64,000 nucleotides of DNA from Candidatus Methanoperedentaceae archaeon. GTDB lineage: Archaea > Halobacteriota > Methanosarcinia > Methanosarcinales > Methanoperedenaceae. The stretch covers positions 1 to 64,000 of the forward strand of contig PQAS01000027.1 of assembly GCA_003104905.1 (NCBI GenBank), read 5' to 3'. The notes under the pieces were generated by a model. That model saw nothing but the letters and a program-made list of their open reading frames with translations. It made no database searches and was not told where the DNA came from. The position numbers were made by a program, and so were the translations under genes. Shown here in pieces: positions 1-64,000 of this stretch. Numbering within the stretch: the first letter of the stretch is position 1; each line of letters starts with the position of its first letter.

Positions 1-115
1 GAATTTTAACGCCACAACTTGTAGAGTCTTCTTGTTTTAATGTTTTAATTCAGGCGCATGTATACAATAAGATAACGGTATTTTGCCTGACAATTTTTTC
101 ATCTTCGACTCAGCT

Positions 116-370
116 TTAACGATAAACTTCTTTGCGATGACCAACGGAAACTATTTCTACTTTTTTCCCTTTTTCATCAATCACATAAAGGATACGATAA
201 TCGCCTACTCTAATTCTATATCCTTCTTGACCATGAAGTTTTTTCATTCCATGAGGTCGAGGATTATCCCTGAGAGAAATAAGTTGCTTTATTATTCTAT
301 CATAAACTTCTGTGGGTAAGTGGTCTAATTCCTTCTCTGCCGATTTCTTTAAATAAACTGCGTAAGACAT
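116..370 (-). CDS. relE: RelE-family mRNA interferase toxin
   Basis: The 84-residue product has the compact RelE/ParE layout: an N-terminal MSYAVYLKKSAEKELDHLP helix region, then the core YRIRVGDYRILYVI and a C-terminal beta strand VEIVSVGHRKEVYR. RelE proteins cut mRNA on the ribosome when freed from their antitoxin. I chose the ATG at 370 rather than the one at 397 because AGGATT sits just upstream of it and the family usually starts at this point. It lies 7 bases behind the small gene at 378-578, which is the likely antitoxin. The family call rests on sequence pattern only. Confidence 0.85.
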   Translation of the reverse strand: MSYAVYLKKSAEKELDHLPTEVYDRIIKQLISLRDNPRPHGMKKLHGQEGYRIRVGDYRILYVIDEKGKKVEIVSVGHRKEVYR

Positions 371-377
371 TAATCCT

Positions 378-578
378 TTATTTTTCTCTTTCAGCAAGAT
401 AATTTTCTAAGAGCCGCGATGGTTCCTCTTGCCTTTGTTCTATGATGGCTATATCAATTAGGTCTTCCATAAATTCTGTGTCTTTTAGCAATCTTTCAAT
501 AACGGATTGCCTTTCTTTTTTTGGCAGACTCTTAAAAGCCATCCAAAACACATCTGCTTTTGCTTCTATCACGCTCAT
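378..578 (-). CDS. RelB-like antitoxin
   Basis: This 66-residue acidic, helical protein precedes relE in the same transcript direction, the usual antitoxin-first order. The middle reads LPKKERQSVIERLLKD and the tail is rich in Glu, Gln and Arg, resembling short antitoxins whose C-terminal helix wraps around RelE. No clear DNA-binding ribbon is visible, so autoregulation is uncertain. The function is inferred mainly from size, position and composition. Confidence 0.72.
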   Translation of the reverse strand: MSVIEAKADVFWMAFKSLPKKERQSVIERLLKDTEFMEDLIDIAIIEQRQEEPSRLLENYLAEREK

Positions 579-724
579 TTTTAACCTCTTTACGAATTAA
601 TTGAGATCACTATATTGATGCTCATGATTTTTTTCATTTTTATTATTTTCATTGCTAACTAAATCCATAAACATTCAGGCGCAGGACGGAGATACTCTCT
701 AGAAAATATATAGTATTCCATTTG

Positions 725-1294
725 TCATTTAATTACTTGTTCGCTTACCGTGAACTCTTCGTTATCTATTTTTTTACAATAATCACATATATATGTTACT
801 TTTATTTCATGATGTTTGGAACCCAAATATTCAACGCTTCCCAAATGTAATTTATTGATTCTTCTGATAGCAAATCTTGATCCACAATTTTTACAGATTT
901 TAGTAAAATATAATCCTGCAATATAAAATGATGAAAAAAACAATAACCAACCAAAAATAGGAATTATTGAGCCATTTAAGTTTGAGAAATTTCCCGATAA
1001 TATTTCAAAAAATGGTTTTAGTGCAAGATATCCAGAAACAAAAAGCAAAATAATCAATGAGGCAAAAAATTTTTCAACTCCTAAATATTTAAATACTCGT
1101 CTGAGTAAAACAAGCAGAAAGTCTGGCTCATCAGTAATAGGGAGATGCATAGGTCTATTAGACGGATTTATTATTTGATCACCACCAATATAATCCCCAC
1201 CAGGTTTTATCATATCTCTGCCCGCGGTGTCACTACTTATAGTATTATTATCACCAATATCAATATATGACTTTTCAAATCGGTCTCCTGTCAA
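725..1294 (-). CDS. Two-TM zinc-ribbon membrane protein with Gly-Asp-rich N terminus
   Basis: The 189-residue product has three parts. Residues 10-45 are a Gly/Asp/Asn-rich stretch with short repeats (IGDNN, AGRDMI, GGDYIGGDQ). Residues about 75-130 form two hydrophobic membrane segments. The C-terminal tail carries two Cys pairs (CKNC and CDYC) that could bind zinc. I recall similar GGDYIGGD-type repeats near the ends of bacterial conflict-system proteins, but no function can be assigned. It stands alone between the RelE module and a small orphan gene, in an accessory patch that also holds transposase debris. Confidence 0.7.
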   Translation of the reverse strand: MTGDRFEKSYIDIGDNNTISSDTAGRDMIKPGGDYIGGDQIINPSNRPMHLPITDEPDFLLVLLRRVFKYLGVEKFFASLIILLFVSGYLALKPFFEILSGNFSNLNGSIIPIFGWLLFFSSFYIAGLYFTKICKNCGSRFAIRRINKLHLGSVEYLGSKHHEIKVTYICDYCKKIDNEEFTVSEQVIK

Positions 1295-1432
1295 ATTTTG
1301 TGCACCCCTATTAATTTAATATAATTTCTTAAAGAAAGACATAATAGATATTGAACATATAAATCTTTTGCTTGAGAATGCCATTTGCGCCTGATTTTAA
1401 GTTTTTTTAGAGTTGTTCTGCCAGTCTACTTG

Positions 1433-1621
1433 TTACTTCGAACTAAGCTGCGGGTCGTAAATTATCCGGTAGCCTTTGGGTGGTGGCACTTCGAAAGCCT
1501 CAGGCCATTCCCAGTCGCCGACTAAACCCTGCTCGGTCGCCTGCGCTATGGCTTCATCTGGACTTTCAGCAAAGACTACAGCATTATGGCGAACGCCCTG
1601 GACTTGGTAAACTTTCATCAA
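1433..1621 (-). CDS. Small conserved-looking protein of unknown function
   Basis: This is a 62-residue soluble protein with an N-terminal strand KVYQVQGVRHNAVVFAESP, a helix DEAIAQATEQ and a Pro/Tyr-rich end. A strong GGAGGATTT site lies just upstream of the two adjacent ATG codons at 1621 and 1618, which supports real translation. I do not recognise the family. The base composition is noticeably more GC-rich than the flanking DNA, which suggests separate acquisition. Confidence 0.6.
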   Translation of the reverse strand: MMKVYQVQGVRHNAVVFAESPDEAIAQATEQGLVGDWEWPEAFEVPPPKGYRIIYDPQLSSK

Positions 1622-1894
1622 TAAATCCTCCGAAAAATGGTTATATTGATTCTATACATTTTACTCCTTCTTCGAATTGAATATCCTCGGAGATAAAATT
1701 AATGCTACTAAATCATGCATTAACATAGTTTCAATGAACACTTTCGCTCCGCTTGCCAATTATTTAAGAGCAAGGAAATCTATATTCTTTAAAACAACGA
1801 TATAGGTTAGCGAATGAGACAAGGGAAGTAAAGCCAATTATTAAATTAGTAGAAAATGAATTTCAATCCGAGCACAAAATTATTTTAGGCGATA
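1622..1894. other. Intergenic stretch, no gene seen
   Basis: This AT-rich DNA lies between the small orphan gene and the transposase remnant. Around 1810-1960 a second frame stays open and reads VKPIIKLVENEF, which could be decayed upstream transposase sequence, but I cannot support it as a gene. Confidence 0.4.
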
Positions 1895-2189
1895 CGCTAA
1901 AAATTTTGAAAATGCTATTATTAGTGGACGCGAGGGATTTTTCTGTATTAAATCAAGTGAGAATTTGACACTTCAACAGGCTCTACAAACTTATCGAAAA
2001 AAAGATTCAATCGAAAAAATATTCAATTCTTTAAAAAACGAGATTGAAATAAAACCATTACGCGTATGGTCAGATAATAGCATTTACGGAACTTTGATCA
2101 TTGGATTCATAGCCCAACTTTTCGTATCTTTGATACGATATGAATTTAAGAAAGTTGAAGAATATTTCGACAAAATTCATCAAAAATAG
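1895..2189 (+). pseudogene. C-terminal remnant of an IS4/IS1634-type transposase
   Basis: In one frame the DNA encodes GREGFFCIKSSENLT, then DSIEKIFNSLKNEIEIKPLR and IIGFIAQLFVSLIRYEFK. This is the end of the DDE domain, including the Y-x-x-K-x-x-I-E-K-x-F region, as I remember it from Methanosarcina IS1634-type transposases. Only about 90 of the expected 500 or more residues remain and no start is present. TGACAGT/ACTGTCA motifs at 2201, 2341 and 2401 may be leftover element ends. It sits just upstream of the EF-2 promoter. Confidence 0.7.
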
Positions 2190-2620
2190 CTTGAGGAATT
2201 TGACAGTTACCGTGAAATTTAAAAAAAATGAGCCTAAAAGGTACATTTTTGCCACTTTTGACCCAATAAATAAGCTGATTTTGGGACAAAATCAGGGAAT
2301 AATATAGTAAATTTGTGAGATGGTTAGTAAAATTTTATTAACTGTCAAATGAATTTTCCTGCCAAAAAAAGAAGAAATTTACGATTGAAAAGATTTGTCA
2401 ACTGTCAAACTCAGGTTTTAAGTGTGCAGTGAGAGCGATGTGAAAGTATTAACTATCCCGGACCTACAATATCTTGTTCGCATGGGCTGTTGATGCTGAT
2501 ATTCTGAAGTATTATAATCATAATTTTGTAGGTTCCACAGGTGGTTTCCGGATTTTCAAAGTGTTTATATAGGATAGAATAATAGAGCAATAAAAATTTT
2601 AAATACACGAGGTAATTCAA
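2190..2620. other. Intergenic region upstream of EF-2
   Basis: This is about 430 bases without a credible gene. It contains the short motifs TGACAGTTAC at 2201, ACTGTCAAAT at 2341 and ACTGTCAAAC at 2401, plus the EF-2 promoter at its right end. The minus-strand open frame across 2453-2716 overlaps the start of EF-2 and looks random. Confidence 0.45.
2563..2571 (+). promoter_or_regulatory. TATA box of the EF-2 gene
   Basis: GTTTATATA about 58 bases before the EF-2 start is a good archaeal TATA match. It would place the transcript start near 2595 and leave a short leader that contains the GAGGT ribosome site. Confidence 0.5.
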
Positions 2621-4810
2621 ATGGGCAGACGAAAAAAAATGGTTGAACATGTCACTGAACTGATGGATAAACCTGAGTTTATCCGCAATATCGGTACAGT
2701 TGCACACATCGACCATGGCAAAACAACATTTTCAGATAATCTTCTTGCCGGCGCAGGGATGATTTCATCAGAACTGGCTGGCGAGCAATTATTCATGGAC
2801 TTTGATGAAGAAGAACAAAGACGCGGAATTACTATTGACTCCGCAACGGTTTCAATGGTCCATCATTTTGAAGGAAAAGAATATCTTATCAACCTGATAG
2901 ATACACCGGGTCACGTTGACTTCGGCGGCGATGTGACGCGAGCCATGAGGGCAGTGGATGGAGCGGTTGTACTGGTTGATGCTGTCGAAGGACCGATGCC
3001 GCAGACAGAAACAGTGCTCAGGCAGGCGCTTCGTGAAAACGTAAAGCCTATTCTTTTCATAAATAAAGTTGACCGGCTTATTAATGAGTTAAAGCTCACC
3101 CCGGCCGACATGCAGATGCGCCTTGGACTTGTCATTGATAAAGTCAATAAGATAGTCAAAGGCCTGAAACCTAACGAATATGATAATCTGAAGCTTGACC
3201 CTGCAGTTGGCAAAGTTGCTTTCGGATCAGCCTTGAATAACTGGGCGATAAGCATACCCTATATGAAAAAATCCGGCATAGGATTTAAGGATATTATCGA
3301 ATTATGCCAGGCTGAAAAGCAGAACATACTTGCTGAAAAATGCCCGCTTCATGTCGTAATGAACGATATGATCATAAGGTTCCTTCCAAGCCCGGTCGAA
3401 GCACAAAAAGAACGAATAAAAGTCATATGGCATGGTGATAAGGATAGTGAAATAGGGAAATCCATGATAAACGTGGACAGGAACGGCAAGATAGCCCTGA
3501 TGATAACTGACATTACCACCGACCCGCATGCTGGTGAAGTAGCAAGCGGAAGGCTTTTCTCAGGTACCCTTGAAAGGGGTAAGGAAATATTCATTTCAGG
3601 TATGCCCAACGCGAACAGGATACAATCCGTAGGCTTATTCATGGGTCCTGAACGGATTGAGTGCGATAAGATCCCTGCCGGAAATATAGTAGCTGTAACG
3701 GGTTTGAGTGATGCCATCGTGGGCTCGACCGCCTCATCAGATAAGAACATGACGCCATTTGAGAGCATAAGGCATGTCAGCGAGCCTGTAATGACTGTTG
3801 CGGTTGAAGCTAAACATATGAAAGACCTGCCAAAACTGGTTGAAGTATTAAGGCAGGTCGCAAAAGAAGACCCCACACTTAAAGTAATGATAAACCAGGA
3901 AACTGGAGAACATCTGCTTGCAGGGATGGGGGAACTCCATCTGGAGGTAGTAGCAGGCAGGATCCGGCGCGACAAACATGTGGAGATCACTACATCCAAA
4001 CCCCTGGTAGTTTACAGGGAAACCATCACGAGTCACGTCGGCCCTGTTGAAGGAAAATCCCCCAACCGCCACAACAGGTTCTATGTTGAAGTTGAACCTC
4101 TGTCCCCGGCAATAATTGAACTTATAAAGAACAATGAAATTTCAATGAGGCAGGGAGAAGTTGAGCGCAGGGACATCCTGATGAAAGCAGGAATGAGCAA
4201 GGACGAAGCTAAAAGTATTGCCCATATTTATGAAACAAATATGTATCTGGATATGACCAAAGGTATCCAGTACCTGAATGAAACAATGGAACTCATCCTG
4301 GAAGGATTTGAGGAAGTCATGAAGGCTGGACCATTGTCTCGTGAACCTGTGATGGGAGTTAAAGTAAAATTGATGGATGCAAAACTCCATGAAGATGCCG
4401 TCCACAGAGGACCTGCACAGGTCATTCCTGCATCAAGGCAGGCAATCCAGGCAGCAATGCTCATGGCCGGGGCTACTCTTCTTGAACCGTTCCAGAAAGT
4501 GTTCATCCACGTCCCGCATGACCAGATGGGAGGCGCAATGCGTGAAATGCAGGGAAGGCGAGGCTCTATTCTTGACATGCAATCAGAAGGCGACATGACC
4601 ATTATCGAATCCAAAGCACCCGTTGCACAATTGTTCGGGTTCTCCGGGGATATCCGCTCCGCCACTGAAGGCAGAGCCATGTGGAGTACGGAATTCGTAG
4701 GATTTGAACCAATTCCGGGGAACATGCTCAATGAGATCGTGATGGCTATCAGGCAGAGGAAGGGACTTAAACTCGAATTGCCAAAACCGAGTGATTTCAT
4801 GAGTCCATGA
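2621..4810 (+). CDS. fusA: Archaeal translation elongation factor 2 (aEF-2)
   Basis: This 729-residue GTPase moves tRNA and mRNA through the ribosome after peptide transfer. The G-domain motifs are visible: AHIDHGKTT near residue 30, DTPGH and NKVDR. The domain IV loop LHEDAVHRG carries the diphthamide histidine at residue 595. The full length matches archaeal EF-2. The ATG at 2621 follows GAGGT at a good distance. EF-1alpha and S10 follow on the same strand, as in archaeal str clusters. The usual upstream S12 and S7 genes are missing, replaced by an accessory patch. Confidence 0.97.
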
Positions 4811-4857
4811 AGCAGACCCCGAATTTAATTACAGGCATAATGGGACTTTCAACGGAA

Positions 4858-4868
4858 GGTTTAAAAAC
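4858..4868 (+). promoter_or_regulatory. Possible TATA element for EF-1alpha
   Basis: The 113-base gap after EF-2 contains AGGTTTAAAAAC, a plausible BRE/TATA pair about 57 bases before the EF-1alpha start. This would allow transcription separate from EF-2. The evidence is the motif only. Confidence 0.35.
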
Positions 4869-4923
4869 AAAAACAACAATACGGACACAAAACAATCTTC
4901 AATAAATATATAGGAGAAATATT

Positions 4924-6192
4924 ATGGCAGAAAAACCACATTTAAATTTAGCAGTTATCGGGCATATCGACCACGGGAAATCAACCCTCGTAGGAAGATT
5001 ATTGTTTGAAACTGGTGCGGTACCACCACACATCATAGAAAAGTATAGGGAAGAAGCAAAAGCCAAAGGTAAAGAATCTTTCGTTTTTGCATGGGTCATG
5101 GACTCACTTAAGGAAGAGAGAGATAGAGGTATCACGATTGATGTCGCTCACCAGCGATTTGATACCGCAAAATATTATTTTACGATAGTTGACTGCCCCG
5201 GCCACAGGGATTTCGTAAAGAACATGATAACAGGCGCCTCACAGGCAGATGCAGCCATACTTGTATGCGCTGGCAAAGAAGGTGTCCAGTCACAAACCAA
5301 AGAACACGTATTCCTTTCAAGAACCCTTGGTATCACACAGTTGATCATAGCTATCAACAAGATGGATGAAGTCAACTATGATAAAGCAAGATTCGATGCA
5401 GTAAAAGCCGAACTCAGCACACTTCTCAAAATGGTTGGATACAAACCAGATGATATAAATTTCATTCCCACTTCGGCTTTCAAAGGCGATAACCTTGCAA
5501 AGTTAAGCGAGAATACAAAATGGTACACAGGACCCACATTGCTTGCGGCTCTTGACATGTTGAAACTGCCAGAAAAGCCCGTGACATTACCACTTCGCAT
5601 TCCTGTCCAGGATGCTTACACTATTTCCGGTATCGGAACAGTTCCAGTAGGCAGGGTTGAGACAGGAAAAATGAAACCAGGCGATAAGATCATATTTATG
5701 CCAGCCAAGGCTGTCGGTGAAGTAAAGTCTATTGAAATGCATCACCAGGAGATCAAAGAAGCTCTTCCGGGCGATAACATCGGCTGGAACGTAAGAGGTG
5801 TTGAGAAGAAAGATATCAGGCGCGGAGACGTCTGCGGACCTACTGACAGACCCCCTGCAGTTGCAGATGAATTCACTGCCCAGATCGTAGTATTACAGCA
5901 TCCTTCGGCAATTACAATTGGTTATACACCAGTTCTGCACTGCCACACTGCACAGGTTGCAGGAACGATCACAGCAATATTAAAGAAACTTGATCCAAAG
6001 ACAGGTCAGACTGCTGCAGAAAATCCCGATTTCATAAAAGCCGGGGATGCAGCTATCGTGACGATCAAACCAGCAAAACCGCTGTGTATCGAAAAAGTAA
6101 AAGAGATTCCCCAGCTCGGCCGCTTTGCGATCCGTGATATGGGAATGACAATTGCAGCGGGCATGGTCCAGGACATTAAATTGAGAATTTAA
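4924..6192 (+). CDS. tuf: Translation elongation factor 1-alpha (aEF-1A)
   Basis: This 422-residue GTPase delivers aminoacyl-tRNA to the ribosome. The P-loop GHIDHGKST spans residues 13-21, DCPGH is the G3 motif and NKMD is G4. The insertion characteristic of archaeal/eukaryotic EF-1A is present, and domains II and III are complete. The start follows TAGGAGAAA. It lies between EF-2 and S10 and is only 35 bases from the latter, so EF-1A and S10 probably share a transcript. Confidence 0.97.
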
Positions 6193-6227
6193 AAATCTCA
6201 ATTTATCACAATAAAACGGTGTAATTT

Positions 6228-6539
6228 ATGGTTCAGAAAGCAAGAATACGTTTATCTGGAACAAGTCCCATCACCCTTGATGGAATCTGTTCCCAGGTAA
6301 AAGATATCGCAGTTAAAACCGGGGTAAGTATTTGCGGCCCGGTTCCACTGCCTACCAAGAAATTAGTTGTGCCATGCAGGAAAAGCCCGGATGGCGAAGG
6401 AAGTTCAACATGGGATCACTGGGAGATGAGAGTCCATAAGAGGCTCATTGACCTTGATGCTGATGAAAGGGCACTGCGCCAGTTAATGCGCATACAGGTT
6501 CCCAAGGATATCAGTATTGAGATTGTTCTTACCAGTTAA
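6228..6539 (+). CDS. rps10: Small ribosomal subunit protein uS10
   Basis: The 103-residue protein has the archaeal/eukaryotic S10/S20 pattern: [10 protein letters not shown] at the start, [10 protein letters not shown] in the tRNA-proximal loop and [12 protein letters not shown] later. It belongs to the 30S head and is the usual last gene of the archaeal str cluster. It is followed at once by a T8 run, a likely transcription stop, and then by a gene on the other strand. Confidence 0.97.
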
Positions 6540-6547
6540 TTTTTTTT
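6538..6547 (+). terminator. Poly-T termination signal after uS10
   Basis: The uS10 stop codon runs straight into AATTTTTTTTGC. A run of eight T residues is enough for intrinsic termination in many archaea, and the next gene is convergent. No hairpin is needed or obvious. Confidence 0.5.
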
Positions 6548-6552
6548 GCTGA

Positions 6553-7122
6553 TTATATCTTCCATTTACCATCAGGCTGTTTATGAAGTTCTAAATGTGT
6601 TTCACTCGATACATATTTTACGCTGGCAGATACCATATTCTGTGATATATCATCTTCCCCGGGTTCAAGACCGTATATATATGGATCATTGATATTTTTA
6701 AAATTATTTCTATATACATCAAGTATTTTCACGGAATCATAACCTTTCCTTTTCCAATAGTCTTTGGAATTATCTGTCATTACCAGTTCTAAAGCTGAAT
6801 AGTCCCCATTCGAAATAGCTTCAACTACTGCAAGAACAGATTCTTTCGGGTCAGAAAGATTATACATGAGTTCCTCATGTCCTGAATCCCATTTTACTTT
6901 GCCGGGTCTCAAGAATGCTTTATACCCTTCTGAAGTATTGATTATTTCAACATCGATCATAACGGAATACTCATTTCTGATATCTTCTTCAAGCTTAAGG
7001 TCAGGACGCTTTTCACCTAATAAATAATATAATGCTGTACTTATTATTAATAATAGCAGCAATACCCCCAATACTGTAATTATTATGGTTCCCATCCTCT
7101 TTGTTATATCTGTCATTGGCAT
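6553..7122 (-). CDS. Membrane-anchored protein of unknown function
   Basis: The roughly 189-residue product starts with one hydrophobic segment (about residues 10-35, IIITVLGVLLLLLIISTALY) followed by a polar domain outside the membrane. The part near residues 88-140 (ESVLAVVEAISNGDYSALE) resembles NTF2-like lumenal domains of lipoprotein-like archaeal proteins, but I cannot name the family. ATG codons at 7122 and 7116 are both possible; AGGAATG favours 7116. It is convergent with uS10 and divergent from the pilin-like cluster. Confidence 0.7.
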   Translation of the reverse strand: MPMTDITKRMGTIIITVLGVLLLLLIISTALYYLLGEKRPDLKLEEDIRNEYSVMIDVEIINTSEGYKAFLRPGKVKWDSGHEELMYNLSDPKESVLAVVEAISNGDYSALELVMTDNSKDYWKRKGYDSVKILDVYRNNFKNINDPYIYGLEPGEDDISQNMVSASVKYVSSETHLELHKQPDGKWKI

Positions 7123-7231
7123 TCCTATTATTTTTATTAAATATTTATCTACTTATTGGATGAAAATTATTATATTAATCTTGCACAATCCTTAATATAT
7201 CTTAAGCTAATTATACCTTATCATCATACTT

Positions 7232-7753
7232 GTGAGTATAATAATGAGAAAAAAAGCGATCAATAATTGTGAAGGACTGGTCAGCATAGACTATATAGTG
7301 GGTATTTCAATATTTATTATATCCATCTTTTTCCTTTTCAATGTACTGACAAGCATGTTCATTCCCTTCGAATCTACATCGGATGAATTAAAAGCGATGT
7401 CTAACAGGATAAGTACAACACTCGTGGAGAGCCCGAGTGGACTTATAACAAATGCATTAAATCCAAATATTATTGATCCTGCCAAAGTTTCCGAATTAAA
7501 CGAATCACTTAATGATCAATCAAAATTTGATTCCAAAATGGCAGAACTGGGACTTTATTCGGGTGAAAAAAAATACAAATTAAATATTTCTTTGAATTAT
7601 ATAAATGGTGATGTTTACAAGATAGGATCCAATCCAATGCTTTTAGGGGGCTCACTTCCGGACGAATACACTAATGTGGCAAAGACATCCCGCATTGTAT
7701 ACCTGCCATCTGATTCCAGGATGCTTATGCTTGAGGTGAAGGTGTGGCTATGA
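7232..7753 (+). CDS. Pilin-like exported protein, first gene of surface cluster (DUF7287-like)
   Basis: This 173-residue protein has a short charged N terminus (KKAINNCEG) and then one hydrophobic segment with LVSIDYIVGISIFIISIFF, the layout of class III (prepilin-type) signal peptides. From memory the core resembles the haloarchaeal DUF7287 family (TLDFAxGxxxF). The rest is a small beta-rich outside domain. GTG 7232 and ATG 7244 are both possible starts; TTATAC near 7210 would make either almost leaderless. It heads a tightly packed run of six genes to 13831 and overlaps the next gene by 10 bases. Confidence 0.75.
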   Translation: MSIIMRKKAINNCEGLVSIDYIVGISIFIISIFFLFNVLTSMFIPFESTSDELKAMSNRISTTLVESPSGLITNALNPNIIDPAKVSELNESLNDQSKFDSKMAELGLYSGEKKYKLNISLNYINGDVYKIGSNPMLLGGSLPDEYTNVAKTSRIVYLPSDSRMLMLEVKVWL

Positions 7754-8313
7754 TCGATGATTCAAATGCACAAATGTACACACTGGAAGGAATCGCAACA
7801 GCTGTGCTTATGATAGGTGTCGTAATTTTCATAGTAAAAGCGGCGCCCCTTACACCTCTTACGGCATCTTATCTCCACCAGAGCGTTGAGGAGCAGATTG
7901 AGTCATGGGGAAACGATTTGCTGACAGTTATGGACTATGTTCCTGAGGATAGTTTACATTCACAGCTCAAGCAAAGTATTCTTGACTGGAAAGGACAGGA
8001 GTTTGACGGGCAGGCACAGGTTACACCTCAAACAGTAAATTTAACTGCAAGTTCTTTAAAAGAGGTCTTTGGAAATTCCGGAATAGCTTATGACCTTGAG
8101 CTTTCCTTTTCCACACCCTCAGGAATCTCCACAAGAGCGATGTTATGGAACGGAAAACCTTCGGATAATGCTGTAATAGTTAACAGGAAAATAATTATAC
8201 ATGATGAAGATATAATATCTAATCCCACTCTTTCTTTGATCATACCCGATATGGACTCAACTACAGAATTCCGCAATATTGTCGATGTGAGGTTAACATT
8301 ATGGTGGATTTAA
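7744..8313 (+). CDS. Pilin-like exported protein (DUF7288-like)
   Basis: The 189-residue product begins with AQMYTLEGIATAVLMIGVVI, then PLTPLTASYLHQSVEEQIES. I recall a very similar TLEG...PLTAS...QHIE pattern in haloarchaeal DUF7288, whose genes lie beside DUF7287 genes as here. One N-terminal membrane helix is followed by an extracellular domain. The ATG at 7744 overlaps the preceding gene, and the following gene overlaps its end by 13 bases, so translation is probably coupled. The exact role is unknown; a pseudopilin or cell-surface filament part is the best guess. Confidence 0.75.
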   Translation: MAMIDDSNAQMYTLEGIATAVLMIGVVIFIVKAAPLTPLTASYLHQSVEEQIESWGNDLLTVMDYVPEDSLHSQLKQSILDWKGQEFDGQAQVTPQTVNLTASSLKEVFGNSGIAYDLELSFSTPSGISTRAMLWNGKPSDNAVIVNRKIIIHDEDIISNPTLSLIIPDMDSTTEFRNIVDVRLTLWWI

Positions 8314-9965
8314 AATCAAATGAAAGCGGGCAACTGATGCTCCTTACCGGTTTATTGATAATATTACAGGTAATAGTTTATACGACTTTACTTAATAATT
8401 TGATTTTTACGAATAACATGCCTGCAAGCGGACTTGATATATCCAAACATGATATTCGGGAAATAAGGTCATTGACTGAAGCAGATATAAAGAAAGCAGC
8501 TTACTATTCCAGTACCCGTGTTTCTGATCCGACTAACCAGACCATGGTAGAGACTAATTTTACAAATTACGTATATAATTACTCAAATACAATAAACAGA
8601 ATGTATTCTAACAGGGGTGCTTCGGTTGAAATTTTACTTAATAATGTGACATTCAACAAGACCACAAGCAAATTAACTGCCAATAAATATTACATAGAAA
8701 AAAAACAAGAAAACTTTCCAAATGGTTCTCTTATAATACCCATGGATGGGAATCAGACCAGCATTATTAAAGTATATGGCCTGTTATATAAAATTGTAGA
8801 TGACACAAATACATCAGGACTGAGCAGTATCCGTATTCCTGTATATCAGGTATTACAGAATCCGGTAAATAACACCGTTCCTGATTTTTACAGTACGATC
8901 CTCACAGATGATAATGCCTCTATTTCTTTTGACAATATCACTCAATACAGGAAATACTCAGGCGGTCCTTTCATAATACATAACAGTTCTATAAATGAAA
9001 CGACACGGCAGATGATATTGACCGAAGCGGCCAATAAGAGCATTACGATCCATGAATTGAAAGAAACATTTACATATAATAATACTGTAAAAATGGTCGT
9101 CCCCCCCAGAGTGTCATTTTTTGCAAGTTCAAACGTCGAATTGATGGAACAGTACTATATCGACAGTGATGTCCCTGCCACACAGCTAACTAAAGTAGAA
9201 ATAATAGCTGGAAATCTTACAAACTTCGACATACTGACAATACCTCATGAGGAAATGAATTCGACACAATTCTCCAGTATGATCAGCCCTATTGTTGGAT
9301 GGGTTGCAAATGGGGGTGTAATACATATTGAATGCGCAGGAACGGATACTATGGATGATGCCATTGAAGCCAGCACAGCGGGATCTGCAAAACCATGGTA
9401 CGGATTCATAGGCGTCACCAGATCAGATGAATTACCTAATGGTACATCAATCCCCGAACCCGGTATAAAGCTGCTGGACAATTCAACACTTTCTTATAAC
9501 AATTCCCCACCAATGCCGCTTTCCGGATTATCAGACCCTGGCGCACCATATAATCCTTTGACCCAGTCAAGCATAGCAAATGGGACATTCGGTACAACAG
9601 GTGGTACGACAAAAGCTTTTTCACTTCGCAATCCAGGTGAAGTTAATCCGGGAACGAACATTCTTGGTTACGCTGTAAAATCCGATGGAAGCGTCTTAAT
9701 TGGCGATTATGACAACGATGGGACGAGCGAACCCCAGTTAATGTATCTGGAAGCGCCGTACGATAATGGACTTGTAATATATATTGCAGGCCATAACCTG
9801 ACAGCACGTAATCCAAGCGCTGAGGGATTTATATTTGAATCATTCTTTGCAGCTTCGATGCGAAATCAAGAGGTTACAGTGGTTTCTGCGAAGAATATCA
9901 ATGTTACTATAAAATATTCCGATGGAAAAGTGAAATATTCTGATACATTCCTCGTCAACATATGA
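8301..9965 (+). CDS. Large sequon-rich surface protein with N-terminal anchor
   Basis: This 554-residue protein has an N-terminal hydrophobic helix (SGQLMLLTGLLIILQVIVY) preceded by a short charged stretch with ESG, like a prepilin. The long outside domain carries more than a dozen N-x-S/T sites, so heavy N-glycosylation is likely. Near residues 310-340 and 480-510 it has patterns such as DILTIPHEE, GGVIHIEC and NGLVIYIAGHNL, reminiscent of a Rossmann-like or glutaminase-like fold in exported proteins. I do not recognise a named family. It is the third gene of the cluster and overlaps its upstream neighbour. Confidence 0.72.
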   Translation: MVDLKSNESGQLMLLTGLLIILQVIVYTTLLNNLIFTNNMPASGLDISKHDIREIRSLTEADIKKAAYYSSTRVSDPTNQTMVETNFTNYVYNYSNTINRMYSNRGASVEILLNNVTFNKTTSKLTANKYYIEKKQENFPNGSLIIPMDGNQTSIIKVYGLLYKIVDDTNTSGLSSIRIPVYQVLQNPVNNTVPDFYSTILTDDNASISFDNITQYRKYSGGPFIIHNSSINETTRQMILTEAANKSITIHELKETFTYNNTVKMVVPPRVSFFASSNVELMEQYYIDSDVPATQLTKVEIIAGNLTNFDILTIPHEEMNSTQFSSMISPIVGWVANGGVIHIECAGTDTMDDAIEASTAGSAKPWYGFIGVTRSDELPNGTSIPEPGIKLLDNSTLSYNNSPPMPLSGLSDPGAPYNPLTQSSIANGTFGTTGGTTKAFSLRNPGEVNPGTNILGYAVKSDGSVLIGDYDNDGTSEPQLMYLEAPYDNGLVIYIAGHNLTARNPSAEGFIFESFFAASMRNQEVTVVSAKNINVTIKYSDGKVKYSDTFLVNI

Positions 9966-9974
9966 AGTGAGATC

Positions 9975-11753
9975 ATGACAATTTCAAAAATATTCAATGA
10001 TGAATCAGGTGTCAGCACTGTGATTGAAACAGTTCTGCTTTTTGGCATTTCCGTAATTTTCCTTGGTATTATTTACACTTCATTCCAGGGATTGAATGAG
10101 AGACAGACCGAGATTGTGATGAAGGAACAATATCTATCATTGGGAAATGATATTGCCAATAAGATATCGGAAATGACCATTGATGCAAAAGCAAGTCTTT
10201 CAGAAGGGGCGGCCATTAATATCAAATCCGTTATAAATATGCCATTAAAAATTGCAGATAATACATATTCAGTCAAACTGGCAACAGGCAAAATAATACT
10301 TGAGTCCACAACCGGCCCACATGTAATTGTAAATGTTCCCATTAACAATGATATCTATCTTGCTGCCAACAGTACAATATTCAGTACGGGTGATAAATTT
10401 GAATTAATGTATGATTCGCAAAGCGGAGCAATCTTTTTTTCAGAGGGCGGGGTTATCCCACCACCTGATTTTAATGCGCCCACTATTTCCTTCATATCAC
10501 CCGACGAAGGAGCAACTATCACTAATACTGCATTGATAAATGTTTCTGCATGGGACGATGTAGGAGTTACGAAAGTGGAATATTTTGTGGAAAGCGAATA
10601 TCAAGCTGTTTCTGAGGAAGACTGGTTGTGGAATACAAGGACAATGTCTGATGGGACTTATAATGTAACTGCTATTGCATATGATTCAGCAGGCCATTCA
10701 AAAGCTGCGACACGGCAATTCACGCTAAGTAACGGGATATTTTTACCTCCAGAAATAACCATTATTTCTCCTGCAGACTCTGAATCCACCGATTTTCAAA
10801 GACCGACAATAAAATTCAAGATAAAGGATGATAAAGGGATAGATTTTGGTTCGATCATATTTTTGATTGATGGAATTGATAAGATACCTTATGTAACTTT
10901 TTCAAATGTCAGTTCTAAATTAACCACCCTGACCTATATTCCTCCCAGTGATATGGGTAGCTCTGTCCATGGTGTAGAAGTGCATGTTCATGATACGGAT
11001 GGAAATTCGACGGATAAGGTCTGGAATTTTACTATTATCCCCCTATCAGATACAGATAATCCGGAAGTATCGATAGAATGGCCGGGAATGAGTTCTGACC
11101 TTGTGCCCGGTAGTATGATAAGAATGACATATCTTGCATCAGATGCAAGTTCCGGCGTTGATAATCTTACTCTTAATGTGACACGTAATGATGGTTTGTA
11201 CTATACTCAGTTTCTACAGGTTTCAGAATATCCCAGTATTATCAAAAATACAGGTTCTATAAGCTGGTCATTTGATCCGAATATAATAGTTGAGGGCAAG
11301 AATTACACATATAAGATAAAAGTCTATGACAGAAGCGGGAAAAACAAGAGTGCCACTGTCGGGCCTTTCAGTGCATTACCCGGGCAGGCAAGTGAACTAG
11401 TAGTAGATACAAGTGACACATCATTAACCTCAGGAGATAAAGCTATTAAAGATATAAAATTAAAGGATAGTATTTTTTCAGATCCCGTAGTCGTTTCAAT
11501 TACTAAGATCACTGTCATATGGACACCAAACAGCAGCCCAGAAAAGATAACAGAAATCAAATTCGAAACAGCCCCCTATTGGACTGGAAATAGTCAATCA
11601 GGGAATGTATTGACTCTCTTCTCATCATATACAGCCCAGAGTTCCCTTAAATCAATGAAATTGGCATTTGATTCTGACGTTTCCAGTAAAGCATTCACTA
11701 TTGTTTTCCAGATGAGCGATTCGACAACAAAGACCATTACATTTAATACTTGA
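9975..11753 (+). CDS. Pilin-like surface protein with Ig-type domains
   Basis: The 592-residue product starts NDESGVSTVIETVLLFGISV, an archaeal prepilin-like junction followed by the hydrophobic assembly helix. After a beta-rich region up to about residue 165 come two or three Ig-like modules; the first begins APTISFISPDEGATI and the second EITIISPADSEST, the usual start of Big-type domains. These modules normally mediate adhesion. Few such proteins combine a prepilin-type N terminus with several Ig modules. The next gene overlaps its stop by 4 bases, so it is part of the operon. Confidence 0.75.
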   Translation: MTISKIFNDESGVSTVIETVLLFGISVIFLGIIYTSFQGLNERQTEIVMKEQYLSLGNDIANKISEMTIDAKASLSEGAAINIKSVINMPLKIADNTYSVKLATGKIILESTTGPHVIVNVPINNDIYLAANSTIFSTGDKFELMYDSQSGAIFFSEGGVIPPPDFNAPTISFISPDEGATITNTALINVSAWDDVGVTKVEYFVESEYQAVSEEDWLWNTRTMSDGTYNVTAIAYDSAGHSKAATRQFTLSNGIFLPPEITIISPADSESTDFQRPTIKFKIKDDKGIDFGSIIFLIDGIDKIPYVTFSNVSSKLTTLTYIPPSDMGSSVHGVEVHVHDTDGNSTDKVWNFTIIPLSDTDNPEVSIEWPGMSSDLVPGSMIRMTYLASDASSGVDNLTLNVTRNDGLYYTQFLQVSEYPSIIKNTGSISWSFDPNIIVEGKNYTYKIKVYDRSGKNKSATVGPFSALPGQASELVVDTSDTSLTSGDKAIKDIKLKDSIFSDPVVVSITKITVIWTPNSSPEKITEIKFETAPYWTGNSQSGNVLTLFSSYTAQSSLKSMKLAFDSDVSSKAFTIVFQMSDSTTKTITFNT

Positions 11754-12469
11754 TGAATATGAAAAATCTAATACGATCAGAAAAGGCAGCTTCAGAGGCG
11801 TTGAGTTTCCTGATGATGCTGGGAATATTACTGGCATCGGGCGCAGGGATTTTCATAGCCGGAAAACCTTTGATTGAAAGTTCGCAAAGATCAATTCATT
11901 TTTTAGAGATGGATCAGAGCTTTATGCTTTTAGCCCAGAACCTGGATAAAGTAGGGTATGACCGCGGGCCTGTGAGGGTGACTGAATTGAAAGAAAAAGG
12001 CGGTACGATATCAGTAGTCCAGAGCAGCATGATGACCGTTGATGGAATACCTTTTTCAATGGGTTCTCTTGAATATACGTATGAGAATAAAACTGTCGCT
12101 TATGAAAATGGCGGTATCTGGACGAAATACCCGAATGGCGCCGTAATAGTTACAGGAAAACCAAGAATTACCATCGGAAATGTTACTACCATACCCGTTA
12201 TTGAACTTATGGGGGATGATTCCATAGGCGGAGAAGGACTATTCAGGGTGAGTGCAAAGAGCTATTCATCAACAATCTTTCCAATACTGCCTTCAGGAAG
12301 CACAGTTCGGTTATCGATCAAGAGCAACTATTATAGCGGCTGGGCAGACTATCTTTCCGAGGAAGGAGCAGTCATAAGTATTGATGATGCAAACCAGACA
12401 GTAAATGCGAATATTACGGCAAATACAGTGAATGTCTATCGAAATCAGGTACTAGTTAATATATTGTGA
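11750..12469 (+). CDS. Pilin-like exported protein, DUF7289-like (shorter paralogue)
   Basis: The 239-residue protein has an N-terminal charged stretch and membrane helix (EALSFLMMLGILLASGAGIF), then a domain containing LAQNLDKVGYDRGPVR, YENKTVAYENGGIWTKYP and VRLSIKSNYYSGWADYL. These segments align by eye with the next gene product, so the two are tandem paralogues. They resemble the haloarchaeal DUF7289 family from memory. It overlaps the preceding gene (ATGA) and lies 3 bases before the next. Confidence 0.75.
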   Translation: MMNMKNLIRSEKAASEALSFLMMLGILLASGAGIFIAGKPLIESSQRSIHFLEMDQSFMLLAQNLDKVGYDRGPVRVTELKEKGGTISVVQSSMMTVDGIPFSMGSLEYTYENKTVAYENGGIWTKYPNGAVIVTGKPRITIGNVTTIPVIELMGDDSIGGEGLFRVSAKSYSSTIFPILPSGSTVRLSIKSNYYSGWADYLSEEGAVISIDDANQTVNANITANTVNVYRNQVLVNIL

Positions 12470-12472
12470 GTT

Positions 12473-13831
12473 ATGAAAAAATCAAATATCAAGAGTTTCA
12501 AATCTGAAGAAGCAGTTTCCGAGACTGTGGGCTATTCCCTCTTATTAGCGATATTAGTAGTTTCCGTGACATTCACTGTTGCTATTTCATATCCTGAACT
12601 TTCAGACACAAAAGAAGCCTCTTATAATGAAATCGCATCCCAGGCATTATCTGTATTTGCTTCAAAGAACAGTATGGCAGCATTTGGAGTGTCACCATCC
12701 CAGCTAACAAGGATCGAGCTTGGCGGCGGGACTTTGACAGCGAGAAAAGAATCAGATAACTGGATGAAAATCAATGTTACAAATTCAACCGGGTACTCAG
12801 TAATAATACTGAATCAATCATTGGGCAGTGTAGATTACACATTTGGAGATACCACAATTTCTTACGAAGGAGGAGGATTGTTTCGAAAATATCCTTCGGG
12901 TGATGCAGTGATGGTTTCTCCTCCGCAGTTCCATTATAACGGAGAAACACTTACTCTTCCTCTGATCATTGTGAACAATTCACTATCAACAGGAGGAAAA
13001 GGAGTGGCCAATATTTATTCCAAACCCGGTAGCTTGCCTATTACTGTCTACCCCAATTTAACATCCGATGAAAAACTGGTGAATCCACTGAGCGGTAAGC
13101 AGATAAAAATCAGGTTAAAAAGTGATTATTACAAAGCATGGTCAAAATATATCGAGGAGAGAACAGAAGCAAATACTTTGACAAATGACTTAACAAAAGA
13201 AGTTGTGGTTTCGCTTAATTCTAAACCTGCTGAGCAGCTTACGAACCTGGTAATGCCCCTTGAAATAATGGGCATGGATGATACAAACAGCACTCCTGTC
13301 AAACAATTTGTTTTTAATTTGAAAAATGTTGACATGAACCTGAATATGATCATGAGGGCACCTGAACCTGATTCAGATGATTTTATATTGCAGATACAAA
13401 AAAGAGGAGGTATGGGTACATCAGGCGTGGATATAACTGTAACTTACATGGATGAGTCCTGGAAGTCGGAGACGGAAGCATTGATTTGGGGAAGTAATGC
13501 TACCATTGATCTTCTGAATGTATCTTCGATGGCCAATTATACATCTTCAACGCCATCAACAACATGGCTTAATGAAACGCCTCCATTTAATAGAACATAC
13601 GACAATGGCGGATATCGTGGGCCGGTAAATCTCAGCGTAATTCTTCAGCATTATATGAAAATATTAAGTAAAGATGGTTCTTTTAGCCTGTATAAAGGAG
13701 AAAAAAGCCCTGTACATTGGGGTGGATTCGTAGATACCGGATCAAGTTATATTCTTGATTATACTGTAAAACCACCTCGAATCACCTATTTACATATCGT
13801 AGAACATGATGTGGATATTGGATTCAGCTAA
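12473..13831 (+). CDS. Pilin-like exported protein, DUF7289-like (longer paralogue)
   Basis: This 452-residue product starts with a prepilin-like SEEAVSETVGYSLLLAILVV helix. The first half repeats the plan of the preceding gene: ISYEGGGLFRKYPSGD, IKIRLKSDYYKAWSKY. It then extends by about 200 residues with a second beta-rich region (MDESWKSETEALIWGSNAT) and several N-x-S/T sites. It is the last gene of the six-gene run and is convergent with rpl11. No ATPase or TadC-type platform gene is in the window, so export machinery must come from elsewhere. Confidence 0.75.
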   Translation: MKKSNIKSFKSEEAVSETVGYSLLLAILVVSVTFTVAISYPELSDTKEASYNEIASQALSVFASKNSMAAFGVSPSQLTRIELGGGTLTARKESDNWMKINVTNSTGYSVIILNQSLGSVDYTFGDTTISYEGGGLFRKYPSGDAVMVSPPQFHYNGETLTLPLIIVNNSLSTGGKGVANIYSKPGSLPITVYPNLTSDEKLVNPLSGKQIKIRLKSDYYKAWSKYIEERTEANTLTNDLTKEVVVSLNSKPAEQLTNLVMPLEIMGMDDTNSTPVKQFVFNLKNVDMNLNMIMRAPEPDSDDFILQIQKRGGMGTSGVDITVTYMDESWKSETEALIWGSNATIDLLNVSSMANYTSSTPSTTWLNETPPFNRTYDNGGYRGPVNLSVILQHYMKILSKDGSFSLYKGEKSPVHWGGFVDTGSSYILDYTVKPPRITYLHIVEHDVDIGFS

Positions 13832-13882
13832 ATGAAAAAACAATATTACTCAAAATCCGGATCAATTAATAACAAAAAAGAA

Positions 13883-14365
13883 TCACTTCGGCTCGGAGAA
13901 TTCCGAGTCGAATTTACCACTATTGATCGCCGCTATTGCTTCCTTGGGTTTTAATCCTTCAAAGGTTACTCCCAGGGGAACGCATGAACCCACGATTTCT
14001 TTCACTGTATTTTTCAATGATTTTGCAAGAGTGTCATTTTGTTTCATTTTGGCGATCCTTATGGCCTGTTTGGCCGTGATATTGCCAACCGTTTGTGTAT
14101 TCGGTGTTCCTGAGCCCTTTTCGATGCCAGCCTCTTTTATTATTAGTGCCGATGTCGGGGGGGTTCCCACCGTTATTGTGAATTGTTTCTTATCATCAAC
14201 AATTACTTTGATAGGTACCTGCATTCCCTTGAAAGCAGCTGTCTGTTCATTTATCTTATCTATTATTGCTTTTACGTTCACGCCAAGCGGCCCAAGTGAA
14301 GGGCCCAATGGCGGACCAGCGCTCGCCGAGCCGCCGGAAACCAATGCTTCTACAACGCTAACCAT
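13883..14365 (-). CDS. rpl11: Large ribosomal subunit protein uL11
   Basis: The 160-residue protein has the N-terminal Pro-rich RNA-binding lid (GPPLGPSLGPLGVNVKAII) and the C-terminal rRNA-binding domain with PLGVTFEGLKPKEAI. It forms the GTPase-associated centre that EF-2 contacts. It lies 21 bases after spt5, as in archaeal secE-spt5-rpl11 operons. The usual following genes for L1, L10 and L12 are absent, and the pilin-like operon ends convergently instead. Confidence 0.96.
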   Translation of the reverse strand: MVSVVEALVSGGSASAGPPLGPSLGPLGVNVKAIIDKINEQTAAFKGMQVPIKVIVDDKKQFTITVGTPPTSALIIKEAGIEKGSGTPNTQTVGNITAKQAIRIAKMKQNDTLAKSLKNTVKEIVGSCVPLGVTFEGLKPKEAIAAINSGKFDSEFSEPK

Positions 14366-14386
14366 TTTTAATAGCTCCTGTTATTA

Positions 14387-14854
14387 TTATTTCTCTTCTT
14401 CTTCTCGTTTCAATATGCGAACATTATCACCGCGAACTGTTACAGGGATGGGGACCATCGCCTCGAACAATTCAACCGTAATCTCTTCATGAGTTGAATC
14501 AATCCTTTTAACCCTTGCTTTTTCTCCCTTGAACGGGCCGGATATCAGTTCCACAATACTTCCTTCGGTGATTCCCGTAACGGATAGCTTGGGAATAAGG
14601 AAATGTGATATTTCCTCAAAACTGGATTGGCCTTTGATCATTGCCCTGGCATGGGGAACATTCTGAATTACCTCATCCACTGCTTCCGGACTTTCCGCTT
14701 CCACAAGAACATAACCTTTTAATTCATCCGGGGCAAGGACTGCATGAACTCCCAGATGCTCTTTTTTAGCAACTTTTTCTATAAGATTCGCCACCGTCCT
14801 TTCCTGATTCGCTGTAGTCTTGATAACAAATATGGCGGCAGCTTCCCCGTTCAT
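14387..14854 (-). CDS. spt5: Transcription elongation factor Spt5 (NusG family)
   Basis: The 155-residue protein has an NGN domain (residues 8-90, IFVIKTTANQERTVANLI) and a C-terminal KOW domain (GSIVELISGPFKGEKARVKR). Spt5 clamps RNA polymerase for processivity and couples it to the ribosome. Its start overlaps the secE stop by 4 bases. Confidence 0.95.
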   Translation of the reverse strand: MNGEAAAIFVIKTTANQERTVANLIEKVAKKEHLGVHAVLAPDELKGYVLVEAESPEAVDEVIQNVPHARAMIKGQSSFEEISHFLIPKLSVTGITEGSIVELISGPFKGEKARVKRIDSTHEEITVELFEAMVPIPVTVRGDNVRILKREEEEK

Positions 14855-15048
14855 TTAAACCATCCCGGCATTACAGTTATTAAAATATAAATGATAAAAC
14901 CTATAAATCCTACCAAAAGTATACCTGCACCTGCTACTTTTGCAATCACTGAAAATTCCTCTCTTGAGGGTTTCCTTGTGAGCTTGAGCACCCGAACATA
15001 TTCGCTCAATTTCAGAGAAATATTCCCTATTTCTTTATCTTCGAACAA
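14851..15048 (-). CDS. secE: Protein translocase subunit SecE/Sec61-gamma
   Basis: This 65-residue single-pass protein has an amphipathic stretch (YVRVLKLTRKPSREEF) and one C-terminal membrane helix (GAGILLVGFIGFIIYILI), the standard archaeal SecE form. It clamps SecY in the translocon. Its order before spt5 and rpl11 is conserved; ftsZ, often found upstream, is not here. Confidence 0.92.
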   Translation of the reverse strand: MFEDKEIGNISLKLSEYVRVLKLTRKPSREEFSVIAKVAGAGILLVGFIGFIIYILITVMPGWFK

Positions 15049-15544
15049 TATTTTTCACATCCATGATTTTAATGATTACAATGATAAATATAAAAGCTAT
15101 CCTAAAATAATAGCAGTCTATAATTATACTCCACATAAAAATAGTTTTTGGTATGCATTTATCCCCATTTTTCTATATTTATTTTCAAAACCATTTTAGG
15201 AGAGGCAATTGATAAAATAGGATAACCCTGTCATAAAGATTTCGATTATATGCTTAGGATTATTTTTGTGATTGCCAAAGCAATCTTCGCACTGAAGGCA
15301 ATCAAAACATATATCTGTGATTTGGGCATGTTTGGTGTTATTTCCACCAACATTTTATTTTCAATCAAAAATACTTCCACGTAATTAGCCTTTAATGACT
15401 CTGTCTGGGCATTTTCACATACCTCAAACATAATTTCATAAAATTTTTTGCTTCTATTAATTACTGTATTAATCGGATGAAAAATAGTTTTCGATTTTTT
15501 CGGGGAAAGATAATTACGATTATTTTAAGAAAACTTTAAATAAC
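15049..15544. other. Intergenic region upstream of secE
   Basis: This AT-rich gap of about 500 bases should hold the secE operon promoter on the minus strand. A minus-strand open frame at 15246-15431 encodes 61 residues with a hydrophobic end, but it has no ribosome site and I do not regard it as supported. Confidence 0.4.
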
Positions 15545-15580
15545 TTGCATTATTTCGTGACCTTCCAGGTGGTATCCATA

Positions 15581-16114
15581 TTGAAAAAAAGCAGTGAAGA
15601 CAAAAATAATGGGCAGGCCAATTCGGATATTAATGGCCGGATTGAATACATTGACCAGGGGTTGAGAAGCGTTGATAGCCGAATTCGCGCTATAGAGAAT
15701 CGCCTTTCAGCCAAAACATTTGAACCCAATAATGTCAATATTTCTCAGGATAAGAGTGGAAATATTGATCAAGAACTCCTGGAAAAATTGGATGCATTGG
15801 ATGAAAAATTAAAACATCTTGAAAAAACAACACAGGAAACAAAGGAAAATGAAATAGTTCAAATAAGAACGCAGCTTTCGATGATAGAAGGGAGAACGCT
15901 CAAGCTTGAGAATCAGAATAAAATAACGATCGGAAAAATTAAAGTACCTATTGAAATTTCAGGTCTTGCAGCAACGATCGTAATGTTCGCAACCGGGTAT
16001 CTCATATACAGCGATCATTGGAATATTATACGGTCACCATATTATCCAATAGTGATCGGCATATTATTTGGTGCTGTCGTGACAGGGAAGTTCATAATGA
16101 CCAATAGGAAATAG
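15581..16114 (+). CDS. Coiled-coil protein with two C-terminal membrane helices
   Basis: The product of about 177 residues has a long coiled-coil (LLEKLDALDEKLKHLEKTT, IRTQLSMIEGRTLKLENQ) followed by two membrane helices near the end (ISGLAATIVMFATGYLIY and YPIVIGILFGAVVTGKFI). I chose the TTG at 15581 because AGGTGG lies 8 bases upstream; an in-frame TTG at 15545 is also possible. The function is unknown. It stands alone, convergent with the pilin-like pair. Confidence 0.6.
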   Translation: MKKSSEDKNNGQANSDINGRIEYIDQGLRSVDSRIRAIENRLSAKTFEPNNVNISQDKSGNIDQELLEKLDALDEKLKHLEKTTQETKENEIVQIRTQLSMIEGRTLKLENQNKITIGKIKVPIEISGLAATIVMFATGYLIYSDHWNIIRSPYYPIVIGILFGAVVTGKFIMTNRK

Positions 16115-16149
16115 GCCGATAACAATTTTAGGTCATCCAATTTTAGATA

Positions 16150-16566
16150 TCATATTACAATTTTAACGGCATACTCATTGGAATAATCCTGGAAACCGTT
16201 TGCTCTGACATTAAGCTGCAAATAACCTTCTCCTGCTTTCAGATCAAAATCGGTCCTCTTAAATCTCAGGATAGTGTACCCATTATTGCCAGTTATATTG
16301 ACAGAGATCGCACCCAGGCCGGAAAGAGCAACGCTTGCTTTTTCAACGGATGTTCCCTCTATTGAATCAATTACTTCGATCCCCACATTAATATCTTCAG
16401 TATCATTAAAAGCTGGCAATATGATAATATTACTGCTCTTCAGGTTTGCATGTATTGATTTTGGGATCGCATTTTCACCATTATCTATAATTACGAGCAT
16501 GGCGGCCAGACCTGCCATTCCCACTATTGTCAGAACCACTATTTTTATCGGAATTCCAAGCGCCAT
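16150..16566 (-). CDS. Pilin-like protein with Ig-type domain, second of tandem pair
   Basis: This 138-residue protein has an N-terminal hydrophobic helix (IPIKIVVLTIVGMAGLAAML) and an outside beta domain built like a carboxypeptidase-regulatory or Ig module (SVEKASVALSGLGAISVNIT). The same plan, including the ending GFQDYSNEYAVKI, is seen in the gene just upstream (GFYDYEDGNAIQI). The pair was probably made by duplication. These look like minor pilins or archaellin-like subunits, though the prepilin cleavage site is less clear here than in its neighbour. Confidence 0.68.
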   Translation of the reverse strand: MALGIPIKIVVLTIVGMAGLAAMLVIIDNGENAIPKSIHANLKSSNIIILPAFNDTEDINVGIEVIDSIEGTSVEKASVALSGLGAISVNITGNNGYTILRFKRTDFDLKAGEGYLQLNVRANGFQDYSNEYAVKIVI

Positions 16567-16573
16567 TTATAGC

Positions 16574-17053
16574 TTAATTCTTTGAATAAATTTGAATTGC
16601 ATTTCCATCTTCATAGTCATAGAAGCCGTTGGCCTTAACAGCAATCTTTAGCTCAATACTCTCCTGATTCGGCCTGAAAGTAACATTGGTGCTCTTTGTA
16701 TCACCGAGTGTTATTATGGCCGCCCCATAACTATTTGTCTGATCGGCCCCGAATCCACCTCCCCCGCTTATTGTGACGCTTGCTTTGTCAACAGGATTAT
16801 TATTTTTATCATATACTTTTAAATTGACCTTTACTTTGTAATCACCTTCGCCGCCCACGGTTGCAATGCTGCCCTCCTGCACAGCACCATCATTTATCTT
16901 GATATCTATCACATCAACGGTCAGATATTCTTTCGATTTGGGAATAATCGATAACAAGGCTGCCAGAGCAACCATACCAACAACAAGCATAACAACAATA
17001 TTGATGGGCAACTCGATTGCCCTTTCATCTTTTCTAAATTTTCTTATTGTCAA
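16574..17053 (-). CDS. Pilin-like protein with Ig-type domain, first of tandem pair
   Basis: From a TTG at 17053, preceded by AAGGTGG, the 159-residue product starts with RKFRKDERAIELPINIVVML. The DERA junction is the classic archaeal prepilin peptidase site, so cleavage before Ile13 is likely. The mature protein has the hydrophobic assembly helix and a beta domain with NPVDKASVTISGGGGFGAD. It is co-oriented with its paralogue 7 bases downstream and lies behind an M50 protease gene. The longer GTG-type start at 17080 would add a Cys-containing stretch and is less likely. Confidence 0.7.
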   Translation of the reverse strand: MTIRKFRKDERAIELPINIVVMLVVGMVALAALLSIIPKSKEYLTVDVIDIKINDGAVQEGSIATVGGEGDYKVKVNLKVYDKNNNPVDKASVTISGGGGFGADQTNSYGAAIITLGDTKSTNVTFRPNQESIELKIAVKANGFYDYEDGNAIQIYSKN

Positions 17054-17107
17054 ATATACCACCTTTTGGCACGAACACAACAGGACAATATTTAAAATTA
17101 TCCGATT

Positions 17108-18805
<1,698 letters not shown>

Positions 18806-18806
18806 C

Positions 18807-19979
18807 TTAACTCCGCACTATAAAGTGCGCAGCATTATCACTATGTTCAGTATCAATTCCCTTACGGGCTTCAACTTCATCACACGCAATGTATGGCTGA
18901 GTTACAGACAGCCTACCGTTTCCAGATATACCGAGAACGGCAATATTCCGAGCAGCATTGAGGTCAGCATGTATTTGAAAACCACACTTAACACAATGGA
19001 AAGAATTACCTTTTCTGTTTCCTTTGTAGATATGTCCACAAACAGAACATTTCTGGCTTGTGTACCGCGGGTCAATAGTTACAACAGATTTTCCTACAGC
19101 TTCGGCCTTATACCTGATAAACTGTTCAAGTTCATAGAACGCCCAATTATTCAGTTTCTGAGTAAAATCTATTCCTCTGGTTCTGCTCTGGACTCTTATG
19201 CTGGTCAAATCCTCAATAGCAAAAATATCAAAAGGCATAGCCACAATTTCTTTAGAGATACAGTGATTAACCTTAGAAACAAACCGTTGCTCTTTTCTGC
19301 TAATCTTCCTGAGAAGTTTTTTAGCAGATTTAGTGCCTTTGCTTTGCAGTTTCGCTCTAAGAAATGCGTACTTTGCTCTCACGTTCTTGATGGGCTTGCT
19401 ATTGAAAAAATGATTGTTAGAAGTCACGGCGATATTGACAATTCCTCTATCGATTCCAAGAACCTTATTGCCAACAGGTTCAGGAGAAGGTTTATGAATA
19501 ACCACATGCAAATAAAAAACATTCTGCTGTTTATTATATCTCAAGGTAGATGTTTTAAATTCCCATTCGAGATATTGTTTATAATATTCAGGAATAGAAA
19601 ACGTAGCGGTCACTCTTCCCTTAACCGAAGAAAGACTAACATTTTGTTTGATAAGGTTGATTTTATGCACACGTTTATTATATCGAATAGCAGAGAATGG
19701 TTTGCTCCTGGGAAGTGTTTTCAGTTCAAGTCCTTTAAGTGCTTCGCAGGCAACATCTCTAATTCCTTGAAGAATAGAACACGGAAGTTCAGGATGCTGT
19801 TCTCGAATACCGTAATAAGTGGCATGGTGAACAGATACTTTGCTGCAAGTGTGATTATCAAAACCATATCTGGCAATCTCATTAAAAATCCGATTACTCA
19901 AAACCATAGTCTGTCTAAGCGTTTCTTTGCTTTCATCAGACAATTCCAGTTTGAGTTTAATCGTTCTTTCCACAATCAT
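18807..19979 (-). CDS. tnpB: TnpB RNA-guided nuclease
   Basis: The 390-residue protein is full length and all catalytic positions are present: Asp177 in GIDRGIVN, Glu256 in FAIEDL and Asp339 in HADLNAARN, forming the RuvC site. The zinc ribbon is CSVC/CVKC (Cys311, 314, 329, 332). TnpB proteins use an omega-RNA copied from the transposon right end to cut DNA. Here the RNA would overlap the tnpB 3' end and run into the antisense strand of pyrB. The ATG at 19979 fits the family's MIVERTIKLKL-type start. The coding frame shows no damage, so the enzyme may be active. Confidence 0.93.
   Translation of the reverse strand: MIVERTIKLKLELSDESKETLRQTMVLSNRIFNEIARYGFDNHTCSKVSVHHATYYGIREQHPELPCSILQGIRDVACEALKGLELKTLPRSKPFSAIRYNKRVHKINLIKQNVSLSSVKGRVTATFSIPEYYKQYLEWEFKTSTLRYNKQQNVFYLHVVIHKPSPEPVGNKVLGIDRGIVNIAVTSNNHFFNSKPIKNVRAKYAFLRAKLQSKGTKSAKKLLRKISRKEQRFVSKVNHCISKEIVAMPFDIFAIEDLTSIRVQSRTRGIDFTQKLNNWAFYELEQFIRYKAEAVGKSVVTIDPRYTSQKCSVCGHIYKGNRKGNSFHCVKCGFQIHADLNAARNIAVLGISGNGRLSVTQPYIACDEVEARKGIDTEHSDNAAHFIVRS
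18814..18829 (-). repeat. Right-end hairpin of the TnpB element
   Basis: CGCACT-ATAA-AGTGCG forms a 6-bp stem with a 4-base loop inside the last codons of tnpB. It is followed on the minus strand by GGAGTTAAG. The tnpB remnant near 51.7 kb ends the same way: a TTTA-containing hairpin followed by GAGTTGATTA. This hairpin probably also belongs to the omega-RNA scaffold. Confidence 0.55.
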
Positions 19980-20034
19980 ATATTACATTGGATAAATGTA
20001 AATAGTTTATGTTTTGAGGCGAGGTATGCTTCCT

Positions 20035-20067
20035 CCCCGTACTCGAAGTATGGGGTATCCGCTACCC
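20035..20067. repeat. Left-end hairpins of the TnpB element
   Basis: CCCCGTAC-TCGAA-GTATGGGG gives an 8-bp stem with one G-T pair. An overlapping GGGTA-TCCGC-TACCC stem follows. Such nested imperfect hairpins are where the IS200/IS605 transposase recognises the left end. Confidence 0.5.
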
Positions 20068-20086
20068 TTGCACCCCCGGAGGACAG

Positions 20087-20572
20087 ATGAATCAGAAAAA
20101 AATTGAGGGTTCATTGAATAGAGAGATGCGAGTGCGCCCCATCAAACAGGGAACGGTCATCGACCATATTACTGCAGGCCAGGCGCTCAATGTACTGAAG
20201 ATACTGGGGATATCAGGGACAACAACAGCTGTGGTCAGCGTTGCAATGAACGTGCCAAGTGAAGCCATGGGAAGCAAGGATATAGTCAAGATCGAGGACA
20301 GGGAGCTCGAACAGGAAGAAGTGGACAGGGTTTCCCTTATAGCGCCAAATGCCACTATAAATATCATTCGCGATTTTGAGGTCGTCGAGAAATACAGGGT
20401 TGACCTTCCAGAGCGTCTTGAGGGTGTGATGAAATGCGATAATCCCAACTGCATTTCCAATACCAGCGAACCTGTTATTTCAAAATTCACGGTAAATAAG
20501 AAGCCGGTGGAGCTTCGGTGCATTTACTGCGACAATGTGATTTCCCAGGGTATAACTGAACACTTGATCTAA
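20087..20572 (+). CDS. pyrI: Aspartate carbamoyltransferase regulatory subunit
   Basis: This 161-residue protein binds nucleotide effectors (N-terminal domain, including VIDHITAGQALNVLKILG) and carries the zinc site CDNPNCI...CIYC that joins it to PyrB. A strong GGAGG precedes the ATG. Since the TnpB element lies between it and pyrB on the opposite strand, it either depends on read-through or on a promoter at the element's left end. The protein itself looks intact. Confidence 0.95.
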   Translation: MNQKKIEGSLNREMRVRPIKQGTVIDHITAGQALNVLKILGISGTTTAVVSVAMNVPSEAMGSKDIVKIEDRELEQEEVDRVSLIAPNATINIIRDFEVVEKYRVDLPERLEGVMKCDNPNCISNTSEPVISKFTVNKKPVELRCIYCDNVISQGITEHLI

Positions 20573-20613
20573 AAATGCAAACTTTAATCTAAGAAAAAGT
20601 CTAATTTCACCAC

Positions 20614-20871
20614 ATGGATGAGAACACGATAAACAGGACAAAGGCTGCAATTAATGCTCTCATAGATATAGAGCAGTTGTGGATCGAGAACACTCCTAAT
20701 TATAATCTTTCTGCACAGGAACTGCTTGTCCTGAAAAAAAGGCTTGAGCGGGCTTCCGAGAATGTTTCCAGGATATATGAGGATAATAAGTTAAAATTAC
20801 AGGCCGCTGAAGAAGAGATCAAGAAGATGCATTTCGGAAAAAAAGAAAATAAGAATATCAAAAGAAGATAA
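20614..20871 (+). CDS. Short helical protein of unknown function
   Basis: The 85-residue product is almost wholly helical, with a Leu-rich coiled-coil part (QELLVLKKRLERASENVSRI) and a very basic tail (KKENKNIKRR) suited to nucleic-acid binding. It follows pyrI by 41 bases. I do not recognise it. Codon use looks native, and the next gene continues on the same strand. Confidence 0.55.
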   Translation: MDENTINRTKAAINALIDIEQLWIENTPNYNLSAQELLVLKKRLERASENVSRIYEDNKLKLQAAEEEIKKMHFGKKENKNIKRR

Positions 20872-20905
20872 GAGTATAATAATAAAATAAGAATATTTAA
20901 TATAT

Positions 20906-21100
20906 ATGAATGAAGGTATTTATCGAGACAAAATTAAAGTCGGATTGAATGTCGGGATAGTTTTAAAACATAATCAAAGGAGTGGAAAAATTACCCGGGG
21001 CATTGTAAAGAGAGTTTTAACCAATTCTTCATACCACCCGCATGGAATAAAAGTTGAATTAGAAGATGGAAAGGTAGGAAGAGTCAAGGAAATTCATTAG
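20906..21100 (+). CDS. ywbE: YwbE family protein (DUF2196)
   Basis: The 64-residue protein matches the small YwbE family throughout: a VGLNVGIVLKHNQRSGKITR segment, GIVKRVLTNSSYHPHGIKV, then LEDGKVGRV. The fold is probably a small beta barrel. The biochemical role is not known. It lies alone between a small helical protein and an aconitase-family gene. Confidence 0.85.
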   Translation: MNEGIYRDKIKVGLNVGIVLKHNQRSGKITRGIVKRVLTNSSYHPHGIKVELEDGKVGRVKEIH

Positions 21101-21132
21101 TTATTTATTTCTTAATATCCTAATACCTGCAA

Positions 21133-22377
21133 ATGCCTACCATAAGTGAAAAGATATTATCCCGCGCCTCTGGAAAAACAGCGCAGGCTGACGATTTTGT
21201 GATCGCGAATATTGATTATGCGATGGCGCATGACGGGACAAGCGTGCTTGCTGTCAAAGCCTTCAGGGAAATGGGGGAAAAGAAAGTATGGGATCCCGGC
21301 CGTATAATTATTCCATTTGACCATATCGCGCCGGCAAATAATGAAACCGCCGCAAAGCTCCAGAAAAGTATAAGGGATTGGATTAAAGAGCAGGGTATTA
21401 CAAATTTCTTCGATGTGGGAGAAGGCATCTGTCACCAGGTCGTACCTGAGCAGGGATTTGCAATGCCGGGGAAACTCATGATCGGGGCAGATTCGCATTC
21501 ATGTACTTATGGCGCCTTCGGAGCATTTGCAACAGGGGTCGGAGCTACTGATATGGCTGAAATTTTCGCATCAGGCAAGTTGTGGCTGCGTGTCCCGCAA
21601 ACCATAAAGATCACTATAGAAGGAAAACTCGCAAAAGGCGTATCGGCAAAAGATATGACACTTTTCATAATTAAGAATGTGGGAGCTGACGGGGCTAATT
21701 ATAAAGCGATTGAATATTACGGCAGTGCGATCCGCGAACTATCAATGTCACAGCGAATGACCCTCTGCAACATGTCTATTGAGATGGGAGCAAAAACAGG
21801 TATCGTGCCGCCCGATGAAAAGACATTCGAATACCTGAAGGGACGGGCGCGTGAAAAATTCGAGCCTGTTTATGCGGATAAGGATGCGAAATATTGCCGG
21901 GAATTCAATCTTGATGTGGGAGACCTTGAACCACAAATTGCAAAACCACATGAGGTAGATAACGTAACCGGAGTAGGAAGCCTTCTTGGCACACCGCTTG
22001 ACCAGGTATTCATAGGATCATGCACGAACGGAAGATTCGAGGACCTGGAAGTTGTAGCAAATATCCTGTCAGGCAAGCATGTGAAAGTCAGGACAATTGT
22101 GCTTCCTGCATCGCGTTCTGTTCTGATAAAAGCTACTGAGTCGGGCATCATCGCTGCTCTTCTAAAAGCCGGCGTTATCATTGCGCCGCCCGGATGCGGA
22201 CCATGCCTGGGTGCCCATATGGGTGTAATTTGCGAGGGGGAAACATGTCTGTCCACATCCAACCGCAATTTCAAGGGCAGGATGGGTTCAGGAGGATTAA
22301 TATACCTCTCTTCCCCGGAAACAGCTGCTGCAAGTGCACTTAAGGGAGAGATTTCAGACCCGAGAGAACATTATTGA
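21133..22377 (+). CDS. leuC: 3-isopropylmalate/homoaconitate dehydratase large subunit
   Basis: The 414-residue enzyme belongs to the aconitase superfamily and isomerises 2- to 3-hydroxy acids through a 4Fe-4S cluster. The cluster ligands are Cys297 (GSCTNGR), Cys355 and Cys358 (CGPC). [20 protein letters not shown] is the usual active-site stretch. Methanogens carry two such subunits, one for leucine and one (HacA) for the coenzyme B chain. The sequence alone does not tell me which this is, and no small subunit is nearby. Confidence 0.88.
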
Positions 22378-22427
22378 TTTGTTAAAATCACACTTCGTTA
22401 TTTGACGATGTGTGGTTCGTTAATTTT

Positions 22428-22436
22428 ATATGTCAT
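22428..22436 (+). promoter_or_regulatory. TATA box of the XRE regulator gene
   Basis: TTTTATATG lies about 27 bases before the ATG at 22459, so the transcript would be nearly leaderless, which fits the absence of a ribosome site there. Confidence 0.5.
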
Positions 22437-22458
22437 AAAATCCATACCTCGTCCTAAT

Positions 22459-23259
22459 ATGACCGAAAAAGCAGATAATGCTTCGACTTCCGTCCTTCCT
22501 ACTCCTGTTGTTAATCCTCCATTAACGAACGGTTCTTATCATGACCTGAAGAACAGACTCGCTGAAAAAATGGCCGGAGAGATCACCCTCTCGGATAATC
22601 CGGGAGAAACATTAAAGAAATGGCGGGCAAGTTTTGAGATAGCCCAGTCAGACCTGGCTTCTTTTCTTAAAGTCTCCCCTTCCGTGATAAGCGATTATGA
22701 AAGCGGAAGGAGAAAATCCCCCGGGATTTTTATCGTTAGTAAGATAGTTGAAGCTATCCTTGAAATGGATGCCGCGCGCGGCGGGGCGAAAACGCGTTCT
22801 TTTGAGGGAATGCTTCGGGGCGGTTTCAGCGCTGACGCAATATATGAAATTCATGAATATCTTTCTCCCTTATCTATAGAAGAACTCATAAAACTCGTGA
22901 ATGGAGAAGTTGTTTATAGTCCCCCTGCGGAGCATATAAAACCATTGTACGGTTATACCATTGTGGACAGTTTGAGGGCGATCCTGCAGCTGTCATACAA
23001 TGAATTCCAGAAGTTATACGGTTGGAGCTCGGAAAGAGCCATGATTTTCACCCAGGTTTCCACCGGAAGGTCGCCAATGGTGGCCCTGAGGGTAACAAAC
23101 CTGAAGCCTGCGCTGGTAGTCATACATGGAATTCCGGCCTCACAGGTAGATAAAATAGCCGCAAAGATAGCAGAGATTGAACATGTCCCCCTTATTGCAA
23201 CGGTAATGCAGATGACTGACCTGATCAGGGCCCTTCAGTCACATGATTTAAAACATTAA
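22459..23259 (+). CDS. XRE-family transcriptional regulator
   Basis: This 266-residue protein has a helix-turn-helix ([24 protein letters not shown]-like core, near residues 60-90) and a larger C-terminal domain with [13 protein letters not shown] recall this combination as an archaeal COG1709-type regulator. The ATG at 22459 fits a TATA box 27 bases upstream. The longer in-frame start at 22402 would lie before that TATA box. It precedes HMG-CoA synthase by 34 bases on the same strand, which suggests control of, or cotranscription with, the mevalonate genes. Confidence 0.82.
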
Positions 23260-23293
23260 TATTTTTATTTTAATAAGAAAAAGAGGTACAAAG

Positions 23294-24334
23294 ATGAATG
23301 TTGGAATCGTTTCATATGGCGCTTACATACCCCGCTACAGGATACGGGTTGATGAGATAGCAAAGGTATGGGGCGCAAACGCAAATAGCATAATAGACGG
23401 GCTAATGGTTTTTGAAAAATCAGTGCCGGATATTGATGAGGATACAATAACAATAGCAGTGGAAGCTGCACGTCATGCGATTAACCGTGCAAATATAGAT
23501 CCTGAAAAAATCGGTGCCATATATACAGGTTCGGAAAGTCACCCATATGCAGTAAAACCATCAAGTACAGTTGTCGCTGAAGCTGTTGGGGCAACTCCAA
23601 ATCTAACAGTAGCGGATTTTGAATTCGCATGCAAGGCAGGAACAGCCGGAATACAGGCATGTATGGGTATGGTTGGTTCAGGAATGACCGAACTTGGAAT
23701 GGCCATAGGTTCCGATGTTTCACAGGGCGCGCCCGGAGATGCACTCGAATATACTGCTGCAGCAGGCGGAGTGGCCTATATCATAGGTAACAAGAATCTT
23801 GTTGCGAATATCGAAGCCACCTATTCATATACCACAGATACTCCTGACTTCTGGAGAAGGGAAGGAATGCCTTATCCGGAACATGGAGGAAGGTTCACAG
23901 GAGAACCAGGATATTTCAAACATGTCGCCTCCGCTGCACAGGGACTCATGGATAAAATGAACACAAGACCTTCCGATTATAATTATGCGGTATTCCACCA
24001 ACCTAATGGCAAGTTCCCCACACGTATGGCAAAAATGCTGGGTTTCCAGAATGAGCAGATAAAACAGGGACTTGTGGTAACTCATCTTGGAAATACATAT
24101 TCCGGCTCATGTATGATGGGACTTGCTGCCATTCTTGACATTGCAAAAGCAGGAGACAGAATATTCATGACATCGTTTGGTTCCGGGGCGGGAAGCGATG
24201 CTTTCAGCTTTAAGGTGACAGACAGGATTGAGGAAATTAGAAATGGTGCGCCGAGCGTTGAAAAATTGCTTGCTGATCCTGTATATATCAATTATGCAAC
24301 TTATGCGAGACACAAAGGTAAAATAAAATTATAA
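23294..24334 (+). CDS. Hydroxymethylglutaryl-CoA synthase
   Basis: The 346-residue archaeal-type enzyme condenses acetyl-CoA and acetoacetyl-CoA in the mevalonate route to archaeal lipids. The nucleophile is Cys113 in [11 protein letters not shown]; the His of FHQPNGKFP and the tail [11 protein letters not shown] are conserved. GAGGT precedes the ATG. Thiolase and a DUF35 protein follow directly, the trio known to form one channelled complex in archaea. Confidence 0.95.
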
Positions 24335-24343
24335 GGTGAAAAT

Positions 24344-25513
24344 ATGAGAGATGTGGCAATTATTGGAGTCGGATGTACTGAATTCGGCGAATTATGGGAT
24401 AAATCCTTCAGGGAGTTATTTGTGGAAGCTGGAGTTAGCGCGATAGAGGACGCCAATGTCCAGGGTGGAAAAATCGATGCCCTTTATGTGGGAAATATGA
24501 GCGGTGGGCGGTTTATTGAACAGGAACATCTCGGCGCCCTTATTGCTGATTACTCAGGGCTTGCAAGCCTCCATATCCCCTCAACGCGCGTGGAAGCTGC
24601 CTGTGCCTCAGGCGGGCTTGCACTTCGTCAGGGGATCATTGCAGTGGCATCAGGTTATCATGATATTGTGATAGCAGGAGGAGCCGAGAAAATGACTGAT
24701 GTGGGAGTTGAGACAACAACAGATGCCCTTGCAGCGGCTGCTGACAGGGAATGGGAAGGTATTATGGGTGCAACGTTCCCGGGTTTATATGCTATGATCG
24801 CAAAGCTGCATATGCATAAATATGGAACAAAACAGGAACAGCTTGCAGCAGTGGCAGTCAAGAACCACCACAACGGCACGATGAATCCAAAAGCGCAATT
24901 CCAGAATGAAATTTCAATTGAAGCGGTAATAAATTCACTTATGGTTGCAGATCCTCTGCGCGTCTTTGACTGTTCTCCAATTACGGATGGCGCTTCGGCT
25001 GTGGTCATTGCTCCGGCTGATATCGCCAGGAAATATTCGGATACTCCGATCTATGTAAAAGCATCAGCACAGGCAAGCGGTACTATTTCACTTCATGACA
25101 GGCCCGATATTACAACGCTTGATGCTACTGTCGCAGCAGCGAACTGGGCTTATAAGATGGCAAAACTCAAGCCAAAAGATATCGGCTTTGCAGAAGTTCA
25201 TGATTGTTTTACAATTGCCGAGATATGTGCTATCGAAGACCTGGGATTTGTAAAGAAAGGAGAAGGCGGGCCGGCAACAGAATCCGGTATGACAGCAATT
25301 GGGGGTAAGACCCCTATAAACCCTTCCGGAGGTTTAAAAGCATGCGGGCATCCAGTGGGAGCAACGGGCGTGAAACAGGCTGTTGAAATAACACTCCAGC
25401 TGCGCGGCGAAGCCGGCAGACGGCAGATAGAGGGCGCCGAGATAGGTCTTACGCATAATGTCGGAGGTTCAGGCGGGACTGCCGTTGTTCATATTTTCGG
25501 GAGGGATAAATAA
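24344..25513 (+). CDS. Acetyl-CoA C-acetyltransferase (thiolase)
   Basis: This 389-residue enzyme makes acetoacetyl-CoA from two acetyl-CoA. Cys87 in VEAACASGG is the nucleophile, and the C-terminal motifs [10 protein letters not shown] and [10 protein letters not shown] carry the catalytic His and Cys loops. In the archaeal complex it passes its product to HMG-CoA synthase. It starts 9 bases after the latter, with AAGGTG as ribosome site. Confidence 0.95.
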
Positions 25514-25515
25514 GT

Positions 25516-25905
25516 ATGTCAGTCCCAAGATTTTGGAGAAGACTTAAAAATCTGTATAATCTTATCGGAACGCATTGTGAAAAATGCGGTGGTTATTTCT
25601 ATCCGCCCAGGAACATGTGCCCCAAATGCAGGAGGAACGGTATAGTAAATCCTTTTAAATTCAATGGGTATGGTGAGGTGGTAACATATACTATCGTGCA
25701 TACTTCTGCTAAGGATTATTCCAAGCTTACACCATATATACTTGCCATAATTAAACTGGATGAAGGCCCAAGGCTTACGTCCCAGGTAATTTGCGATCAT
25801 TCGGATATCCATATTGGCTTGAGGGTAAAAGCAGCATTCCGGAAGCTGGGAGAAGAAAGCGATAAAGGAATGATATATTACGGGACAAAATTTGTCCCGA
25901 TCTAA
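25516..25905 (+). CDS. DUF35 OB-fold zinc protein of the thiolase/HMGS complex
   Basis: This 129-residue protein has a rubredoxin-like zinc knuckle (Cys21, 24, 35, 38) and an OB fold (GYGEVVTYTIVHTSAKDY). In archaea such a protein bridges thiolase and HMG-CoA synthase and shares the CoA-binding site. The start is 3 bases after the thiolase stop, so translation is coupled. It ends the operon. Confidence 0.93.
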   Translation: MSVPRFWRRLKNLYNLIGTHCEKCGGYFYPPRNMCPKCRRNGIVNPFKFNGYGEVVTYTIVHTSAKDYSKLTPYILAIIKLDEGPRLTSQVICDHSDIHIGLRVKAAFRKLGEESDKGMIYYGTKFVPI

Positions 25906-25977
25906 GGTTTGATTTATACTTTATTTGAATTTCTTAGTTAGATTCATTATAGAGAATGAAGTATATCAGGTTATAAG

Positions 25978-27054
25978 ATGAATAACGCTGAATCTCTGAA
26001 CGACCAGGAGCTTGCCGAGAAAATAAATCCGTTTTTCTCCATCTATGATATACAGCATGCTCAAGGCAATATATACTTTTTTGGAACACCAAAGGAAGAA
26101 ATAAATATAATCTTCCAGAAACTATGGCCCTTCTTTTCTGAAAAAGGCTTTCAGTTCACCATGAAATACGATCTTGGGGAACATATTCTCATAGCATCAC
26201 CGTTTTCACCGGCTAAGGAGCGCCGCTGGATCAATGTGGTTCTTGCGATTGCTACTATTTTCACTACAATGATCTGGGGTTCTCTTCTTTTTGGCGCTAA
26301 TCCTGTCACATCCCCTGCTGAAGTCCTGAAAGGATTACCTTTTACTATCGCGATCATGACAGTACTTGGAGCACATGAGGCGGGACATTACCTGGTCGCA
26401 AAAAAACACGGCATGCATACGTCTTTACCGTATTTTATTCCATTTCCGAACATGATCGGCACAATGGGGGCTGTGATCAAGCATCGTGGGCCCATACCCG
26501 ACCGGAAAGCTCTTTTTGACGTGGGTATTTCAGGACCACTTATAGGGCTTATCGTATCGGTTATTGTAACAATAATCGGTCTTCTTCAGCCTCCGATAAC
26601 ATACACCCAGCAAATATTACAAATAGAACTTGGCACTCCTTTGCTATTTGAACTGATAAAAAGGGTCATACCCGGAAGTGATGGTATGATAATGCACCCG
26701 ATAGCATTTGCGGGCTGGGTTGGAATGTTTGTAACCGCCCTGAACCTTATTCCGGCAGGACAACTTGACGGAGGTCATGTTCTTCGCGCCATGCTGGGTG
26801 AAAAAGCAAAAGAGGTCTCAAGAATTATGCCTTTTATCCTCATTTCTCTTGGTTTCTATGTCACATATATCCTGAACCGGGATGGTTTCATATGGGTATT
26901 GTGGGGTGTATTCCTTTCATTTTTTGCTGCATCAGGGCATCCAAAACCTCTGGATGATGATATCCCGATCGGGAAAGGAAGGATGGCATTGGGGATAATT
27001 ACTTTTATCCTTGGGTTGCTTTGTTTTTCGCTGGTTCCTTTCCAGTTACAGTGA
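25978..27054 (+). CDS. M50-family site-2 protease, large type
   Basis: The 358-residue protein has a soluble N-terminal domain of about 80 residues and then several membrane helices. HEAGH at 133-137 is the zinc site, and NLIPAGQLDGGH (Asp264) supplies the third ligand. The form recalls plant EGY proteases and cyanobacterial relatives. The substrate is unknown. Its stop codon lies in a short repeat shared with the hydrolase gene near 30.9 kb. Confidence 0.9.
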   Translation: MNNAESLNDQELAEKINPFFSIYDIQHAQGNIYFFGTPKEEINIIFQKLWPFFSEKGFQFTMKYDLGEHILIASPFSPAKERRWINVVLAIATIFTTMIWGSLLFGANPVTSPAEVLKGLPFTIAIMTVLGAHEAGHYLVAKKHGMHTSLPYFIPFPNMIGTMGAVIKHRGPIPDRKALFDVGISGPLIGLIVSVIVTIIGLLQPPITYTQQILQIELGTPLLFELIKRVIPGSDGMIMHPIAFAGWVGMFVTALNLIPAGQLDGGHVLRAMLGEKAKEVSRIMPFILISLGFYVTYILNRDGFIWVLWGVFLSFFAASGHPKPLDDDIPIGKGRMALGIITFILGLLCFSLVPFQLQ

Positions 27055-27080
27055 GCCTGTTGTAAATCCTGTCTGAAATT
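27051..27080. repeat. Short copy of the TGAGCCTGT...CCTGTCTGAAAT repeat
   Basis: GTGAGCCTGTTGTAAATCCTGTCTGAAATT includes the stop codon of the M50 gene. It matches the two outer parts of the sequence at 30863-30935, as though the central palindrome there were missing here. Confidence 0.6.
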
Positions 27081-27096
27081 ATTAATTTTTTGGGAT

Positions 27097-28257
27097 TCAA
27101 ATCAGTCCTCCCGTGTTAGGAGAATCCTCTTCCCAAACAATCCCCTCGATAATTTCTTCCAGTTCCTCTGTCCTCTTCTTGCTGGAAGATTTTACTGAAC
27201 CATCCGGCTTGATAACAGAAACCAATATATCAAATCTCTCCGAAGCTGCAATATCAGCCGTGGACAATATTGGGATTTCCATAGTCAAAGGTGGATTCCA
27301 GGGATTTGCATTGTATTCTAATTCCTGAAGCTGGGGCGTGTAGGAATGAATGACTTCAAGTCTTCCTTCTTTTGCATGTTTATAAGCACGATAAAGGGAC
27401 CTGTTCTGCCGGAAACCAACATATATTTCAAGAAGTGTCACACCGATAAGAGAATTCGCACCTTTTCCCACAACAAGGTCGCTTATAATCTTATCACCTT
27501 CATCCGAATTTTCCACGAGAAAACCGCTTTCATTATTTTCATTATTTGATATTTCGATCATCTTTTTTAGACAATCCGAGAGGGTCATATCTTTTGTAGG
27601 AATGATCCTGTCAAAATCCTTTACCGTCCTTGATATCTGGTCTTCGTCATAATCCGTCACACCTTCGCGATTAATGATATCAGTGATCTTTGCGCCCTGG
27701 ATGCCCCAGAGATTTGACTCTATACCATACTGTTTCTCTTTTTCAATGAGTGTTGAAAGACGTTCTTTTGCATCAAGATGCCTTGCAAGTCTTCTTTTAA
27801 CGAGTTCTTCGTCGCTTGCCACAAGTTCGATAGCTTTTGGAACAACACCCATTTTTTGCGTGAGTATGGTGATCTGCTTGATCAGTTCCGGTTCCCCCAG
27901 TTCCATTACATCAAAGATATTCTCAACAAGCAGCCTGATCTGGTCATAGACAGAAACATCAGCATAAACAGGCCCGTCATCTCCATCGATGGGCAGCCTT
28001 CTTTTTTCATAAAGTTCTCCTTTCATTTTTTCAACTAGATCTTTTCTTATAAGAACCACAGGCTGCGCCGCTCGTCCCCTGCCTTCAAAATAGGCCCCTA
28101 CATTCTCAGAAAGAAGTTTTATCGCCAGGGTGGTTTTTCCTCCTCCCTGAGGGCCTGTCAGCATTAAAATCGGATTATTATCCAGTTCTTTTGAGAGAAA
28201 CCTGACCAATTCTTCCTTGGTATGTGAAGATGTATCAAGTATATGCATTGGAATCAC
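27097..28257 (-). CDS. P-loop ATPase of unknown function
   Basis: The 386-residue protein has a clear Walker A motif, GPQGGGKTT, near residue 35. The following helix-rich region (LIKQITILTQKMGVVPKAIE) and a C-terminal part with LLEIYVGFRQNRSLYRAYK are not a family I can name. No membrane segment is seen. A GTG at 28257 and an ATG at 28248 are both possible starts. It lies directly behind the thermosome gene, 29 bases away, with an intrinsic terminator between them, so it is probably expressed by read-through or its own weak promoter. Confidence 0.78.
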   Translation of the reverse strand: MIPMHILDTSSHTKEELVRFLSKELDNNPILMLTGPQGGGKTTLAIKLLSENVGAYFEGRGRAAQPVVLIRKDLVEKMKGELYEKRRLPIDGDDGPVYADVSVYDQIRLLVENIFDVMELGEPELIKQITILTQKMGVVPKAIELVASDEELVKRRLARHLDAKERLSTLIEKEKQYGIESNLWGIQGAKITDIINREGVTDYDEDQISRTVKDFDRIIPTKDMTLSDCLKKMIEISNNENNESGFLVENSDEGDKIISDLVVGKGANSLIGVTLLEIYVGFRQNRSLYRAYKHAKEGRLEVIHSYTPQLQELEYNANPWNPPLTMEIPILSTADIAASERFDILVSVIKPDGSVKSSSKKRTEELEEIIEGIVWEEDSPNTGGLI

Positions 28258-28258
28258 T

Positions 28259-28286
28259 AAAAAAAAGAAGCGGGAAAGACCCGCTT
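28259..28286 (-). terminator. Hairpin plus U-tract terminator of the thermosome gene
   Basis: AAGCGGG-AAAGA-CCCGCTT is a perfect 7-bp stem directly after the thermosome stop. On the minus strand it is followed by eight T residues. This bacterial-like intrinsic terminator ends two bases before the GTG of the next gene. Confidence 0.75.
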
Positions 28287-29936
28287 TTAATCCATTCCGC
28301 CCATGCCGCCCATATCACCCATACCGCCTGGTCCTCCTGGTGGCATGCCTGGTGATGATTTGCTGGACAGGACATCATCTATTCTGAGGATCATTGTGGC
28401 TGCTTCAGTGCCCGAGCTGATTGCCTGGGTCTTCACTCTGAGGGGTTCTACAACGCCTTCTTTCCACATATCCACAACTTTACCTGTGAATACATTAAGA
28501 CCGGCTGTCTTGTTGCCTTTCTCATGCTGGCTTCTCATTTCAACGAGCATGTTGATCGGGTCAAGACCTGCATTCTCCGCAAGTGTTCTTGGGATAACTT
28601 CAAGCGCATCAGCGAACTTGGCAACTGCCAGCTGTTCCCTGCCTTTTAAGGTGCTTGAGTATTCACGCAGGCGCAGTGCCAGTTCTATTTCAGGTGAGCC
28701 GCCGCCTGCTACAAGTGTCTCATCTTCTATTGCAACGCCTACGACGCGAAGTGCATCATGTAATGCGCGCTCTGCTTCATCGGCTACATGTTCTGTTCCG
28801 CCGCGAAGGATTATCGAAACTGCTTTGGGATTATGACATTCTGTTATATACGTCATTGCTTCATCGCCTATCTTCTTTTCTTCGACAAGGCCTGCTTTTC
28901 CAAGGTCGGAATCATTTATTTCCTTGAGGCTTGTCAGGATCTTGGCACCTGTTGCACGTGCGAGTTTCTCCATATCGCTCTTCTTTACACGCCTTGCTGC
29001 ATATATTCCCGCTTTGGCCAGGTAATGCTGGGCTATATCATCAATGCCTTTTTGCACGAACACGACATTAGCGCCGCAGTCAATTACTTTGTTGACCATA
29101 TTATGGATCATCTGTTCTTCCTGATCAAGGAATAACTGGAGCTGATCGGGTGATTTTATTGAGATCTCCGCATCAACTTCGGTCTTTTTGATCTCAAGTG
29201 CTTCATTGAGAAGAAGTATCTTCGCGCCTGTGATCTTCTTTGGCATATTGGTATGGACTCTTTCCTTATCGATTACCATGCCTTCTATCAACTCTGAATC
29301 TTCAACACTTCCGCCTACTTTTTTCTCGACTTTTATATCATCGACATCTACAACTTTCTTGCCGTTCTCGGTATCAACCACAGCGAGAATAGCATCAACT
29401 GAGAGATTTGAGAAAACATCCCTGGATGCTTCAGCTGCCTTTCCGGTTATTGCTGTTGATGCTATCTTGTATAACAAGTCCCTGTCATCCACAGTCACTT
29501 TTTTTGCAAGGCCCTTCAGGATCTCTTTTGCTTTTATTGAGGCAAGCCTGTATCCGCTTGCGATTACCGTTGGATGTACACCCTGCTCAAGGAGTTCCTC
29601 TGCATTCTTTAAAAATTCTCCTGCAAGAACTGCTGCTGTTGTTGTGCCGTCTCCGACCTCATCATCCTGGGTCTTTGAGACTTCAACTATCATCTTTGCT
29701 GCCGGATGTTCGATATCCATTTCCTTAAGAATGGTCGCACCGTCATTGGTTATAACGATATCTCCCATTGAGTCAACGAGCATTTTATCCATGCCCTTTG
29801 GTCCAAGGGTAGTTCTTACTGCTGCTGCTACTGCTTTAGCTGCCATGATGTTATTGTTCTGTGCTTCTCTTCCTTTTGTTCTCTGACTGCCTTCTCTTAA
29901 AATAAAGATGGGCTGTCCTGCTAATTGTCCTGACAT
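28287..29936 (-). CDS. thsA: Thermosome subunit (group II chaperonin)
   Basis: The 549-residue subunit forms the double-ring, ATP-driven folding chamber. [10 protein letters not shown] (nucleotide site), GPKGMDKML and the helical protrusion region are present. The C-terminal [11 protein letters not shown] repeat projects into the cavity. The start follows GGAGGCTATTT. Archaea usually have two or three paralogues; only one is in the window. The promoter region holds two palindromes that could be heat-shock operators. Confidence 0.97.
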
Positions 29937-29971
29937 AAATAGCCTCCGTTAAAATTTTTATTTGATAATCT

Positions 29972-30025
29972 GTACAAATACAAGTGATTGTACGAGAGAT
30001 TCTCGTTGTTTGTAATTCTATATAA
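29972..30025 (-). promoter_or_regulatory. Thermosome promoter with two palindromes
   Basis: On the minus strand, CTTATATAG (30018-30026) is a good TATA box. About 25 bases downstream lies CGAGA-ATC-TCTCG (29993-30005), at the predicted start of transcription. Just inside is GTACAA-N10-TTGTAC (29972-29993). A palindrome at the start site is a normal place for a repressor in archaeal heat-shock genes. Confidence 0.5.
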
Positions 30026-30193
30026 GTGTTTTGATTAGTTATATTATATTATTTATACAATACAATTATGTGGATTTTGAAAATTTATAAAAATAAAAAC
30101 AAATCTAAATTTACCGCACCAACAAATTACTGGCACTAAAGTAAATAATTAAGAACAAATATATCTCATTGAATTATCTGAAAGATAAATGGA

Positions 30194-30865
30194 ATGATGC
30201 AAATGGAAGAAATCACTTTTAAAACAGAGGATGGAGTGGAAATCGCGGGAAACTATTTCAAACCGAAAAAAGAACAATCACCGGTTTTTCTATTATTACA
30301 TATGATGCCCTCTACAAAAGAGAGCTGGAACGCATTTGCATCTCTTCTCCAGGACAATGGTTTCGCAGTGCTGGCGATCGATTTGCGGGGGCACGGCAGG
30401 AGCATAGAAAAGAACGGTACAAGATTGGATTATAAGGAATTTGAAGATCCCCAGCACAGGGAATCCATAAAAGACATTGCCGCTGCAAAACTATTCCTGG
30501 CAGGAAAGAAGGATGTGGATATATCAAGGTTGGCGATCGCAGGAGCAAGCATTGGCGCAAACCTTGCTCTGTGGCAGGCATCCCTTGATAAAGATGTCAA
30601 GCTCCTGATCCTGTTATCTGCCGGAATGAATTACAGGGGAATACAGGCGGCTCAACTTGCTCCTGAATATTTCGGTCCTGTCTATATGCTGGCAAGTGAA
30701 GGAGATACTAATGCTGCCAAAAGCAGCAGGGAATTATTGGATTATTTTCCGGGTGATAAGAAATTAGAGATAATCAATGGAAATTCTCATGGAACCAACA
30801 TGTTCCTCTCGGAATCAGGCCTGATGGATAAATTAGTGGTCTGGGCGATCCTGAAAATGAAATGA
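30194..30865 (+). CDS. Alpha/beta hydrolase (dienelactone hydrolase-like)
   Basis: The 223-residue protein has the fold's usual marks: LLHMMPS for the oxyanion region, DLRGHGRS, the nucleophile elbow GASIG with Ser119, and a late His in NSHGTN. It probably hydrolyses a small ester, thioester or peptide. The ATG at 30203 is also possible. It has a nearby TATA-like AAATATATC and its stop lies within the repeat at 30863. Confidence 0.85.
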   Translation: MMQMEEITFKTEDGVEIAGNYFKPKKEQSPVFLLLHMMPSTKESWNAFASLLQDNGFAVLAIDLRGHGRSIEKNGTRLDYKEFEDPQHRESIKDIAAAKLFLAGKKDVDISRLAIAGASIGANLALWQASLDKDVKLLILLSAGMNYRGIQAAQLAPEYFGPVYMLASEGDTNAAKSSRELLDYFPGDKKLEIINGNSHGTNMFLSESGLMDKLVVWAILKMK

Positions 30866-30935
30866 GCCTGTGGCAAATCCGACAGGATAACAGGATTTAC
30901 TGGATATCCAATCCTGTTAATCCTGTCTGAAATAT
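30863..30935. repeat. Long imperfect inverted repeat after the hydrolase gene
   Basis: GACAGGATAACAGGATT (30881-30897) pairs with AATCCTGTTAATCCTGTC (30910-30927), with one bulged A and a 12-base loop. The outer parts TGAGCCTGT and CTGTCTGAAAT match the sequence at 27051-27080. It may be a small miniature element or a terminator. Confidence 0.65.
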
Positions 30936-31057
30936 ATAAATTTCATGGGAATTATGCGTATGCACGTGGATGCTATCCTTTTTCTCATTATAACCATCAT
31001 AAAGATTTAAATATTGATTCATATAATATTATCTGATGTGTTCAAGGAGAATTAATT

Positions 31058-31762
31058 ATGGTTGATTGGAATGACAACAATGTAAAAATTGCGGTATATC
31101 TAATATATGGAACAAGCTTCTTAATAATGTTTTTGGCATTGACTCTCTGGAAAAAAAGGGTGAGCCATATAGAAATCATGGATGATTTCAAATACCTTGC
31201 TGCTTTCGGTCTTCTTCATGGTCTTGCCGAATATTCGGATATACCAAGATTCCTGGCATGGCAGCCCTCCTGGATATTTGACCTTGTCAAGTTATTACTC
31301 GTTTCAAGTTCCTTTGCGGCTCTTCTTGCCTTCGGATTGAATGTGATCTCAGCAGGATTAGAAGAGCGCAGATGGCTTCGCGGAATACCGTTTGGAGCGT
31401 TCTTAATGTATATCTGGTTGTTGGTTTTTGCAGGACTTGATTATGCAAATCTGGATGCAGGTATTAATTATAAAGTAGCAGACCTTGCAGAGCGATATAG
31501 TCTGGGGTTATTGGGAGCAGCATTTACATCATACGCATTTTTTGAATTGTCAGGAAAAATGAACGATATTGCCGGCAAGACCGCCGGAAAAAGATTCATG
31601 TATGCCGGTATTGGATTTGCCTTATATGCCATATTCGGAGGTATGATCGTAACCCCTGTTTATGGAATACCTGTGGTTGTTTATCGCTCTGTGATAGCTG
31701 TTTTGATAACAATAGCGGTCATAGGGATATTCAGGCTGTTTGATGTGAAGGGATCAAAATGA
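31058..31762 (+). CDS. Multi-pass membrane protein of unknown function
   Basis: The 234-residue product has about seven hydrophobic segments, starting with VYLIYGTSFLIMFLALTLW. The order and spacing, with FGLLHGLAEYSDIPRF between helices, recall the membrane sensor domain at the front of some archaeal histidine kinases, but no kinase follows. AAGGAGA gives a strong ribosome site and TTTAAATATT a TATA box. The function is unknown. Confidence 0.72.
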   Translation: MVDWNDNNVKIAVYLIYGTSFLIMFLALTLWKKRVSHIEIMDDFKYLAAFGLLHGLAEYSDIPRFLAWQPSWIFDLVKLLLVSSSFAALLAFGLNVISAGLEERRWLRGIPFGAFLMYIWLLVFAGLDYANLDAGINYKVADLAERYSLGLLGAAFTSYAFFELSGKMNDIAGKTAGKRFMYAGIGFALYAIFGGMIVTPVYGIPVVVYRSVIAVLITIAVIGIFRLFDVKGSK

Positions 31763-31770
31763 TGTTTTGA

Positions 31771-32391
31771 TTAAAGTCTTTTATTCAATTCCTTAAGAAG
31801 TTCATCAGCTGTCTTAAAATCATTTTGAGAGTCGAGCTCTACGATATCCCTGAGAATTTTTATAAGGTTATGGACCGGTTTAGCCAAATGACTGAAGTTC
31901 CGGTTAATATTCAGCCCTTCCAGCCTGATCGAACTATTATTGCTGAAATTGCCCAGATTTACAGATATTGGCAGGTTATTTTTTGTCTTTATCTTATATG
32001 TTCCCAATCCGAACCTGATCACGGAAGGTATAGCATACGGCCTCCCATATATCTGTGCGTCAATGAACTCCGGTGTTGTGGGGATTATTTTTTCAAAGGT
32101 TATTAAATAACATAAACCGGTCTTTTTATTTATTATTGGATAAGCAATAAAAGGCTGTATCGGGGATATTGAATTTATTTTACCCACAAGAAAATTATTC
32201 AGTTCTGCAGGACGAAATTCCCTCCGGTCCCCCAGAGTTTTTATACTCCGCTCAGTTGCGATTATCTCCCTGTCCCCGTGTAGCACAAGATCAGAATTTG
32301 GAACGGTTCTTGTTAATTTAACAATTTTCATCTCAATTTGTTCTACTTCGTCATTTTGTTCCTGTTCAACACCCAGTTTGCCTTTTCTCAT
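31771..32391 (-). CDS. Soluble protein of unknown function beside HisA-like gene
   Basis: This 206-residue protein has a mixed alpha/beta make-up (FIAYPIINKKTGLCYLITFE; PYAIPSVIRFGLGTYKIK) and a helical end. I do not recognise the family. It follows the HisA-like gene by 18 bases on the same strand and is preceded by GGATGG, so the two are probably cotranscribed and may work together. Confidence 0.6.
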   Translation of the reverse strand: MRKGKLGVEQEQNDEVEQIEMKIVKLTRTVPNSDLVLHGDREIIATERSIKTLGDRREFRPAELNNFLVGKINSISPIQPFIAYPIINKKTGLCYLITFEKIIPTTPEFIDAQIYGRPYAIPSVIRFGLGTYKIKTKNNLPISVNLGNFSNNSSIRLEGLNINRNFSHLAKPVHNLIKILRDIVELDSQNDFKTADELLKELNKRL

Positions 32392-32409
32392 AATTAATCC
32401 ATCCGGTCA

Positions 32410-33099
32410 TCAAATGTCAAAGGGTATCTTCCCATTATGTACTGCCGTCGCCACAAGGGCGCCGCTTATGCCAATTTCTTTCAGTGTATCAATATCGTTC
32501 ATATCCCTGATACCTCCGCCAAACAGAATATTATGGTTTGAGATCCCTTTTATTTCACGCAGAAAATCCTTATCGAATCCGGCGCCAGTCCCGACTTTAC
32601 TCAGGTCTATAATAACTATATCCTTAATATTTAATTCATTCAGGAGTTTTACAAGCTCTTCAGGCTCCTTTTTCAAATCCTTATCTTTTGTGAGTATCGA
32701 TCCGTTCTTTATATCGATAGTTATGCTTGTTTTGCCCGGATAATTTCTTGACGCATATTTCATCATCTCGAATGAAGATGCTTCACTGCTCAGGATAACA
32801 GTATCCGCAATACGGAGGCATTTTTCAATATCGTCACTTTTCTCCACACCGATATTCACCATTGTTTTTACTAGAGTGGAAATTTTTTTAATAACCTCAA
32901 AATTATTGCCTGTGTGTTGAAGCCTGTCAAGATCGGCGATATAGACCTCTTTCGGTTTGATCGCAGATATCATTTCGATTGGCTCTGCGCTATTACAAAC
33001 TTTGCTATTTTCCACTGGCCGGTACTTTTCTCTTTCCCCCTTAATTGCATGGACAACTCTACCATCTAATAGATCGGTCACAAAAACAATCCGAAACAT
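32410..33099 (-). CDS. HisA-like TIM-barrel protein
   Basis: The 229-residue protein has the HisA/HisF half-barrel repeats: DLLDGRVVHAIKGEREKYRP at the first strand, IADLDRL, IVIIDLSKVGTGAG for the phosphate loop of strand 5, and LFGGGIRDMNDI near the end. It lacks a histidine operon context. I recall methanogens having such a HisA-related protein of unsettled role. It could act on a phosphoribosyl or similar sugar phosphate. Confidence 0.8.
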   Translation of the reverse strand: MFRIVFVTDLLDGRVVHAIKGEREKYRPVENSKVCNSAEPIEMISAIKPKEVYIADLDRLQHTGNNFEVIKKISTLVKTMVNIGVEKSDDIEKCLRIADTVILSSEASSFEMMKYASRNYPGKTSITIDIKNGSILTKDKDLKKEPEELVKLLNELNIKDIVIIDLSKVGTGAGFDKDFLREIKGISNHNILFGGGIRDMNDIDTLKEIGISGALVATAVHNGKIPFDI

Positions 33100-33481
33100 A
33101 ATGTAATATACACTAAATTATTTAAACAAAAAGGTTGCTATTCGTATCACCTGTATAAAAAATGAAAACAGATTTGATTTTAGATTCTTGAAGAACTTAA
33201 GTTGAATGGAAAAAACCGAGAACGATTACCGTAACAAAATCAGTATTGCGGGAACTCGAATCATTCATAAAAAAACCGATAGCAGAATGCACAGCAGAGG
33301 ATACCAAACGGTTTTTGTTGGAACCCAATCACTATCATTATACTACAGGAAAAAAGAACGCCCCCAAGACCATTACCTCAAACACTTGGTAATATCCGCT
33401 GAGATAGACGGCGAGATTGAGCGATTATTGACTCGCCTTCACAGACGGGAGAGTTCAAGAATGCTTCACGTACAACTATTG
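33100..33481. other. Intergenic stretch with possible coding relic
   Basis: No intact gene is seen. In one plus-strand frame about 33205-33392 is open and reads like coding sequence (TKSVLRELESFIKKPIAE), which could be a relic of a recombinase N-terminal domain. The competing frame at 33206-33637 looks random. Confidence 0.3.
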
Positions 33482-33814
33482 TCAATGCGCCCCCACCCCA
33501 CTCATTTTTTTGATGGCATCTCTGGACGAATGCCACACTTTTCCTATCTTAACTGCGTCCAAAACTCCCTGCCTTGCCCTCAAACTCAGGTATTCTTGAG
33601 AGTAGTGGGTATCCTTCGCAAGCTCTTTGAGAGGTAATAATTCGTCATCCCCCCCAAAAACTGATATATATGTCGTCAATCCTTCATCTGCAGCTTTCGC
33701 AATGAAATTGACGAATGGAGTGAAGTTTCCTGCATCCGCATCCCTCAGAAATCTATAATATTTCAATCTATTCTCTATTTTAAGAACTATTGGAGGATAA
33801 ATATGGGAATACAT
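33482..33814 (-). pseudogene. C-terminal fragment of a Fic-family protein
   Basis: The 110 residues read like the end of a Fic/DOC AMP-transferase: RLKYYRFLRDADAGNFTPFV and NFIAKAADEGLTTYI form the last helices, followed by a winged helix (DTHYSQEYLSLRARQGVLD, AVKIGKVWHSS). The catalytic HxFx(D/E)GNGR motif and everything before it are absent. It is either debris or a stand-alone DNA-binding piece. A CCACT-type GC-rich end overlaps the possible recombinase relic. Confidence 0.55.
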
Positions 33815-33946
33815 TAAGAAAAACTTGAATCGTACTTTGCGAGCATGATGGTTATGTTCATGAAAATTACCCCCCGTTTAATATAAAAACATTTATCAAT
33901 CATTAAAATAGGATTGAACTTGAACTAATATTGTGATAAAAAGATT

Positions 33947-34651
33947 ATGAAACTACTCGTAAGCCCAATCAATGTCGAAGAGGCAAATATCTGCAAGCTT
34001 GGCGGAGCGGATATTATAGATGTGAAGAACCCGAAAGAAGGCTCTCTTGGTGCAAATTTCCCTTGGATGATTAAAGCTGTTAAAAATGCGGCAGGCACTA
34101 TACAGGTAAGCGCAACGATCGGTGATTTTAATTACAAACCCGGAACGGCATCCCTGGCAGCCCTGGGAGCGGCTGTGGCGGGGGCTGATTACATCAAAGT
34201 GGGATTATATGATATCCAGACCAGGGAACAGGCCATGGAAATGCTCACAAATATCGTACGTTCCGTAAAGGAATATGATAGGAATAAAATAGTAGTGGCT
34301 TCAGGTTATTCCGATTACAAAAGAATTAACTCCATTTCACCGTTTGAACTCCCTGAAATCGGTGAAGCAGCAGGCGTGGATATTGTGATGATGGATACAG
34401 GAATCAAGGATGGGCGCTCTACATTTGAATTCTTGAATAATGAAGAACTCAAAGAATTCGTAACAAGCGCAAGAGACCACGGGCTGAAGTCAGCCCTTGC
34501 GGGCACTATCAAATTTGAAGATATCCCGTCGTTAAAAATCATATCTCCTGACATTATTGGTGTAAGAGGATGTGTGTGCGGCGGAGACCGCAATTCTTCC
34601 ATCAGGAAAGAACTTGTGACAAAGTTAAGAAATGAAATTAACAAAAAATAA
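33947..34651 (+). CDS. mfnB: (5-formylfuran-3-yl)methyl phosphate synthase
   Basis: The 234-residue TIM-barrel enzyme condenses two glyceraldehyde-3-phosphate molecules into the furan ring of methanofuran. Lys27 in IIDVKNPKEGSLGAN is the expected Schiff-base residue, and Lys84 in ADYIKVGLYD the second catalytic lysine. The full length matches the methanogen family. It converges with the coenzyme M pair, with only 2 bases between stop codons. Confidence 0.93.
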   Translation: MKLLVSPINVEEANICKLGGADIIDVKNPKEGSLGANFPWMIKAVKNAAGTIQVSATIGDFNYKPGTASLAALGAAVAGADYIKVGLYDIQTREQAMEMLTNIVRSVKEYDRNKIVVASGYSDYKRINSISPFELPEIGEAAGVDIVMMDTGIKDGRSTFEFLNNEELKEFVTSARDHGLKSALAGTIKFEDIPSLKIISPDIIGVRGCVCGGDRNSSIRKELVTKLRNEINKK

Positions 34652-34653
34652 GG

Positions 34654-35790
34654 TCAGCTACTTTGCAAGGCTTTCATGAAACTTTCCTTTATCCGGGCCG
34701 CAGAAAAGGGGATTTCCTTACATTTTGCATTTACAGGTTTGACTATTACATGAATGAATCCTACTTTGCTCCTCAGGGCTTCTACTAAAACATGATGCGA
34801 ATGCGCTTTTGCAGTATTATTTATTCCGCTTGCTCTTGCCAGCAGTTCGAGATCAACCTGGTTTTGAGTGCATGTCGCCTGGTTCCCTGTTGAACCGTAA
34901 GCTGCATTGTCTATTCCTATGATCGTAAGGTTATCCGGTTCATAATTACCAATACTGATCAGCGCATTCGGATTCATAAGCAGACTGCCATCCCCGTCAA
35001 TAACATACACATGCTTTTTTTGAATTATTGCAAGACCCAGACCTATCGATGAAACAAGTCCCATTGAACCAAGCATATAGAAATTAAGGTCCCTGTCCCT
35101 TATTTCATATAATTCTTTTGACGGGATGCCAAGATTTGAAACAATTAAATCGTCACCTATCGTTTCCGTGATAGTCCTGATCGCCTCGTATCGGGTTAAT
35201 TCCGGTTTTTGTATGGTTCTATTGAATTCCAGGATCACGTTCCTGGGGCTGATTTCCTGGGTTTGTGGGGCTTCGCTTATTGAACCTTCCCATACAGCAG
35301 GAGACATAAGGATAACATGGGGATGAAGGCTTCTGAAAGATTCTTTGATCGCTTCATCCAGTCTGTCAATTTCATCCAGGGAATTTATGATAGTGAAATT
35401 TATCCCTGATGCAGACAGGATTTCCGGCAGCCTTTTGCCAAACTGCCATTGGGCTTCTATGGATTCTTTATAAACACCGCGCCAGCTCGCAATTATCGGA
35501 AGCGGGATGCCGTAGGTAAGATTGAGTGAAAGGAGGGCATTTATCATGTTACCAAGACCGGTGCTCTGGATGACCATGATGGGCCGTCCCCCTCCAAAAT
35601 ATATGCCCGCACATATCCCCACGCCATTCTCTTCCCGGGTAAGAGAAATAGTCTTTATATTCTTTTCAACAAGTACAAGGAGCGCTTTTATCCTGTCACA
35701 TGGCAGTGTTGCCGCGATATTGATCCGGTTACGTTCAAGAATATCGAGAACTTTTTGTTCAGGAGTATCCTGGTTTTTCCTGGAAAGCAT
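34654..35790 (-). CDS. comDE: Sulfopyruvate decarboxylase, fused ComD-ComE
   Basis: This TPP enzyme of 378 residues converts sulfopyruvate to sulfoacetaldehyde for coenzyme M. The N-terminal half (TREENGVGICAGIYFGGGRP) is ComD-like, with the Glu for TPP activation. The C-terminal half has the TPP motif VIDGDGSLLMNPNAL and DNAAYGSTGNQ. Some methanogens encode two separate subunits; the fused form is as in Methanosarcina. It lies 10 bases after cysteate synthase in the same operon. Confidence 0.92.
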   Translation of the reverse strand: MLSRKNQDTPEQKVLDILERNRINIAATLPCDRIKALLVLVEKNIKTISLTREENGVGICAGIYFGGGRPIMVIQSTGLGNMINALLSLNLTYGIPLPIIASWRGVYKESIEAQWQFGKRLPEILSASGINFTIINSLDEIDRLDEAIKESFRSLHPHVILMSPAVWEGSISEAPQTQEISPRNVILEFNRTIQKPELTRYEAIRTITETIGDDLIVSNLGIPSKELYEIRDRDLNFYMLGSMGLVSSIGLGLAIIQKKHVYVIDGDGSLLMNPNALISIGNYEPDNLTIIGIDNAAYGSTGNQATCTQNQVDLELLARASGINNTAKAHSHHVLVEALRSKVGFIHVIVKPVNAKCKEIPFSAARIKESFMKALQSS

Positions 35791-35800
35791 TGATCTGATG

Positions 35801-37111
35801 TTAAATTATCTCATCCAGGGGAACATTCGCATTTTGGGCATGTGCAGTGGGTTTGATCTTGCATATACCATAATCCTGCTCAACACGCTTTACTCCCCCG
35901 CCAGTAATATTTAATACGATATGATCATCCTTTTTCACTTTTCCGGAATCAACTGCTTCAATTAAGGACGCAACTGCAACTCCCGCAGGCGGGAAGATAT
36001 CGATCCCTTCCAATTCTTCGAATAGATTTACGGCATTCTTCGCATCACTATTTGATATCGCATACATAGTCCCATCACTTGCGCACAACGCATCATAGAC
36101 GCCCCCCGGTACGGAATATGGGGGTTCGCGGTTGGACAGGATATCCGCATACATTTCATGAATGAGCCTTTTGGGTTCAGGCATGTCAATATCCTTGACG
36201 ATGTCGCGCCTTTTGTCTTTCCATGCATTGAACATTGGCACAAAGGGCAGGTTCTGTGAAAGATGCAGTTCCGGGAGTGATGATCCAAATCTTCCGTCTT
36301 CGATTAATCGCAGTGACGCTTCCCATGCGGCTATTCCTCCTGTCCCGCTTCCGATTGCCTGGAAATAATGGTCAGGTATCCTTTTCATAAAAACTGCTGC
36401 ATCAAGCATCACTGTTCCCATGCCGTCTCTTCGCGCAACGTTCCTTGCGCCGCCTTCTGCCTGCATGCCGGGGGCAGCTGAAAGCCGTTCAGCCAGGTGG
36501 ATGGAATCAGTATAATCACAATTATTACCCATTTGTATAAAATGGATGGAATCAGTGGGCTCTTCAGGCAGCCACATTCTTGAAATGCCGCTTCCCGGCA
36601 CGACTATATAGACATCGACCCCGGTCATCGCAGAGACATGAGCAAAAGCCCGCGCCGTATTTCCGGCAGAAGCAAGGACAAGGGATTTTCCGGAATTCTT
36701 GAATCGGGATAATGTTGGAAAAGCTTCAAGTTCCTTGAAACTGCATGTTTTTATATATGCTCCCCTTTCCGGCCAGTAGCCGTTAAAACCAATAAAAAGA
36801 TTAGAAAGCCCCAGATATTGCGCAAGTTCCGAGCTTCTGTATGTGACAGGTCCGGAATCGGTCGTCATGATCTCATCAAGCGGAAGCCAATCATGGAATT
36901 TCCCAATTCCAAGGACGTTTTTCAATTCAAGTTTCTTGTTCCTGTAATCTGTTCTCAAGAGACCGTTGTCAGAATCGCATTTGAGGCGGTCTTCAAAATA
37001 GGCGCTGTTGCAGCCGGAACAAATAAGATCATATTTCCGGTCTTGCGGAATTGAAATAGCAGGACGATGAGTTGAAATGCTTTCACAGCATATGGATTTG
37101 CTGATTGTCAT
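35801..37111 (-). CDS. Cysteate synthase
   Basis: This 436-residue PLP enzyme of the threonine-synthase family makes cysteate from phosphoserine and sulfite, the first step of coenzyme M synthesis in Methanosarcinales. The PLP lysine is expected in KTCSFKELEAFPTLSRF; ASAGNTARAFAHV and GSGTGGIAAWEA bind the cofactor phosphate. An N-terminal Cys pair (CSGC, and YFEDR) is as in the known enzyme. The neighbour comDE supports this over true threonine synthase. Confidence 0.9.
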   Translation of the reverse strand: MTISKSICCESISTHRPAISIPQDRKYDLICSGCNSAYFEDRLKCDSDNGLLRTDYRNKKLELKNVLGIGKFHDWLPLDEIMTTDSGPVTYRSSELAQYLGLSNLFIGFNGYWPERGAYIKTCSFKELEAFPTLSRFKNSGKSLVLASAGNTARAFAHVSAMTGVDVYIVVPGSGISRMWLPEEPTDSIHFIQMGNNCDYTDSIHLAERLSAAPGMQAEGGARNVARRDGMGTVMLDAAVFMKRIPDHYFQAIGSGTGGIAAWEASLRLIEDGRFGSSLPELHLSQNLPFVPMFNAWKDKRRDIVKDIDMPEPKRLIHEMYADILSNREPPYSVPGGVYDALCASDGTMYAISNSDAKNAVNLFEELEGIDIFPPAGVAVASLIEAVDSGKVKKDDHIVLNITGGGVKRVEQDYGICKIKPTAHAQNANVPLDEII

Positions 37112-37220
37112 AATTAATGATTTCAGTCGAGGAGTATATAGATTTATCCATTAAATACAACAAATTGGCCAAATAAGGACATTATTATTTTTTGATAATA
37201 CTATTGTACAATGATGGACA

Positions 37221-37466
37221 GTGAATCAGGACAGGATTGTTATTCCAGGAATCCTTAGAAAGAAGTTAAAACTGGATGATAGCTCTAAACTGCTCATAGC
37301 AGACGTTAAAAATGATCTTTTGATTATCAAAAAAATAAACATCGAGGAACTAGCAGAACAGCTTGAGAAAGATTTTAAGAATATCAACATCAATGCCGTA
37401 GTTGATAAGGTGCGAAGTGACATTAAAGAAAAAATAAGGAAAAAACATCCATCAGTTATTGATTGA
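37221..37466 (+). CDS. AbrB/MazE-like small regulator
   Basis: The 81-residue product begins QDRIVIPGILRKKLKLDD, the swapped-hairpin DNA-binding fold of AbrB/MazE antitoxins, and has a charged helical tail. It starts at a GTG because an in-frame stop lies just upstream, so the usual first beta strand is short. No toxin gene follows directly; the next genes are a different pair. It could be an orphan antitoxin. Confidence 0.55.
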   Translation: MNQDRIVIPGILRKKLKLDDSSKLLIADVKNDLLIIKKINIEELAEQLEKDFKNININAVVDKVRSDIKEKIRKKHPSVID

Positions 37467-37635
37467 ATATGTTGAAAAATGTCAATGGTGAAAGCTTCCA
37501 CAGATTACAAATCCTACCAATAATACATATTACATGATCTAAGATAGTCCACTCTACACGCACATTACCAACTTATTTAATTTTTTGATTATGCAATAAA
37601 TTATTTCTTAAGAACATCATAGAGTATTGGAAAAC
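37467..37635. other. Short intergenic region before the MNT-HEPN pair
   Basis: It contains TTATTTAATT near 37571 as a likely TATA element for the nucleotidyltransferase gene. Nothing else is visible. Confidence 0.35.
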
Positions 37636-37929
37636 ATGATTGACTCTATAAAGTTACTTAAGAATAAACGTAAAGACATATTACGTATAGCTTCGAAGTA
37701 TGGCGCCCGGAATGTTCGCATTTTCGGTTCTCTGGCACGTGGTGAGGCAAGCGAAGATAGCGATATCGATTTTCTTGTAGACATGGAACCTGGACGAAGT
37801 CTCTTTGATCTGGGGGGTCTTCTAATGGATTTGCAGAAGCTATTGGCTCAAAAAGTTGATGTAGTAACTGAAAAGGGGCTTCGTCCACGTATTCGAGAAC
37901 GTGTATTGAAAGAGGCTTTACCTCTATGA
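37636..37929 (+). CDS. mntA: MNT-type nucleotidyltransferase antitoxin
   Basis: This 97-residue protein is a minimal nucleotidyltransferase. GSLARGE with Gly31-Ser32 and the Asp pair [11 protein letters not shown] (43, 45) plus Asp75 form the active site. MntA antitoxins AMPylate a Tyr of the HEPN partner and so silence it. The ATG at 37636 is chosen over the TTG at 37627. It overlaps the HEPN gene by 4 bases. Confidence 0.9.
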
Positions 37930-38258
37930 GAGATTACAATGAAAGATTGTTAGATATACTGGAAGCTATCAAAAATATTGAGAAATACGCTTCACATGGG
38001 CATGAAACTTTTGAGCACGATGAGTTAATTCAAACATGGATCGTTCATCATCTCCAGATTATAGGAGAAGCTGCAAGTGCTCTTCCTGACAGTTTTAGAG
38101 ATAAATATCCTGAAGTCCCCTGGTCAAAAATTATTGGAATGAGAAATATATTAGTCCACAATTATTTTGGTGTTGACGCAGATGTTGTATGGGCTGTTGT
38201 TGTAAATGACCTACCCGATCTTAGGCAGAAGATCGTGAATGCAATTAGAAATAAATAA
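37926..38258 (+). CDS. hepT: HEPN RNase toxin (DUF86)
   Basis: The 110-residue helical protein carries the RNase motif R-x4-H-x-Y as Arg73, His78 and Tyr80 ([12 protein letters not shown]). HepT cuts RNA or tRNA when not AMPylated. The motif is intact, so the pair is probably working. The ATGA overlap with mntA keeps the two in step. Confidence 0.9.
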
Positions 38259-38437
38259 CAAGAGAACACAGGCTTTATTGATTTCGCTTTCAAAGCCTAT
38301 AGGATGTTAAGCTATCGTTTTCCAGGACGGGAGATAATCCATAAGGCATCTCATTTCCCCCATAGCTCTACATACCCCAAGAATGTAGTATTAAAAAGGT
38401 TTCTTTTTATATGAAAGAGTCCAGTTAGCCTATCATT

Positions 38438-39196
38438 ATGTCAAAAAGGGCCAGCGTACTAAGATTCTATGAAGACCTCGCCGAGGATTATGATTGTAGA
38501 TTCAATAATCCCCGACTTAACTATATGAGAACTGTGGAGAAAAAGTACCTCCTTGATAAGTTGAAAAGCGGAACGATTCTTGATATAGGCTGCGGGACGG
38601 GAGAGCAATCATTATTCCTGGCAAAAAGAGGATATCGTGTCGTGGGCGTGGATATATCCAGGGAAATGCTAATGAAAGCGAACGAGAACGCAGGCGCGTT
38701 AAAAGACAAACTGTCTCTTGTCATAGCTTCAGCCGATGCTCTTCCCTTTCGGGATAAAAGCTTTGATGGTTTAATTTCAATTTTCGGAGTGTTCAACCAT
38801 ATTCCTGAAGTAGATAATGCATTTGCGGAAACCTACAGGGTCTTAAGAAATGGCGGCGCTGCTGTATTTACTGTGGTGAATAGATGGAACCTTACATGGT
38901 GGATCAATGCGCTTTTAAAATTGAAGATCGGGTGGCTAATATCTTCCCTGAGAAGTAAAGAGTATACTGTAAATGGATTGTGGACTTATTATTTTACCAG
39001 GAAAAACTTAAAAAATACTCTGAAAAGTATCGGTTACGAAGTTAAGATCGGAAGTATGCTGATTTTTATCTATCCATTTACGACAAGGAGTCTATTATTT
39101 TATGAAAAATATTTCATTGCTTTTGAAGATGCGTTCCGATGGAAAAGCCCATTTAATGGTCTGGGATATTATCTTCTTGTCAGCGTAGAAAAATGA
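38438..39196 (+). CDS. Class I SAM-dependent methyltransferase
   Basis: The 252-residue protein has motif I ILDIGCGTGEQSLFLA and the acidic loop VVGVDIS, then DALPFRDKSFDGLISIFGV as motif IV. The type is UbiE/COQ5-like small-molecule methyltransferase. The C-terminal half (NRWNLTWWINALLK) is hydrophobic, which could indicate a membrane lipid or quinone-like substrate. The substrate cannot be told from the sequence. It converges with the zinc-ribbon operon. Confidence 0.85.
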   Translation: MSKRASVLRFYEDLAEDYDCRFNNPRLNYMRTVEKKYLLDKLKSGTILDIGCGTGEQSLFLAKRGYRVVGVDISREMLMKANENAGALKDKLSLVIASADALPFRDKSFDGLISIFGVFNHIPEVDNAFAETYRVLRNGGAAVFTVVNRWNLTWWINALLKLKIGWLISSLRSKEYTVNGLWTYYFTRKNLKNTLKSIGYEVKIGSMLIFIYPFTTRSLLFYEKYFIAFEDAFRWKSPFNGLGYYLLVSVEK

Positions 39197-39200
39197 TAAT

Positions 39201-39821
39201 TCAAATATTTACTCCTATTATCCCGTCCACCATGCCCGAACCGTCCAATCTGTAAAATGGCACTGCAATCACTTTCGGGGATGAAAGTCCAAGCGAATAT
39301 GTAATATTTCTTAACATATCGGATTTTCCGGCTTCAATACTCAGGAAAATAAAATCAGCTATTTTCTCAGCATCTTTCCTTGAATATGAACATCCCTTTA
39401 GAATGCCTTTCTTTATCACATCGAACTCAGGCTGGTTCTTTGTGAACTCAAGCCCAAGCTTCCTGATATTTTCAAGCTGCGTCTCAAAAGCCGGAACATA
39501 AAACTTTCCAACCTTCTTATCTTCCTTTCCGAAAATATTGGTAAGGAATCCTGTGATAGTGCCGGCTGCATCCCTTGAGTCTATCTTTACATTTGCGTCA
39601 AATACCCAGAATGGATAATATACGACCTGGGAATTCATTTTTTTATTCGGGATGGCAAAATCAATGTCCACGGGAACAAGTTCGTCCTTTTCATTGATAA
39701 GTTCAAACCCTGAATCGCAATTGCCGCAATAGAATACAACGTCTCTGGCATCAGCATTCAAAAGCGATCCGCATTTCTTGCACTTTAATGCTACAAGTCT
39801 CAATCCTGAATTGTCAGGCAT
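39201..39821 (-). CDS. Zinc-ribbon protein of the SPFH operon, no membrane helix
   Basis: The 206-residue product begins with a ribbon (LKCKKCGSLLNADAR, VFYCGNCDSGFELI) and then a beta-rich domain with QVVYYPFWVFDANVKIDS. The phrase YPFWVF/YPLWVI recurs in the two other ribbon proteins of the operon, so they share a domain. It is the last gene and overlaps the stop of the previous one (TAATG). The function is unknown. Confidence 0.75.
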   Translation of the reverse strand: MPDNSGLRLVALKCKKCGSLLNADARDVVFYCGNCDSGFELINEKDELVPVDIDFAIPNKKMNSQVVYYPFWVFDANVKIDSRDAAGTITGFLTNIFGKEDKKVGKFYVPAFETQLENIRKLGLEFTKNQPEFDVIKKGILKGCSYSRKDAEKIADFIFLSIEAGKSDMLRNITYSLGLSSPKVIAVPFYRLDGSGMVDGIIGVNI

Positions 39822-40867
39822 TATCTCATCCCCGGAATAAGACCGCTATCTTTCAATGAATTGAAAGTATCCTGTAATTTCAGGCCTTCCAATCCTGCTT
39901 TCTTTCCCTCCACGACCTCACCGCCATACCTGAATTTCAAAAATCCATATATGATCAGCGCAATACCTGCAAGAGCGCCCACTATAAGCAGGTCATTAGA
40001 ATCGGTTGAATAATATCGCAAAGATGTTGTGAGGAGAAGATTCCCGGCCATAAGGCTTCCTATGAACATGCTCACCCTGAAAAGAGTGCTTCCGGGAGCG
40101 CGCCCATAGAGCAGTTTATTCGCAAGCCCATCCACAACGACCTGGTAATCCCGCTCCTTGAATTTATACCTGATGACCCAGAGAGGATAATAAACTACAG
40201 ACAATTTCTTACCAATGGTATGAAGTTTCTGGAAAATGACCTCATCAATGTCAGCGCTTCTTTTTGCCTGGTCAAGCATCCACTTTTCCGACTCAAGATT
40301 TGCATCTGTTCGTGAATAGGTGGGTTCAAAAACCATTCCCTGCTTCTCAACTGCAGAAATATCAAATGGTTCAAGGTTGCCCGAAATACCCGAATTATCA
40401 ACCTGCTGGACCCCGAATTCGGAAACATCGCATGCCGCTTTATTCCATATGTAATCTCTCATGACCATACGCTCGACCGGTTCCTTTCGTGTAGTAGTCC
40501 GTACATTTCCCTTGTTGTCCGTGTGTGTCTCATGATGAATTTTATTCCCGAAGATCCATCCGCAAACCTGTCCCAGAGACCGCCAGAAGGGTATATGGAC
40601 AAGAAACATCTCCGTGAACTCCGCCTGGTCCTTCAATTTCCTGTCCTTATCGAATTTGCCAAACCACTTCTTTACAATAGCCTTTGCCTCATCCTGTGGA
40701 ACCTTGCTTTTCACATTATACTGGATCACACCCTCATCTCCCATAACAAGAAGCGAAGTCTCGCAATAACCGCATTTCAGGACATTATTTCCTTCCCTGA
40801 GCTCCACTGTCCCCCCGCAGCCGGGGCACATGAGACCTTTAATCACTTCAACTTTTTTTTCTTCCAT
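39821..40867 (-). CDS. Zinc-ribbon membrane protein of the SPFH operon
   Basis: The 348-residue product has an N-terminal ribbon (LMCPGCGGTVELREG, VLKCGYCETSLLV), two copies of the VHIPFWRSL/VVYYPLWVI type region, and two membrane helices near the end. I chose ATG 40867 because AAGGTG lies before it. It resembles bacterial YdjG/YdjH-like proteins that pair with SPFH proteins. Confidence 0.75.
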   Translation of the reverse strand: MEEKKVEVIKGLMCPGCGGTVELREGNNVLKCGYCETSLLVMGDEGVIQYNVKSKVPQDEAKAIVKKWFGKFDKDRKLKDQAEFTEMFLVHIPFWRSLGQVCGWIFGNKIHHETHTDNKGNVRTTTRKEPVERMVMRDYIWNKAACDVSEFGVQQVDNSGISGNLEPFDISAVEKQGMVFEPTYSRTDANLESEKWMLDQAKRSADIDEVIFQKLHTIGKKLSVVYYPLWVIRYKFKERDYQVVVDGLANKLLYGRAPGSTLFRVSMFIGSLMAGNLLLTTSLRYYSTDSNDLLIVGALAGIALIIYGFLKFRYGGEVVEGKKAGLEGLKLQDTFNSLKDSGLIPGMR

Positions 40868-40869
40868 GA

Positions 40870-41619
40870 TCACACCTTTTCAGCGACATATACGGCTGCC
40901 ATTACTACAAAAAATGCAGTTACAAAGTAAGCGAAAAGAACTTCCGGAAAATCGAGCGACATACCTTCCAGGAAAAAAATAATTGCTGCGCCGCCGCCAA
41001 CAACCAGATACGGCAATTCCTGTTTGGATGGGAATTCAAGAGCCATGACTTTCCCTGATGAGCCATCAACGATAGCAGTATAGGTGCTGCCGCCATAACC
41101 ATAATTGAAAATATAAAGCGGGATATGCACGAGGGAACTCTGGCTAATGCCTGTTGCGTCCACTCCATCATTTTTCAGCCATTCCATAGCTGAACCATAA
41201 AGTACGGAAGGCTCTTTTATCGCCGGATTGCCCACATCCTCAGGGCCATAGAACCTGAAATCCCCTGCTGTGATAATAATTGATTTGATCCCCGGTATTG
41301 GTGAAGGGGAAGCCGGCTGGATCTTGATGAGTTCTTTTTCTCCCTGTTTTATCTTGAAATACCAGATGGGAAAAAATATAAATTCTTTTTTTGTAATCTT
41401 TGCTTCTTTATCCAGTCCTTTGACTGTGGAACTTCCGGCCATCCAGCGCCGAAGGGATGCTAAAGCGCCTGCCTCATCAATGGTTGATTTCACCAAATAA
41501 TGGAATACAACTTTGCTTTTATCAATATAAATTGCGGATGAACAATATTCACAGGTTAAAAATGTCTCTCCTTCCAGGACTTTGACATCACCGCCGCATT
41601 GCGGGCATTTTACTTCCAT
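40870..41619 (-). CDS. Zinc-ribbon membrane protein of the SPFH operon
   Basis: The 249-residue product starts MEVKCPQCGGDVKVLEG, then CEYCSSAIYID, a zinc ribbon. The middle contains IFFPIWYFKIKQGEKELI and VHIPLYIFNYGYGGSTYTAI, the shared domain. Two hydrophobic segments lie at the C terminus. ATG 41619 follows AAGGTG; the longer start at 41652 would overlap the SPFH gene. This is the second of the three ribbon proteins of the operon. Confidence 0.75.
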   Translation of the reverse strand: MEVKCPQCGGDVKVLEGETFLTCEYCSSAIYIDKSKVVFHYLVKSTIDEAGALASLRRWMAGSSTVKGLDKEAKITKKEFIFFPIWYFKIKQGEKELIKIQPASPSPIPGIKSIIITAGDFRFYGPEDVGNPAIKEPSVLYGSAMEWLKNDGVDATGISQSSLVHIPLYIFNYGYGGSTYTAIVDGSSGKVMALEFPSKQELPYLVVGGGAAIIFFLEGMSLDFPEVLFAYFVTAFFVVMAAVYVAEKV

Positions 41620-41630
41620 ACGGCAACACC

Positions 41631-42812
41631 TTATTCTATCTTTGCGCCGCACCCTGGACAGAACTTAGCGCCCGGTGTGAGTTCATTGTTGCATTTCGGG
41701 CAATTTGAGAGGAACTTATTTCCGCATCCGGGGCAGAATTTCGAACCTGCCGGTACATCAGCTTTGCATTTCGGGCAGGTTATACCCCCTCCTATCTTGC
41801 TGCCGCAATTAGTGCAGAATTTCGAGCCTGAAGGTAAGTCTGCACCGCATGAGGGGCATTTTATGCCATTGGGGTGCGCCTGTGGTTGCTGCTGCATGGT
41901 TTGTCCCATCTGCGATGCCATCATCATTCCCATACCCATACCTGCGCCAAGCCCGACACCAGCCCCGGCGCCAGCACCTGCTGCCCCGCCTTCCTGTTTG
42001 GCAGCATCCCGCATGGCTCCTCCTGCCTGGAAAGCCAGATATGCTTCCTTTTGTTTCTGGTCTGTAAGACCAAGCGCGCCTATGCCTGAACGCGTATCAA
42101 CTGCTTTTTGGACTTCTTCAGGAAGGTTGATATTAAGTTCAGCGATGCGCATTATCTTGATGCCATATTCAGAAACGTTAGTCTCAACCTTTGAAAGAAG
42201 CATCTGCCCTATCTCATCGAGATATGCGGGCATATCAACAACCGATAATTGTTTCTTTGATTTAAGTTCCCCCAGCGTATCATTCAATTGCATTACGATA
42301 ATGCCTTTTAGCCATAATACGACTTGATCGCTATTCTCAAATCCTTTTGTACCCACCATCTGGGTTATGAATTGTATGGGATTTACGATCTTATATGCGA
42401 ACTGCCCGAATATCCGAAGCCTTACCAAACCAAAATCCTGATCCCTGAATGTCATAGCTTCAGAGCTTCCGAACTTACCCCTCAGTTCACGGCGCTGGAC
42501 ATAATATACTTCTGCAACAGGCTGGACACCGGTGACTATCCTCTGGAGTTCTGTGAGAACCGGAATGTTAAGGGTTGAGAGCCCGAACCTTCCCGGTTTG
42601 TCAAGAACCGTGAGTACTTTGCCATCCCTGAAGAAAACGGCCGCTTCATCTTCCCTGACGACCACATTGTCGTTCCATATGATGTTCCTGGGTATCCTGA
42701 ACAGCACATTTTCACCTTTTGCCGCATCATCCCACATGAAAGTAGTCGAACCCAGAACGCTTCCTCCCGAACCTGCTGTTGTCGGGGTTTTCTTGTCAAA
42801 TAAAAATAACAT
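41631..42812 (-). CDS. SPFH/band-7 protein with three C-terminal zinc ribbons (YdjI-like)
   Basis: The 393-residue protein has an SPFH domain in the first 290 residues (PVLTELQRIVTGVQPVAEVY; ELNINLPEEVQKAVDTRSG), a Gly/Ala/Met-rich linker with MGMGMMMASQMGQ, and three ribbons: CPSCGADLPSGSKFCTNCG, CPKCKADVPAGSKFCPGCG and CPKCNNELTPGAKFCPGCG. It resembles the B. subtilis YdjI family. SPFH proteins make membrane scaffolds. It follows a coiled-coil gene and precedes three ribbon genes, so the five are probably one membrane-stress unit. Confidence 0.88.
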   Translation of the reverse strand: MLFLFDKKTPTTAGSGGSVLGSTTFMWDDAAKGENVLFRIPRNIIWNDNVVVREDEAAVFFRDGKVLTVLDKPGRFGLSTLNIPVLTELQRIVTGVQPVAEVYYVQRRELRGKFGSSEAMTFRDQDFGLVRLRIFGQFAYKIVNPIQFITQMVGTKGFENSDQVVLWLKGIIVMQLNDTLGELKSKKQLSVVDMPAYLDEIGQMLLSKVETNVSEYGIKIMRIAELNINLPEEVQKAVDTRSGIGALGLTDQKQKEAYLAFQAGGAMRDAAKQEGGAAGAGAGAGVGLGAGMGMGMMMASQMGQTMQQQPQAHPNGIKCPSCGADLPSGSKFCTNCGSKIGGGITCPKCKADVPAGSKFCPGCGNKFLSNCPKCNNELTPGAKFCPGCGAKIE

Positions 42813-43346
42813 CTAAATTACCTCCAATCCTGATATTATAGAAATCCTCTTCTCGAAGATCGAGTTAAATTCATTTAATGCCTTTCTAATATCTTTTATT
42901 TTCTGACCTGCATCAGAACCTGTTATGGCGTTGTTCAGTTCATCTGCCATTTTTCCTACTGATTCAATTGTTTGAAGAAGGGAAAGATCCCATTCATACA
43001 TCCTGTTCAACTCTTCCTCTTCAAATCGTATATCCGCTGAAATATTTGAATAACCTTGCTCTGCATGCCGGATCTTGTTTTCTACCTGCCTTGACAATTT
43101 CGTAATATCGCCTATTTCAGACATAAGCCCTATTTCCAGGGCTCTTGTGAGTTCATCCCTGCAATTATCGAATTTGCGGTTTATTTCTCCCATTCTCATT
43201 GCAAGCTGCTGCCTCAACAGGCTATCAGCCGCCCTTAAGTCTTCACGCTTGCGGTATCCCTTAAAACCAGGAATGAATAATTCGATCTTCTTTAACATTC
43301 CCCTATCTTCTTCCACTCTTCTTCGGATATCAGTCATTTTATTCAC
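42813..43346 (-). CDS. Coiled-coil protein heading the SPFH operon
   Basis: The 177-residue protein is helical and has IPGFKGYRKREDLRAADSLL near its start, a pattern I recall from bacterial genes beside SPFH genes. The rest is coiled-coil (EIGDITKLSRQVENKIRHAE). It occupies the place held by PspA in the bacterial YdjFGHI operon. Its stop codon touches the SPFH start codon. Confidence 0.7.
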   Translation of the reverse strand: MNKMTDIRRRVEEDRGMLKKIELFIPGFKGYRKREDLRAADSLLRQQLAMRMGEINRKFDNCRDELTRALEIGLMSEIGDITKLSRQVENKIRHAEQGYSNISADIRFEEEELNRMYEWDLSLLQTIESVGKMADELNNAITGSDAGQKIKDIRKALNEFNSIFEKRISIISGLEVI

Positions 43347-43453
43347 CCTTATAAAATTATAATCATCAACGAATTTGAGGCAAAAGTAATTTTATTAGTA
43401 ATAAATTCTTCTATAAAAAATGTGAATATGGTGCGCAAACGTTTCTGGGAATT

Positions 43454-43798
43454 TTATTCAATCTCAAGGTGGATCTTCACAGCTTTCTCTATCTTTTTCA
43501 ATATCTCATCCGGAATTATCCCTATTCGTTCTTTCATCCTCTTTTTATCCGCGGTTCTTATTTGATTTGCCTTGACCTTAGAATTGCTTGATACATTTGC
43601 AATATCTTTCTTTATGAAAACTTCAAAAGGATACACTTTCCCTGCACTTGATGTGATGGGAATGATAGTTACAGTTTCAGCAAATTCATTATTAATATTA
43701 TTTGAGATCACGACAGCTGGTCTTGTTTTTCCTATCTCTGATCCCTCAGTCGGATCGAGTTTGACCCAATAAACTTCGCCTCTTCTAATCAATTCCAT
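43454..43798 (-). CDS. mazF: MazF/PemK-family mRNA interferase
   Basis: The 114-residue toxin has the family signatures IRRGEVYWVKLDPTEGSEIG, KTRPAVVISNN and VTIIPITSS, then VKANQIRTADKKRM. MazF cleaves mRNA at specific short sites. I begin at the ATG 43798. The upstream gene that would encode its antitoxin is cut off at its front, so the toxin may be uncontrolled or controlled from elsewhere. Confidence 0.88.
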   Translation of the reverse strand: MELIRRGEVYWVKLDPTEGSEIGKTRPAVVISNNINNEFAETVTIIPITSSAGKVYPFEVFIKKDIANVSSNSKVKANQIRTADKKRMKERIGIIPDEILKKIEKAVKIHLEIE

Positions 43799-43953
43799 CC
43801 CCCGATGTCGTACTCCACTCAAGAGCTAATTCATTATCCTCCTTCTTTCTTGCTTTATACCCTTCACTCAATTCTCTGATAAGGTTGGCTTCTTCTTCTC
43901 TCTCTATACGTTCCCTGATCGCTTCGGCAATAAAGCCGGATTTATTTTTTGCA
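43785..43953 (-). pseudogene. N-terminally truncated MazE/CopG-type antitoxin
   Basis: Before mazF a frame encodes NKSGFIAEAIRERIEREEEA, then ELSEGYKARKKEDNELALEW and STTSGDGID, the end of a ribbon-helix-helix antitoxin whose acidic ALEW tail binds MazF. An in-frame TGA just upstream, next to the cfbB stop, and the lack of any start codon show that the DNA-binding first strand is lost. The fragment overlaps mazF by 14 bases. Confidence 0.65.
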
Positions 43954-45276
43954 TTGCGTCAGGAATTCATCAAACGAATTCGAAGCTGGATGCGTATGCA
44001 TATAACTGGCTATTGTATTATTTTCCATCAGGCCGTCCCGCCCTTCAAGAATTCCTTTCCCCCGATTTAATTTATAGGCAAAATGAGAATCCCTGTCACA
44101 CTCTGTTACCGAATAATGGAATTCATGACCCCGGATTACCGCTCCTTTTTTCGCAATAGGCGAGTCAGCAATAACCACAGCTTCGGTATAGCCCAGCGCC
44201 TGGAGCTTTGCGGTCATCCGGGAATTTGCGCCAAGCACTCCTGCCATCCTGTAAGTCCTGTCAGTTTCAAGACTGGCACCCAGATAAAGAAGCGCCCCGC
44301 ATTCGCCATAAATGGGCATCCAGTCCTGTGCTGCTTTTTTTATCTCATGGCGTGTGCCTGATGCTTCAAGTTCTTTCGTAAATAGTTCAGGATAGCCTCC
44401 CCCAAGGTAGAGTCCATCGACATCCGGCAAAGGATCACTCATCGGACTGAAAAATACTAGCTCTGCACCGGACATTTTCAGGGCATCCAGTGCATCCGGG
44501 TAATAGAAACAGAAAGCGCTGTCATTTCCAATTCCGATTTTCACGTTGAATTGCTCTTCCGGATTTTTAAATTCAACATCCAGCGATTTAAAATTTCCTG
44601 CAATTGCCTTTATCGAATCCATATCTACATGTTTTTCGATAAAACCAGCCAGTTCCATCGTTTCAGGATCATTTTCACCGGCCATGTGAAGCCCGAGGTG
44701 CCGGGATGGGATGGAGATATCTTTATTTTTTGGAAGCCCACCGATCACGGGTATTTTGATCCCCGCATCGTTAATTGAATCCTTTATAAGTTTTATATGC
44801 CTGCTGCTTCCAACATTATTCAAAATAATTCCCTGAATACTTATTGATCTGTCAAATTCAGAAAAGCCCTTCACAATAGCGGCTATGCTTCGCGATACTC
44901 CATGCGCATTAATAACAAGCACCACCGGCACATCCAGGATTTTTGCGATATGGGCTGAACTTGCGACATTTGTGGAATCAAGCCCGTCAAACAAACCCAT
45001 GGCACCCTCGATTATTGAAAAATCAGCGCCTTTTGATGCCCGCGCGAATGTTTCCAGCACGCCTTTTTCTCCCATCATGTAACTATCAAGATTCCTTGAG
45101 GAGCGGCCGCAAATCTGCGTATGATGCCCCGGATCGATGAAATCAGGACCTGATTTAAATGGCTGTACTTTATATTTTTTGCTTAGGGCGGCCATAATGC
45201 CATTTGCAATAGTGGTTTTTCCCACACCGCTTCCGGTTCCTGCTATCAGGAACGCCTTTATTTTTTTATCTGCCAT
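43942..45276 (-). CDS. cfbB: Ni-sirohydrochlorin / cobyrinate a,c-diamide synthase
   Basis: The 444-residue enzyme amidates the a and c side chains of a tetrapyrrole using glutamine and ATP. The N-terminal AIAGTGSGVGKTT P-loop-type domain (here LIAGTGSGVGKTTIANGIM) and the C-terminal class-I-like amidotransferase domain with YGECGALLYLGAS (Cys) are complete. In methanogens it serves F430 (CfbB) and may serve cobamide synthesis (CbiA). I begin at ATG 45276, overlapping the hemD end by 19 bases; a TTG at 45291 is possible. Confidence 0.9.
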   Translation of the reverse strand: MADKKIKAFLIAGTGSGVGKTTIANGIMAALSKKYKVQPFKSGPDFIDPGHHTQICGRSSRNLDSYMMGEKGVLETFARASKGADFSIIEGAMGLFDGLDSTNVASSAHIAKILDVPVVLVINAHGVSRSIAAIVKGFSEFDRSISIQGIILNNVGSSRHIKLIKDSINDAGIKIPVIGGLPKNKDISIPSRHLGLHMAGENDPETMELAGFIEKHVDMDSIKAIAGNFKSLDVEFKNPEEQFNVKIGIGNDSAFCFYYPDALDALKMSGAELVFFSPMSDPLPDVDGLYLGGGYPELFTKELEASGTRHEIKKAAQDWMPIYGECGALLYLGASLETDRTYRMAGVLGANSRMTAKLQALGYTEAVVIADSPIAKKGAVIRGHEFHYSVTECDRDSHFAYKLNRGKGILEGRDGLMENNTIASYMHTHPASNSFDEFLTQCKK

Positions 45277-45953
45277 AATAAAGACAGGCAATCCTCCAGA
45301 GTCCCATTCCCCACAATATCCGGATCATTCCCGGATTTCCTCATAGCATCGGCTGTTTTTTTCCCGATGGCAATAATTTTGATCTTTTTATTATTTTCAG
45401 GCCTGAATCCTGAAAGTTCAAATGATTTTGCACTTGTAAAGATCACAGCGTCCACATCTTTCATTACTTCAAGAATACTGTTTCCGGCAGCTTCTAAACG
45501 ATATGCTGGGGCTTCAATAACCACAGCCCCTTTTGATTCCAGTGATTCTGTCAATTCATTGTTTGGAACATCAGCGCGTGCGATCCCTATGGTTTTATTT
45601 TTTATGTCGCCAAGATATTCTGCAAAGTTCCCGGATGAAAAATCATCAATTATTTCGCTTGTTAATCCATACTCTTCCACCTTCTTTGCTGTTTTAGGCC
45701 CTACGCTTACGATTCTCAGGTTTTTTACCGGCTTAGTTTTTTCTAAAAGTTTTTCTACACCGAGTGAGCTTGTGAAAATGAGAATATCTATCTTTTCTTT
45801 CAAGATCATATCGGCTAATCTTACTAGCGGCCCTGAGTCGGATGGAGCGGCAGACCTCATCGTGGATACTATGATTGCTTCATGCCCATAACGCCTGAAT
45901 AATTCTTGAACGCCTGATGATTTTTCCTGAAGTTTTGTGACCGCGATTTTCAC
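45258..45953 (-). CDS. hemD: Uroporphyrinogen-III synthase
   Basis: The 231-residue protein has the two-domain HemD plan: VSTMRSAAPSD, IFTSSLGVEKLLEK, VGPKTAKKVEEYG, then VIFTSAKSFELSGF and IAIGKKTADAMRKSG. It closes and flips ring D to give the parent of siroheme, F430 and corrinoids. Sequence conservation in this family is low, but the VGPKTA and AIGKKTA halves and the overlap with cfbB make the call secure. Confidence 0.9.
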   Translation of the reverse strand: MKIAVTKLQEKSSGVQELFRRYGHEAIIVSTMRSAAPSDSGPLVRLADMILKEKIDILIFTSSLGVEKLLEKTKPVKNLRIVSVGPKTAKKVEEYGLTSEIIDDFSSGNFAEYLGDIKNKTIGIARADVPNNELTESLESKGAVVIEAPAYRLEAAGNSILEVMKDVDAVIFTSAKSFELSGFRPENNKKIKIIAIGKKTADAMRKSGNDPDIVGNGTLEDCLSLLWQIKK

Positions 45954-46017
45954 AATGCTAAAATCACACCTGGAAACATAATCCTTTTGTCAGAAAAGAT
46001 GCTTTCTGGAGAAATCC

Positions 46018-47310
46018 ATGGAAATCACCATCCTGATAATTTCAATATTCTTGGGATTCCTGCTGGGCATCATTTCAGGTCTTACTCCGGGAATCCATGT
46101 AAATAATTTCGCCCTCATACTTGTTGCGATCTCACCATTTCTTTCAAGCCTGGGCTTTACACCTTTCTATATCGCTGTCATAATTATTTCAAATTCGATA
46201 TCGCATACATTTCTTGATATCATTCCCTCAATTTTCCTGGGGGCGCCTGAAGCAGACACGGCTCTGGCCGTGCTCCCGGGCCATGCGCTACTGATGGAAG
46301 GAAGAGGCGCAGAAGCCATACGTCTTTCTGCCATCGGAAGCGCCGGGGCGGTCATTGTTTCTTTGGTAATGGTGATCCCTATGGGTTTTTTCTTCCTGAA
46401 TATTTATGGCATTATCAACGATTACATCGGGTGGATACTTGTTTTGATAGTCATTTTGATGATAGGTACTGAAAAGGGGGAATATATAAAAGGACAGGGT
46501 TCACTTGTGCATCTTAAATTTAAGTTTTTAGCTCTTCTTGTTTTTCTTATTTCCGGGTTCCTCGGGATATTTGCATTTGACTACACCATGTTGATGCAGC
46601 CCCTTGTCAAATTCGGTGAGCCCTCAATTCTTTTGCCCCTCCTTTCAGGACTATTCGGGGCTTCCATGCTTTTGATCAGCCTCATGACCAAATCCGAATT
46701 GCCCCCCCAGCAAAAGAAGTGCATGTTCGTACTTCCAGGAAAGAGGATCATACGGGGAATGTTGACAGGAACCGCAGCAGGTTCTTTCGTGGCATGGCTT
46801 CCCGGGGTGTCATCAGCAGTTGGCACGCTTCTGGCAAACCTTTTTGTTCGTGAGGAAAAAGATAGTATGTCATCAAAAGAATTTATGGTATCAATAAGCA
46901 GCGCAAATACCGCAAATGCGATATTTAGCTTGATCGCTCTTTATACCATCCATAAAGCAAGAAGCGGCGCAATGGTGGCGGTCGATCAACTTGTGAATGT
47001 CAGTAAATGGGATTCTTCGACCATTATCCTCCTGTTGATCGTCATAATATATGTTTCTGCAATTTCCTATTTTACCACGATCTATCTTGGTGACAGGATT
47101 TCCGGTTTCCTTTCAAAGATTAACTATTCTAAATTATGTGCGACCGTCCTGGCAGGACTTGCTGCCCTTGTTTTCATATTCACGGGCTGGTTCGGGTTCA
47201 TTATATTCCTGATCTCCACGCCTGTTGGAATGATGGCAACTTATGCAAAGGTCAGGAAAATAAATGCCATGGGAGTCATAATGCTTCCAGTGATATTGTA
47301 TTTTATTTGA
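46018..47310 (+). CDS. TctA-like (DUF112) membrane transporter
   Basis: The 430-residue protein has about ten to twelve hydrophobic segments. The glycine motifs SGLTPGIHVNNFALILVAIS and ATAGSFVAWLPGVSSAVGT match the two-fold repeats of the TctA (tripartite tricarboxylate) family, here of the archaeal type. No TctB or TctC partner is nearby, and archaeal members are usually solitary. The substrate is unknown. GGAGAAATCC precedes the ATG. Confidence 0.85.
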   Translation: MEITILIISIFLGFLLGIISGLTPGIHVNNFALILVAISPFLSSLGFTPFYIAVIIISNSISHTFLDIIPSIFLGAPEADTALAVLPGHALLMEGRGAEAIRLSAIGSAGAVIVSLVMVIPMGFFFLNIYGIINDYIGWILVLIVILMIGTEKGEYIKGQGSLVHLKFKFLALLVFLISGFLGIFAFDYTMLMQPLVKFGEPSILLPLLSGLFGASMLLISLMTKSELPPQQKKCMFVLPGKRIIRGMLTGTAAGSFVAWLPGVSSAVGTLLANLFVREEKDSMSSKEFMVSISSANTANAIFSLIALYTIHKARSGAMVAVDQLVNVSKWDSSTIILLLIVIIYVSAISYFTTIYLGDRISGFLSKINYSKLCATVLAGLAALVFIFTGWFGFIIFLISTPVGMMATYAKVRKINAMGVIMLPVILYFI

Positions 47311-47585
47311 TGAAATTGAATAAATGGAACCACAGATAAATGCCGACGAACGCAGATTGAATACTTTGTTAGCCTTAGATCCCTGCAAATGGCCAACTTT
47401 GTGGGATTGTACCCTTGCTACCGTTTCTTTTTCCTGCAGTCCCGAAATTCACCAAAATCTTTATTATTACAAACGTAGATTATAAGTACATTATACGTAA
47501 AAAATACAATAAAGGAAAGGAGACTGAAAGAAAATGGCAAACATGAGATACAACGAAAGAATTAAACCGATGGATGAAAATATAA
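47311..47585. other. Intergenic region with TA promoter and tiny overlapping ORF
   Basis: TTATAAGTACATTATACG near 47480 offers a promoter. A strong GGAGAC site lies before a 43-codon ORF (47534-47665) that overlaps the toxin gene in another frame and might couple its translation. Nothing else is supported. Confidence 0.35.
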
Positions 47586-47903
47586 ATGAAGTTCAATACA
47601 AATATCCCAGAAAATATTGTACCGCTAACGGAAATAAAAACACATGTACAGGCGTTGATCTATAAGGAAAAATACGTTATACCATGGAACCACATAAAAC
47701 AGCAGCATCCAAATATCACTGAACAGGAAATCCTAAATGGGCTGATCTATGGTTTATACAAATCAGATAAAAAAATTGAGGGGCGCTATGTATCGTGGTC
47801 AAAATTCACAAGTCCGGTTAGGCTCATCCGCATCGTGTTCGAAATCCGTGGAATTCCTGAAAATGAAATTGTGCATGTGATAACAGCCTTCGATGAAGAT
47901 TAG
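47586..47903 (+). CDS. Putative DUF4258-like toxin
   Basis: The 105-residue protein ends RLIRIVFEIRGIPENEIVHVITAFDED, a RelE-like beta/alpha ending seen in DUF4258 toxins. The front (VIPWNHIKQQHPNITEQEIL) is helical. The pairing with a YgiT-type zinc-finger protein 28 bases downstream is the main support. The start has no ribosome site of its own; a small upstream ORF with a good one overlaps it. Confidence 0.6.
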   Translation: MKFNTNIPENIVPLTEIKTHVQALIYKEKYVIPWNHIKQQHPNITEQEILNGLIYGLYKSDKKIEGRYVSWSKFTSPVRLIRIVFEIRGIPENEIVHVITAFDED

Positions 47904-47931
47904 GCAAAACATAGAATAAAGGAATAAATAA

Positions 47932-48423
47932 ATGAAAACCAAAAAAGAAAAGACAGAAATACCAGAAAATATCCCTATCATAACGCCAGAGATGATGGAA
48001 AAAACCGCTGTTGAGATAGCTAAAAGGCGGGCTGGCAGAAAACAATCAAAACTAAAGGGAATTAAGGATATCAAATGCTCATCATGCGGAAATGATACAA
48101 TGAGCTATGCTCAAGATTTAGCTTTTGATGTTGTTCTGACTGGCGAAAGAATAGTAATATCAAATCTTACAGGTTTAAAATGTTCGAAATGCGGTGAAGT
48201 AACCTTTGATGCAAATTCTACTAAAATTATAGAAAAATACACAGCAGATAGAGCTGGGGGAGGATACGAATTAAAGATATCCGCAGTGGGCGGAGGAAAG
48301 ATTGGAGTATATTTTCCAAAGGATATTCTCCGTGTTATGGAAATCAATAAAAGTGAAAAAGCTATTTTGACTCCGCTATCCAAACGTAAAATGATTATTG
48401 AATTGTTGAATTCTACAGAATAG
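47932..48423 (+). CDS. YgiT/MqsA-type zinc-finger antitoxin
   Basis: The 163-residue protein has CSSCGND and CSKCGEVTFDANSTK, the YgiT-type zinc finger, and a C-terminal AbrB-like strand region (GGKIGVYFPKDILRVMEI) instead of the more usual Xre helix-turn-helix. It probably neutralises the toxin and represses the operon. The exchange of DNA-binding domain is unusual for MqsA-like proteins. Confidence 0.68.
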   Translation: MKTKKEKTEIPENIPIITPEMMEKTAVEIAKRRAGRKQSKLKGIKDIKCSSCGNDTMSYAQDLAFDVVLTGERIVISNLTGLKCSKCGEVTFDANSTKIIEKYTADRAGGGYELKISAVGGGKIGVYFPKDILRVMEINKSEKAILTPLSKRKMIIELLNSTE

Positions 48424-48723
48424 ACTTCGATTTTAAAAAATACATTTTTCGCTCTTAATGCTGTTGCTGCTAAGTTGTTGAGGATTGTTTACTGGGTTCT
48501 GAAAAATAAAAAGGAGTATCAGATACAATTGAGTTAACTTCATGGTATATTGATGGGAGAACTTACCAGACATCTGATTAGTGAATACTATGGGATTATT
48601 TTTTATAAGTATGGTTTGTATTGATAATGTGCAACCAATGATTAACATGATAAAACCGCCGGAGGCGGCGCATCTGTTGGGGAACGTAATCTTGTTGTTG
48701 TATGGATTTATGACGCCATAGCC
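48424..48723. other. Intergenic region between antitoxin and scpB
   Basis: There is no supported gene in this 300-base convergent gap. A small hairpin CCGCC-GGA-GGCGG lies at 48656-48668 but has no T-tract. The 71-residue minus-strand frame looks random. Confidence 0.4.
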
Positions 48724-49818
48724 TTATTTGTTCCGATTTTCCAATCCCCCTAACACAGCATCATACCTCTGGCAAATCCTCTTCACAATATCCATCAGGG
48801 CATTCTTATGAGTGGGGATCAGAATATCAGCCTCCGAGCTTATCTCCTTCCCGTCACTCGATGTGCCATAATCAGGGGCTATCTTTACGCCATCCCCCGA
48901 TATCCCCAATCCCATTTCATTGGCCATACGCGATACCATTTCTGTTTGGGGCATGACTTTTGCAGTTATGAAGTTAGCTTTCTGGATATATTCATCTCTT
49001 AATTCCGTAATGTATTCGATGCTCTCCTTTGTTTTTCTCCGGGTGCCATATTCGGCAAGGATATTGATTGAGTTGATAAGATCTTCAAAAGTCGTTGCCT
49101 GGATCTCAATTATTCTCCCATCAAAATACTTACTTACTCTTTCCTTATATCCTTTTGAAATTACGAGAACACCCAGTTCATGTATGCGATCTAGCTCCTC
49201 TTCACCCGGTGCATACGGATTAATGACCCGGTATTCTGCTATGCCGCAAAGCTCCATCAAAGATTCATACATGGGACTTACCCCTATTCCCTGCTTTCCG
49301 AGCCACTTGTCAAGTCCCATTTTCTGCTCCCTGGCAAGTTCTATGATCTTTCTTTTTATGGCTTCAGGATCACCGGATTCGAGATTGAAATACTCGGCAA
49401 ACCTGGGTGTGGTTTGAAGAAGCCGTGTTCTTCCCTGCTGCGATGCCGATATGAATCCGCTTTCTTCAAGCTCCCTCACATGGTCATATGTCGCCGGGCC
49501 TCTCCTGTTAACAAGCTCTGCTACGGTTATGGGCTGATGATAGGCTATCATTGCAAGTGTCCGAAGCACCGGGGATCTTAGCTCTTTAGGCGCTATTGAC
49601 CGAACCTTCTGCGCAAATTCCGGTTTAACCTGCATTATGAACCTGCCATCCATTTCCTTTATCTCAATGGCGCTATCGCGGGCTATGTATTCATCTCTCA
49701 ATTCCTGGAGCATTTCCCGGATGTTCTTTCCTTTCACAATGTTCTTAAGCTGCCCGATATCAAGAGGCTCACCGGATGCAAAAAGCGCAGCTTCCAGGAT
49801 CTCTTTATCTCCGCTCAT
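48724..49818 (-). CDS. scpB: Condensin-like ScpB with long C-terminal extension
   Basis: The first 148 residues are standard ScpB: EILEAALFASGEPLDIGQL, RTLAMIAYHQPITVAELVNR, GPATYDHVRELEESGFI, two winged helices that bind kleisin. About 215 further residues follow, with PMYESLMELCGIAEYRVINP, YFDGRIIEIQATTFEDLINS and a helical end. Bacterial ScpB usually ends near 190-200 residues. The extension is not one I can name. ATG 49818 overlaps the scpA stop (ATGA). Confidence 0.85.
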   Translation of the reverse strand: MSGDKEILEAALFASGEPLDIGQLKNIVKGKNIREMLQELRDEYIARDSAIEIKEMDGRFIMQVKPEFAQKVRSIAPKELRSPVLRTLAMIAYHQPITVAELVNRRGPATYDHVRELEESGFISASQQGRTRLLQTTPRFAEYFNLESGDPEAIKRKIIELAREQKMGLDKWLGKQGIGVSPMYESLMELCGIAEYRVINPYAPGEEELDRIHELGVLVISKGYKERVSKYFDGRIIEIQATTFEDLINSINILAEYGTRRKTKESIEYITELRDEYIQKANFITAKVMPQTEMVSRMANEMGLGISGDGVKIAPDYGTSSDGKEISSEADILIPTHKNALMDIVKRICQRYDAVLGGLENRNK

Positions 49819-50501
49819 GATGCCGTCCTGCTTATGAAAAGTTCGCCGAAGAATTCTTCCTGTTCGATCCATATCTCCTTTTTTGTGGCAAGGAATAAAA
49901 TCGCAAGATAAGCCATTACAATTCCCGCCCTGTCAAGATTAGAAGAAATTTCTGAAAATTTAATTGATTTTTGTTTCTCCAATAATTCATCCAAGATATA
50001 CCTCATTTTCCCTATCCTGCTTTCAATATCTTCCTCATGGGCAACTGAAAGAACGTCCTCAAGTGTAGCCCTGATTTCATCCTTTTTATTCTCGACCCGA
50101 TTAAGCCTTTTCTTTTCAAATGCTTCCGCTCTCTTTAATTCGGTCAATAGTTCTTCAAGTGTTACAGGCCTTTTTGAATAACGGCGAAGAGGCATTGAAG
50201 GCACCGGATAATCACTTATTTCGAAATTATCTGACTCAAGATCAATCTCCTCAGGTGGTTCTTCTACTTCAACAAGTGCATTTGATTTCATGCGCAGCAA
50301 TATCGAAGCATAAAGGAGAGTTCGCCCTGACACTCGCAGGTCCATTTTCTCAAGCTCATCAACTCTCTTTAAGAATTTATCCGTAAGTTCGACAATATTG
50401 ATATTCCACGGGTCAATTTCCCTGTTCTTTGCCAGATTCACGAGAATTTCTATCGGCTCTTCAAGTATATCTTCGCCCGGATTCGCCTCGCCTTCATTCA
50501 T
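49815..50501 (-). CDS. scpA: Segregation and condensation protein ScpA (kleisin)
   Basis: The 228-residue kleisin starts EPIEILVNLAKNREIDPWNI and has LTDKFLKRVDELEKMDLRVS, then RMKSNALVE. It binds the SMC head and ScpB to hold chromosome loops. The C terminus (VMAYLAILFLATKKEIWIEQ) is the winged-helix part. No smc gene lies in the window. It directly precedes scpB. Confidence 0.92.
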   Translation of the reverse strand: MNEGEANPGEDILEEPIEILVNLAKNREIDPWNINIVELTDKFLKRVDELEKMDLRVSGRTLLYASILLRMKSNALVEVEEPPEEIDLESDNFEISDYPVPSMPLRRYSKRPVTLEELLTELKRAEAFEKKRLNRVENKKDEIRATLEDVLSVAHEEDIESRIGKMRYILDELLEKQKSIKFSEISSNLDRAGIVMAYLAILFLATKKEIWIEQEEFFGELFISRTAS

Positions 50502-50542
50502 ATTCTGATGATAATAAGCATATAAAGCACATAAGCATTTTG

Positions 50543-51472
50543 TTAGATCAATGTTTTTCCGCCATCTTTCGACAACAATACAACACGGCTTCCACTGGAA
50601 TCATCCGCAATGCAATAATCAAGCACTTTTGCCACTTTTCGTGAAAAATCAAGTACCTCTTCATGCGAAGGCATGCTTTCCCTCAAAAGGCGTTTTCTTG
50701 AAAAACCAAGATGCATATACGCTTTCAATTCAACATAATCAGGTTGTGCAAGTTCTATAAGCCGCGCATAACCTTCCGGATCTATAATATTCACACCTTT
50801 AGTCAACGTTATCCTGATAGCAGTTCTTGTAGACGAACCTTTCAAAATTTCAAGTGATCTTTGGATGTTTTCCCAGCTGTTCCCAAGTGGGGAACATGCT
50901 TTTTCATAGATAGATTCATCGGGGGCATTCAGGCTTATATAAAGCTGTGTCGGCCTTATTTTTTCTGTCATTTCGGGATTTGTGCCGTTTGTGACCACAA
51001 AAGTGGTCATGTCCCTTTTGTGGAACTCCTCAATAAGTTCGGGAAGATAGGGATACAATGTTGGCTCACCTGATAACGAAATCGCCACATGTTTGGGGGA
51101 AAATGCTTCTTTCCACCTTGTCTTATCCATGAATTCAGAACCCCCATAACCTGAAATAAGCCTTTTGTGTTCCATAAGGACATCATTCACGATCCGGTCA
51201 GGTGAATCCCATACAGTGGGTATCTCAACGGGCACTTCCACAGCTCTCCAGCAGTGAAGGCACCTGTGATTGCACACAAGTGTGGGGGTCATCTGTATGC
51301 ACCGGTGGGAAGTCATTCCGTAGAACTTTGATTTGTAGCATGCTCCTGTATTGCGTATGCTCCTGTTGAGCCACAGGCATGTTTTTACGGCGCTATGGGT
51401 TCCAGCGAGGTGATAACCGTGTTTTTTCAGGAGTGATCGTGTGGTTTCCGGTAACGAAGTTGTTTCTTTCAT
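50543..51472 (-). CDS. taw1: 4-demethylwyosine synthase (TYW1 family)
   Basis: This 309-residue radical-SAM enzyme builds the tricyclic wyosine base from m1G37 of tRNA-Phe, using pyruvate. The first cluster is at Cys67, 71 and 74 (CNHRCLHC); a second cluster is likely at Cys32, 45 and 58. ISLSGEPTLYPYLPELI is characteristic. I begin at ATG 51472; the longer start at 51544 would come from the DNA of a TnpB remnant. The GGAGGA before it is somewhat distant. Confidence 0.93.
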   Translation of the reverse strand: MKETTSLPETTRSLLKKHGYHLAGTHSAVKTCLWLNRSIRNTGACYKSKFYGMTSHRCIQMTPTLVCNHRCLHCWRAVEVPVEIPTVWDSPDRIVNDVLMEHKRLISGYGGSEFMDKTRWKEAFSPKHVAISLSGEPTLYPYLPELIEEFHKRDMTTFVVTNGTNPEMTEKIRPTQLYISLNAPDESIYEKACSPLGNSWENIQRSLEILKGSSTRTAIRITLTKGVNIIDPEGYARLIELAQPDYVELKAYMHLGFSRKRLLRESMPSHEEVLDFSRKVAKVLDYCIADDSSGSRVVLLSKDGGKTLI

Positions 51473-51496
51473 TTTGTCAAATTCACTTTCCTCCGT

Positions 51497-51756
51497 GGGG
51501 CGCAGGGGTAGCGGGTGTGCCTCTTGTATTCGTGACTGCGGCATACACGTCCAAGACCTGTCCAGTGTGCAACCATATCAGTAAGAGAAACAGACCAACT
51601 AGAGATTCGTTCAGATGTGGTCAGTGTGGGTTCGCTAGCTCCGCTGACCATGTTGAAGCTATTGCTTTTAAGGGCGAAGTAATCCGCCCTATTGTTTCGA
51701 GGATGTTTTTTGATTTGAACCATGTTCAGCCTCAGTTACAAGGCTCTGGGCTTTAG
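51497..51756 (+). pseudogene. C-terminal remnant of TnpB with right-end hairpin
   Basis: One plus-strand frame reads AGVPLVFVTAAYTSKTCPVC, then SKRNRPTRDSFRCGQCGF and SADHVEAIAF. This is the end of a TnpB protein including the zinc ribbon and the last RuvC Asp. The N-terminal 300 or so residues are absent. The hairpin at 51744-51763 marks the element end. It lies head to head with taw1 and only about 25 bases from its start codon. Confidence 0.78.
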
Positions 51757-51763
51757 CCCAGAG
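51744..51763 (+). repeat. Right-end hairpin of the TnpB remnant
   Basis: CTCTGGGC-TTTA-GCCCAGAG is a perfect 8-bp stem with a 4-base loop overlapping the stop codon of the remnant, followed by TTGATTAC. It mirrors the end of the intact element near 18.8 kb and could still be part of an omega-RNA. Confidence 0.65.
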
Positions 51764-51869
51764 TTGATTACTATCCTGCATTAAATTAGCATCAATAAAT
51801 AGATTCACATAACAAAAAGTTATTATATGGAAATAGCATCAATTGAAGAAAACCTTTTGAGGTAATTAA

Positions 51870-53066
51870 ATGGCAAGAAATATACGTGTGGAAAAAATTA
51901 CACAGACACCGATCGAGAAGCAGGAGATTGAAATCGTTGAGAGAAAAGGTGTAGGACACCCCGACAGCATGGCTGACGGCTTTGCGGAAGCTGTAAGCCG
52001 GGCTCTCTGCAATGAATATTTAAAAAAATGCAAAACGATACTTCATCATAATACAGACCAGGTAGAAGTCGTAGCAGGCCGCTCCAATCCTGAATATAAA
52101 GGGGGAGAATTGATATCACCCATCTATGTTTTACTTGTAGGAAGGGCAACGAAAGAATTTAAGGATGTAAAAATAGCCGCTGATACTACGGCTGTAAGAG
52201 CTGCAAAACAATACCTGAAGACTACACTTCCGGATATTGATTCGGAACATGATATTATCATAGACTGTAAACTGGGCACAGGCTCAACTGATCTTCAGAG
52301 TGTTTTCAAACGGGGAAAAGCGCCAATGGCTAATGATACTTCCTTTGGTGTGGGTCATGCTCCCTTTTCTGAAGTTGAGCAGATAGTTTACAATACCGAA
52401 CGAAATATGGTCCTGAATTTCAAGAAGATTCTTCCTGCCATCGGGACAGATATCAAAGTAATGGGTATGAGGAAGAATGAAAAAATAACACTCACAGTTG
52501 CATGTGCCATGATAGGTAAATATGTAGATGATCAGTCACATTATTTCAATATAAAGGAAGAGCTTCGAAACAAAATATGTGACCTTGCTGTAGAATACAC
52601 CGACCGGGAAGTAGAAGTTTTCATCAATACGGGTGATGATGAAACAACAGGCTCGGTTTACCTGACAGTTACAGGAACATCAGCTGAAATGGGTGATGAC
52701 GGCTCCGTCGGGCGCGGGAACAGGTGCAACGGCCTGATAACTCCCAACAGACCAATGAGCATGGAAGCCACAAGCGGGAAAAATCCCATAAACCATGTTG
52801 GAAAACTGTACAACCTTCTTTCTAACCAGATAGCGAAGGATATTGCAGCAAATGTTTCAGGGATCGAAGACGTTTATATCAGAATACTTTCCCAGATCGG
52901 ACATCCCATTGATGAACCGCTGATAGCGAGCGCCCAGGTAATACCGCAAGACGGCGCCAATATGAAAGATATCAAATCCGAATCCGAGGCAATCATCGAT
53001 AAATGGCTGGCTGATATCACAAAGATAACCGAGATGACTACACGGGGAGAGCTGGAAACTTTCTAG
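51870..53066 (+). CDS. metK: Archaeal S-adenosylmethionine synthetase
   Basis: The 398-residue archaeal-type enzyme makes AdoMet from Met and [23 protein letters not shown] carries the ATP His-Asp motif, [20 protein letters not shown] and [15 protein letters not shown] the phosphate loops, and [11 protein letters not shown] the end. It starts after GAGGT with a TATA-like TTATTATATGG about 45 bases before. It serves the many SAM enzymes in the window (taw1, the methyltransferase). Its stop overlaps that of yjbQ on the other strand (CTAG). Confidence 0.96.
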
Positions 53067-53461
53067 CTTTCCAATATTTTTATATCTATACTGCGTTTGC
53101 GGGGGCCGTCAAGTTCAACAAAAAATATGCTCTGCCATGTGCCAAGCACCATGTGTCCATCTTCTACAGGTACCGTTTCACTCATTCCCAGAAGCACGGC
53201 GCGAAGGTGTGAGTGTGCATTATTATCAATTTGATTGTGTGTGTAGCTTTCATTTTCCGGAATAAGTTTTTCTAACATATCCAGTATATCATTCTTAAGA
53301 CCGCGTTCATTCTCATTGATCATTATGCTGCCTGTGCTGTGGCGCGTGGAGATGACGCAAATACCATCTTTTATTCCGTGTTCTTTTACGACAGCCCGGA
53401 CGCGGTCGGTTATATCAATGAATTCGGTTTGGGTTGTGGTCTGGATATCCATGGTTCTCAT
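53063..53461 (-). CDS. yjbQ: YjbQ/UPF0047 family protein
   Basis: The 132-residue protein matches UPF0047: VISTRHSTGSIMINENERGL, NAHSHLRAVLLG (metal-binding His) and GTWQSIFFVELDGPRKR. Members have weak thiamine phosphate synthase activity in some reports, but the native role is unsettled. It follows the dTMP kinase by 4 bases, an accidental-looking but cotranscribed pair. Confidence 0.9.
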   Translation of the reverse strand: MRTMDIQTTTQTEFIDITDRVRAVVKEHGIKDGICVISTRHSTGSIMINENERGLKNDILDMLEKLIPENESYTHNQIDNNAHSHLRAVLLGMSETVPVEDGHMVLGTWQSIFFVELDGPRKRSIDIKILES

Positions 53462-53465
53462 CCTT

Positions 53466-54101
53466 TCACTTCAGTTTAATTATATAGCTATCTAATATAT
53501 GTTGTATCTCTTCTTCTATTTTATTTAGATCCCGATCACCATCTATTTTAATCCATTTTTTAGATAATATTTCTTCGCTGTGCATTTTTTCATATATGTT
53601 ATCTACTTTTTCCAATAATTCCATGTCTTTTTCATGCCTGTCCAGAGATCTTTTTTGGTTGAATTTTCTTTTTAATGCCAATCCTGGTGGGATCTGTATG
53701 AATAAAGTCAGATCGGGTTCAATAACATCCATTGTCCTGATTATTGTCACTGCGCTTTGAAAATCAAAACCCTTGGCACATTGAAATGCAAGATTGGAAG
53801 AAAAATATCTATCCATAACTACGATATTTCCTTTTTTTAAGATATGATATATTTTATCCTGATCCTTTAATATATCTATAAAATATGTAAAAAATTGTTC
53901 ATTTATATTGAGTTCGATCTTATGATGAAGATATTCTTCAATAATTTTGCCCCATATGCTGGAATAATCAGGATATTCAAATTGTATTACCTCATATTCC
54001 AGCGATTCCAGGTATTTTTTCGTAAATGAACATAAAGTGCGTTTTCCTGCCCCATCAATGCCTTCGATAGCTATTAAAAATCCATTCTTCACTCTGATCA
54101 C
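53466..54101 (-). CDS. tmk: Thymidylate kinase (dTMP kinase)
   Basis: The 211-residue protein has the P-loop EGIDGAGKRTLCSF, the DRYFSSNLAFQ motif of the dTMP kinase DR(Y/H) loop, and DLTLFIQIPPGLALKR. It phosphorylates dTMP to dTDP. The lid region contains KRKFNQKRSLDRHE. The C terminus is Lys/Ile-rich and the codons are more AT-rich than in neighbours, so it may be a later arrival. It cotranscribes with yjbQ. Confidence 0.9.
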   Translation of the reverse strand: MIRVKNGFLIAIEGIDGAGKRTLCSFTKKYLESLEYEVIQFEYPDYSSIWGKIIEEYLHHKIELNINEQFFTYFIDILKDQDKIYHILKKGNIVVMDRYFSSNLAFQCAKGFDFQSAVTIIRTMDVIEPDLTLFIQIPPGLALKRKFNQKRSLDRHEKDMELLEKVDNIYEKMHSEEILSKKWIKIDGDRDLNKIEEEIQHILDSYIIKLK

Positions 54102-54203
54102 TTATGTTAAAGTATTACATACCGTATTTAGATTTATCTATATTCAGCCGTGGGTGGCGGAGTTTAACATGAAATAATCTTAAATTCAAACGCTTGGATT
54201 AAA

Positions 54204-54211
54204 TTTATATA
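54204..54211 (+). promoter_or_regulatory. TATA box of amt-glnK
   Basis: TTTATATA lies about 55 bases before the amt ATG at 54266. Transcription would begin near 54235, leaving a short leader with GAGGT. Confidence 0.5.
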
Positions 54212-54265
54212 TAATTACCACTACAGTGTACTTCCGCTTAAATTATAGATTTGAGGTATCGATAT

Positions 54266-55594
54266 ATGAGAGAATTAAAAATACTAAGTTTCATTGCTCT
54301 TATTGCAGCTATCCTGGCAATACTACTTCCTTTGCCCGTTCTTGCCACTGAACCAGGCGATGCCGCCATTAACGGCGCAGATACCGTCTGGGTGCTCATA
54401 TCTGCCGCCCTGGTAATGCTCATGACCCCTGCAGTTGGTCTTTTTTACGGCGGCATGGTCCGGAAAAAAAATGTCCTTTCAATTATCACGCAAAGCTTCA
54501 TAGTTCTTGCGCTTATCAGCATCCAGTGGATACTATTTGGATTTAGTCTTGCTTTTGGCCATGACGCCGGTGGACATGGTCTTATCGGGGGACTCGGATG
54601 GATAGGACTAAACGGCGTGGGAGGGGCCCCAAATCCTGATTACGCTCCCACCATACCCGCATCGGTCTTTATGATATACCAGGGGATGTTCGCGATCATA
54701 ACCCCGGTACTGATCACGGGGGCTTTTGCAGACAGGATGAAATTCAGCACCTTCATTGTTTTTACTCTCATATGGACCACGATCGTATATGATCCGATAG
54801 CTCACTGGGTATGGGGAACCGGAGGATGGCTGCGGGAACTCGGTGCCCTTGATTTTGCCGGCGGCCTGGTCGTGCATATAAGCGCGGGGCTATCAGCGCT
54901 TGCGGCAGCTCTCATCATTGGAAAACGTCTTGGCTATAAGAGCGATAACATGGCGCCGCATAATGTACCTATGACAATTATGGGGGGAATCCTGCTCTGG
55001 TTCGGCTGGTTCGGATTCAATGCGGGAAGCGCGCTTTCTGTCGGAAGCCTTGCCGCAAATGCTTTCATCGTGACAAATACCTCCGCAGCCGCCGGCGCGA
55101 TCACATGGATGTTAGTTAGCTGGAAGCATGGAGGAAAACCCAATGCCCTTGGAATTGTTACGGGCGGGGTTGCAGGACTTGCCGCAATTACACCCGCATC
55201 AGGATATGTAGGGCCGCTTTCCGCAATTGTAATAGGAGGCGCAGCCGGAGTAATATGCTATTTTGCTATGCACTTAAAGAACAAGAAAACCATGATAGAC
55301 GATTCGCTTGACGTATTTGCATGCCATGGTGTGGGAAGTGCCTGGGGTATCATCGCTACAGGGATCTTTGCTTCGGTTGCGATTAATTCTGCCGGAGTAA
55401 ATGGCCTGGTATTCGGCGGCTATGATTTAATAAGATCCCAATTAATTGCAGTTGTCGTGACGGGTATTTATTCATTTGTGATTACCGTTATCATATTGAA
55501 GATTCTAAATTCAGCTATGGGTCTGCGTGTCCGGGATGATGAAGAAATAGAAGGTCTTGATATTACCCAGCATGGAGAGAAAGCATATGTTTAA
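54266..55594 (+). CDS. amt: Ammonium transporter
   Basis: The 442-residue protein has an N-terminal signal helix, then [20 protein letters not shown] and about eleven membrane helices. [20 protein letters not shown] carries the first pore His and [18 protein letters not shown] the second. It conducts ammonium into the cell. I use ATG 54266 after GAGGT; the TTG at 54251 is unlikely. glnK follows by 33 bases, giving the usual regulatory pair. Confidence 0.96.
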
Positions 55595-55606
55595 AAATCA
55601 GGATGA

Positions 55607-55966
<360 letters not shown>

Positions 55967-56056
55967 AAAGTTTGTGTCCATAGAACTTATATGAATGTTC
56001 ATTGAAGTTCTTAATTATAGGAAAAAGTAAAATTCGCATCATTTGGAGGTATTAAT

Positions 56057-56926
56057 ATGATTTTCTATAATAATTTTCAAAGAAAAGTGCGAAATATAAT
56101 TAAGAAAATCGAGAATGGAAGCATGAGCGAGTCCAATGTGTTATCTCTTTGTGAATTGCTTGAAGATCATCCGGATATGATACAGGAATCCATAGGGGCG
56201 CTTAACAACATATTAATCAAAGGTGACATAAAAGCATATAATTGCGCAATTTCAGCCTTGAGTAAGATATCTGAAAAATATATCGGATTTGAACATTATT
56301 CAATAGATGCAATAGTAAACTGCATGCATGAAAGGAAAAATGACCTTCGTGAAAATGGTTTGCTGAATATGCTCGAGATTCTTTCAAAAATCACCCAAAA
56401 ATATCCGGAAAGGATGAGAATTGCAGTACCTGAATTGTTTATCTGTCTTGAAAATACGAATCCGATAAATAGAGAGATGGCACATTTCATACTCAGCATC
56501 ATTGCAGCTGCCAATCATGAGTTTTTCAAAGGCCGCTCGAAGGAGATCATTCGTGTTCTAAATGGTTTGTACATTGATGAAAGAATATATGCTTGCAGGT
56601 TATTAAAACAACTTGCGGTAAATGATCAAACAATAGTCAAGGATACGCATGATCTATTGGAAGACTTGAGACTTAACCATCCTGATAGTAATTTACGTAC
56701 AGAAGCTGGATTCACGATGGATAAGTTAAAGGAAGCTATCACTGAGAAATCTTCCCGATCAAATAACCATCCACAGTTAACAAAACCCAGTGTGGTTGTA
56801 GCAAATAGGAAAACAACAATTTCTGATGATCTTTCCGAATTATCAGAGCTCATGGCCCCAAATAAAGAAGAGATGATTGACCTTCTTGAAGGAATGAATC
56901 TCAAGCACCTGATTATCAATCGGTGA
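56057..56926 (+). CDS. HEAT-repeat-like helical protein
   Basis: The 289-residue protein is a series of paired helices (LCELLEDHPDMIQESIGALN; AISALSKISEKYIGFEHYSI; LLNMLEILSKITQKYPER), the pattern of HEAT/ARM repeats. It ends with a disordered part and a short helix LSELSELMAPNKEEMIDLLE. Such proteins are scaffolds. GGAGGTATTAAT is a strong ribosome site. The partner is unknown. Confidence 0.7.
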   Translation: MIFYNNFQRKVRNIIKKIENGSMSESNVLSLCELLEDHPDMIQESIGALNNILIKGDIKAYNCAISALSKISEKYIGFEHYSIDAIVNCMHERKNDLRENGLLNMLEILSKITQKYPERMRIAVPELFICLENTNPINREMAHFILSIIAAANHEFFKGRSKEIIRVLNGLYIDERIYACRLLKQLAVNDQTIVKDTHDLLEDLRLNHPDSNLRTEAGFTMDKLKEAITEKSSRSNNHPQLTKPSVVVANRKTTISDDLSELSELMAPNKEEMIDLLEGMNLKHLIINR

Positions 56927-56993
56927 ACCACCAGGATGGGTTTACAAATCTAGATAAATTAAGAAAAAAAGAATCAGTATTGATAAATTGGAT

Positions 56994-57371
56994 TTATTCT
57001 TTTCCCAATTCCTTCAAACGCTCAACGTTTGCTTTTGCCTCCTCAACCACTTTTTTTTGCTGTTTCTCAAGTTGTGAGACTATATCTTTAAATCCAACTT
57101 TAAGCGAATATACCTTATATGGTCTTCCCTTCCCCGGCGTCTTCTCTTCCCGTTCATCAATCCAATCCCGTTCTTTTAACTGCCTCATTGCAATACTGAC
57201 TTCAGGCTGGCGTAATCTTGCCACTCTTTCAAGATCCACTGAGGTTGCCGAATTCATATTTTGAAGGTAGGTAAGACTCATTGCCACATTCCTTGTCATT
57301 CCCAGGGAAATAAGTATATCTGCAATTTCTTCATCTTTTTCATCAAGCTGTTTTATCTTAAGGGCTTTCAT
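56994..57371 (-). CDS. Winged-helix regulator with C-terminal coiled-coil
   Basis: The 125-residue protein has a MarR/ArsR-like winged helix: MTRNVAMSLTYLQNMNSATS, RQPEVSIAMRQLKERDWIDE, the recognition helix and wing. A C-terminal coiled-coil (VSQLEKQQKKVVEEAKANVE) is a dimer part. I recall it as an archaeal predicted regulator family with no known target. CTGGAG precedes the ATG. Confidence 0.8.
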   Translation of the reverse strand: MKALKIKQLDEKDEEIADILISLGMTRNVAMSLTYLQNMNSATSVDLERVARLRQPEVSIAMRQLKERDWIDEREEKTPGKGRPYKVYSLKVGFKDIVSQLEKQQKKVVEEAKANVERLKELGKE

Positions 57372-57449
57372 ATTGACTCCAGAAATATATTATGCCCTGG
57401 TATTATTTTAATCTTTCGATAAGAAAAATATCAAAGGATTTATTAAATC

Positions 57450-57986
57450 CTACAATCCCAATTCTGCTCTCTTCAAATCGCTCTTTTTCTTTTCTAGGAA
57501 CGAATAAACAGGGCCGTGGGCGCTGCCTTCAAGAAGCATATTGATACCTGCCCTGGCGACTGTATTCTGCTCAGGATACCCTATCAAACTTACCGTTTTT
57601 CCATAAACCGAGATATACGCGTTAGTCAGGCTCTCAAAAATCTCCCTGGTCTTGCCATCCTTCCCGATGAGTCTTCCCCTTATCCTCATAAGGTCTTTTT
57701 CTGTCCGTGCGATATTTGAAAGGTCTATCGATTCAAACATAAGAAGGTCATGGTCAAACAATTTCATGGCTTTCTCAGGACTAAAACCCCTTGCTATTGC
57801 CTGTACGACTTCCTTTGTCCGCATTCCCATAAGTGCATCCGTCGGGTTTGCTATCTCCACATTCCCGCTCTCGCTATCAATATTTAATGTTGCAGTGGAT
57901 TTTTCCTCTATGAGTTGTTTTGTCTGGCCTTTCGGGCCTACAAGCACCGCTATTCTTTCAAGCGGGATTTTAATATGCTCTGTCAT
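57450..57986 (-). CDS. KH-domain RNA-processing protein (Krr1/Dim2 type)
   Basis: The 178-residue protein has two KH domains: IPLERIAVLVGPKGQTKQLI first, and RIRGRLIGKDGKTREIFESL second, each with its GxxG loop. Relatives (Dim2/Pno1) help small-subunit rRNA maturation. It overlaps rio1 by 4 bases and follows it, the conserved aIF1A-rio1-KH order of archaea. Confidence 0.92.
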   Translation of the reverse strand: MTEHIKIPLERIAVLVGPKGQTKQLIEEKSTATLNIDSESGNVEIANPTDALMGMRTKEVVQAIARGFSPEKAMKLFDHDLLMFESIDLSNIARTEKDLMRIRGRLIGKDGKTREIFESLTNAYISVYGKTVSLIGYPEQNTVARAGINMLLEGSAHGPVYSFLEKKKSDLKRAELGL

Positions 57987-58783
57987 TGTTCTTCCTCTTT
58001 ATTTTTTTTTATGATCGAAATCATATTATCTTCATTTGCCCGGATATTTAATTTCCCGAAATATCGTGCGATATTGGCAACATCTCTTCGCAGGTATGTC
58101 TCCGCGTTGAAATGACTTGTCAGGACCGACTGGCCCATATCAATTATTACAGGTTCCATTTTATCCATATCGATTAAGATATTGTATTCACTCAGATCTG
58201 CATGAACAAGTTTTGCCATGGAATATAAGCGGTTCATGTAATCGACCAGCAAGTCAAAAATATGTGATGCTTCCTGTTCGGACAATTTCACATCCTTCAG
58301 TTGAGGCATCGGGATGCCGTTTTTTCCTATGAACTCCATTAACAATATGTTCCTTTGCGTGATATAGGGTTTTGGCACCCTTACTCCTGCATCTTCTGCG
58401 CGTTTCAGGTTCTTGAATTCTTTTTTTGTCCATGCAAGAATAATATCTTTTCTTGCATGCCTGATGCCCTGGAAACGCGGGTCCCCCAGAATGTAATCCT
58501 TCATAGAATTGAAATTTGCTGTTGATATAAGATATATTTTTACAGCAACCTCGGAGATATCGTCTTTACTCGCTACTGCGTGGAAAAGATTAGCTTCTTT
58601 ACCTGTACTAAAACAACCCCCCAGCGCATCGATATAACCTTTTTTTGAAAGATCATACAGAGCCATCAACGTGGCCGTGTCAAATACATCATTAACAACC
58701 TGTTTCTGATCGGAATCCTTTAAACGCATGCGGAATTCATCGACTTTCTCATCCATGCGGGAAAGTTTCTTATCACTGGCCAT
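57983..58783 (-). CDS. rio1: RIO1 atypical protein kinase
   Basis: The 266-residue kinase has the flexible phosphate loop STGKEANLF (60-67), the catalytic HADLSEYNIL with Asp196 and Asn201, and IIDMGQSV with Asp215 for magnesium. Rio1 acts in 30S/40S maturation. The N-terminal extension includes a winged-helix-like part. It sits between aIF1A and the KH protein. Confidence 0.95.
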   Translation of the reverse strand: MASDKKLSRMDEKVDEFRMRLKDSDQKQVVNDVFDTATLMALYDLSKKGYIDALGGCFSTGKEANLFHAVASKDDISEVAVKIYLISTANFNSMKDYILGDPRFQGIRHARKDIILAWTKKEFKNLKRAEDAGVRVPKPYITQRNILLMEFIGKNGIPMPQLKDVKLSEQEASHIFDLLVDYMNRLYSMAKLVHADLSEYNILIDMDKMEPVIIDMGQSVLTSHFNAETYLRRDVANIARYFGKLNIRANEDNMISIIKKNKEEEQ

Positions 58784-58792
58784 ATACTTAAT

Positions 58793-59107
58793 TTAACTTT
58801 TTAAAAATCCTTTTCTCTCCAGCCAGTTTACCTGTGGCCCGCTGTATTTCCAGATAATATCGGCTTTTTCGGTCTGGAAGGCCCATGGTACTACTATAAC
58901 AACATCTCCTTCCCGGATCCATGTACTTTTTTTCATTTTTCCCGGAATACGAGTCAGTCTCACTACGCCATCCATGCACCTTACACGCAATTTATTTGCC
59001 CCTAAAAGACTTTCAACAGTCCCCAGTACTTCCCCCGCTTTTTTTTGTGGCAGGCGAACTCTTGTGAATTCTTCCGGCTGTTGGCTATTATTGGTTCGCC
59101 TATTCAG
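58793..59107 (-). CDS. eif1a: Translation initiation factor aIF1A, apparent CTG start
   Basis: The 104-residue OB-fold factor includes [19 protein letters not shown], then [20 protein letters not shown] and a tail with [17 protein letters not shown]. It promotes initiator tRNA binding. The conserved N-terminal part is in frame but has no ATG, GTG or TTG before it: a TGA lies upstream, then GTT ATA CTG. GAGGTG lies 5 bases before the CTG at 59107. The TTG inside (58990) would delete 39 conserved residues. A CTG start, or a sequencing error, is therefore likely. Confidence 0.88.
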
Positions 59108-59131
59108 TATAACACCTCATAATTTATATCA

Positions 59132-59149
59132 ATATAGTCCGCACTATAT
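59132..59149. promoter_or_regulatory. Palindrome in the divergent aIF1A / kae1 promoter region
   Basis: ATATAGT-CCGC-ACTATAT is a perfect 7-bp inverted repeat in the 135-base gap between the two genes. Each half resembles a TATA element, so it could be a bidirectional promoter core or an operator. Confidence 0.4.
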
Positions 59150-59242
59150 GTAAAGGTTACTGACAATTATTTATGAAAAAAAATAATACAATTATCCGAT
59201 ACTTATTTTAGAAACCACTGTCAATGAAGCCACAGTAAAATT

Positions 59243-60820
59243 ATGTCTAAGATCACCATTCTGGGAATTGAGGGAACTGCATGGAACCTGAGCGCAGCAA
59301 TAGTTGACGAAAAGGATGTTATTGCAGAAACAACGGCTACTTACTGCCCTGCTGCCGGGGGCATCCATCCCCGTGAGGCAGCGCAGCATCATGCTAATAA
59401 TATAACAAAAGTTGTAATTGAAACCATAAAAAAAGCAGGGGGAAAAGTGGATGCTGTGGCATTTTCCCAGGGCCCTGGGCTGGGCCCGTGTCTTCGTACC
59501 GTTGCAACGGCTGCGAGGGCTCTTGCATTATCACTTGATGTCCCTCTTATCGGCGTGAACCACTGCATTGCCCATATTGAAGTGGGGAGATGGAAAACAC
59601 CAGCAAAAGACCCTGTGACATTATATGTAAGTGGTGCTAACTCCCAGGTCCTGGCATACAGGAAAGGACATTACAGGGTATTCGGGGAGACGCTTGATAT
59701 CGGTATCGGCAACGCCCTTGACAAATTCGCACGGTCGGTGGGATTAACGCATCCCGGAGGACCAAAAGTAGAAGAACTTGCAAAGCAGGCTGAAAGATAC
59801 ATACCGCTGCCCTATACTGTAAAAGGTATGGATTTCTCATTTTCAGGATTGACGACAGCTGCGCAGGAATCGGCAAAAAAATTCGCTCTTCCCGATGTAT
59901 GTCATTCTTTCCAGGAAACCGCTTTTTCAATGCTTGTGGAAGTAACAGAACGCGCCGTTGCACATACAGGAAAAGGCGAAGTCCTGCTGGCAGGCGGAGT
60001 TGGAGCTAATTCGCGCCTGCGTGAAATGCTTGCTATCATGTGTGAGGACAGGGGTATTGATTTCTATGTGCCTGAAAAGCGTTTCATGGGGGATAATGGC
60101 GCAATGATCGCCTATCTTGGCCTCCTCATGTATAAATCGGGATACAGGACCACGATTGCGGAGTCAAAGGTCAATCCCAACTTCAGACCGGATGAAGCAG
60201 TAGTCAGATGGAATCCTGAAGAAGGAAGTATGTTCAGTGAAAAAATGTCCGGCACTCAAATCGCAAGCGGCGCTGAAGCCGTGATAACTCTTTCCGGGAA
60301 TACGATCATAAAAACGAGGATATTGAAACGATACCGCCTTGGTGAAATAGATAAAATCCTGCGCAAAGAAAGAACAAGAATTGAAGCCAGACTGATTTCA
60401 GAGGCGCGAAGGTCTGGTGTTCCCACCCCTATCATCAGGGATGTTTCTGATTTCGAAATAAAAATGGAATACATAGACGGGATAGCCCTAAAAAAAGTGA
60501 TCACACCTTCACTCAGTGAACAAACTGGAGAACTGATAGGGCGCCTGCATTCTTATGGGATAATTCATGGCGATCTTACAACATCGAATATTTTATTCAA
60601 AGACGGCAAACTCTACCTGATCGATTTCGGGCTATCCTATCTTGATAAGACAGTGGAAGCGCGTGGGGTTGATGTGCATGTGCTTTTCCAGACATTTGAG
60701 AGCACGCATGAGAACCATGAGGCGCTTATTGAGGCTTTCAAGAAAGGATATGCTATAATGGGCGCCGGGGAAGTCCTGGAAAGAGCAAGAGAAATTGAAG
60801 CAAGGGGGAGATATGCATGA
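59243..60820 (+). CDS. kae1-bud32: Kae1-Bud32 fusion, tRNA t6A synthesis
   Basis: The 525-residue protein joins Kae1 (to about residue 335) and Bud32 kinase. Kae1 transfers the threonylcarbamoyl group to A37 of tRNA; its metal His residues are 107 and 111 (NHCIAHIEVGR). Bud32 has HGDLTTSNILF and LIDFGLSYL and works as an ATPase in the KEOPS complex. The fusion is widespread in Euryarchaeota. It diverges from aIF1A. Confidence 0.96.
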   Translation: MSKITILGIEGTAWNLSAAIVDEKDVIAETTATYCPAAGGIHPREAAQHHANNITKVVIETIKKAGGKVDAVAFSQGPGLGPCLRTVATAARALALSLDVPLIGVNHCIAHIEVGRWKTPAKDPVTLYVSGANSQVLAYRKGHYRVFGETLDIGIGNALDKFARSVGLTHPGGPKVEELAKQAERYIPLPYTVKGMDFSFSGLTTAAQESAKKFALPDVCHSFQETAFSMLVEVTERAVAHTGKGEVLLAGGVGANSRLREMLAIMCEDRGIDFYVPEKRFMGDNGAMIAYLGLLMYKSGYRTTIAESKVNPNFRPDEAVVRWNPEEGSMFSEKMSGTQIASGAEAVITLSGNTIIKTRILKRYRLGEIDKILRKERTRIEARLISEARRSGVPTPIIRDVSDFEIKMEYIDGIALKKVITPSLSEQTGELIGRLHSYGIIHGDLTTSNILFKDGKLYLIDFGLSYLDKTVEARGVDVHVLFQTFESTHENHEALIEAFKKGYAIMGAGEVLERAREIEARGRYA

Positions 60821-60830
60821 ATTTCAAATA

Positions 60831-62633
60831 TTATGGATTGATTTTTTTCGAATGCCTCAACTCCACAGCCATCCCCTTTGTGCATTCTTTCATTTCCCAT
60901 CCGCTCATGAGAGAACGCCCCACACCCAGGAACGTCTCACCAACAACTATCACTTCATCATTGGGGCGGATCTGCGGATCGGCATCAAGGATACCGGGTG
61001 CCAGGATGCTGCTGTGGGGTATGAAATCCCCGATTTTTACCCTGTAATACGGATGATCACCAAGCTTCATCCCACCATCGATCGTGAGTGCAAGAGTCCC
61101 GTACTGCGGGATCAATGTTGCCAGCTGTTTTCCCGCAAATAACTGGAATTTGGGAAATGGTGCTCTGATAATCGCATCAGGGGGAACGAGCATATCCCCT
61201 GCGCCATTTGCGAACTGGTAATCTGCAATTGCACGCATCATGTCAAGTTTTCCCTGCTCAGCTGTTCTTTTTTTGGTGTTCTCTAAGCCGGAAACAGCAT
61301 GCTCCAGATTCTTAAGGGATTCATGTGATGTTACTCCCTTATCCGCAGTATAAATAAATTCAAGCCCAAGCTCATTTGCTGCGGATTCGCATATCTCCCT
61401 GTATGCGCCGTGGACGTGCGCAATGATATTCTTATATTTATTCTTTTGAAGGTATGAGAGAAGGCACCCGCCTACCCATGCCCTCTCCTGGAGGTCCCAG
61501 TGTCCCGTTACAGGTGTGTCATAATGCGCAGCCGGATACGTCAATTCAAGTTCCCGCGGAACAACTCCCATGGGTGAAGTAATTATTACCTCATGAACAA
61601 ATTTGCGGTATTTCCCAAGGGCATTAATGAATTTCTGGTGTGACAGGGATATTGAATACGGTTTTTTGGCTGAGCACGGAAAAAGCACAAGCGTATCAAG
61701 ATCGGGCGCTGTGTAGCGTTCCAATACTCTGTGTGCAAATCTTCTGATCTCAACTCTGTTTAGCGATTCAGAGGTATTTGCATAGAGTGTATTTGACCTC
61801 AGGATGGGTGTTCTCTTCTCAAGAAAATCGTATTGCCCATCGATCAGGCGCAGCACTGCGGTCAGCCATGGGCGCGCCCTGCACTGGCGTTCCACATACT
61901 CACGAAGACTTCCCGACCGTATATGCTCACGGACATTGCTGAGTTCCTCGCCAAGCTTCAGGGAATTATGCTCAGCCATTAATTGGGCTCTCTTATTTTT
62001 TGGCATGTTTAAGAATTCCTGCGGCGTGTTTGATGAACATACCGGGCATATGCAGGGGAATTCGTGGAGTCTGTCAAGATGGAATTCTCCTGAATTTGTA
62101 AGATAAATGTCCTGGTATCCTTTGATAATAGGGATGATCCCATCGACCAGGTCCACGCCAAGATACAGCAGCATCGCCAGGTTTTCAGGTGTAGCAAGAG
62201 AGGGAGTGTAAAGAAGTGCGTCAGCGCGGGTATTTTCTTTCAGCCTTATAATTGAATCCACGAGCTCACGCGCCCTGTTTTCAAGCTGTTTTGCCGCGCC
62301 CAGGGCGTAAAGTTCCGATACGGGAAATTCTCTGGTGAAGGGATGGAGTACCAGGCCTGTATGGGCATGATCTGCATTCTTAAGATGTACCTGAAGCTCT
62401 TTTATAATATCTTCTCTTGTTTGCAGAGGGAGGGACCTGTGGGGAAGGATGAATAATTTCCCGTCATTTTTTTCGATGGGTCCAGGTCTTTTCCAGACAG
62501 AGCCGCAATCGACTATAGGGCAATCCTTTGCCCGGATGTCAATAATAGCAGGTGTTAAGAGGGCTGTTTCAAGAACGAGTTTGCCAATTCTTGCTGCTGC
62601 GTCGCGATGTGTTATTTCAAATATTTTGCTCAT
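60831..62633 (-). CDS. arcS: Archaeosine synthase (TgtA2/ArcS)
   Basis: This 600-residue enzyme adds to the nitrile of preQ0 in tRNA position 15, giving archaeosine. The TGT-like N-terminal barrel lacks the usual catalytic Asp pattern, but PCSAKKPYSISLSHQKF is the ArcS signature. CICPVCSS supplies a zinc site, and the C-terminal PUA domain (QLFAGKQLATLIPQYGTLAL) binds tRNA. It converges with kae1-bud32, 10 bases away. Confidence 0.92.
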   Translation of the reverse strand: MSKIFEITHRDAAARIGKLVLETALLTPAIIDIRAKDCPIVDCGSVWKRPGPIEKNDGKLFILPHRSLPLQTREDIIKELQVHLKNADHAHTGLVLHPFTREFPVSELYALGAAKQLENRARELVDSIIRLKENTRADALLYTPSLATPENLAMLLYLGVDLVDGIIPIIKGYQDIYLTNSGEFHLDRLHEFPCICPVCSSNTPQEFLNMPKNKRAQLMAEHNSLKLGEELSNVREHIRSGSLREYVERQCRARPWLTAVLRLIDGQYDFLEKRTPILRSNTLYANTSESLNRVEIRRFAHRVLERYTAPDLDTLVLFPCSAKKPYSISLSHQKFINALGKYRKFVHEVIITSPMGVVPRELELTYPAAHYDTPVTGHWDLQERAWVGGCLLSYLQKNKYKNIIAHVHGAYREICESAANELGLEFIYTADKGVTSHESLKNLEHAVSGLENTKKRTAEQGKLDMMRAIADYQFANGAGDMLVPPDAIIRAPFPKFQLFAGKQLATLIPQYGTLALTIDGGMKLGDHPYYRVKIGDFIPHSSILAPGILDADPQIRPNDEVIVVGETFLGVGRSLMSGWEMKECTKGMAVELRHSKKINP

Positions 62634-62876
62634 AAATTTCCATTGTTTTTGCGTTTTGTAAAACGCAGTTAAATGTACTATTAATGCATTCGGTCTTCTT
62701 TATCCTAACGGCGTTGATGCTTTAGGAATAATTTTAGATTTCATTTGTTTTCATAAAATTAATATGAATAACTCATATATTAATCTTTATCATTCACTTT
62801 GTGGCCTTTCCGTTGTCCGTAAACCACCGTATATCATGGGGAAGCTTTTATATGACCTTGATTATGCAGTTGGTTG

Positions 62877-63446
62877 ATGAAAGAAATAATTTTTGTGGGA
62901 CGATCAAATGTGGGCAAATCCACGCTTATCAGAGTGCTTACCAAAAAGAAAGTCCCAGTGGGAAAACTCCCCGGTGTAACAAGGAAGCCACTTCATATAC
63001 CTTATCAGAATATTCAAATTACGGATATGCCGGGATTCGGATATATGAGCAAAGTAACAAAAAAAGGCCAGGAAGCAATAAAGGATAATATCGTCCATTA
63101 TATAGAAGATAATGCCTCCAATATCCTGCTTGCAGTGATGGTTATAAATACTACATCATTCGCAGAAATAGTGGACAGATGGACCCAGAAAAATGAAATA
63201 CCAGTAGAAGTCGAGCTTTTCGAATTCTTCAATGAACTGGACATTGATGTCATCGTAGCTGCTAACAAAATGGATAAAGTGACAGATCAGGATATGATGC
63301 TTGATGGGGTAGTACAAAGGCTTGGCATGTCCCCTCCATGGAGGCAATGGCCTGATAAGATAGTGCCTGTTAGCGCAAAGAAAGGAAATATCGGAAATTT
63401 GAAACTCCTGATGCAAACAAAAATAGAAGGATCGAAACCAGTCTAA
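62877..63446 (+). CDS. engB: EngB-type GTPase
   Basis: The 189-residue GTPase has GRSNVGKST (P-loop), GVTRKPLHIPY (switch I), DMPGFGY (G3), and ANKMDKV (G4), as in YihA/EngB, which assists large-subunit assembly. The ATG at 62877 follows a TATA-like TTTTATATG by about 30 bases, implying a leaderless message. Its stop overlaps the convergent surface-protein gene by 4 bases. Confidence 0.92.
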   Translation: MKEIIFVGRSNVGKSTLIRVLTKKKVPVGKLPGVTRKPLHIPYQNIQITDMPGFGYMSKVTKKGQEAIKDNIVHYIEDNASNILLAVMVINTTSFAEIVDRWTQKNEIPVEVELFEFFNELDIDVIVAANKMDKVTDQDMMLDGVVQRLGMSPPWRQWPDKIVPVSAKKGNIGNLKLLMQTKIEGSKPV

Positions 63447-64000
63447 TTCTTCGTTGAGACAGAGTTGCAAATACCGGATGTCAGGTTAATTGCCGGATCA
63501 ATACCGCTATTGCAGCCTATAAGAAGATTCAAAACAGCATTCGCATCCGCGGAAACAGGCATAGGCGCACTGATAGACTTTTGTTCAGGCATTTGTGTGA
63601 TATTGGCAGAAGGTTCCTTGCTGGTATTAGCCTTTCCTGTTGAATTTACTGGTATTTTGACCGTCGGTACAGGAGCTGGCGCAGGGGTTTGCAGCGATTT
63701 AAGCTTAATTATAAGCTCCTGGCTTGTGGTATTGATCTTTGTACCTTCTGAACCCAATTCATAATATTCTGCAGTAGCACGGGGGAGTCTTATCGCCCCA
63801 TCTGAATTTGACCTGATAGTATAATTGAACCTCATATCCTTGTTTGCCTCAAGATACTCTTCAAGGTCTGTAGTGCCGCTTATGAGTTCTACATTGGATG
63901 GTATTGTATCATGGATAGTTACCATTGAAGGAGTACTTCCGCTATTTATAGCAACAACCGTAACGGTCACAGCATCACCCCTGCTGATTTCGGAAACATC
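63443..64000 (-). CDS. Secreted surface protein, C-terminal part (truncated by window end)
   Basis: The frame is open to the window edge, so the N terminus is missing. The visible 185 residues include a DUF11-like beta domain (TIHDTIPSNVELISGTTDLE; RFNYTIRSNSDGAIRLP), then a Pro/Thr/Ala-rich linker with N-x-S/T sites and a short end with two Cys (IGCNSGIDP, SGICNSV). The upstream residues DVSEISRGDAVTVTV continue the same domain. A wall-associated glycoprotein is likely. Confidence 0.7.
   Translation of the reverse strand, partial: DVSEISRGDAVTVTVVAINSGSTPSMVTIHDTIPSNVELISGTTDLEEYLEANKDMRFNYTIRSNSDGAIRLPRATAEYYELGSEGTKINTTSQELIIKLKSLQTPAPAPVPTVKIPVNSTGKANTSKEPSANITQMPEQKSISAPMPVSADANAVLNLLIGCNSGIDPAINLTSGICNSVSTKN

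What the first reader, a model, noticed from the sequence alone, without database searches (positions are those of the whole stretch)
39201..43346. Archaeal SPFH / zinc-ribbon / coiled-coil operon like bacterial YdjFGHI
Five packed genes encode a coiled-coil protein, an SPFH protein with three zinc ribbons, and three further ribbon proteins that share a YPxWV-type domain, two with membrane helices. In bacteria similar genes hold PspA at stressed membranes. Here PspA is replaced by an unrelated-looking coiled-coil protein with GFKGY. This could be a membrane-integrity system not described in archaea.
Basis: partly seen in the sequence, partly recalled or inferred. Interest (0 to 1): 0.62.

Follow-up and report, generated by a model that had tools for sequence, protein, structure and literature searches.

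The report
Archaeal SPFH operon with helical partner
Many archaea carry a tightly packed set of genes for a membrane scaffold of the kind bacteria use under membrane stress, but here the scaffold protein is almost always encoded next to an uncharacterised helical protein instead of the bacterial partner PspA.

Summary
The five-gene operon is real. It runs on the minus strand of a Methanoperedens genome: helical CC protein (GFKGY), YdjI-type SPFH protein with three C-terminal zinc ribbons, then three paralogous zinc-ribbon proteins R1-R3 (R1 and R2 have membrane helices). The likeness to Bacillus pspA-ydjGHI is partly genuine homology. The SPFH protein is PF13421, and R1/R2 are homologous to the YdjG-like gene lying between SPFH and TPM genes in Enterococcus. 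YdjH (TPM) and PspA are not in the operon. CC shows no profile or fold similarity to PspA/ESCRT-III, and a separate PspA gene exists elsewhere in the genome, so 'PspA replaced' is only true of the operon slot. CC is followed by SPFH in 99 of 100 loci (the exception lies on a short contig). In two archaeal phyla CC and full-length PF13421 occur together almost perfectly (16/17 and 39/43 genomes that have either). A small four-helix membrane gene, X, precedes CC in many lineages. Divergent CC relatives sit in other SPFH operons, one beside a Vps4-like ATPase. I read this as a new archaeal variant of the YdjI/YdjG scaffold with CC as its dedicated partner; the membrane-stress role is inferred.

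The parts
42813..43346 (-). CC: all-helical protein of 174-177 aa with IPGFKGYRKRED and HAEQGYS motifs; probable start ATG 43337
   Evidence: AF2 helices 4-24, 28-68, 72-93, 110-139, 146-172 at pLDDT 80; distant relative of NCBIfam NF047596, 55 bits
41631..42812 (-). SPFH / Band 7 protein, YdjI type (393 aa), no predicted membrane helix
   Evidence: PF13421 1.7e-41; hhalign 100% to bacterial SPFH set that includes the Enterococcus protein next to YdjG-like and TPM genes
41637..41864 (-). three C-terminal zinc ribbons of the SPFH protein
   Evidence: PF13240 with 3 stretches, PF12773; CxxC...CxxC x3 in the sequence
40870..41619 (-). R1: zinc ribbon, two alpha/beta-hairpin units with FFPIW / VDGSSG motifs, two C-terminal membrane helices
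   Evidence: AF2 pLDDT 86; weak PepSY hits in 4 of 36 members; hydropathy
39821..40873 (-). R2: zinc ribbon, YYPLWV...VDGLANK domain, C-terminal membrane segment(s); YdjG-like
   Evidence: hhalign 99.2% to bacterial YdjG-like set, 97.7% without ribbons
39201..39821 (-). R3: zinc ribbon plus YYPFWV domain, no membrane helix
   Evidence: hhalign 97% to R1 and R2; hydropathy

Best explanation
The operon encodes a sub-membrane scaffold of the YdjI/YdjG kind. Shown: a soluble SPFH protein with zinc ribbons, three YdjG-like zinc-ribbon paralogues (two with membrane helices), and a dedicated helical partner, CC, made as the first gene and directly abutting SPFH; CC and SPFH are inherited together across archaea. 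Inferred: SPFH subunits form an oligomer, R1/R2 (or, in other lineages, the 4-TM protein X) hold it at the cytoplasmic face of the membrane through zinc-ribbon contacts, and CC binds the SPFH oligomer through its two conserved loops (PGF-GYR..ED and RHAEQGYSG). It would work as a membrane-associated scaffold that is assembled or engaged under envelope stress, the role PspA and YdjI play in Bacillus. CC is a partner of SPFH proteins in general, not a modified PspA.
For: CC is immediately followed by SPFH on the same strand in 99 of 100 loci with room (94 distinct), mostly 0-5 nt apart. CC and full-length PF13421 co-occur: 16 genomes with both, 1 CC only (divergent CC), 0 SPFH only, 278 neither in the home phylum; 39 both, 1 CC only (contig end), 3 SPFH only, 102 neither in a second phylum. 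CC distances correlate with SPFH, R1, R2 and R3 (r 0.83-0.90; best of 500 permutations 0.17). SPFH and R1/R2 are homologous to the bacterial SPFH and YdjG-like genes that lie next to a TPM gene. The bacterial YdjI needs membrane proteins YdjG/YdjH to reach the membrane (PMC8581546). A 4-TM gene X precedes CC in Methanomicrobiales and Thermoplasmatota and is one family (hhalign 97.5%). Divergent CC copies are again near SPFH genes, one in a locus with a Vps4-like AAA ATPase.
Against: No experiment ties any of these archaeal proteins to membrane stress. CC gave no significant fold match and its N-terminal helix is not clearly amphipathic. YdjH, the main membrane anchor in Bacillus, is absent. 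About a dozen loci with room have CC-SPFH without any R gene, so R proteins are not always part of it. Distance correlation also reflects shared species history.
Confidence: 0.58

Rival explanations
1. CC is a highly divergent PspA/ESCRT-III-type protein, so the operon is a true archaeal pspA-ydjGHI in which PspA has changed beyond recognition and still polymerises on membranes.
For: Same operon slot as PspA (first gene); all-helical; weak Foldseek similarity to CdvB (E 0.8, TM 0.38); CC is common in a phylum where PspA is nearly absent (40/145 against 2/145 above cut-off); one CC relative lies in a Vps4-containing locus.
Against: No PF04012 match; hhalign CC against archaeal PspA gives probability 0.1% while PspA half against half gives 100%; predicted helices (41 and 22 residues) are too short for the PspA/ESCRT-III hairpin; no PspA or Vipp1 among the 50 structure matches shown; CC and PspA coexist in 5 of 17 genomes.
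Confidence: 0.12
2. The operon works on proteins rather than on the lipid membrane: SPFH plus zinc-ribbon proteins form a chamber that sorts or holds membrane proteins, and CC is a lid or cargo adaptor.
For: SPFH oligomers form enclosed membrane compartments (as cited in PMC11188069); the divergent CC copies occur in loci with SPFH, Vps4-like ATPase, beta-propeller and adaptin-like or CARDB proteins resembling protein-sorting ESCRT loci; multiple zinc ribbons suggest protein contacts.
Against: No protease, chaperone or ATPase in the main operon; the closest studied relative, YdjI, changes membrane fluidity and PspA placement (PMC8581546).
Confidence: 0.25
3. It is an anti-virus or conflict system using a membrane-bound SPFH scaffold.
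For: Patchy presence within the genus (only 9 of 30 congeneric genomes have a CC match, two of them divergent); a TIR-domain gene lies upstream of a bacterial SPFH/R2-like pair in Vibrio.
Against: Best defence-library hit for CC is a coiled-coil stretch of 17.6 bits; none for SPFH; no effector enzyme in the operon; found across several archaeal orders with congruent inheritance; no relative in viral contigs or plasmids.
Confidence: 0.05

Closest known systems
Bacillus subtilis pspA-ydjGHI (PspA, YdjG, YdjH, YdjI)
   Same: PF13421 SPFH protein with C-terminal zinc ribbon (YdjI); zinc-ribbon membrane protein (YdjG) homologous, through the Enterococcus and proteobacterial relatives, to R1/R2; helical protein encoded first in the operon
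   Different: No PspA and no TPM protein (YdjH); three YdjG-like paralogues instead of one; CC in place of PspA; gene order differs; often a 4-TM protein X
Bacterial SPFH + TFIIB-type zinc-ribbon pairs (Vibrio, Comamonas, Paracoccus, Tsukamurella; Enterococcus with TPM)
   Same: SPFH gene directly followed by an R2-like gene
   Different: No CC homologue on plasmids; R2-like protein has two ribbons; Paracoccus has TelA and DUF2927 upstream
NCBIfam NF047596 (LIMLP_15305 family, named after a Leptospira gene)
   Same: All 20 aligned CC proteins match; in the window protein the match is nearly full length (best 6e-18)
   Different: Window protein scores 55 bits against a cut-off of 210; gene neighbourhood of the bacterial members could not be examined
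Archaeal ESCRT loci with SPFH, Meth_adaptin type (Makarova et al. 2024, PMC11188069)
   Same: SPFH with zinc ribbon; a divergent CC copy lies in a similar locus in another Methanoperedens genome (L024)
   Different: The window operon has no Vps4, ESCRT-III or adaptin-like gene; the SPFH protein of L024 matches PF01145, not PF13421, and has N-terminal ribbons

Membership tests
pspA-ydjGHI (PspA-YdjI complex) | YdjI-type SPFH (PF13421) with C-terminal zinc ribbon | tested here: met
   PF13421 1.7e-41, three ribbons; B. subtilis rings as a control for PF13421
pspA-ydjGHI (PspA-YdjI complex) | YdjG-like zinc-ribbon membrane protein | tested here: met
   By proxy: R1/R2 match the Enterococcus gene between SPFH and TPM; the B. 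subtilis YdjG sequence itself was not available
pspA-ydjGHI (PspA-YdjI complex) | TPM-domain protein YdjH | tested here: not met
   PF04536 has no match in the genome or in R1-R3
pspA-ydjGHI (PspA-YdjI complex) | PspA encoded in the same operon | tested here: not met
   CC lacks PF04012; PspA is on another contig, C20
pspA-ydjGHI (PspA-YdjI complex) | Induction by envelope stress and membrane foci | not testable with these tools
   needs expression and imaging
PspA/ESCRT-III superfamily (for CC) | Profile similarity to PspA | tested here: not met
   hhalign probability 0.1%, controls 100%
PspA/ESCRT-III superfamily (for CC) | Long alpha1-alpha2/3 hairpin fold | tested here: inconclusive
   AF2 gives shorter helices at pLDDT 80; CdvB only at E 0.8
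PspA/ESCRT-III superfamily (for CC) | N-terminal amphipathic helix | tested here: inconclusive
   Hydrophobic moment no better than shuffles (0.38); own PspA 0.14, also not decisive
NF047596 LIMLP_15305 family | Score above curated cut-off (210 bits) | tested here: not met
   55 bits for the window protein; a distant relative, not a member by this rule

The most novel reading that the evidence does not exclude
CC founds an undescribed class of SPFH-partner proteins that does the job of PspA in many archaea, including lineages with almost no PspA, and that was recruited twice: into a YdjI/YdjG scaffold and into an ESCRT-type locus.
Probability: 0.27. Interest if true: 0.75.

Novelty: new variant of a known kind. 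Interest (0 to 1): 0.52.

Why it matters
How archaea guard their membranes is poorly known; published Psp surveys found mostly isolated PspA or PspC genes in archaea. This gives a defined operon with one near-obligate protein pair (CC and SPFH), present in cultured methanogens (Methanocorpusculum, Methanomicrobium), that can be tested directly. It also shows that SPFH scaffolds have dedicated partners other than PspA.

Tried and rejected
CC as PspA: profile comparison negative. CC as TelA, prompted by TelA beside SPFH in Paracoccus: hhalign 0.3%. CC relatives on plasmids and viral contigs: none. Known structure for CC or R1: no significant Foldseek match; PDB sequence searches gave only helical or zinc-ribbon chance hits. 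Defence library: nothing. CC as a strict PspA replacement by mutual exclusion: not supported in the home phylum. Reaching the Leptospira neighbourhood of NF047596: not possible, since a plasmid locus is not accepted as a centre. Papers: one on LIMLP_15305 (only a list entry) and none for COG4260. An early ORF-picking survey missed genes in G+C-rich genomes and was replaced by six-frame HMM searches.

Full report
What is there. The five genes lie on the minus strand at 43346-39201, packed with gaps or overlaps of 0, 11, -4 and -1 bp. The genome is a Methanoperedens: a genome of the same genus in the survey has the contig of the BLZ2 record (G018 C23, 91,243 bp, equal in length to NZ_NTMG01000083.1). 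CC is all helical. SPFH is PF13421 (1.7e-41) with three zinc ribbons. R1-R3 have no Pfam family beyond ribbon hits. R1 and R2 have C-terminal membrane helices; R3 has none. R1 and R2 are close paralogues (hhalign 99.8%) and R3 is related to both (97%). A model of R1 (pLDDT 86) shows a ribbon, two units of helix plus beta hairpin, and two membrane helices; a few R1 and R2 members weakly match PepSY (best 0.0015), which fits the YpeB-related domain reported in YdjG (PMC11237479) but is not proof.

Linkage of CC and SPFH. One scan of one-genome-per-species contigs gave 175 stretches encoding CC relatives; the 80 kept are all archaeal by record title: Methanoperedens/ANME-2, Methanocella, Methanomicrobiales, Methanomassiliicoccales and other Thermoplasmatota. 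Across 100 loci with room, 99 have SPFH immediately downstream on the same strand, most at 0-5 nt; the exception lies on a short contig. Of 94 distinct loci, 51 have all three R genes and another 21 have one or two; of the 22 with none, about ten are cut off by a contig end. Whole-genome searches give the same answer from the other side. In 295 genomes of the home phylum every full-length PF13421 protein is in a CC genome (16 both, 0 SPFH only, 1 divergent CC only). In 145 genomes of a second phylum there are 39 with both, 3 SPFH only, and 1 CC only that is cut by a contig end; by the coordinates listed, 38 of the 39 pairs lie within 171 bp and one is 1.3 kb apart. Distances between loci correlate between CC and SPFH, R1, R2 and R3 at 0.83-0.90, far above permutations; this includes shared species history.

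Relation to bacterial ydjGHI. B. subtilis itself could not be reached, so I used bacterial plasmid loci. SPFH genes there are followed by an R2-like gene in Vibrio, Comamonas, Paracoccus and Tsukamurella. In Enterococcus the order is SPFH, R2-like, TPM-domain gene (PF13421 and PF04536 confirmed), which is the YdjI-YdjG-YdjH set. Archaeal R2 against these bacterial proteins gives hhalign 99.2%, and 97.7% with ribbons removed; SPFH gives 100%. The resemblance is therefore homology, not just likeness. The differences are equally clear: the own genome has no TPM protein, and PspA lies on another contig.

CC is not PspA as far as these tools can tell. Profile comparison is blank (0.1%) while controls give 100%. 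The model (pLDDT 80) shows five helices shorter than an ESCRT-III hairpin, and Foldseek finds nothing significant; CdvB appears at E 0.8. CC's own distant relative is NCBIfam NF047596, named after a Leptospira gene. PspA and CC coexist in 5 of 17 home-phylum genomes. In the second phylum PspA is nearly absent (2 of 145 above cut-off) while CC is in 40. CC is thus not an alternative form of PspA, but it is common where PspA is rare.

Two further findings. First, a 108-123 aa protein X with four membrane helices precedes CC in Methanomicrobiales and several Thermoplasmatota; both groups are one family (97.5%). Some loci carry X-CC-SPFH without R genes (L058, L077, L121), so X may be an alternative anchor. 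Second, divergent CC proteins (65-76 bits to the family model) occur in two other Methanoperedens genomes (L024, L025), with fragments in L057, each followed by a 335-400 aa coiled-coil gene and a larger SPFH gene. In L024 the same run of genes also encodes a Vps4-like AAA ATPase and a beta-propeller protein, like the Meth_adaptin ESCRT loci (PMC11188069). This is the best hint that CC proteins belong with SPFH scaffolds that work on membranes, and that CC is distinct from ESCRT-III.

Mechanism. Shown: gene content, homology, linkage, membrane topology by prediction. Inferred: SPFH oligomer, anchoring by R1/R2 or X, binding of CC through the conserved PGF-GYR and RHAEQGYSG loops, and a role under membrane stress by analogy with YdjI, which needs YdjG/YdjH to bring PspA to the membrane (PMC8581546).

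Novelty. Popp et al. (PMC9239133) examined Methanoperedens BLZ2, which carries this operon (L061), and report only its PspA, PspB and PspC genes. Ravi et al. (PMC11237479) discuss ydj operons in Firmicutes. I found no paper describing the archaeal operon, but only open-licence papers were searched.

Noticed in passing
L024:223-14957 (G006:C44): Probable ESCRT-type locus in another Methanoperedens: a 208-aa helical gene, Vps4-like AAA ATPase fused to a DisA-like domain (AAA 6e-38, Vps4_C 1e-4, DAC 2e-16), ABC2-like protein, FGE-sulfatase, divergent CC, coiled coil, SPFH, beta-propeller.
   Followed up: partly
L046:6850-7185, L068 and others, just upstream of CC: Small four-membrane-helix protein X (108-123 aa) between R3 and CC or alone before CC; no Pfam family for the member tested.
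   Followed up: partly
L175:2671-7389 (Paracoccus plasmid): TelA (toxic anion resistance) - DUF2927 - SPFH - zinc-ribbon run; suggests SPFH scaffolds pair with different helical proteins in different lineages.
   Followed up: no
window 43454-43822 (-): PemK/MazF-type toxin gene (PF02452, 3.4e-32) directly upstream of the operon; the upstream genes differ in other loci.
   Followed up: partly
window 37627-38258 (+): Adjacent nucleotidyltransferase-like and HEPN-like genes, by eye an MNT-HEPN toxin-antitoxin pair.
   Followed up: no
L171:670-5066 (Vibrio plasmid): TIR-domain and TRAFs-binding-domain genes divergent from an SPFH/R2-like pair.
   Followed up: no
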